The notes beneath the pieces were generated by a model. It saw only the letters and a program-made list of their open reading frames with translations. It had not been told where the DNA came from and did no database searches. Below, piece by piece: positions 1 through 33,086 of a stretch of 33,086 bases of DNA; the stretch's first letter is position 1; each line of letters starts with the position of its first letter. Source of the DNA: Alphaproteobacteria bacterium (GTDB lineage: Bacteria > Pseudomonadota > Alphaproteobacteria > Rs-D84); the NCBI GenBank assembly GCA_016927395.1, contig JAFGMU010000038.1, forward strand, positions 1-33,086, read 5' to 3'. Made by a program: the position numbers and the translations under genes.

Positions 1-192
1 AATTTTGTTCATCATGGTAAATAAATAAACAAAACCCGCAATACCAACCAGGCTGTATACAACCTTAGTTATCAAGGTTCCCATACCGAACAGGGTCACG
101 ACTAGGTCAAAATTAAACAAACCAACTAATCCCCAATTCAGGGCGCCAATGATAATCAAAGGCATAAGTATGTAGTTTTTTATTGTATCCAT
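1..192 (-). CDS. DUF378 family small membrane protein (3' truncated by window edge)
   Basis: Reverse strand reads MDTIKNYILMPLIIIGALNWGLVGLFNFDLVVTLFGMGTLITKVVYSLVGIAGFVYLFTMMNKI; paralog of the 1921-2142 protein (IIGALNWGLVGLF motif). Not in ORF track because it runs off the window. Confidence 0.85.
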   Translation of the reverse strand, partial: MDTIKNYILMPLIIIGALNWGLVGLFNFDLVVTLFGMGTLITKVVYSLVGIAGFVYLFTMMNKI

Positions 193-264
193 TTTGTTCT
201 CCTTTTTGGATGTTACCTAGAAACAATATAATATAATCATAAAAAATATCAAGTGTATGAAAAA

Positions 265-804
265 TTATGGTGCAATCCAGAACCAAGCCCATCCACTTGG
301 TGGTGTACCGGTAGGCTGACTGGTTGGAACAGCCATAAAACGCGAATCATCGCCAACAGCAACAGTATTTGCAGTGGTGCCAGTAGGTAATCTGGGGAAT
401 GGTACAACACCACTTATAAGATTCGTTGCATCTGTTTGATCAACATTTTGTACATTGTTGAGTCCAATCTGAGTCTTAGTTACATTGTGTGGATTATTTA
501 TATCACCAACATGCGAATAAACAGCCTTGGCAGATGGGTACTGTATATCCGTACTAGCACTGTTAATACTTGTTGTCTTGTTTGATATTTCTTCGAATCC
601 GCCGGCGGAAATAATTCTGTCTACGTAATCTTTTGATGAAATGTTTGCAAAAGAAGGAAGTGTTGATACGGCAAAAACAGCCACAGAAAATAAAATTATT
701 CTGCGAACTTTAACACACCAAATATTCATCAAAATTTCAAAAAACCTTGATGTTTCATGGCGATTATTTTTTTGACAAAAAAATAAACTATAAGCCATAA
801 TCAA
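265..804 (-). CDS. Secreted protein with phage-tail-fibre-like motifs; true start probably internal (Met26, about 729)
   Basis: Signal peptide-like VRRIILFSVAVFAVSTLPSFA followed by NISSKDYVDRII and HNVTKTQIGLNNVQNVDQTDATN...TTANTVAVGDDSRF, motifs typical of tail fibre/surface fibre proteins. Confidence 0.65.
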   Translation of the reverse strand: MIMAYSLFFCQKNNRHETSRFFEILMNIWCVKVRRIILFSVAVFAVSTLPSFANISSKDYVDRIISAGGFEEISNKTTSINSASTDIQYPSAKAVYSHVGDINNPHNVTKTQIGLNNVQNVDQTDATNLISGVVPFPRLPTGTTANTVAVGDDSRFMAVPTSQPTGTPPSGWAWFWIAP

Positions 805-955
805 TATTTAAAAAAATTCCCCCTAATTTTTTTTACAGAACACCCCATTATTGTTTATACAAGGCTACCAATTTTCATGATAAACGGTCAAGATTAAAAA
901 GGTGGTAATAATAGGATTAATTGTGTTTTTTATGAAATTAATCCCAAAATAATAA

Positions 956-977
956 AAATGCGGAAAAATACCGCATT
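956..977 (-). terminator. Rho-independent terminator for SIMPL gene
   Basis: AATGCGG-loop-CCGCATT followed by T-rich tract on the minus strand. Confidence 0.6.
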
Positions 978-978
978 G

Positions 979-1746
979 TTAACGCAAATAAAAAGTTATT
1001 GTTGAGACAACGCGAACTTTTTTGTTTATTGATTGTTTTTCATTGTTGGACCACTGATCAATTGGGTCACGTGATTCTATACTGAAAATTCCCTGGTTTG
1101 CACTTTGTATTTTTCCAAGTCTGGCATTTGCATCTTTTGCAAATTGACGGCCGGCATCTGTTGCATTTTTTGTTGCTTGTTCAATCATAGATATTTTTAT
1201 ATCGTTTAAACCATTAAATATGTAAATAGGTCCAGAATAATCTTCTGTTATTGTTATTCCCTGGCGTACAAGTTCACCCAGTCTGCGAGATACAGAATCA
1301 ATCAAGTTAACATTGTTTGATCTGACCATAACACCAGTTTCAATTACATATCTTCCTTCGTTTTTCTGCGACTTTAATTCTGCATCTGAATATCCAGCAA
1401 ATTTATCACGAACCTGGATTCTTAGATTCTGAATTTCTTCTGTCGAAAATCCAGCAGTTTTTAAAAACGATTTTATTTTATTCAAATCTGAATCAACGCC
1501 TGATTGTAAAGCGGTCAAATCACCGCCGACTCGGCTGATTTTTATATTCCATATTGCCATATCTGCCACGACGTCTTGTTCTGCCAATCCTTTTACTGTA
1601 ACAGTTCTTTTTGCCATTGATTGATAAACACCATTACCAATAAAGTACCCACCCAATGCAAACCCCCCAGCCAGAACAATTGCAATCATTAAAACACCAA
1701 CACGAATTTTAGATTTTGCGAATTTTATTTTTTCAAACAGTTTCAT
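979..1746 (-). CDS. SIMPL (DUF541) domain-containing protein
   Basis: N-terminal TM segment then RTVTVKGLAEQDVVADMAIWNIKISRVGGDL; SIMPL family organisation. Confidence 0.85.
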   Translation of the reverse strand: MKLFEKIKFAKSKIRVGVLMIAIVLAGGFALGGYFIGNGVYQSMAKRTVTVKGLAEQDVVADMAIWNIKISRVGGDLTALQSGVDSDLNKIKSFLKTAGFSTEEIQNLRIQVRDKFAGYSDAELKSQKNEGRYVIETGVMVRSNNVNLIDSVSRRLGELVRQGITITEDYSGPIYIFNGLNDIKISMIEQATKNATDAGRQFAKDANARLGKIQSANQGIFSIESRDPIDQWSNNEKQSINKKVRVVSTITFYLR

Positions 1747-1920
1747 TTTATATCCTCTCTTTATTTTTTATCTGCAGCAATAGTACAAAAAACATGGTGT
1801 TTTGTGAAGTAGATTTTTATTAATAATTATGGGAACAGCGTCCTGTTATAAATATACGCTAAAAAGTCTAAAATTATTGTATCTCAGCCGAGATAAAAGA
1901 TTTAATAAAAGGAGACAGAA

Positions 1921-2142
1921 ATGCATGAATTAAAAAGGTATGTATTAAAACCATTAGTAATAATTGGGGCTTTGAATTGGGGTTTGGTTGGATTGTTCAG
2001 CTTTGATTTGGTTGCGGCTATTTTTGGTAATGGAACAATGTTAACACGTGCAATTTACACAATTGTTGGAATTGCTGCTTTGGTTTATACAGGAATATTG
2101 ATGACCCAGCACGAACATGAAAACAAAGAAGATAGAAAATAA
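1921..2142 (+). CDS. DUF378 family small membrane protein
   Basis: LKPLVIIGALNWGLVGLFSFDLVAAIFGNGTMLTRAIYTIVGIAALVY; RBS aaaaggagac upstream. Confidence 0.85.
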   Translation: MHELKRYVLKPLVIIGALNWGLVGLFSFDLVAAIFGNGTMLTRAIYTIVGIAALVYTGILMTQHEHENKEDRK

Positions 2143-2157
2143 AAAATCAATCTTAAT

Positions 2158-2183
2158 AAAATCCGCCATTTTGGCGGATTTTT
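2158..2183 (+). terminator. Rho-independent terminator
   Basis: aaatccgcc-attt-tggcggattttt hairpin plus T-run after DUF378 gene. Confidence 0.75.
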
Positions 2184-2196
2184 ATATAATATTAAA

Positions 2197-4617
2197 TTAT
2201 TTCCAGTTTGTTGGAATTGCTGCATAATCTGATAATCCAGTTGCGCCAATATATGTATAAGCATCATTATAATAATACGTCTGGGGCCATACATCATAAA
2301 GATGTGTTATACCATCTGGCATTAATGCTGATTCACCAGTTAATCCGGAACAATTCTGAAATGTTCTATCAAACATACTTGCTCGTGATGAACCTGAAAT
2401 ATCACCAAATAATCCAACTGGTATTGATGTTAATCCACTGCAATTTGTAAAAGTTCCACTAAACATATAATCAGCTGGTGTTCCAGACAAATTACCAAAC
2501 AATCCTGATGGAATCGGGCCCGTTAATCCGGAACAGTTATTAAATGTTTGTTGGAACATATTATTGGCGGGTTTGCCAGATATTGTCCCAAACAGGTTCG
2601 CTGGTATTTCACCGGTCAATCCCGAACACCCACTAAAAGTACTAGTGAACATATTTATTGCGGGTATTCCAGAAATTCCGCCAAATAATCCATCTGGGAT
2701 ATTTCCAGTTAATCCAGAACAATTCTGAAATGTTTGATAAAACATATATGGTCGTGGTGTGCCAACGATACCGTCGAACAAACCATCTGAAATTGATGTT
2801 AAACCGGAACAACCATAAAATGTTCCGTAAAACATATATTGTGCCGGTGCGCCAGATAAATTACCAAATAAATCACCTGGAATTGCACCGGTCAATCCCG
2901 GACAGTTAATAAAAGTATTTTGAAACATATATTGCGCCGGTGCACCAGATAAATTACCGAACAGGTTTGCTGGGATTGTTCCGGTCAGTCCAACGCAACC
3001 TGCGAATGTACCCTTGTACATATAATCTGCTGGTGCGCCGGAAATTCCAGAAAAAAGTCCACTTGGAATTGATGTTAATCCAGAACAATTATAAAATGTA
3101 TCTTCAAACATTCTGATTGCGGGTGTTCCAGAAATTCCGGCGAATAATCCAGACGGAATTGGCCCGGTTAATCCGGAACAATTATAAAATGTCCTGGTGA
3201 ACATATATTGTGCCGGTGTGCCAGAAATCCCAGAGAATAATCCAGATGGAATTGAACCAGTCAGACCAGAACATCCCTGAAAAGTTCCTAAAAACATATT
3301 TACTGCCGGCGCACCGGAAATTCCATCAAATAATCCAGATGGTATTTCTCCGGTCAGTCCAACACAACCATTAAAAGTATTTTGAAACATAGACTGTGCT
3401 GGTGCACCAGACAAATTACCAAATAATCCAGACGGTATGGTACCACTAAGGTTTAAACAGCTATCAAATGTTTGTCCGAACATAGCAGTTGCCGGTGCAC
3501 CAGAAATCCCAGAAAACAATCCAGATGGAATTGAACCAGTTAATCCAATGCATCCCCTAAATGTTCCATAAAACATACTTATTGCCGGTGCGCCAGATAA
3601 ATTACCAAACAACCCAGATGGAATTGAACCAGTCAGACCGGTGCAACCAGCAAATGTATAATTAAACATATACTGTGCTGGTGCACCGGATAAATTACCA
3701 AATAATCCAGATGGTATCGAACCAGTTAATCCCCTGCATCCATTAAATGTATAGTTAAATATAGAATTTGCTGGCGCACCGGATAAATTACCAAACAGTC
3801 CAGATGGTATTTCCCCAGTCAGCTTTGTGCAACCATCAAAAGTTCTACTAAACATATTTGCCACTGGTGTCCCAGATATACCAGAAAATAAATATTTTGG
3901 TATTGAACCAACAAGGTTTGTGCAACCAGAAAATGTCAGATTAAAATTTGGTTGTGTTTCAGATGTACCACCAGAACCAATTGTGGGAAATATCTTTCCC
4001 AAACTACCACCAATTCGTAAAACTTTTTGGTAATTATAAGTATATGAAGGTTCATATATTTTGAATGTCGTAAATGTTGAATATCCAGTTGCAAGTCCGG
4101 TAAGTTTTACCCTGTATGAACCAGCAACAGAATATGTATGTGGATAATTCGATAAAGCGGCGGTTGTTTTTTCTATAACCTCCAGGGGGGATCCATCACC
4201 CCAATCAATATAAAACTTACCCTTGGCAGCGATTGATAGTCCAAATTTATCAGTAACATTAGTTGTTAAAATATAAAATGCAGGTTCTACAGAAACAGGT
4301 GGGTTTACAGTATTAATCAAGCTGGTAATCGCCATATCAACAGCAACAGTACTGGCAGCATTTTCGACCGCCAGTGGGCTGGAACCATATGTTGTTGGTG
4401 TTCCAGATAATTCATTTGCCTTATCAATGGTTTCCAGTAAATATTTCATATTCACAGCACCCTGGATATTTGGAATACCACTGTTGTATGGAACACCAAT
4501 TCCCCAAACTGAATTTATGGAACTATGTACGTATTCTGCACTGGCAACTTTACCAGTTGCGCCAGCATTAAAACTGATTAGTAAAAACATTAAAGAGATA
4601 AATAATTTTTTTATCAT
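2197..4617 (-). CDS. Large secreted tandem-repeat (LRR/BspA-like) surface protein with PKD-like N-terminal segment
   Basis: Signal peptide (MIKKLFISLMFLLISFNAGATG), SAEYVHSSI motif, FYIDWGDGS...HTYSVAGSYRVKL segment, then repeats of consensus FxxTFxGCxGLTGxIPSGLFGNLSGAPAxxM. Confidence 0.8.
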   Translation of the reverse strand: MIKKLFISLMFLLISFNAGATGKVASAEYVHSSINSVWGIGVPYNSGIPNIQGAVNMKYLLETIDKANELSGTPTTYGSSPLAVENAASTVAVDMAITSLINTVNPPVSVEPAFYILTTNVTDKFGLSIAAKGKFYIDWGDGSPLEVIEKTTAALSNYPHTYSVAGSYRVKLTGLATGYSTFTTFKIYEPSYTYNYQKVLRIGGSLGKIFPTIGSGGTSETQPNFNLTFSGCTNLVGSIPKYLFSGISGTPVANMFSRTFDGCTKLTGEIPSGLFGNLSGAPANSIFNYTFNGCRGLTGSIPSGLFGNLSGAPAQYMFNYTFAGCTGLTGSIPSGLFGNLSGAPAISMFYGTFRGCIGLTGSIPSGLFSGISGAPATAMFGQTFDSCLNLSGTIPSGLFGNLSGAPAQSMFQNTFNGCVGLTGEIPSGLFDGISGAPAVNMFLGTFQGCSGLTGSIPSGLFSGISGTPAQYMFTRTFYNCSGLTGPIPSGLFAGISGTPAIRMFEDTFYNCSGLTSIPSGLFSGISGAPADYMYKGTFAGCVGLTGTIPANLFGNLSGAPAQYMFQNTFINCPGLTGAIPGDLFGNLSGAPAQYMFYGTFYGCSGLTSISDGLFDGIVGTPRPYMFYQTFQNCSGLTGNIPDGLFGGISGIPAINMFTSTFSGCSGLTGEIPANLFGTISGKPANNMFQQTFNNCSGLTGPIPSGLFGNLSGTPADYMFSGTFTNCSGLTSIPVGLFGDISGSSRASMFDRTFQNCSGLTGESALMPDGITHLYDVWPQTYYYNDAYTYIGATGLSDYAAIPTNWK
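2374..3945 (-). repeat. Protein-coding tandem repeats, 17 full units (14 of 31 aa, 3 of 30 aa), about 93 bp each; 18th partial unit continues to about 2332
   Basis: Counted by hand from the translation (aa 225-748 of the 806-aa ORF). Confidence 0.9.
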
Positions 4618-4623
4618 AATTAT

Positions 4624-5004
4624 TTACGGTAATGGTAAAGTTGGAACAGTTAATGACCCTGTAATAGTATAATCACCGGCCATACTTTGTGCCCCAGCAG
4701 TTGTTAAAACAACATTTTCAGGTGTTGAAACTTGTTCAACGGTTGCAAAATCTGCAGGTTTTACACCGGAATCAACAATATTTCCATTTGCATCCAGTGC
4801 AGCCAAGTTTCCACTGACTGCATTTGTTACTTTGTCTGCTTTATTAGCAACCGCGTCTGCAATAATAGTGGCCAAATCGCCAGAACCAATTTGTGTTTGA
4901 ATTGCAGTATCTACGTAACTTTTTGATGCAATTTCAGCCACCGCGGAACTGGTTATGATAATGACTGTAAAAGATATGGTGTAAACCGCACGAAAAAGTT
5001 TCAA
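4624..5004 (-). CDS. Small secreted protein with phage-tail-fibre-like motifs
   Basis: Signal peptide, EIASKSYVDTAIQ, then SGNLAALDANGNIVDSGVKPADF and AGDYTITGSLTVPTLPLP; 6 nt upstream of the repeat protein gene. Confidence 0.7.
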   Translation of the reverse strand: MKLFRAVYTISFTVIIITSSAVAEIASKSYVDTAIQTQIGSGDLATIIADAVANKADKVTNAVSGNLAALDANGNIVDSGVKPADFATVEQVSTPENVVLTTAGAQSMAGDYTITGSLTVPTLPLP

Positions 5005-5159
5005 TTTACTCCCCTCTAAATTGAATCCTAGTAATATTATTATATTATACTATCATAGATAAGGAAAAAATCCAAATAGAATAAGAATATTATATTGACA
5101 GAAAAGTAATTTTTTTACTTATTTTACAAAGAATTAACTCAGAAATTTAATATTAAAAC

Positions 5160-6974
5160 CTATCTTTCGTTTGAAGAAAATGAATTTATAGCAGAAAAAT
5201 ATTTTCCATTTTCATCTTTAACCAAATCTTTTGGGTGTCCGTCTTCTACTATTTTACCATTTTCAAGAACAATTATACGATCCATACCTTGTGCAATAAA
5301 AGGATCGTGTGTTATTACAATCATTGTTCTTCCGTTACCATAATCTGCAAAATCTTTTATATTTGCTAATACTTCGCTGCGTAATTTTGGATCTAATCCC
5401 TTTTCAGGTTCGTCCATTATAACAATAGGTGATGGTGCTAAAAATGCTCTAGCAAGTGCTAATCTTTGTTGTTCTCCACCGGAAAGAGTGTTTGCATTAT
5501 GACCTACCTTGGTTTCCAGTTTTTCTGGTCTGGAATTAACCAAATCCAGCAGTTTTGCCTTACTTAAAGCAAATTCTATTTCCGTGTCACTTGCATCAGG
5601 TTTTACAAGTGTTAAATTTTCACGAAAACTGCGGTCTAAAAACCCCGAATTTTGTGGAATATAACGAACAAACTTTCGCAAAGAACGCAATTTAATGTCA
5701 TCATTGTTATACTCGCCGATTTTAATTTTTCCTGATGTAAGTTCATATTCACGCAATAACAAAGACATTAAAGAAGTTTTTCCAGCTCCAGAATCACCTA
5801 ATATTGCGATTTTTTGTCCCCCTGGTATTTTTAGGTTAAAATCTTTCAATACTTCTTTTTCGCCATCTTTATAACTGTGATTTACATTATTAAATTCTAT
5901 GTCTGGAATTTTATTTCCAAATTTATCCAAAGGCAAATCAATAGCATTTTCTTTATCTTTTATCAACGGAATGTGGTTTAATATTTCCATTGCATCCCTG
6001 TACTCGGTAAGATTTCTTTTTATGGATGTGAATGTATTACCAAGATTTGTGGTTGCACTTGAAAATCTACTTACAGAATCAATTAGTGTTACTAAATCAC
6101 CAATTTTTGAATGTTGTTTTTTTAATACTCTATATGCAGTTCCAAAAACAGCAGCATTAAAAAATGTATTAACCAACATAGATTTAACACTTTTTTTACG
6201 TTCTAATTCAGAAATTCTTGCCCAGTATCTTTTTAATTTACCAGTTTCGTTTTTTAATATTTCAGAATATTCTTCTTCATTTCCAGTTCTTTGAATTATA
6301 TCAGTATTACCAGTAATATCACCCATTCTGGAGTAAATAGCATCATTATTTTTATTGAATTTTTTACGCAATGGGCGCATTTTATTTTCATGCCAGAAAT
6401 TCCAAGCAATATTTGCGCTGGAATATAAAACAACACCAGCTAGTATTAATGGGCTGATTGTGCCCAATATGGCACCACTGGTAATAGTTTGCGACGTTGA
6501 GTTTGTTAAATTAGTCAGATCACGTGTGATACCTTGGACGGATTGTCGCGCACGGTTTTTTGCCTGATTAAAAGCGGGTAGGGGATTATCGTTTCTAAAA
6601 CTCTTATCTTCTCCTATATACTTGGTTCTGCAATAAGCTTCGAAATTTATAAAAATTTCTCGTCCTAATTCGGTTTCAGATTTATATTTTTGTGAATTCA
6701 TATATCCGTTAAAAATATCCATCATATATGCCATTCCACCATAAATAGCAACTTCTGGATTGGCAAGACCATTCAAACCTGTTGCGGAATTTATCCCCAG
6801 TCCCCAAATTTTTGGTCTAAATGATGCAACAGCACCATTCAAAGCGGATAATAATATAGATTTTATAAATTTTTTCTTTGGGAATGTGTCGGCGTTCAAA
6901 ATCTTGTATATAGCTCTTAAAGCTTCAGTTGCGCTGATTTTAACGTCTTTTAATTCTGTTTCTTTTTTTTTCAT
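5160..6974 (-). CDS. ABC transporter, fused permease/ATP-binding protein
   Basis: Walker A GDSGAGKTS, signature LSGGEQQRLALARAFL, Walker B PIVIMDEP, H-loop ITHD; N-terminal hydrophobic TM region. Confidence 0.9.
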   Translation of the reverse strand: MKKKETELKDVKISATEALRAIYKILNADTFPKKKFIKSILLSALNGAVASFRPKIWGLGINSATGLNGLANPEVAIYGGMAYMMDIFNGYMNSQKYKSETELGREIFINFEAYCRTKYIGEDKSFRNDNPLPAFNQAKNRARQSVQGITRDLTNLTNSTSQTITSGAILGTISPLILAGVVLYSSANIAWNFWHENKMRPLRKKFNKNNDAIYSRMGDITGNTDIIQRTGNEEEYSEILKNETGKLKRYWARISELERKKSVKSMLVNTFFNAAVFGTAYRVLKKQHSKIGDLVTLIDSVSRFSSATTNLGNTFTSIKRNLTEYRDAMEILNHIPLIKDKENAIDLPLDKFGNKIPDIEFNNVNHSYKDGEKEVLKDFNLKIPGGQKIAILGDSGAGKTSLMSLLLREYELTSGKIKIGEYNNDDIKLRSLRKFVRYIPQNSGFLDRSFRENLTLVKPDASDTEIEFALSKAKLLDLVNSRPEKLETKVGHNANTLSGGEQQRLALARAFLAPSPIVIMDEPEKGLDPKLRSEVLANIKDFADYGNGRTMIVITHDPFIAQGMDRIIVLENGKIVEDGHPKDLVKDENGKYFSAINSFSSNER

Positions 6975-7076
6975 TTTAATCTTTTATTTTGAATAATATT
7001 ATAAAGATTTTTATCAATAAAATCAAGATGATATATAATAAGTTCTTGCTCAAAACAGCTAATTATCAATAAAAAA

Positions 7077-7100
7077 TAAAACCACCATATAGGTGGTTTG
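7077..7100 (-). terminator. Terminator downstream of tRNA-Asn
   Basis: aaaccacc-atat-aggtggttt; T-rich tract on minus strand. Confidence 0.6.
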
Positions 7101-7106
7101 AAAAAT

Positions 7107-7182
7107 TGGCTCGGGCAGCTGGACTCGAACCAGCGACATACGGATTAACAGTCCGTTGTTCTACCGACTGAACTATGCCCGA
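7107..7182 (-). tRNA. tRNA-Asn (GTT), CCA encoded
   Basis: Minus strand TCGGGCATAGTTCAGTCGGTAGAACAACGGACTGTTAATCCGTATGTCGCTGGTTCGAGTCCAGCTGCCCGAGCCA; 7-bp acceptor stem, anticodon loop CTGTTAA, T-loop TTCGAGT. Confidence 0.95.
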
Positions 7183-7290
7183 ATTGCCCGCCAATCTTAT
7201 ACTTTATTTTATTTCTTTTCAAGTCTTTTTTTAAATTATTGCGAATTTGTTTTTTTAATGCTAAATTAAAGACCGGTCCAATAAAATTTT

Positions 7291-8118
7291 ATGAAAGGAA
7301 TGAAAATGCTATTAAAGGGAAAGAAAATTTTAATAACTGGTGTTGCCAATGATATGTCTATGGCATGGGCAATTGCAAAACGCGCCGCAGAAGAGGGTGC
7401 TGAAATCGCTATGCCATACGGCAGTGAACGTGTAGAAAAGCGTGTTCGTCCGCTGGGTGAAAGCATAGGTGCAAAGTTTATTCAACAATGCAATGTCCAA
7501 GATGATGCACAGTTGGATTCTTTATTTAATGCAATTGAAAAAGAATGGGGTCATTTGGACGGTATGTTGCATGCTATTGCTTTTTCTAACAAAGACGAAC
7601 TTACTGGACGTTATGCAGACACAACACGTGAAAATTTCAAAAATACAATGGATATTTCAGCATATTCTTTGGTTGATTTAACACGTCGCAGCGCAAAGTT
7701 GATGAAAAAAGGTGGCAGTGTTATAACACTGACTTACTTTGGTGGTGAAAAATCCATACCAAACTATAACGTTATGGGTGTTGCTAAATCTGCACTGGAT
7801 TCTTCGGTTCGTTATTTGGCGGCTGATTTGGGTGTTGACGGTGTTCGTGTAAATGCTATCAGTGCTGGTCCGATTATTACTTTGGCATCCAGTGGTGTTG
7901 GTGGTTTTAAATCAATATTAAAATTGAATGAAAAAATGACACCATTGCGTCGCAATATGACTTTGGACGATGTATCAGGTGCAGCAGTGTATTTATTCAG
8001 TGATCTGGCAAGTGGTGTAACAGGTGAAATACATCACGTGGATTGTGGATATTCTTCGACTGGTATGTTACCAAATGAATTGAAAGATGTTTTGTTAAAA
8101 GGTTTAGACCAAGAATAA
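7291..8118 (+). CDS. fabI: Enoyl-[acyl-carrier-protein] reductase (NADH)
   Basis: LKGKKILITGVANDMSMAWAIAK, Y-x6-K context YNVMGVAKSALDSSVRYLAADLG, RVNAISAGPIITLASSGVGGF. Confidence 0.93.
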   Translation: MKGMKMLLKGKKILITGVANDMSMAWAIAKRAAEEGAEIAMPYGSERVEKRVRPLGESIGAKFIQQCNVQDDAQLDSLFNAIEKEWGHLDGMLHAIAFSNKDELTGRYADTTRENFKNTMDISAYSLVDLTRRSAKLMKKGGSVITLTYFGGEKSIPNYNVMGVAKSALDSSVRYLAADLGVDGVRVNAISAGPIITLASSGVGGFKSILKLNEKMTPLRRNMTLDDVSGAAVYLFSDLASGVTGEIHHVDCGYSSTGMLPNELKDVLLKGLDQE

Positions 8119-8139
8119 ATTGTAAATAAAAAGAATAAA

Positions 8140-8166
8140 AAAATCCCGCAATCGCGGGATTTTTTA
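8140..8166. terminator. Bidirectional terminator between fabI and convergent gene
   Basis: aaaaaaatcccgc-aatc-gcgggatttttt. Confidence 0.75.
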
Positions 8167-8718
8167 ATGAGTTATTTGAAATTCTTGAATTATTCTAGCT
8201 TGTCGCAGGTATGGATTTTTTTTGACTGCTAGGGGCTGATGAACTGGTACAAATTTTTCATTTTTTTGTACATCTAAAATTTGTTTTAGAGAATATTTAA
8301 GGTATTTGAAAGTATTGCTCATATAACCTGGTTTTATTGAATCCCAGTTTTTCAAAGCCCCTAATAACTCGTCCTTATTAATACCTGCTTGGTTATGGAA
8401 TACAAAAATTTTTTGTAAAATATCGTTAAAAGAATAAAATAATGAGACATTTTCTTTGTCAAACTGTTTGAACCCTGATTGAGTTATACCTGCACCCAGA
8501 GTAAAAAAATATGTTTCTTTAAAATAAAAATAGTTGTTTTTTATATTTTTTACTAAATTAGAATTAACTTCTATTCTATTAAGTTCTTTAACATCATTTG
8601 TAAAAATTTTGCCATAACTTAAAATTTTCAGAACAGAATCAAAAAAAAATTGAATTTCTTTATCTAAATCAATCATTTTGTTTTCCTTGTACATAACCAC
8701 ACTCTCCGATTTTACCAT
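8164..8718 (-). CDS. Hypothetical protein, paralog A of a local family; likely start 8676 (MIDLDKE)
   Basis: Shares IxxFFDSxxxIL, ITxxGF and a Ser/Tyr-rich segment with 8738-9172 and 9277-9741. Confidence 0.65.
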   Translation of the reverse strand: MVKSESVVMYKENKMIDLDKEIQFFFDSVLKILSYGKIFTNDVKELNRIEVNSNLVKNIKNNYFYFKETYFFTLGAGITQSGFKQFDKENVSLFYSFNDILQKIFVFHNQAGINKDELLGALKNWDSIKPGYMSNTFKYLKYSLKQILDVQKNEKFVPVHQPLAVKKNPYLRQARIIQEFQITH

Positions 8719-8737
8719 ATTTTAAGGTAAAAAAATA

Positions 8738-9172
8738 CTACAAACTTGTGGACATGCTTTTGGACATTAAAAATCCAAAAGGTATGATATCTTTGAATAT
8801 GCTTTTGGATTTTGTATATTGCCAAGAACTGATAAATTTTAATAATTTATCAGTTTTTTCGTCCGGGTTTTTATCTTTGTTATAATAATCGTCTATGGCC
8901 CAAACAGTGCATATAAAAGCACTGTAAACAGAATCATCTTTATTTATAACAAAACCATCTTTTGTTATATTTACTTCTGGGTTAGCATAACGTTCTTTGA
9001 AACTGGTAAATTTTTTTGGATCAGACTTCATTATATTTATTGCTTCAATATTTCTATTAATGGCTTTTATTTTAAATTTATTTAATTTGTTTTTTTTACT
9101 TTCATTCAGTAAATTTATAGCCGAGTCAAAAAAATTCTGAATAATAGAATCATTTTTTTTATTAGTTAACAT
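8738..9172 (-). CDS. Hypothetical protein, paralog B of a local family
   Basis: IIQNFFDSAINLLNES... ITKDGF...DDSVYSAF...FISSW. Confidence 0.65.
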   Translation of the reverse strand: MLTNKKNDSIIQNFFDSAINLLNESKKNKLNKFKIKAINRNIEAINIMKSDPKKFTSFKERYANPEVNITKDGFVINKDDSVYSAFICTVWAIDDYYNKDKNPDEKTDKLLKFISSWQYTKSKSIFKDIIPFGFLMSKSMSTSL

Positions 9173-9252
9173 TTAATATCCTTTATTATCAAGATAATGT
9201 ATGTATTATAATACTTTTTATATGTTCAATCAATACTAGAATCTAGGATAAA

Positions 9253-9273
9253 AAACCCGCCATTTAGCGGGTC
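9253..9273 (-). terminator. Terminator of the 9277-9741 gene
   Basis: aacccgc-catttagcgggt hairpin with T-run on minus strand. Confidence 0.6.
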
Positions 9274-9276
9274 TGT

Positions 9277-9741
9277 TTAATAAGTTAATTCTTTTTTATG
9301 TTTCAGTATTAGTTGTATATTTTTATCGCCTTTGAAAATCGAAGATATTGTTTTAAGAGGACCCTTTGGAACATCATTGTACCAGTTACTAATAGCATCA
9401 AACATGCTAATAGTGTTTTGACTAGTTTTGTTTGAATAATACATACTGATACGATATACAGCACTGCTGAAAGTGTAATACAACGAATTGTGATTGAACC
9501 CATTATTACTTAAAGTTTTATTGTAAACCAAAAAACTTGAATGAGTGTGTGTTACGAAATATGTAGGATTTGCACGCATATTTCCGATAATTTGTAAATT
9601 TTCACGGATTTTTATAATTTCTTCTGGGTTAGAAGCTTTATCAACGCTTTTGTTCAGTATTATCAATGCCGAGTCAAAAAACTTTTTTATAAATGCATCT
9701 ATGTCGCTGTCGGATATTGTTACCGTTTTATTGTCTATCAT
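9277..9741 (-). CDS. Hypothetical protein, paralog C of a local family
   Basis: FIKKFFDSALIILNKS... LSNNGFNHNSLYYTF...ISMYY...AISNW. Confidence 0.65.
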   Translation of the reverse strand: MIDNKTVTISDSDIDAFIKKFFDSALIILNKSVDKASNPEEIIKIRENLQIIGNMRANPTYFVTHTHSSFLVYNKTLSNNGFNHNSLYYTFSSAVYRISMYYSNKTSQNTISMFDAISNWYNDVPKGPLKTISSIFKGDKNIQLILKHKKELTY

Positions 9742-9841
9742 ATTGTTCCTTTACATAAAAAAACGAATTGGCCTATCATACCATATTTTAGGCTTTTAAC
9801 CAAACGCATTTTCAACAGTTGCAAAAGTTTCATTAAGTTAA

Positions 9842-11842
<2,001 letters not shown>

Positions 11843-11843
11843 A

Positions 11844-13616
11844 ATGTTTGGCAGAAAAAGGTTATTAGAAAAAGAAAAAAGAAGAACATCGATACGTGCA
11901 AGATTTATTGCGTTTATAATAAATTGTACAATGATAGTTGCAGCACTGATAGCTGTATATGTTCTGATAGTTTTTTTACAAATGCCATCTTTGGATTCTA
12001 TTCTAAAAGAAACACGTTTACCCAGTGTGACTTTTTTGGATGATGGTGGTCGTGAAATTCGCAGCAGTAACAGAATTATGGGCAATCCTGTTTCTGTAAA
12101 AACATTACCGCCGCACGTATGGCAGGCAATAGTTGCAATTGAAGATAAAAGATTTTTTGAACATGGTGCAATTGATACACGTGGAACTGCGCGTGCCCTG
12201 GTTTCAAATATTGTACATGGTCATGTTTCTGCTGGTGGATCTTCGATAACTCAACAGACTGCAAAAAATGTTTTCTTGTCACGAGATAAAAAAGTTTCCA
12301 GAAAAATCCAGGAATTGATTTTATCATATTGGTTGGAAAACAGATTTACAAAACCCCAGATTTTAGATTTGTACATGAACCGTGTTTCTTTGGTTGGGGG
12401 GTTGCGTGGAATTGATGCAGCTGCCAGGGTACTGTTTCAAAAATCTGCCGACAGATTAACAATTGCAGAGTCTGCTCAGATTGCAGCTATGTTAAAAGCA
12501 CCAACAACATACAGTCCATTAAAACATCCTGATAAAAACATGGCACGTGCACGTGTTGTGTTAAAAGAAATGGTTCGACAAAAATATATCACCCTGGATC
12601 AGGCAAAAAATGCTGCAAAAACAATGAAAGCTTCACAACCAGCAGCTGATACAAATATTTATCGTTACTGGACGGACTTTGTTATGGACGAAGTTATGTC
12701 ACGACTGGGCGACTTTAATTCTGATATTCGTGTTTATACAACACTGGATGTTCCATTACAAGAAAGAGCAGCGTCAATCATTTCAAACAAGGTTGGGTCA
12801 TACCAGGGTGCAGTTATTGCAATGTCACACGATGGTGCAATACGTGCAATGGTTGGTGGTTCAGATTATCAGTCCAGTCAGTTTAACAGATGTTTGGCCC
12901 CACGTCAGCCCGGCAGCAGTTTCAAACCTGTGATATATCTGGTTGCACTGGAAAAGGGTATGCGTCCGGATGCTTATGTTAACGACTCTCCTTTTGCGAT
13001 TGGTGACTATAATCCAAAAAATTATAATGAACGTTACTATGGTGATATTTCGCTTTCGACTGCATTTGCAAAAAGTGTTAATTCTGTACCGTTAAAACTG
13101 ACAGAACAATATGGTATTGATGAAGTTTTATCTATGGCTGGCAGATTAGGTGCAGGTGCAAAATTACGCCGTGAATATTCAACTGTTTTGGGGGCGTCCG
13201 AAATGACTTTGTTGGATTTGACAACTATGTACAGTGTTATTTGGAATAATGGTAGATCGGTCAGACATTATTCAATCACAAAAATAACTGCGCCAGACGG
13301 AAAGATTTTATATGAACGTAATCCATCTGACAGCATACAATTATTGAATGCCAGCACTGTTAATTATATGGGGGAATTATTATCAGATGTTATTAAACCA
13401 AATGGTACTGGACACCGTGCATCTGCACCTGGTGTATTGGGTGGAAAAACAGGAACCAGTAACGGTAATCGTGACGCATGGTTTATTGGGTCCACAAATG
13501 ATTTAACAGTTGGTGTCTGGGTTGGAAATGATGATTTTACACCTATGAATAATAAAATAACCGGTGGTACTGTTCCAGCCGAGATATTCAAAGGAATAGT
13601 AACCTCTATTCAATAA
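11844..13616 (+). CDS. Bifunctional penicillin-binding protein (PBP1A-type transglycosylase/transpeptidase); start at 11844 preferred over ORF start 11772
   Basis: GT51 motifs EDKRFFEHGAID, GGSSITQQTAKN, RKIQELILSYWLE; transpeptidase PGSSFKP, SVN, GKTGTS. Preferred start avoids overlap with ligA. Confidence 0.9.
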   Translation: MFGRKRLLEKEKRRTSIRARFIAFIINCTMIVAALIAVYVLIVFLQMPSLDSILKETRLPSVTFLDDGGREIRSSNRIMGNPVSVKTLPPHVWQAIVAIEDKRFFEHGAIDTRGTARALVSNIVHGHVSAGGSSITQQTAKNVFLSRDKKVSRKIQELILSYWLENRFTKPQILDLYMNRVSLVGGLRGIDAAARVLFQKSADRLTIAESAQIAAMLKAPTTYSPLKHPDKNMARARVVLKEMVRQKYITLDQAKNAAKTMKASQPAADTNIYRYWTDFVMDEVMSRLGDFNSDIRVYTTLDVPLQERAASIISNKVGSYQGAVIAMSHDGAIRAMVGGSDYQSSQFNRCLAPRQPGSSFKPVIYLVALEKGMRPDAYVNDSPFAIGDYNPKNYNERYYGDISLSTAFAKSVNSVPLKLTEQYGIDEVLSMAGRLGAGAKLRREYSTVLGASEMTLLDLTTMYSVIWNNGRSVRHYSITKITAPDGKILYERNPSDSIQLLNASTVNYMGELLSDVIKPNGTGHRASAPGVLGGKTGTSNGNRDAWFIGSTNDLTVGVWVGNDDFTPMNNKITGGTVPAEIFKGIVTSIQ

Positions 13617-13660
13617 AGAAAATCTTTTTTTAATATAGTTTTTGTGATACAATGTTAATC

Positions 13661-14632
13661 ATGAAAACTAAAATTGCAGGTCTTTTTACAATAATATCAT
13701 GTCTTTGCGCTGGCTCGGCTAATGCGAACTGGCAATATCCTGGAAACTATGTTGGTGATGGTTGGTACCAAGATGACGGTTCGCGATTTGTTTTGTCTTT
13801 TCGCGGCGGCGCATCAATTATGAATGGTTCAATCAGTAATGATGTTAATTCACTGACCAGCAATTATTATATCAGTACAGTTGATGGGGTTGTTGTTTCT
13901 GACGGATATTATAATTCACTGACCAGCACTATGCAGGATGATTATACCCATGCTGGATTTGGCGATATTGCAAAATTACCAGCGGCAAAAAAATTGTCTA
14001 ATTTTTCATTTGCAGCGGGTGCCAGTGTTGGTTGGACTGTTCAGAATGCACCACAATGGCGTATAGAATTGGGTTGGGATCACATTTCGGAAACTGAATA
14101 TAACGCAGCACCACTGTTTTCTGGCGATTTAACATTGGAAGGTGGGTCAACACCAGTAAATGTAAAGGTAACAAGTGGCGGTGTGAACTCTACTGTGAAC
14201 ACAGATATAATCAGTGCTATGGCGTTTTATGATTTCTTTGATGGTTTGCAAAAACCACTGCACCAGGCAATTCCATACATCGGTTTTGGTATGGGATATG
14301 CAGATATTAAAACTGTAACAAATTTATCCGATTTGTATGGTGATTTGTCATTGTCTGTAGATTTGCAACAATATGGCACAATGGACAGCAATAACGTTTT
14401 GCAGTTTTATAAATCAGAAAAAAATACTTCAAACGTAGCCGGTGTTATTGCTGCTGGATTTTCTTATGGTTTGGCTGATAATATGTTTTTGGATTTGGGT
14501 GCACGTGTGATGTATGTACCAAAAATCAAGTGGGCTTTGTCTAACTCTGATGGTACCAAGACACGCGACTGGTTCAGTGCCAAGAATGTTTTGTACACAA
14601 ATATTATGGTTGGAATCAGATTTGAATTTTAA
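13661..14632 (+). CDS. Outer-membrane beta-barrel protein (surface antigen-like)
   Basis: Signal peptide, alternating amphipathic strands, terminal aromatic RFEF; start from MKTKIAG. Confidence 0.7.
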   Translation: MKTKIAGLFTIISCLCAGSANANWQYPGNYVGDGWYQDDGSRFVLSFRGGASIMNGSISNDVNSLTSNYYISTVDGVVVSDGYYNSLTSTMQDDYTHAGFGDIAKLPAAKKLSNFSFAAGASVGWTVQNAPQWRIELGWDHISETEYNAAPLFSGDLTLEGGSTPVNVKVTSGGVNSTVNTDIISAMAFYDFFDGLQKPLHQAIPYIGFGMGYADIKTVTNLSDLYGDLSLSVDLQQYGTMDSNNVLQFYKSEKNTSNVAGVIAAGFSYGLADNMFLDLGARVMYVPKIKWALSNSDGTKTRDWFSAKNVLYTNIMVGIRFEF

Positions 14633-14658
14633 AAACTGGGTTTTCCCAGTTTTTTTAT
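14632..14658. terminator. Bidirectional terminator between convergent genes
   Basis: aaaaactggg-ttt-tcccagtttttt. Confidence 0.75.
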
Positions 14659-14663
14659 AACTT

Positions 14664-16175
14664 TTAAGCACCAAATTTTCCACGATTGATTGGACGGTAT
14701 GACAGGGCTTCGGTCAGGTCTGACATTTCAATATTTTCAGATTCACGCAAATCCGCAATTGTTCGTGCAAGTCTTTTTATGCGATTATATCCGCGCGCAG
14801 ACATTCCCATTTTTTCCGCAGCAGAATTTAAAAAATTTGTAAGTTCTAAACTCAAAAATGCAAATTGTTCTAATTCTTTTCCATCCAACTCGGCATTGGT
14901 TTTGCCTTGACGTATCAGTTGTTTTTTTCGTGCGGCAACAACACGTTTTCTGATTTGTTCGCTGCTTTCAGATTCTGAATTATCCTGCATTTCCCATGGG
15001 TTTACTGCATCGACTTCTACATGTAAATCAATTCTGTCTAATAATGGTCCAGAAATTTTATTTTGATATGCTTCGGCACAGCGTGGTGCGCGTGAACATG
15101 CGTGTTTTGGGTTTCCCAGATGTCCACAAGGACAAGGGTTCATTGCAGCAATCAATTGGAATCGTGCGGGGTAAGTTGCATTATGTTTTGCACGTGAAAT
15201 CATTATTTTTCCAGCTTCCATTGGCTGACGCAAAATTTCCAATGTTGTTCTGTTAAATTCTGGCAATTCGTCCAAAAATAAAACACCATTATGTGCCAAA
15301 GATATTTCGCCAGGTTTTGCATCAGATCCACCACCGGCCAATGAAATCGGACTGGCTGTGTGGTGAACGCTGCGAAATGGTCGTTTTGATACCAGGGTTT
15401 TTGAATCCAGTTGACCTGCGATGGAATAAATTACAGAAGATTCCAAAATTTCATTTGCGGTCATTTCAGGCATAATTCCAGGCAGTCTTGATGCTAACAT
15501 AGTTTTTCCGGAACCTGGGGGACCAACCATCAACATTGCGTGTCCACCACCAGCGGCGATTTCCAAAGCGCGTTTTGCAGCCTGTTGACCTTTGACTTCG
15601 GCCATGTCGCCAACAATTGTTGAATGACCATCTGGTGTAACGATAGCAGGAATTGGTAGAACCTGGGTTCCTTTAAAATGATTGATTAATTCTAATACAT
15701 GATTTGCAGCAATAATATTTGTGTGACCGGCCCAACGTGCTTCGGACCCCTGGATACCCGGACAAATTATTCCCAGGTTATTATCGTTTGCCCAAACACT
15801 GGCGGGTAACACACCGTTTGTTTTTGTAATTGTTCCATTTAATCCGACTTCGCCCAAAATTAAATATTTTGATAATTCATGTTCTGGCAAAATTCCCAGT
15901 GTGCATAAAATCCCACAGAGAATGGGTAAGTCAAAATGTGATCCAGATTTTTCAACATCAGCTGGTGATAAATTAACAGTCAATCTTTTTGGTGGCAAAG
16001 ACAGGTTTAATGCAGATAAAACATTTCGAATTCTTTCCGCAGATTCACGTACTGCACGGTCCGCCAGACCAATAATATTAAACTCAGGTTTGGAAAGACC
16101 CGAAGATAATTGAATTTGCACATCAATTTTTGTGGCATCCATACCGTTAAAAATAATAGAATTTAATGAAATCAT
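14664..16175 (-). CDS. comM: YifB/ComM family Mg-chelatase-like AAA+ ATPase
   Basis: GLADRAVRESAERIRNVLSALNLSLPPKRLTVNLSPAD, Walker A GPPGSGKTMLASRLPGIMP, NPCPCGHLG. Confidence 0.92.
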   Translation of the reverse strand: MISLNSIIFNGMDATKIDVQIQLSSGLSKPEFNIIGLADRAVRESAERIRNVLSALNLSLPPKRLTVNLSPADVEKSGSHFDLPILCGILCTLGILPEHELSKYLILGEVGLNGTITKTNGVLPASVWANDNNLGIICPGIQGSEARWAGHTNIIAANHVLELINHFKGTQVLPIPAIVTPDGHSTIVGDMAEVKGQQAAKRALEIAAGGGHAMLMVGPPGSGKTMLASRLPGIMPEMTANEILESSVIYSIAGQLDSKTLVSKRPFRSVHHTASPISLAGGGSDAKPGEISLAHNGVLFLDELPEFNRTTLEILRQPMEAGKIMISRAKHNATYPARFQLIAAMNPCPCGHLGNPKHACSRAPRCAEAYQNKISGPLLDRIDLHVEVDAVNPWEMQDNSESESSEQIRKRVVAARKKQLIRQGKTNAELDGKELEQFAFLSLELTNFLNSAAEKMGMSARGYNRIKRLARTIADLRESENIEMSDLTEALSYRPINRGKFGA

Positions 16176-16261
16176 AACAACGGTATATTAAAACTTGCAC
16201 TTGTTTAATTCAAGGTCTAAAATGCATCCAGCGTTAAAAAAAACGGTAAGGAAGAAAAAAT

Positions 16262-17140
16262 ATGCCAGTAAAAACAAAAAATGCAACACGTGAATGGTTT
16301 AATACGATATTTTATGGTGCTTTGATTGCCATAATTTTCAGAAGTTTTTTATTAGAACCATTTAATATTCCATCAGGGTCAATGATTCCAACTTTGCAGG
16401 TGGGCGATCATATCTTTATAACAAAATGGTCTTATGGATATTCGCGCTATTCATTTCCTTTTGGATCTTGGAAGTTATGGAATGGTAGATTTATGGAAAA
16501 AGAACCAAAGGTTGGTGACGTAATTGTTTTTCGTAATCCAATAAATGAATCGTTGGATTTTGTTAAGCGTTTGGTTGGAAAACCAGGTGATACAATTCAA
16601 ATGGTTTCTGGTCGTTTGTACATCAATGGCAAAATGGTTGAACGTGAAAATCAAAAACCTTACATTATTGCTAATTTGCGTAAATCTTTGCGTGGGGTTG
16701 GTTATTACAAAGACAATATTTCAATCAAAGGAAATAAAGTCTGGGTTGATAATTTACCAGCAACATTTAATTACACAATAGAATACAAAAGCGATAATTA
16801 TTGTGATAACGCTCCTTGGGAATGTGGTGTTTTCAAAGGTACAGAATATATAGAAACATTACCAAATGGTGTAAAGCACAATATTGTAGAAATGTCTGAT
16901 AACGAAAGATACGATAATACACCTGTATTCAAAGTTCCAGAAAATCATTATTTCTTTATGGGTGACAATCGTGATAACAGTGCCGACAGTCGTGCAGAAG
17001 TCGGATATATCCCATACGACAATTTATTGGGAAAGGTTTGGTTTGTTTGGTATTCACATAATTATTATGCACCCATGATAGAAGTTTGGACATGGGGTAA
17101 TAAAATCCGTTGGAACAGGCTTGGATTGGGAATAAAGTAA
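16262..17140 (+). CDS. lepB: Signal peptidase I
   Basis: NIPSGSMIPTLQVGD catalytic Ser; DFVKRLVGKPGD catalytic Lys; GDNRDNSADSR box E. Confidence 0.94.
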   Translation: MPVKTKNATREWFNTIFYGALIAIIFRSFLLEPFNIPSGSMIPTLQVGDHIFITKWSYGYSRYSFPFGSWKLWNGRFMEKEPKVGDVIVFRNPINESLDFVKRLVGKPGDTIQMVSGRLYINGKMVERENQKPYIIANLRKSLRGVGYYKDNISIKGNKVWVDNLPATFNYTIEYKSDNYCDNAPWECGVFKGTEYIETLPNGVKHNIVEMSDNERYDNTPVFKVPENHYFFMGDNRDNSADSRAEVGYIPYDNLLGKVWFVWYSHNYYAPMIEVWTWGNKIRWNRLGLGIK

Positions 17141-17144
17141 CGGT

Positions 17145-17777
17145 ATGAAAAAATTAGATTACGTTTTCAAAAATAAAAATATTTTGGATTTAGCATTGAC
17201 TCAAAGTGGGGCAGATGCTGTAAACAATAATGAACGCTTGGAATTTATTGGTGACCGTGTTTTGGGGTTATCTGTGGCAGTTTTGTTATTTGAAATGTTT
17301 CCAAATGAAACAGAGGGTGAATTGGCACGTCGTCATGCAGTTTTAGTTTCAACTGAAACATTGGCAAATGTTGCGATGGAATTTGGTTTGGATAAGCGTG
17401 TTCGTCGTGGTCATATGACAGGTGGTCGTGTTCAACATATTTTAGCAAATGCAATGGAAGCAATACTGGGCGCAATTTACATTGATGGTGGATTTGAGTC
17501 TGCAAAAAAATTTATAACAGAAATTTGGAGAGATATAGCATCTGCGGATTTAACAGCGCCAAAAGATCCAAAAACAGCATTACAAGAATTTGTTCAACAC
17601 GAAGACAGTGGTGCTTTACCGGTTTATGAATATCTGGAACAAAGCGGTGCTTCACATAACCCAGTTTTCAGTGTATCTGTAACTGCTTTGGGAAAAAACG
17701 CACTTGGTACTGGCGTATCCAAGAAAGCTGCAAGTACTGCTGCTGCCGAGGCTTTGTTAAAAACTCTTGCAATTTAA
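17145..17777 (+). CDS. rnc: Ribonuclease III
   Basis: NERLEFIGDRVLGLSVA signature; C-terminal dsRBD; 4 bp after lepB. Confidence 0.94.
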   Translation: MKKLDYVFKNKNILDLALTQSGADAVNNNERLEFIGDRVLGLSVAVLLFEMFPNETEGELARRHAVLVSTETLANVAMEFGLDKRVRRGHMTGGRVQHILANAMEAILGAIYIDGGFESAKKFITEIWRDIASADLTAPKDPKTALQEFVQHEDSGALPVYEYLEQSGASHNPVFSVSVTALGKNALGTGVSKKAASTAAAEALLKTLAI

Positions 17778-17820
17778 CGATTTGCTGTCTAGAATTGCCC
17801 CAAATACAAAGGATATATTC

Positions 17821-18174
17821 ATGTTTTCAATTTTATTAGTTTTATTGATTATTGTTTCAGTTTTTATGATTGGTCTGATTTTGTTACAAAAGTCTGAGGG
17901 TAGCGGTATGTCCGGATCTTCTGCGGCTTCTATGTTCGGTGGTGTTTTAACTGGTGCATCAGCTGGTAATTTCTTAACCAAGACAACAGCATGGTTAGCA
18001 ACTATATTTTTTGTTCTGTGTGCTATGTTGGCAATTGTTGCGTCCAAGTCTGATATTTCATCACGCCAAAGTGAATTGCGCCATGAATTGATGCAACGTG
18101 AACCTGCACAATCTTCACCTGTTCAGGAACCTGTGCCAGAACAGCCGGTACCAACACCAGTTTCAGCTAATTAA
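17821..18174 (+). CDS. secG: Preprotein translocase subunit SecG
   Basis: VSVFMIGLILLQKSEGSGMSGSSAASMFGG...NFLTKTTAWLATIFF; start at 17821. Confidence 0.9.
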   Translation: MFSILLVLLIIVSVFMIGLILLQKSEGSGMSGSSAASMFGGVLTGASAGNFLTKTTAWLATIFFVLCAMLAIVASKSDISSRQSELRHELMQREPAQSSPVQEPVPEQPVPTPVSAN

Positions 18175-18204
18175 AAAAAGCCGCCAATTTGGCGGCTTTT
18201 TTAT
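18174..18204. terminator. Bidirectional terminator
   Basis: aaaaaagccgcc-aattt-ggcggcttttttatt. Confidence 0.75.
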
Positions 18205-18410
18205 TTAATTTTTTTGAATTCTTTATATAATTTATCTACACAGACATAGGTCAAAAATGCTGACACCGCAGTTATCAGACCTGCGAACAAACCGTCCGAA
18301 AATATCGCAAACAAAGCAACTGATAAAAACAAAATTATGGTGTATTCCAAATTTCTTGCCAACACAGCCATTAATTTTTCAAATTTATTCATTTCTCTCT
18401 CCTTTTTCAT
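18201..18410 (-). CDS. Small hypothetical membrane protein
   Basis: Two hydrophobic segments (YTIILFLSVALFAIF, GLFAGLITAVSAFLTYV); likely start MNKFEKL at 18392. Confidence 0.55.
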   Translation of the reverse strand: MKKEREMNKFEKLMAVLARNLEYTIILFLSVALFAIFSDGLFAGLITAVSAFLTYVCVDKLYKEFKKIK

Positions 18411-18416
18411 TTTATG

Positions 18417-19178
18417 TTAAAAAATTATTTGTCCGCCCAATCTTGCTGTCTTTGGAATTGGTCCAAATGACGAATTACGGCTGACATAAATATTTCCTGT
18501 TATTGTAAAGTCCCCACAGAATTGTAACATTTCGACATTACGTAACAGCAAGTTTCCTTCGATATGTAAACCACAAGGCAGGGTGTATTTACGCATGTTT
18601 TGCAGATACAGGTTACCTTTGATGCTGGTTCCACATTTCAATTTTTCACTTGGCTTTGTGCCATCTACAATTACATCACCATACAGATTATATTCTTTTT
18701 TTGCAGCTTTAACCAGATGAATGTTTTCAGCTTTGCAACAAGATGCTTTTTTCAAAGGCAGTGTAATTGTTGCACGAACTGTTCTGGTTTTAACAGTTTG
18801 TGTTTTGCGCAAAATCATAGGATTTGATTTATTTGTTGTAACTTCTGTAGTTGTTATTGTTACAGGTACATCTTCGGATGCGACCAAAACATAATCTTTA
18901 TCATTTCCGCAGTTCAGAATATTTGAAATCAAAACTGAAAATAGAACGATTATACCAACCAACAAGGTCAGGTTTATCATGCCAATAACATCGATAAAGC
19001 GCAGCCAATGCCAGATTTTATTTCCGACAGATTTCAAAGCACGAAATGGCCAAGAAACAATGCTTTTTACTTTGGACCAAAAAGCTGACTTTTTACCTAT
19101 TTTTGGCTCTTTTGTTGAACTTTCTTTTCGTTTTTCAACTTTACGTGCAGCCAATTTTAATTTCAATTTTTTGAACAT
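18417..19178 (-). CDS. Membrane-anchored protein with basic N-terminus and degenerate beta-solenoid-like C-terminal repeats
   Basis: Basic N-terminus, TM IGMINLTLLVGIIVLFSVLISNIL, then CGTSIKGNLYLQN-LPCGLHIEGNLLLRN-FCGDFTITGNIYVSRN periodicity. Confidence 0.7.
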   Translation of the reverse strand: MFKKLKLKLAARKVEKRKESSTKEPKIGKKSAFWSKVKSIVSWPFRALKSVGNKIWHWLRFIDVIGMINLTLLVGIIVLFSVLISNILNCGNDKDYVLVASEDVPVTITTTEVTTNKSNPMILRKTQTVKTRTVRATITLPLKKASCCKAENIHLVKAAKKEYNLYGDVIVDGTKPSEKLKCGTSIKGNLYLQNMRKYTLPCGLHIEGNLLLRNVEMLQFCGDFTITGNIYVSRNSSFGPIPKTARLGGQIIF

Positions 19179-19392
19179 TTACTCACCTTTTTAGTAATTA
19201 TGTCCTAAAAATACTATTTGTCAAGTAATTTGTCAAAAATAAAATATGTCAAAAATATTGATAAAAATAACATAAATAAAAAGATTATTTTTATTTGCGT
19301 CAAAGCGCAAAAATTGTCAATAAAAGATTGGTTATTTACCGCAAATGGGCTTTTATTATACCAACATATGGGATTATATATTCAATATCAGG

Positions 19393-20667
19393 TTATGATA
19401 ACAACAATGTTGCCGTTCCTAAAAACGTTAAAAATCCCAAAACGTCGGTTGCAGTTGTAATAAATATTGTTGCCGACGCAGCCGGATCTTTACCCAGTCT
19501 TTCCATAATCAGTGGGGTAATGGTTCCGAAAAATGCCGCCACTAGCAAATTTACTATCATTGCAAAGCTTAATACCAGTGCGATTTTATAATCGTGGTTG
19601 AATATCATTACGATTGCTGCGACAATTAATGCGTTTATTACACCGTTTATAAACCCAGATCCCAGTTCATTTTTTAAACATGTCCAAAAATTCCGTAAAC
19701 TTACCTGTTTTAACGTAATTCCACGCACCATGACAGCCAAAGTTTGTGTTGCTGAATTTCCACCCATTCCAGCAACAATCGGCATGTACACGGCCAGTAA
19801 AACGTATTTTGCGATTGTACCATCAAATAATCCAACAATGAACGATGCAAAAAACGCAGTAGCAAGATTGATAATTAACCATTTGTAACGAAATTTAACT
19901 TTTACAGAAATTGGGTCAGATACGCTTTCTTCTTGGTAAACACCAGCAAAACTATACAAAGACGAAGATTCGCGTTCTTTCATTATTCTTAAAATATCAT
20001 CAGAATAAATAATTCCTATAACATCGTTGTCTGCATCCATAACGACAACTTTGTTATGCGGATGATTTTTGAAGAATGAAATAACATCACGTCTGGACAT
20101 GTTATGTTTAATCGCAGGAATTTTTGTGTTATATTTTCCAGCCATATCATTCGGTTTTGCAAATGCTAATTTGTTAATTGGCAAATACCCGATGAATTTA
20201 TTTTTCTTCATCAAAATAACGGTTGGCAAACGGCCAGTTTGTTTTTCATGTTTTTGGCAACGTTTTGCTACCAACGATATTTTGTCTGATTCAGCAACCT
20301 GGATATAGTCCAGGCTCATAATTCCGGCCGCCGTTTTAGAATCGAATTTGGTTAAAATTTCAACAGAATTTTTCAAATCTTCGTCCAACAGATTTATGAC
20401 TTGGGTTCTGCGTTTTTTTGGTAACAATCTGACTACGGCTGTTGCTTTGTCGGGATCCATAGTTTCAAGAATTTTAATAATTTCTTGGTTGGATAATTTG
20501 TTTATAATTTCTGATTTTAACCTTGGCGTCAGTCGCAAAAAAACATCAGTTTTAATCGAATTGGGTAAATTAGAAAAGACGGACATACGTTCTTTTGGGT
20601 AAAAGCTGATTTTATGGGTGATTATTTCAATTGGATTTATTTGTGATTTTTTCAATTTTTTCTCCAA
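19393..20667 (-). CDS. mgtE: Magnesium transporter MgtE
   Basis: MgtE N domain, tandem CBS domain, C-terminal TM domain with GMGGNSATQTLAVMVRGI. Confidence 0.94.
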   Translation of the reverse strand: MEKKLKKSQINPIEIITHKISFYPKERMSVFSNLPNSIKTDVFLRLTPRLKSEIINKLSNQEIIKILETMDPDKATAVVRLLPKKRRTQVINLLDEDLKNSVEILTKFDSKTAAGIMSLDYIQVAESDKISLVAKRCQKHEKQTGRLPTVILMKKNKFIGYLPINKLAFAKPNDMAGKYNTKIPAIKHNMSRRDVISFFKNHPHNKVVVMDADNDVIGIIYSDDILRIMKERESSSLYSFAGVYQEESVSDPISVKVKFRYKWLIINLATAFFASFIVGLFDGTIAKYVLLAVYMPIVAGMGGNSATQTLAVMVRGITLKQVSLRNFWTCLKNELGSGFINGVINALIVAAIVMIFNHDYKIALVLSFAMIVNLLVAAFFGTITPLIMERLGKDPAASATIFITTATDVLGFLTFLGTATLLLS

Positions 20668-20728
20668 ATCGATTAGTGATAATTATACAATTAAAACACC
20701 ATAATTAAAAGAGAATTTTAGAAAACAA

Positions 20729-20747
20729 AACGCCCCATTGGGGCGGT
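20729..20747 (-). terminator. Terminator downstream of tRNA-Gln
   Basis: aacgcccc-att-ggggcggtt on minus strand followed by TTTTG. Confidence 0.5.
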
Positions 20748-20755
20748 TATAATTT

Positions 20756-20829
20756 TGGTTGGGGAACCTGGATTCGAACCAAGACTAACGGAGTCAGAGT
20801 CCGCTGTTCTACCATTAAACTATTCCCCA
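20756..20829 (-). tRNA. tRNA-Gln (CTG), CCA encoded
   Basis: Minus strand TGGGGAATAGTTTAATGGTAGAACAGCGGACTCTGACTCCGTTAGTCTTGGTTCGAATCCAGGTTCCCCAACCA; anticodon loop CTCTGAC. Confidence 0.93.
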
Positions 20830-20953
20830 ATGCGACGGGCATTATAACCATCATATTTTTGTTTTGCAATTAAAAATTGTTTTTTTAATAAAAAATTGTT
20901 AATGTAGAATTTATGTTTTATAGTATGTCAATAATACAAAGGAAAAATTATAA

Positions 20954-21304
20954 ATGTATAAAATATTTGGGCATATTTGTTTTTGGGTAAACAGAAAAGT
21001 TGGTGATAACTTTTGGTTTCCAAACAACAATTGCAAAATTTACAATGATATTAAAACGGAAAATGTTCGGGATATTTGTCCATTGGCACAACATATGTCT
21101 TCGAATTACCCAGGCACAGAAATAACGGTCACGGAACACAATGTTAATACCGAAGAAGTTATTGCTGTAAAACATATGGTATTTGGAATTAACGTATTTG
21201 TACCTGAATTCCAAGAAAACAAATCAGAAAAAGAACGCATCGAAGCGGCAAGCGCCCGAATAGCAAAAATATGTTTTGAATGCAAAAATTCAAAGAAAAA
21301 ATAA
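20954..21304 (+). CDS. Hypothetical protein
   Basis: 116-aa ORF with upstream aaaggaaaaa RBS-like sequence and a following terminator; no recognised family. Confidence 0.6.
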   Translation: MYKIFGHICFWVNRKVGDNFWFPNNNCKIYNDIKTENVRDICPLAQHMSSNYPGTEITVTEHNVNTEEVIAVKHMVFGINVFVPEFQENKSEKERIEAASARIAKICFECKNSKKK

Positions 21305-21330
21305 AAAATCCGCCGATTGGCGGTTTTTTT
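21302..21330. terminator. Terminator between convergent genes
   Basis: aaaaaatccgcc-gatt-ggcggttttttt. Confidence 0.7.
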
Positions 21331-22205
21331 TAATTTGAAATTTTCAGAATTGGAATCCCCAGAAAATAAATTTTTGTTATACCATTACTGAAAACTTTTT
21401 TGCGTGCCAATGTAAATTTACCAAGAAATTTTAAGCGTTCATGGCGCAGCATTTTGATTTTATTATTATCAATTAAACTGTTTTTTTGCATAAAATCTGC
21501 GACTTGCTGGCGAACAGCAGTCAGATTTTGTTTTTTGTCTTCTTTTTTTGCAGCTGTAATTAATGACCCGGTACGATTTTTATAATAATAAACAGTATTT
21601 GGAACCAGAACAATTTTATTTGCTGTACAGACGACATTAATCATAATTTTCAAATCTTCCATAATTTTTAAATCTTCTGGAAATTTAAATTTATTTGATG
21701 ACCAAAAATCACGAAGAATTAGATATCGCCAAGAATATCCATCATTTTGAACATTTGTAATATCCAGTTTATCTTGTGGGTTGGAAATTACAATTTTTTC
21801 ATCCCATATACGATTTGTATCGGAACATCGTTCGTTTATGTATCCGGCGACTGCAATATCGGCATTTGTGGATTCTGCGGCATCGAACAAGTTTTTATAA
21901 AAATCCAAATTTATAAAATCATCTGAATCAATAAAGTGCAAATATTTTCCACGTGCAGATTTTATACCGACATTTCGTGCTGCGGACACGCCACGGTTTT
22001 CGGGTTGTTTAATAACGTGTATACGGGGGTCAGTTGTTGCGATTGAATCAACGATGGATTCTGTGTGGTCGGTTGGCGCATCCAGAATCAATATTAATTC
22101 CCAATCAGAAAAAGATTGGCATAAAACGTTATCGATGGTTTGTTGTATGTATTTTTCGACATTATAAACCGGCATGATTATTGAAATTGATGGTAAAAGA
22201 TTCAT
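21330..22205 (-). CDS. Glycosyltransferase family 2
   Basis: SIIMPVYNVEKYIQQTIDNVLCQSFSDWELILILDAPTD...GVSAARNVGIKSARGKYLHFIDSDDF. Confidence 0.93.
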   Translation of the reverse strand: MNLLPSISIIMPVYNVEKYIQQTIDNVLCQSFSDWELILILDAPTDHTESIVDSIATTDPRIHVIKQPENRGVSAARNVGIKSARGKYLHFIDSDDFINLDFYKNLFDAAESTNADIAVAGYINERCSDTNRIWDEKIVISNPQDKLDITNVQNDGYSWRYLILRDFWSSNKFKFPEDLKIMEDLKIMINVVCTANKIVLVPNTVYYYKNRTGSLITAAKKEDKKQNLTAVRQQVADFMQKNSLIDNNKIKMLRHERLKFLGKFTLARKKVFSNGITKIYFLGIPILKISN

Positions 22206-22231
22206 TTTTTAACCCCTGTTTTATTAAATGG

Positions 22232-22283
22232 GTGGGGGCAGGTGCAAAAAATCGGTTGAAGCGAAACCTGCAAAAACCCCCAC
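22232..22283. other. Strong inverted repeat in the 5' leader of the glycosyltransferase gene
   Basis: GTGGGG(G) 22232-22238 / CCCCCAC 22277-22283 plus GCAGGT 22238-22243 / ACCTGC 22266-22271. Confidence 0.7.
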
Positions 22284-22480
22284 GAAAAAACCGCCATTAA
22301 AAAAGGGCGGTTGGAGGTTCTAAACTACTCGAAGAATAGCGTGCTTATTCGGCCGAAGCCTTATTCACATCCCTCCAACCGTAAAGGTTTTTGGGTTGTA
22401 AATTTTACATATCGCAAAAAACGACATAACTTCGAAGAGGTTTAGAATCCCCGACATTGGAACACCCAACGTCACAGCGA
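22283..22480 (-). ncRNA. Candidate structured noncoding RNA or attenuator leader, identity unknown
   Basis: No ORF; GGTTGGAGG/CCTCCAACC stem (22309-22317 with 22372-22380), GTTTAGAA/TTCTAAAC long-range complement (22440-22447 with 22318-22325), GGC-CGAA-GCC tetraloop, ending in minus-strand terminator AACCGCC-loop-GGCGGTTTTTTT. Confidence 0.45.
22289..22312 (-). terminator. Rho-independent terminator/attenuator
   Basis: AACCGCC (22312-22306) pairs with GGCGGTT (22295-22289), T6 tract on minus strand. Confidence 0.6.
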
Positions 22481-22509
22481 TTATGAATTAAAATATTTTG
22501 TAATACAAT

Positions 22510-22535
22510 AAAAAAATACCGCCATTCGGCGGTGT
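22510..22535 (-). terminator. Terminator of the S24 repressor gene
   Basis: accgcc-attc-ggcggt, T7 tract on minus strand. Confidence 0.7.
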
Positions 22536-22540
22536 AGGAA

Positions 22541-23185
22541 CTATCCAAGTTTGGAAATGTATTTGCCTATGGCATTAAAATTATCATCTGTTATATCAAT
22601 GGGTTTATTTTCTAAATCATTCGTATTGTCTGACAACAATTGACCTATATATGTACCATCGCCTTTTGGAATTCTAATAACGCGTTTTACTTTTGCACCA
22701 TCATCAAGCCTGCATAGAATAATATCGTTGTTTGAAGGTATTTCACCCAGCTGAAATTTTCTAAATAATAATAAATCACCGTCTTGAAAAGTTGGTAACA
22801 TGGAAGTTCCTGATATTTCTACTACAATAAGATCTTCAGGTTTGTATGATGTCTTATTTGTTTTTATTGTAGTTGTGTCAATGTCGTCCGGGATTTTTTT
22901 TTCATCGTTTCCTGCCTTGGCAATGATTCGTGGGACAACAATAGTATCTAATTGATCGGCACTTATATAATCACCATTGTTAAAATCAACACCTAGAATT
23001 TTATATTTTTTCCCATTTAATTTTTTTATTAAACCACTACCTAATAATCCATTTAAATGATGTAAAATCAATGGTTTACTAACTTCACCCATGCCCAAAC
23101 GATCATTGTTTACGCATCTTTCTATTTCAGTTAATGTAAGTTCTCGTCCGTCTTGCAAACAGGCGATAATTTGTTTTTTTATCAT
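22541..23185 (-). CDS. LexA/CI-like transcriptional repressor, peptidase S24 domain with N-terminal winged helix
   Basis: VVEISGTSMLPTFQDGDLLLFRK (Ser) and DDGAKVKRVIRI (Lys) S24 motifs; N-terminal winged-helix-like region. Confidence 0.8.
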   Translation of the reverse strand: MIKKQIIACLQDGRELTLTEIERCVNNDRLGMGEVSKPLILHHLNGLLGSGLIKKLNGKKYKILGVDFNNGDYISADQLDTIVVPRIIAKAGNDEKKIPDDIDTTTIKTNKTSYKPEDLIVVEISGTSMLPTFQDGDLLLFRKFQLGEIPSNNDIILCRLDDGAKVKRVIRIPKGDGTYIGQLLSDNTNDLENKPIDITDDNFNAIGKYISKLG

Positions 23186-23228
23186 AACGTCCTCTCCCTA
23201 CATGCTCAATTATATCATAAAACAGTTT

Positions 23229-23290
23229 ATTTACCAAGTCAAATGTTTTAAATAAAATAAAATACTTGGTAAATTAAACAATTTGTTTAA
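23229..23290. promoter_or_regulatory. Operator-like inverted repeats in the divergent S24/HNH intergenic region
   Basis: ATTTACCAAGT (23229-23239) and ACTTGGTAAAT (23264-23274) perfect 11-bp inverted repeat; 17-bp odd palindrome TTAAACAATTTGTTTAA (23274-23290). Confidence 0.55.
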
Positions 23291-23346
23291 TTTTTTTCTT
23301 GATTTTTTATAAAAAAATATTATAATTAAAAACGTTGAATAAAAAA

Positions 23347-23394
23347 TCCACTTAACATTATTCCCGCCTCCAAGCAAAGAAGAAGTTAAGTGGA
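23347..23394. other. Inverted repeat/hairpin upstream of HNH gene
   Basis: TCCACTTAAC (23347-23356) and GTTAAGTGGA (23385-23394). Confidence 0.6.
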
Positions 23395-23519
23395 CAAAAA
23401 CAACACCCAGAATTTAATAGAGATTCTAAGGTATTCAGATAAACATTATCAAAAATCCTTTGAATTGTCGAGAAAATTCTTAAAAAGAATATTTAACTTC
23501 TAACAAAAAGGAATTTTAA

Positions 23520-23834
23520 ATGCAAAATATTCAAAAAACCTGGTCTGAACAGGAAATAAAATCAGTATGGAACTCATCAAGTGAATATAAAAAAGATAAA
23601 GCTGGGGCTTGGATGAAGTTTTCTGAATATGGTAATCGAAATAATAAAGAAGGTTGGGAAATTGATCATAAAAAGCCCATAAGTAAATATGGTTCAGATA
23701 ATATATCAAATTTACAGCCATTACAATGGGAAAATAATGCTTCAAAAAACAATGAGTATCCAATATGGACGTCTGTAATTTCATCAGATGGGTTCAATAA
23801 TATTAGAAAAAATCAAACTCAAATTGAGAGTTAA
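23520..23834 (+). CDS. Small HNH endonuclease-like protein
   Basis: KDKAGAWMKFSEYGNRNNKEGWEIDHKKPISKYGSDNISNLQPLQWENNASKN: HNH core motif. Confidence 0.8.
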   Translation: MQNIQKTWSEQEIKSVWNSSSEYKKDKAGAWMKFSEYGNRNNKEGWEIDHKKPISKYGSDNISNLQPLQWENNASKNNEYPIWTSVISSDGFNNIRKNQTQIES

Positions 23835-23862
23835 AAAATGCGGCAATAGCCGCATTTTTTAC
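23833..23862. terminator. Bidirectional terminator between HNH gene and groEL
   Basis: aaaaaatgcggc-aata-gccgcatttttt. Confidence 0.75.
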
Positions 23863-25469
23863 ATCATACCTGGCATGCCGGCGGGCATGGTGGGTTTTTC
23901 TTCGGGGATTTCCGACATTACGCAACCCGTGGTCAGTAATACACCCGCGGTGCTGGATGCCGCCAAAATTGCTGTTTTAACAACCTTGGCTGGGTCAATA
24001 ATTCCAGACTTCATCATGTCAACATATTCGCCCGTTTGTGCATTATAACCAAAATTATAATCGCGGCTTTCCATGACTTTGCCAACAATAATTTCACCAG
24101 ATACGCCCGCGTTGTCTGCAATCTGGGCACATGGTGCCGTCAACGCACGACGTACAATGTCAATTCCAACATTTTGGTCGGCATTGCTGCCCGTCAATTT
24201 TTCCAATGCGCCGATTGCACGTATCAATGCAACACCGCCACCCGCAACAATGCCATCTGCAACCGCTGCACGTGTCGCCGCCAGGGCGTCATCAACACGG
24301 TCTTTCTTTTCTTTTACTTCGATTTCAGTCATACCGCCAACGCGAATAACCGCAACACCGCCAACCAGTTTTGCCAGTCTTTCTGACAATTTTTCACGGT
24401 CGTAATCGGATGTTGTTTTGGATATCAATGTGCGAATTTCATCGGCGCGTGCATGTACGGCATTTTTATCACCAGCGCCGTTTACCAACAAAGTTGTTTC
24501 TTTGCTGACCACGACTTTTTTGGCAGATCCCAAAACAGCTGGTGTGATTTCTTCCAACTTCATTCCCATGTCATCCGATACAACTGTCGCACCGGTTACA
24601 ATCGCGATATCACGCAGCATTTCTTTGCGTCTGTCACCGAAACCGGGGGCTTTTACTGCACAGACTTTTAATCCGCCACGCAGACGATTTAATACCAATG
24701 TTGCCAATGCTTCGGATTCAACATCGTCCGCAATAATCAATAATGGACGACCCGACTGCGCAACCGGTTCCAAAATCGGCAGCAATGATTGCAAACCAGA
24801 AATTTTCTTTTCAGAAACCAAGATTTGCGCGTTGTCCAATTCTGCCAACATTTTTTCGCTGTTGGTCACAAAGTATGGTGACATAAATCCGTGGTCGAAT
24901 TGCATTCCTTCGGTGACTTCGATTTCTGTTTCCAGACCCTTGGCTTCTTCGACGGTGATTACACCTTCTTTGCCAACTTTTTCCATTGCACCTGCAATTT
25001 TGTCACCGATGTCTGAATCACCGTTCGCAGAAATTGTCGCAACTTGTGCGATTTCAGAGCTGTCTTTGACCGCACGTGCATGTTTTTCAATGTCCGAAAC
25101 AACAGCAGCAGTTGCCAAATCAATTCCGCGCTTTACGTCCATTGGATTCATTCCGGCGGCGATTACACGGCGACCTTCTTTGAATATTTTTTGTGCCAAC
25201 ACGGTTGCGGTTGTTGTTCCGTCACCAGCTGTGTCACCGGCTTTTTTTGCAACTTCGACAACCATTTTTGCACCGATGTTTTCAGCTGGGTCTTTTAATG
25301 AAACTTCCTTGGCCACTGTAACACCGTCTTTGGTCGCGATTGGTGCACCGTATGATTTTTCAATCACAACTGTGCGACCCTTGGGTCCCATGGTTATTTT
25401 TACAGCGTTTGCCAATTTATCAACACCCGCTGCCAGTTTGTCTGTATCAAATACTATTTCTTTTGCCAT
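23859..25469 (-). CDS. groEL: Chaperonin GroEL
   Basis: [43 protein letters not shown]-terminus. Confidence 0.97.
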
Positions 25470-25482
25470 TTTAATAACTCCG

Positions 25483-25770
25483 TTATTTCAAAATTCCCAT
25501 AATGTCTGTTTCACGAATCAAGATATAATCTTTGCCATCTAACTTGATTTCGTTCGCAGAAGATGACCATTTACCAAACAAAACAACATCACCAACCGAT
25601 ACCGTCATCGGTACACGATCATCCCCATCAAATGCACCTTCGCCAACCGCGATTACTTTTCCGCGTGATGGTTTTTCTTTTGCAGTGTCTGGGATAATTA
25701 TTCCGCCGGCGGTTTTGTTTTCTTCGACAACCGTTTCCAACAGAACATAATTGTGTAAAGGTTTTAGCAT
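25483..25770 (-). CDS. groES: Co-chaperonin GroES; start 25770, ORF track start 25830 too long
   Basis: [43 protein letters not shown]; ggagaa RBS before 25770. Confidence 0.95.
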
Positions 25771-25802
25771 AATCCATTCTCCTTTTATTGTTACGCAATG
25801 GG

Positions 25803-25830
25803 GATATAATGCAGTAATTTCATATTTCAA
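25803..25830 (-). promoter_or_regulatory. Probable promoter of groESL
   Basis: Minus strand TTGAAA-16 bp-TATATC, embedded in CTTGAAA...CCCCATT resembling a heat-shock sigma promoter. Confidence 0.4.
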
Positions 25831-25887
25831 GACTTGATTTTATATTTTCACTATACTAATGTTTGTCCCAGGAATAAAGGGGAAATT

Positions 25888-26211
25888 ATGTACGATAAAA
25901 ATAATGTTTTTGCAAAAATTATCCGCGGTGAAATCCCAGCTGATAAAATTTACGAAGATGATTATGCTCTGGCTTTTTATAACATTGCACCAGAATCGAA
26001 AATTCACGCGCTGGTAATACCAAAAGGTGAATTTATAAATATCTATGATTTTACCGAAAATGCTTCAACAGAATTACAAACGGGTTTTTGGAATGCTGTC
26101 AATCAGACGGTTTATAAACTTGGGGTTACCGAATTCCGCACAGTTGCAAATACAGGAAAATCCAGCGGACAAACAGTCTTTCATTTTCATGTTCATATAA
26201 TGGCAAACTGA
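25888..26211 (+). CDS. HIT family (HinT-like) protein
   Basis: VFAKIIRGEIPADKIYEDDYALAFYNIAP...GQTVFHFHVHIMAN histidine triad. Confidence 0.9.
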   Translation: MYDKNNVFAKIIRGEIPADKIYEDDYALAFYNIAPESKIHALVIPKGEFINIYDFTENASTELQTGFWNAVNQTVYKLGVTEFRTVANTGKSSGQTVFHFHVHIMAN

Positions 26212-26432
26212 TGCAAATAAAAGTTCGTGTTATTCCCAGGGCCAGTCAAAATAAAATTGCCGTCGAATCCGACGGCAGTATTAAAATTCATACAACATCT
26301 GCGCCCGCCGATGGTAAAGCAAACGAAGCCGTTATAGTATTGTTAGCCAAACACCTGGGTGTGGCAAAATCACGAATTGAAATTATCCGTGGAGAAACCG
26401 TTCGTAACAAGATTATCAGTGTTCATGATTAA
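26211..26432 (+). CDS. DUF167 (YggU) family protein
   Basis: IKVRVIPRASQNKIAVESDGSIKIHTTSAPADGKANEAVIVLLAKHLGVAKSRIEIIRGETVRNKII. Confidence 0.9.
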   Translation: MQIKVRVIPRASQNKIAVESDGSIKIHTTSAPADGKANEAVIVLLAKHLGVAKSRIEIIRGETVRNKIISVHD

Positions 26433-26954
26433 CTTAATCAATTCCTGGGGTTCTTTTACCACGTGTATTTCGTAATCTTTCATGTCTGCGATAAAACCGT
26501 TGCTTTGCATGTGTTCCAGAACATTAGCAAAAATATCCCAATAACCGCCAGTGTTCAAAAAGAATATAGGCTTTTTGGATTCACCAATTTGTTGCATAGT
26601 CATAACGTCTGTCAGTTCATTCAGTGTGCCAATTCCCCCAGGCAAAATGCAAAACGCGTCCGATAAATCAAACATTCTTTGTTTTCTTTCGTTAACGCCA
26701 TCTACGATTTCTATTTCAACGCCTTCGTGTACTGGTTCTTGTTTTGCAACAACATGATGAGTTGAAATACCAATAACCTGACCACTATTTTCCAAAGCAC
26801 CATTTGCAACCGCGCCCATCAAACCAACATTTCCACCGCCAAAAACCAACTTGATTTTATTTCTGGCCAATAATTCCCCAACTTTTGCAGCATCACGGGT
26901 AAATTCCGGGTCTGTACCAAATTGGTGTCCACAATAAACAGCTACTGATTTCAT
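26370..26954 (-). CDS. LOG family (TIGR00730-type) putative nucleotide phosphoribohydrolase
   Basis: FGGGNVGLMGAVANGAL and PGGIGTLNELTDV motifs; start MKSVAVYCG at 26954. Confidence 0.88.
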   Translation of the reverse strand: MKSVAVYCGHQFGTDPEFTRDAAKVGELLARNKIKLVFGGGNVGLMGAVANGALENSGQVIGISTHHVVAKQEPVHEGVEIEIVDGVNERKQRMFDLSDAFCILPGGIGTLNELTDVMTMQQIGESKKPIFFLNTGGYWDIFANVLEHMQSNGFIADMKDYEIHVVKEPQELIKLIMNTDNLVTNGFSTDNFNS

Positions 26955-27000
26955 AAAATTTCCTTTATTTTTGTGAATTATAGCATAAAATGTTTTGGTT

Positions 27001-27957
27001 ATGAATAAGAACTTCGAAAATTTTATGACAAAATACAAAAAATCCAAACTGGCCGTTGCTGTCAGTGGGGGTGTTGATTCTGTGTGTTTGTTGAACTGGT
27101 TGCATAAGCTTGGTTTAGATACTGTCGCATTGCATGTGAATCATGGATTGCGTGACGTTGCAGATGTTGAAACACAGTATGTTGTTGAATTATGCAAATC
27201 GCTGGACATTCCATGTGAAGTTTTTTATTGGCATGGCGAAAAACCAAAATCTGGTTTGGAATCTGCAGCACGCGAAGTGCGTTATAAAATGATGACTGAT
27301 TATTGTCGTAAAAATAAAATTGAATTTTTAGCAGTTGCTCATCAGGCAGATGATCAAATTGAAACATTTTTAATGAATCTGGGGCGGGGTAGTGGCGTTT
27401 ATGGTTTGGCTGCGATGCGACCAGAATCTGATCGAGATGGTGTTAAGATTATTCGACCAATGCTTAATGTATTTCGCAGCGAATTAAAAGAATATTGTGA
27501 AAATAATAAAATTAAATATTTTGTAGATGAAATGAATGATGATGAAAAATATACACGCGTAAAAATCAGAAAAAATCGTCATTTATTAAATGATAAAATT
27601 GGTATTTCAGACGAAAGAATTTTATTAGCTATTGATAATTTATCACGTACACGTGATGCATTGGATTCAAATGTATCAAATTTGGTTTCAATTGTCATGG
27701 TTGACGATTATGCCAGATTTGATGAATCTTTTCTGTTTGACGAACCGGTGGATATTAGATTAAAGTTGCTGGGTTCTTTGATTCAGAAAGTAGGAAAAAA
27801 CGATTATCAACCGCGCTTGAATTCTTTGCAAAAAGCACTAGATAGACTAAGCAGTGATTGCAAATTTACTTTGTCTGGATGCGTTGTCAGAAGATTAGGT
27901 AATGACATCATAATCGTTCCCGAAGGCAGTTCTGTCAGCTTTAGAAAGAGAAAATAG
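27001..27957 (+). CDS. tilS: tRNA(Ile)-lysidine synthase
   Basis: AVAVSGGVDSVCLLNWL PP-loop, HVNHGLR, HQADDQIETFLMNLGRGSG; ATG at 27001. Confidence 0.93.
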   Translation: MNKNFENFMTKYKKSKLAVAVSGGVDSVCLLNWLHKLGLDTVALHVNHGLRDVADVETQYVVELCKSLDIPCEVFYWHGEKPKSGLESAAREVRYKMMTDYCRKNKIEFLAVAHQADDQIETFLMNLGRGSGVYGLAAMRPESDRDGVKIIRPMLNVFRSELKEYCENNKIKYFVDEMNDDEKYTRVKIRKNRHLLNDKIGISDERILLAIDNLSRTRDALDSNVSNLVSIVMVDDYARFDESFLFDEPVDIRLKLLGSLIQKVGKNDYQPRLNSLQKALDRLSSDCKFTLSGCVVRRLGNDIIIVPEGSSVSFRKRK

Positions 27958-27983
27958 TTTTATTATATAAAGGAAGTAAAGGT

Positions 27984-29873
27984 ATGGATAACCAGAATAA
28001 AAAAAGATTTTTTGGCAAAGATGGTTCATTGGTATTTCTAATAATATTTGTATTATTATTTGCCGGTGTTATTACACGTGTAATGATGCAGCGTTCTGGT
28101 ATGACGTTTTCACAAAACGGAATTCCTGTACTGTCAGAATCAAAACCGTTGGAAATGTCTTTTTCGGATATTTTACGCAGGGAAAAAGATATAAAAACGA
28201 TGAGTATTCGTGGTTCCCAGGCAACTGGTGTATTACAAGATGGAACAAAATATAAAGCTACGATTGCATATGACCCTGATTTGCTATCAAAATTATCAAG
28301 TGCAGGTGCCAGTATAAGCATAGATAATTCAAAATCATGGGTAGATTATTTAGGAACATGGGTTCCAATATTAATGGGATTACTGTTTATTTGGTGGATA
28401 TTCCGTGGTATAAAAGGTTCTGGCAGCAGTGGTGGAATTGGTCGCGCCTTGATAGGACAAAATCCGACGAAAATAACAACTGGTAAAACCAAGACTAATT
28501 TTACAGACGTTGCAGGAATTGATTCTGAAAAACAAGAATTACAAGAAGTTGTTGATTTCTTGAAAAACAAAGATAAATTCAAAGCCGTTGGTGCACGTGT
28601 TCCACGTGGAATATTGTTATCAGGGGAACCTGGAACCGGAAAAACTTTGCTGGCCCGTGCAATTGCAGGCGAAGCAAACGTTCCTTTCTTTGCCACATCC
28701 GGTAGTGATTTTTCTGGAATAATTGTTGGTCTGGGTGTTGCAAAAATAAAAGAAATTTTTGAAATGGCAAAACGTCATGCACCTTGCATTTTATTTATTG
28801 ATGAAATTGATGCAATTGGTCAAAGACGCAGTCAACATTCGTTTAATGATCAGGATCGTGAACAAACATTGAATCAATTACTGATTGAAATGGATGGTTT
28901 TTCAAATGATACAGGGGTCATAGTAATCGGTGCTACGAACCGTGCAGATATGTTAGACCAAGCATTATTGCGTCCTGGTCGATTTGATCGTCAGGTTTAT
29001 ATTGAATTGCCAGACTTGTCAGGCAGACGTGCAATATTGGATTTATATGCAAAAAAAGTAAAGGTTTCTGATACTGTAAATATCCAAGACTTGGCACGTG
29101 GCACAACTGGATTTTCAGGGGCCGATTTGGAAAATCTGTTAAACGAAGCTGCAATTCATGCCGTACGAAACAGTCGTAAAAAGATAGAGCAAGTTGACGT
29201 CGAAGAAGCACGCGATAAAATTATGATGGGTCCAAAAAAGACCAGAAAAATGCGCGCTGAAGATATCAAACTGACCGCATATCACGAAGCCGGACACGCA
29301 TTCGTAAGTATGATGTATCGTGATATAACTGACCCAATACACAAAGCTACAATTATTCCACGTGGACGTGCATTGGGAATGGTTCAGCATTTACCAATCG
29401 ATGACAAAGTTTCAATGACTATAAAAGAACTTCGTGCAAATTTGTCTATTTACTTGGCTGGTCGCGCCGCCGAAGAAGTTTTCTTTGGTAGTGATAAAAT
29501 CACAACAGGTGCAGAATCTGATATTGCCATGGCAACACGCATGACCAGATATGCAATAACAGCAGCTGGTTTGTCACCAAAAATCGGTATGGTTGCAATT
29601 AATCATGCATTGCCTTTTGGTGGAAAAACAGCGTTGGAAAACGCGTCTGAAAAAACGGCTGAAATAGTTGATGCTGAAGTAAAATCATGGTTGTCCACAG
29701 CACACGCTGATGCAATTAGATTACTTACCAAGGGTAAAGAAACTGTTAAAAAATTGGCCGAAGAATTATTGAAACGTGAAACACTGACCGGTGAAGAAAT
29801 TTCAGAAATTGTTTTGGGTAAAAAAAGTAAATCTGTAAAAGTGGCATCAAAAACAAAAAAATCAAAAAAATAA
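27984..29873 (+). CDS. ftsH: ATP-dependent zinc metalloprotease FtsH
   Basis: GEPGTGKTLLARAIAGEA, FIDEIDAIGQRR, HEAGHAF zinc site. Confidence 0.97.
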   Translation: MDNQNKKRFFGKDGSLVFLIIFVLLFAGVITRVMMQRSGMTFSQNGIPVLSESKPLEMSFSDILRREKDIKTMSIRGSQATGVLQDGTKYKATIAYDPDLLSKLSSAGASISIDNSKSWVDYLGTWVPILMGLLFIWWIFRGIKGSGSSGGIGRALIGQNPTKITTGKTKTNFTDVAGIDSEKQELQEVVDFLKNKDKFKAVGARVPRGILLSGEPGTGKTLLARAIAGEANVPFFATSGSDFSGIIVGLGVAKIKEIFEMAKRHAPCILFIDEIDAIGQRRSQHSFNDQDREQTLNQLLIEMDGFSNDTGVIVIGATNRADMLDQALLRPGRFDRQVYIELPDLSGRRAILDLYAKKVKVSDTVNIQDLARGTTGFSGADLENLLNEAAIHAVRNSRKKIEQVDVEEARDKIMMGPKKTRKMRAEDIKLTAYHEAGHAFVSMMYRDITDPIHKATIIPRGRALGMVQHLPIDDKVSMTIKELRANLSIYLAGRAAEEVFFGSDKITTGAESDIAMATRMTRYAITAAGLSPKIGMVAINHALPFGGKTALENASEKTAEIVDAEVKSWLSTAHADAIRLLTKGKETVKKLAEELLKRETLTGEEISEIVLGKKSKSVKVASKTKKSKK

Positions 29874-29874
29874 A

Positions 29875-30504
29875 TTGCAGGGAAAATTTGAACTTTTAAC
29901 TATGCCGCCAAATAACACGAATTCCGTGTTATTATCCGTCGGGTATGATTGTGTGATTTTCGACGCGTGGGGTCGCGCAAGTGACTGGATTGATTTATTA
30001 AAAAAACGTGGTTTGAACTTGTGTGCGATTTATTCAACACATGGTCATCCGGATCATATTTCTGCTGCACCGGAATTATCTGAACATTTTAATATTCCAT
30101 GGTATATGAATTATTCGGATATACCATTGATTGAATGGGGTGCTGAACTGTTAAATTTTTTCGAATTGGACCCAATAAAAAAAGACTATAAAAAACCAGA
30201 AGATTTAACTGATGGTTTTTATGAAATTTTGTCGCTTCCTGTTCGTATAATCGAATTACCCGGTCATTCTGCGGGTGGGGTGGCATTCTATTTTCAAGCT
30301 GAACGTGTTTTGATAGTTGGTGATACAATTTTCCAAGAATCAATTGGGCGTTATGATTTGCCTGGTTCAAATTTAGAACAGTTAAAAAAATCTATTTCTA
30401 AAATTTATAATATGAATTTGCCAGATGACACTGTTGTTGTATTTGGTCATGGACCACACTCGACTATTGGTGAATTGAAAAATAATAATTCGTATTTCCA
30501 ATAA
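29875..30504 (+). CDS. MBL-fold metallohydrolase (TTG start at 29875 or ATG at 29902)
   Basis: YSTHGHPDHISAAPEL, ELPGHSAGGVAFYF, VGDTIF. Confidence 0.88.
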   Translation: MQGKFELLTMPPNNTNSVLLSVGYDCVIFDAWGRASDWIDLLKKRGLNLCAIYSTHGHPDHISAAPELSEHFNIPWYMNYSDIPLIEWGAELLNFFELDPIKKDYKKPEDLTDGFYEILSLPVRIIELPGHSAGGVAFYFQAERVLIVGDTIFQESIGRYDLPGSNLEQLKKSISKIYNMNLPDDTVVVFGHGPHSTIGELKNNNSYFQ

Positions 30505-30514
30505 AAATAAAAAC

Positions 30515-30542
30515 TAAACTGTCTACTATAGTAGACAGTTTA
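30515..30542. repeat. 28-bp perfect palindrome, copy 1
   Basis: TAAACTGTCTACTATAGTAGACAGTTTA. Confidence 0.85.
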
Positions 30543-30603
30543 AGCTAAGTATTATTTGTTTAAAATTATTTGTCTGATAAGAAAATGAAAACAAAAATTA
30601 ACT

Positions 30604-30627
30604 TGTCTACTATAGTAGACAGTTTAA
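30604..30627. repeat. Palindrome copy 2 (18-bp perfect palindrome within 24 nt identical to copy 1)
   Basis: TGTCTACTATAGTAGACAGTTTAA at 30604-30627, identical to 30520-30543; offset 84 bp. Confidence 0.85.
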
Positions 30628-30667
30628 ATATCTATTTAATTTAATATATAAAATTGTAATTTAATAT

Positions 30668-31435
30668 TTATTTTGAAAAACACAGAACACGTTCAATACC
30701 TGATAAATCATAAAAGCTGTTAAAAAACGCCCAGCCTTGTTTTGCAAAAATTTCACGAATATCTAAACCCTGATCGGCCCCGATTTCCATATAAATTTTT
30801 CCATTTGGTTTTAACCATTTCTTTGCATTTCTAGCAATGATTTCATATGCAGCCAATCCATTATTTTTTGCATACAATGCCATTGATGGGTCATGGTGTG
30901 CCCCATTATCAACACGTTTATCCCCGTGTGAAATATATGGTGGGTTTGAAATAATTATATCAAATTTTCCAAAGGTTTTATTTGAAGAAAAACTGGCGTG
31001 CAGAACTTTAATTTTATTTTTTAATCCCAAATTATTGACATTGCGTTTTGCAACTTTTACAGCATGTCTGGATTTTTCAATTGCAACGCCATGTGCGTTT
31101 GGGATATTTTTTACAATTGATATAATTAAACAACCTGTACCAGTCCCTAAATCCAAAATATTTAAATTTTTATTAAAAGATTCATTTTTTAAAACAGCCT
31201 CGACCAATGTTTCACTGTCTGGTCGTGGATCCAGTGTCCATTTGTTTGTATAAAATGGTAAACCATAAAACCATTTTTCATTAATTATTTTTGCAACTGG
31301 GACATTGTGACGAAGTTTATGTGCAGTATATAACACCCAGAAAAAAGGTAACTTTTTTCGATTCTGTAAGATTATCTTAGCGGCGCGGATTCCACCAGCA
31401 TTTTTCAGAATTTCAAAAGCTTGATTTGTTTTCAT
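30668..31435 (-). CDS. prmC: Peptide chain release factor N5-glutamine methyltransferase
   Basis: NILDLGTGTGCLIISI, DIIISNPPYI, DPRPDSETLVEAVL. Confidence 0.9.
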   Translation of the reverse strand: MKTNQAFEILKNAGGIRAAKIILQNRKKLPFFWVLYTAHKLRHNVPVAKIINEKWFYGLPFYTNKWTLDPRPDSETLVEAVLKNESFNKNLNILDLGTGTGCLIISIVKNIPNAHGVAIEKSRHAVKVAKRNVNNLGLKNKIKVLHASFSSNKTFGKFDIIISNPPYISHGDKRVDNGAHHDPSMALYAKNNGLAAYEIIARNAKKWLKPNGKIYMEIGADQGLDIREIFAKQGWAFFNSFYDLSGIERVLCFSK

Positions 31436-31456
31436 AAAGCCATTATAATTGCCTTC

Positions 31457-32704
31457 ATGAAAAAATCAAAAAATATTATGAACGCCAATTGTTTGGCCCA
31501 GATAATTTTGTTTGTTGCGATATTGTTAGCCACGGTTGCCATATCTATGTTGGTTACAAAACATGGCAGACAAACACTGGGAATTCAGGAATGTACTTCA
31601 CATGTTACGGTTTCCAGTGGCGACACATTGTCCAAGCTTTTGGGTGAACAAGGAATATCAGCCAAAGATATTGACACAATATCCAAAATATTAAAAAAAG
31701 ATGTCGGAATTAAGGGGCTGCGTGCTGATTCAGATAAAATAATATTCTCACGTCGTGCCGATGATGCACCCGTTACCAAGATAGTGTTGATTCCAAGTCC
31801 CTGGAAGCAGGTTGAATTAACATGTAACGATGGTCAATGGGTTGCAAAAACAATTGATATAGAACCTGATTCAAGACTTATTTACAAAGACGGTGAAATC
31901 AAAGACGGTGACAGTTTTTATACGGCTGGGATTCGCGCAGGTATCCCAGAAGGTATATTGGCAGATGTTTATGATTTATTAGCATTTGAAATGGATTTTG
32001 AACGTGATATTCGTGCGGGTCAAAATTTTTCCGTTTTATATGAAGAAAATTATTCCGAAGGTCAAAAAGTTGAAAACGGTCGCGTTGTTGCAATATCTTT
32101 CCAAGCACTGCGTGGTGATGTAAAAATGTACAGATTTCGTAAATCAGATGGCTCTATTGGCTATTATGATGAAGATGGAAATGGTGCCATTAAATCATTA
32201 AAACGTACACCTATTAACAACGCTCGTGTAACCAGTAGTTTCAGTTTACATCGTTTGCATCCAGTTTTGGGATTTACACGTGCCCACAAAGGTGTCGACT
32301 TCCGTGCGGGTACAGGAACACCAATTCCCAGTGCCGGCGCAGGTCGTGTTGTTGCACGTGGATATAATAATGGTTATGGAAATTTTATAAAAATACGTCA
32401 CAACAGCTCTTTTGAAACACTTTATGGACACATGTCCAGATTCGCCAAGGGTGTCGGTGTTGGTACCGCAGTTCGCCAAGGTCAAATAATTGGATACGTA
32501 GGATCAACCGGGATATCAACCGGACCACACTTACATTACGAAATAATAAGAAATGGCTCACATGTCAATCCTATGACGGTAAAGTTGCCAGCGATTGATA
32601 ATTTGAATGCGGAAAACAAGGCGAAATTTTTGGAAGTACGCAAATTAATAGACTCTTCAGCCAAAGTTCTTGCTAGAAAACCAGATATGTTTGTTCAGCT
32701 GTAA
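31457..32704 (+). CDS. M23 family metallopeptidase (peptidoglycan endopeptidase)
   Basis: N-terminal TM, VSSGDTLSKLL OapA/LysM-like segment, HKGVDFRAGTGTPI and HLHYE zinc motifs; ATG at 31457. Confidence 0.92.
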   Translation: MKKSKNIMNANCLAQIILFVAILLATVAISMLVTKHGRQTLGIQECTSHVTVSSGDTLSKLLGEQGISAKDIDTISKILKKDVGIKGLRADSDKIIFSRRADDAPVTKIVLIPSPWKQVELTCNDGQWVAKTIDIEPDSRLIYKDGEIKDGDSFYTAGIRAGIPEGILADVYDLLAFEMDFERDIRAGQNFSVLYEENYSEGQKVENGRVVAISFQALRGDVKMYRFRKSDGSIGYYDEDGNGAIKSLKRTPINNARVTSSFSLHRLHPVLGFTRAHKGVDFRAGTGTPIPSAGAGRVVARGYNNGYGNFIKIRHNSSFETLYGHMSRFAKGVGVGTAVRQGQIIGYVGSTGISTGPHLHYEIIRNGSHVNPMTVKLPAIDNLNAENKAKFLEVRKLIDSSAKVLARKPDMFVQL

Positions 32705-32707
32705 TTT

Positions 32708-32741
32708 AAAAAGGACGCTAAATTTAAGCGTCCTTTTTTTC
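32708..32741 (+). terminator. Terminator
   Basis: aaaaggacgct-aaattt-aagcgtccttttttt. Confidence 0.75.
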
Positions 32742-33017
32742 TTGTTCCAATAGTTTTTTCTTGGTTAATATTCCACCAGGTCCTGAATATCCACCAATTG
32801 TACCGTCCGAGTGTATTACGCGGTGGCATGGAATTTCAGGTACTATTGGATTTTTACCCACAGCATTAGCAACCGCGCGAACTGCATTCGGGTGCCCGGA
32901 CATTTGTGCCAGTTGTTTATAACTGACAGTTTGTCCATGTGGAATTCTGGTCAGGGCACGCCAAACATCTTTTTGGAACTCTGTACCATTCAGTTTATCA
33001 ATATTTATTTTATTCAT
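32724..33017 (-). CDS. Methylated-DNA--[protein]-cysteine S-methyltransferase, minimal C-terminal-domain form
   Basis: EFQKDVWRALTRIPHGQTVSYKQLA, active-site PCHRVIHSDGTIGGYSGPGG; start MNKINID at 33017. Confidence 0.88.
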   Translation of the reverse strand: MNKINIDKLNGTEFQKDVWRALTRIPHGQTVSYKQLAQMSGHPNAVRAVANAVGKNPIVPEIPCHRVIHSDGTIGGYSGPGGILTKKKLLEQEKKDA

Positions 33018-33057
33018 AATAATTATAATAATATATAAAAATTTAGCACAAGATAAT

Positions 33058-33083
33058 AAAAAAATCGGCAAATGCCGATTTTG
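33058..33083 (-). terminator. Terminator of a minus-strand gene beyond the window
   Basis: aaatcggc-aaat-gccgattt with T-run on minus strand. Confidence 0.55.
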
Positions 33084-33086
33084 GTA

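Follow-up and report, generated by a model that had tools for sequence, protein, structure and literature searches.

A putative sRNA-Xcc1-related subfamily of C4-type RNA leaders, multiplied in gut bacteria with reduced genomes

Results

A structured spacer upstream of a glycosyltransferase gene

The window analyzed here is a stretch of 33,086 nucleotides from an alphaproteobacterial contig (JAFGMU010000038.1, assembly GCA_016927395.1). Within it, a region of 335 nt (22206-22540) separates a gene encoding an S24-type peptidase from a minus-strand gene encoding a family 2 glycosyltransferase (PF00535, E 1.1e-34). A first-pass annotation had described this region as an ORF-free leader of the glycosyltransferase gene with more complementarity than an ordinary spacer, and these points are borne out: an ORF check found none longer than 47 aa in the region, on which ground a coded peptide was rejected, and the predicted fold energy is -113.9 kcal/mol, as against -81.7 +/- 5.6 kcal/mol in shuffled sequences (z -5.8). 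All segments named at that stage, GGTTGGAGG (22380-22372) and CCTCCAACC (22317-22309) included, were found on the minus strand where they had been placed. The features are listed below; the promoter-like elements are recognized by sequence, P4 by predicted folding, and the conserved core by alignment of type-A copies (defined below) and of the Rfam family RF02221.

22541-23185: upstream gene, S24-type peptidase, with its own terminator
22508-22503, minus: weak -35-like element TTGTAT
22480-22485, minus: -10-like promoter box CATAAT, 33 nt from P1a
22453-22473, minus: P0, hairpin GACGTTGG/CCAATGTC, the leader's first element; its counterpart is the first hairpin of phage P1 c4-a1b1
22437-22452, minus: small hairpin GGGG/CCTC presenting P1a in and beside its loop; a1-like
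22446-22440, minus: P1a, first part of the address, TCTAAAC; pairs with P1b
22430-22436, minus: P2a, second part of the address, TTCGAAG; b1-like
22405-22429, minus: P4, predicted hairpin in the TATGTCG...CGATATG region
22386-22395, minus: X, CCCAAAAACC, which can pair with P3a in place of P3b; a weak partner in the window copy but a strong one in most of type A
22372-22380, minus: P3a, GGTTGGAGG, 5' strand of a C4-like closing stem; its GG start is a putative RNase P site
22338-22371, minus: conserved core, containing a UUCG hairpin and AATAAG motifs
22329-22334, minus: P2b, CTTCGA, b'-like loop; pairs with P2a
22319-22325, minus: P1b, GTTTAGA, a'-like segment; pairs with P1a
22309-22317, minus: P3b, CCTCCAACC, 3' strand of the closing stem; the next bases are G-C-C (RCC motif)
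22285-22312, minus: intrinsic terminator AACCGCC/GGCGGTT plus T6 (arms 22312-22306 and 22295-22289)
21330-22205, minus: downstream gene, family 2 glycosyltransferase

The suspected attenuator-like overlap of stem and terminator is present, P3b having the bases AACC in common with the terminator arm. A second strong hairpin, GTGGGGG...CCCCCAC (22283-22232), was also correctly located; lying between the terminator and the start codon, it stretches the distance from leader to gene to about 103 nt. It is unique to the window copy within its genome, and is not a feature of the family. The adjoining S24-type peptidase could be a phage-type repressor; the N-terminal half of this protein has no confident Pfam match.

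Relationship to known RNA families

At gathering cut-offs, an Rfam scan of the whole window returned only two tRNAs, both outside the region. A permissive scan aligned sRNA-Xcc1 (RF02221) end to end with positions 22380-22301 (40.2 bits, E 1.2e-5; cut-off 53 bits), and this sub-threshold alignment is the sole significant Rfam match over the core. No match to C4 (RF01695; curated cut-off 45 bits) was found over the region at E values up to 5, while a phage P1 control scored 68.8 bits with the same model. The region is not filed under either family because it misses the score cut-offs of both. The scan that had been suggested as a check thus gave no confident match to a known RNA, and the idea of a 6S RNA was dropped, along with tmRNA and riboswitches, none of which matched in the gathering scan of the window or the permissive scan of the region. 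Three further matches, all far under their cut-offs, are read as chance: Esr41 (22508-22576), which spans the last part of the S24 gene and the terminator behind it; frnS (22449-22530), lying mostly upstream of the core; and Bp1_738, on the opposite strand. The phage records searched held no DNA similar to the region.

Copy number, hosts and subtypes

The annotation had recognized no family; from a single sequence it could not be seen that the window holds one copy of a large one, with P1/P2 addresses of the a1/b1 type. Its own genome (779 kb in 46 contigs) has about five copies, three of them close and two weaker; in the latter the arms match, and the next genes look, by inspection, to encode secreted proteins. 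A closed 1.0-Mb chromosome of Ca. Enterousia intestinigallinarum has 32. By DNA similarity, copies were detected in 21 of 60 relatives, all of the same family, and RF02221 matches in 44 of 60 members of the host family. Among named genomes, a scan for the exact stem pair found nearly all its matches in alphaproteobacterial MAGs from guts and termite guts; Candidatus Enterousia, a member of the GTDB order Rs-D84 (PMC12306168), is among them. A covariance model of the type-A core (R1) detected the element in 40 of the 41 family members scanned, one genome of about 0.9 Mb having as many as 49 matches, and more thinly in the other families of the order; this census rests largely on sequence, since the automatic structure of R1 holds only the closing stem and terminator.

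Two subtypes can be distinguished, type A, which has GGTTGGAGG and the AATAAG motifs and includes the window copy, and type B, which has GGTCGGGG. The latter is nearer canonical sRNA-Xcc1, and one member, from the host family (L024, 58 bits), scores above the RF02221 cut-off. RF02221 has a wide distribution: 36 of the 289 genomes scanned from the class had matches, as did 50 of the 299 from the phylum; of these, 35 exceeded the cut-off. Multiple copies of RF02221 occur outside the host family as well, in two proteobacterial genomes with 13 (G170) and 9 (G623) matches. Two arrangements deserve separate mention. One record (L112) has two inverted leader copies about 4 kb apart (2455-2519 and 6700-6765), each preceding a near-identical small HTH-like gene. 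Another (G035, OX097180.1) encodes small secreted paralogues (MKKHLIIAGIIC...AVTKCV), for example at 207895, 308486, 330181 and 364871, with one RNA leader per copy, so that leader and gene seem to have duplicated jointly.

Crossing helices and alternative folds

Two crossing pairings had been proposed for the window, implying a pseudoknot or alternative folds, and both are maintained in homologous loci by compensatory changes on their two sides. Among 115 type-A loci, P1 takes 35 different sequences, with as many as four kinds of Watson-Crick pair at a single position, and is nonetheless complementary at 7/7 positions in 92%, compared with 5% when partners are swapped. Contiguous pairs in P2 average 8.2, against 4.7 after swapping. 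Across 52 loci, pairing of the upstream strand averages -19.2 kcal/mol with the loop strand of the same locus and -12.1 kcal/mol with loop strands from the others. Two-sided changes were also seen in the closing stem, P3. Comparative evidence of this kind shows that both crossing helices are real.

An alternative partner for P3a is provided by X: a run of at least six contiguous X:P3a pairs can form in 80% of type-A and 50% of type-B loci (controls, 0-7%). In 130 of 139 type-A and 24 of 28 type-B loci, X:P3a occurs together with the P1/P2 helix in the predicted minimum, and there the terminator usually takes bases of P3b. Imposing the C4-like closing stem costs about 8-11 kcal/mol, a gap biased toward the nested fold since RNAfold cannot score a pseudoknot; the balance between the folds is uncertain for the same reason, the C4 fold's possible pseudoknot escaping the calculation. 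By predicted energy, the two folds are mutually exclusive.

Position relative to promoters and genes

In 90 of 115 type-A loci a start codon preceded by a Shine-Dalgarno sequence lies 30-65 nt past P3b; looking outward from the other side, this is so in one of 115. A TATAAT-like box (5/6 or better) precedes P1a in 101 of 108 type-A loci, most commonly at 33 nt, and the first base after the closing stem is A or G in 111 of 115. On one closed chromosome, 21 of 32 downstream proteins are signal-peptide-like by a simple rule, versus 179 of 724 ORFs genome-wide (Fisher p 6e-7). Further downstream products identified with Pfam include an autotransporter, an outer-membrane barrel, HTH proteins and glycosyltransferases.

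Specificity of the addresses

In the Ca. Enterousia intestinigallinarum chromosome, P1 is complementary at 7/7 positions in 30 of the 32 copies and every copy fits its own address best (32/32), with two non-cognate pairs coming close. Across six genomes the own address is the best fit for 91 of 95 type-A copies. Cross-talk was scored here by matching at the level of the arms, which replaced RNAduplex on long windows, a procedure that overstated it. Much of this orthogonality arises by chance alone at this address length, and compensatory drift in a purely cis-acting element could explain part of the address diversity.

Similar copies within a genome differ mainly in P2. Among pairs at least 86% identical elsewhere, P2b is shared in 1 of 31 within a genome versus 9 of 38 between genomes, the pairs not being independent of one another. 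Two copies from the same chromosome, for example, are 93% identical elsewhere and match at three of nine P2b positions, the random level. Divergence of P2 among similar copies in one genome is what selection against cross-talk would be expected to produce, and it is on this that the case for action in trans chiefly rests.

RF02221 relatives outside the host family

Among plasmid records and the genomes of other proteobacteria, most RF02221 members have the same upstream address. Ten of the proteins encoded downstream of such relatives were chosen partly for antirepressor-like sequence, so that their composition is not a frequency; eight are of antirepressor type at Pfam cut-offs (three Bro-N, three KilA-N, one P22_AR_N and one ORF6N), and the others are an HTH_3 protein and one with a sub-threshold pRha match. 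Antirepressor control, a trait of C4, is absent at the window copy, where the gene encodes a glycosyltransferase. Sequence signals for RNase P comprise the GG start of the stem, the A or G that follows the stem in type A and, in 12 of 33 RF02221 members from other lineages, a tRNA-like RCCA behind the stem. Targets of the a2/b2 type at the ribosome-binding site were found in 17% of type A against a background of 13%, and in 46% of type B against 20%; a general second target at this site is not supported for type A, and is only hinted at in type B. In a Neisseria record (L054), a second, weaker RF02221 match (3210-3280, 33.9 bits) lies just downstream of the first, before a KilA-N gene.

Discussion

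A proposed self-addressed leader

The region very probably belongs to a new subfamily of RNA leaders of the C4 type that is related to sRNA-Xcc1 and has multiplied in gut bacteria with reduced genomes. This identification is supported directly by the anatomy of the element, the two-sided compensatory pairing, folds that exclude each other by predicted energy, the fixed spacing to promoter and gene, and the many self-addressed copies. The full mechanism, in which a C4-type RNA has been recruited as an attenuator leader with copy-specific feedback, we regard as probable, with somewhat less assurance. What we infer in it comprises transcription, cleavage by RNase P, and both the existence and the sign of an effect in trans.

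Transcription would start near 22473, and the transcript would carry, in order, the two-part address (P1a in its hairpin, then P2a), the C4-like core, the intrinsic terminator and the gene, the core loops P2b and P1b being the complement of its own address. In one fold, the predicted default, X would pair with P3a and the address with the loops of the same molecule, leaving P3b free, so that the terminator could form and the gene would be off. In the other, the C4 fold, P3a would pair with P3b, the terminator would lose its base and the loops would be exposed; from this fold RNase P could release the core as an sRNA. The freed sRNA might then pair with the address on later transcripts of the same gene, biasing their choice of fold and providing feedback specific to that copy. 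The first-pass annotation had offered a stand-alone sRNA or a riboswitch-like leader; each is half right, as an RNA of the C4 type serves as a leader and its 3' portion is set free as an sRNA.

The same features might instead constitute a purely cis-acting attenuator or riboswitch-like leader, in which P1/P2 and X choose between terminator and read-through within one molecule, the cue being a ligand, a protein or the speed of transcription, and no sRNA acts in trans. Such a leader would account for the position before genes, the overlap with the terminator and the conservation of unpaired core motifs; helix sequences of cis elements do drift with compensation, and the address is paired in cis in most predicted minima. 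We nevertheless consider it rather unlikely, in that the loops to which the address is complementary belong to a core with the shape of C4, which is known to act in trans, the P2 sequences of similar copies in one genome have diverged far more than the remainder, sRNA-Xcc1 is a stable short RNA (PMC2996969), and the downstream genes are too varied to suggest one metabolite.

A trans-acting sRNA gene that merely ends upstream of a gene with its own promoter would fit the promoter-like box and intrinsic terminator, and sRNA-Xcc1 is described as a trans-acting sRNA in the titles of cited work. The near-fixed interval of 30-65 nt to the Shine-Dalgarno sequence and start, however, leaves little room for a second promoter, and the partner sequence lies within the same predicted transcript, which makes this arrangement very improbable. 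Even less credence can be given to a mobile repeat (a MITE or cassette end) spread by duplication with no regulatory role. While many dispersed copies exist and integron cassettes carry sRNA-Xcc1 (PMC12444791), the fixed orientation and gene spacing, the compensatory changes in several helices, and the retention of both terminator and promoter speak against it.

If our preferred reading of a C4-type leader with copy-specific feedback is extended to the whole cell, a more speculative picture emerges, which we hold only tentatively: gut alphaproteobacteria with 1-Mb genomes may have turned a phage immunity RNA into self-addressing control of the cell surface, with dozens of leader/sRNA pairs, each acting on its own gene only, and P2 selected to differ within the cell. 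If true, each surface protein could be set independently by RNA alone, and its on or off state might even be heritable. The findings also suggest the recruitment and multiplication of a phage-type immunity switch for the control of surface proteins in minimal genomes, and the tens of mutually silent addresses per cell would form a natural library for studies of RNA-pair orthogonality. Our literature search found nothing linking sRNA-Xcc1 with C4, which are listed separately in the one paper found that names both. The present comparison connects sRNA-Xcc1, a "virulence" sRNA of unknown mechanism, with the P1 immunity RNA; for the widespread RF02221 family it offers a mechanism that can be tested, together with an upstream partner missing from its Rfam model.

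Comparison with known systems

The closest likeness is to C4 of phages P1 and P7 (RF01695; c4-a1b1, RF03163; clan CL00128). The immunity region of phage P1 is annotated in the order a1, b1, C4, a2, b2, icd, ant; a1 (7 nt) and b1 (8 nt) pair with the C4 loops a' and b', and Rfam calls both C4 and c4-a1b1 there. Shared with it are, in the upstream half, a hairpin, a small hairpin with a1 in its loop, b1 and a further hairpin; in the downstream half, a closing stem beginning with GG, a UUCG hairpin, a b'-loop hairpin, a single-stranded a', the end of the stem and R-C-C; and upstream targets in the same predicted transcript that are complementary to a'/b' (here P1/P2). The window copy differs in lacking a match to the C4 models and a2/b2 at the ribosome site, and in a terminator that shares bases with the closing stem; the genes here encode mostly secreted proteins, glycosyltransferases and small HTH proteins rather than icd-ant. 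The Salmonella sRNA family isrK overlaps c4-a1b1 of phage P1 (L247, 631-712; 35.1 bits, cut-off 50), and may be another C4-type leader. The CI immunity RNA of satellite phage P4 may also be comparable: made from a leader, it base-pairs with parts of the leader and favors premature termination.

C4 is excised by RNase P at its GG start (PMC5320573; PMC11143913), the site being GG/GGW (PMC5320573). The RF02221 model of sRNA-Xcc1 (Xanthomonas, Xylella), which is in no Rfam clan, covers the present core end to end, the window copy differing in a shorter loop and in its GGTTGGAGG/AATAAG motifs; the model consists of the 87-nt core only, the address being left out, and the Xanthomonas RNA was mapped experimentally at 88 nt, about the length of the core (PMC2996969). 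The C4-derived "Group 1" sRNAs of Acinetobacter baumannii, with 21 sequences, resemble the present family in their many chromosomal copies, variable a' loop and apparent processing at a GG site (PMC5320573). Those RNAs, however, were described as sRNAs without a linked target leader, whereas every copy in the present family forms the leader of a gene and contains its own complement.
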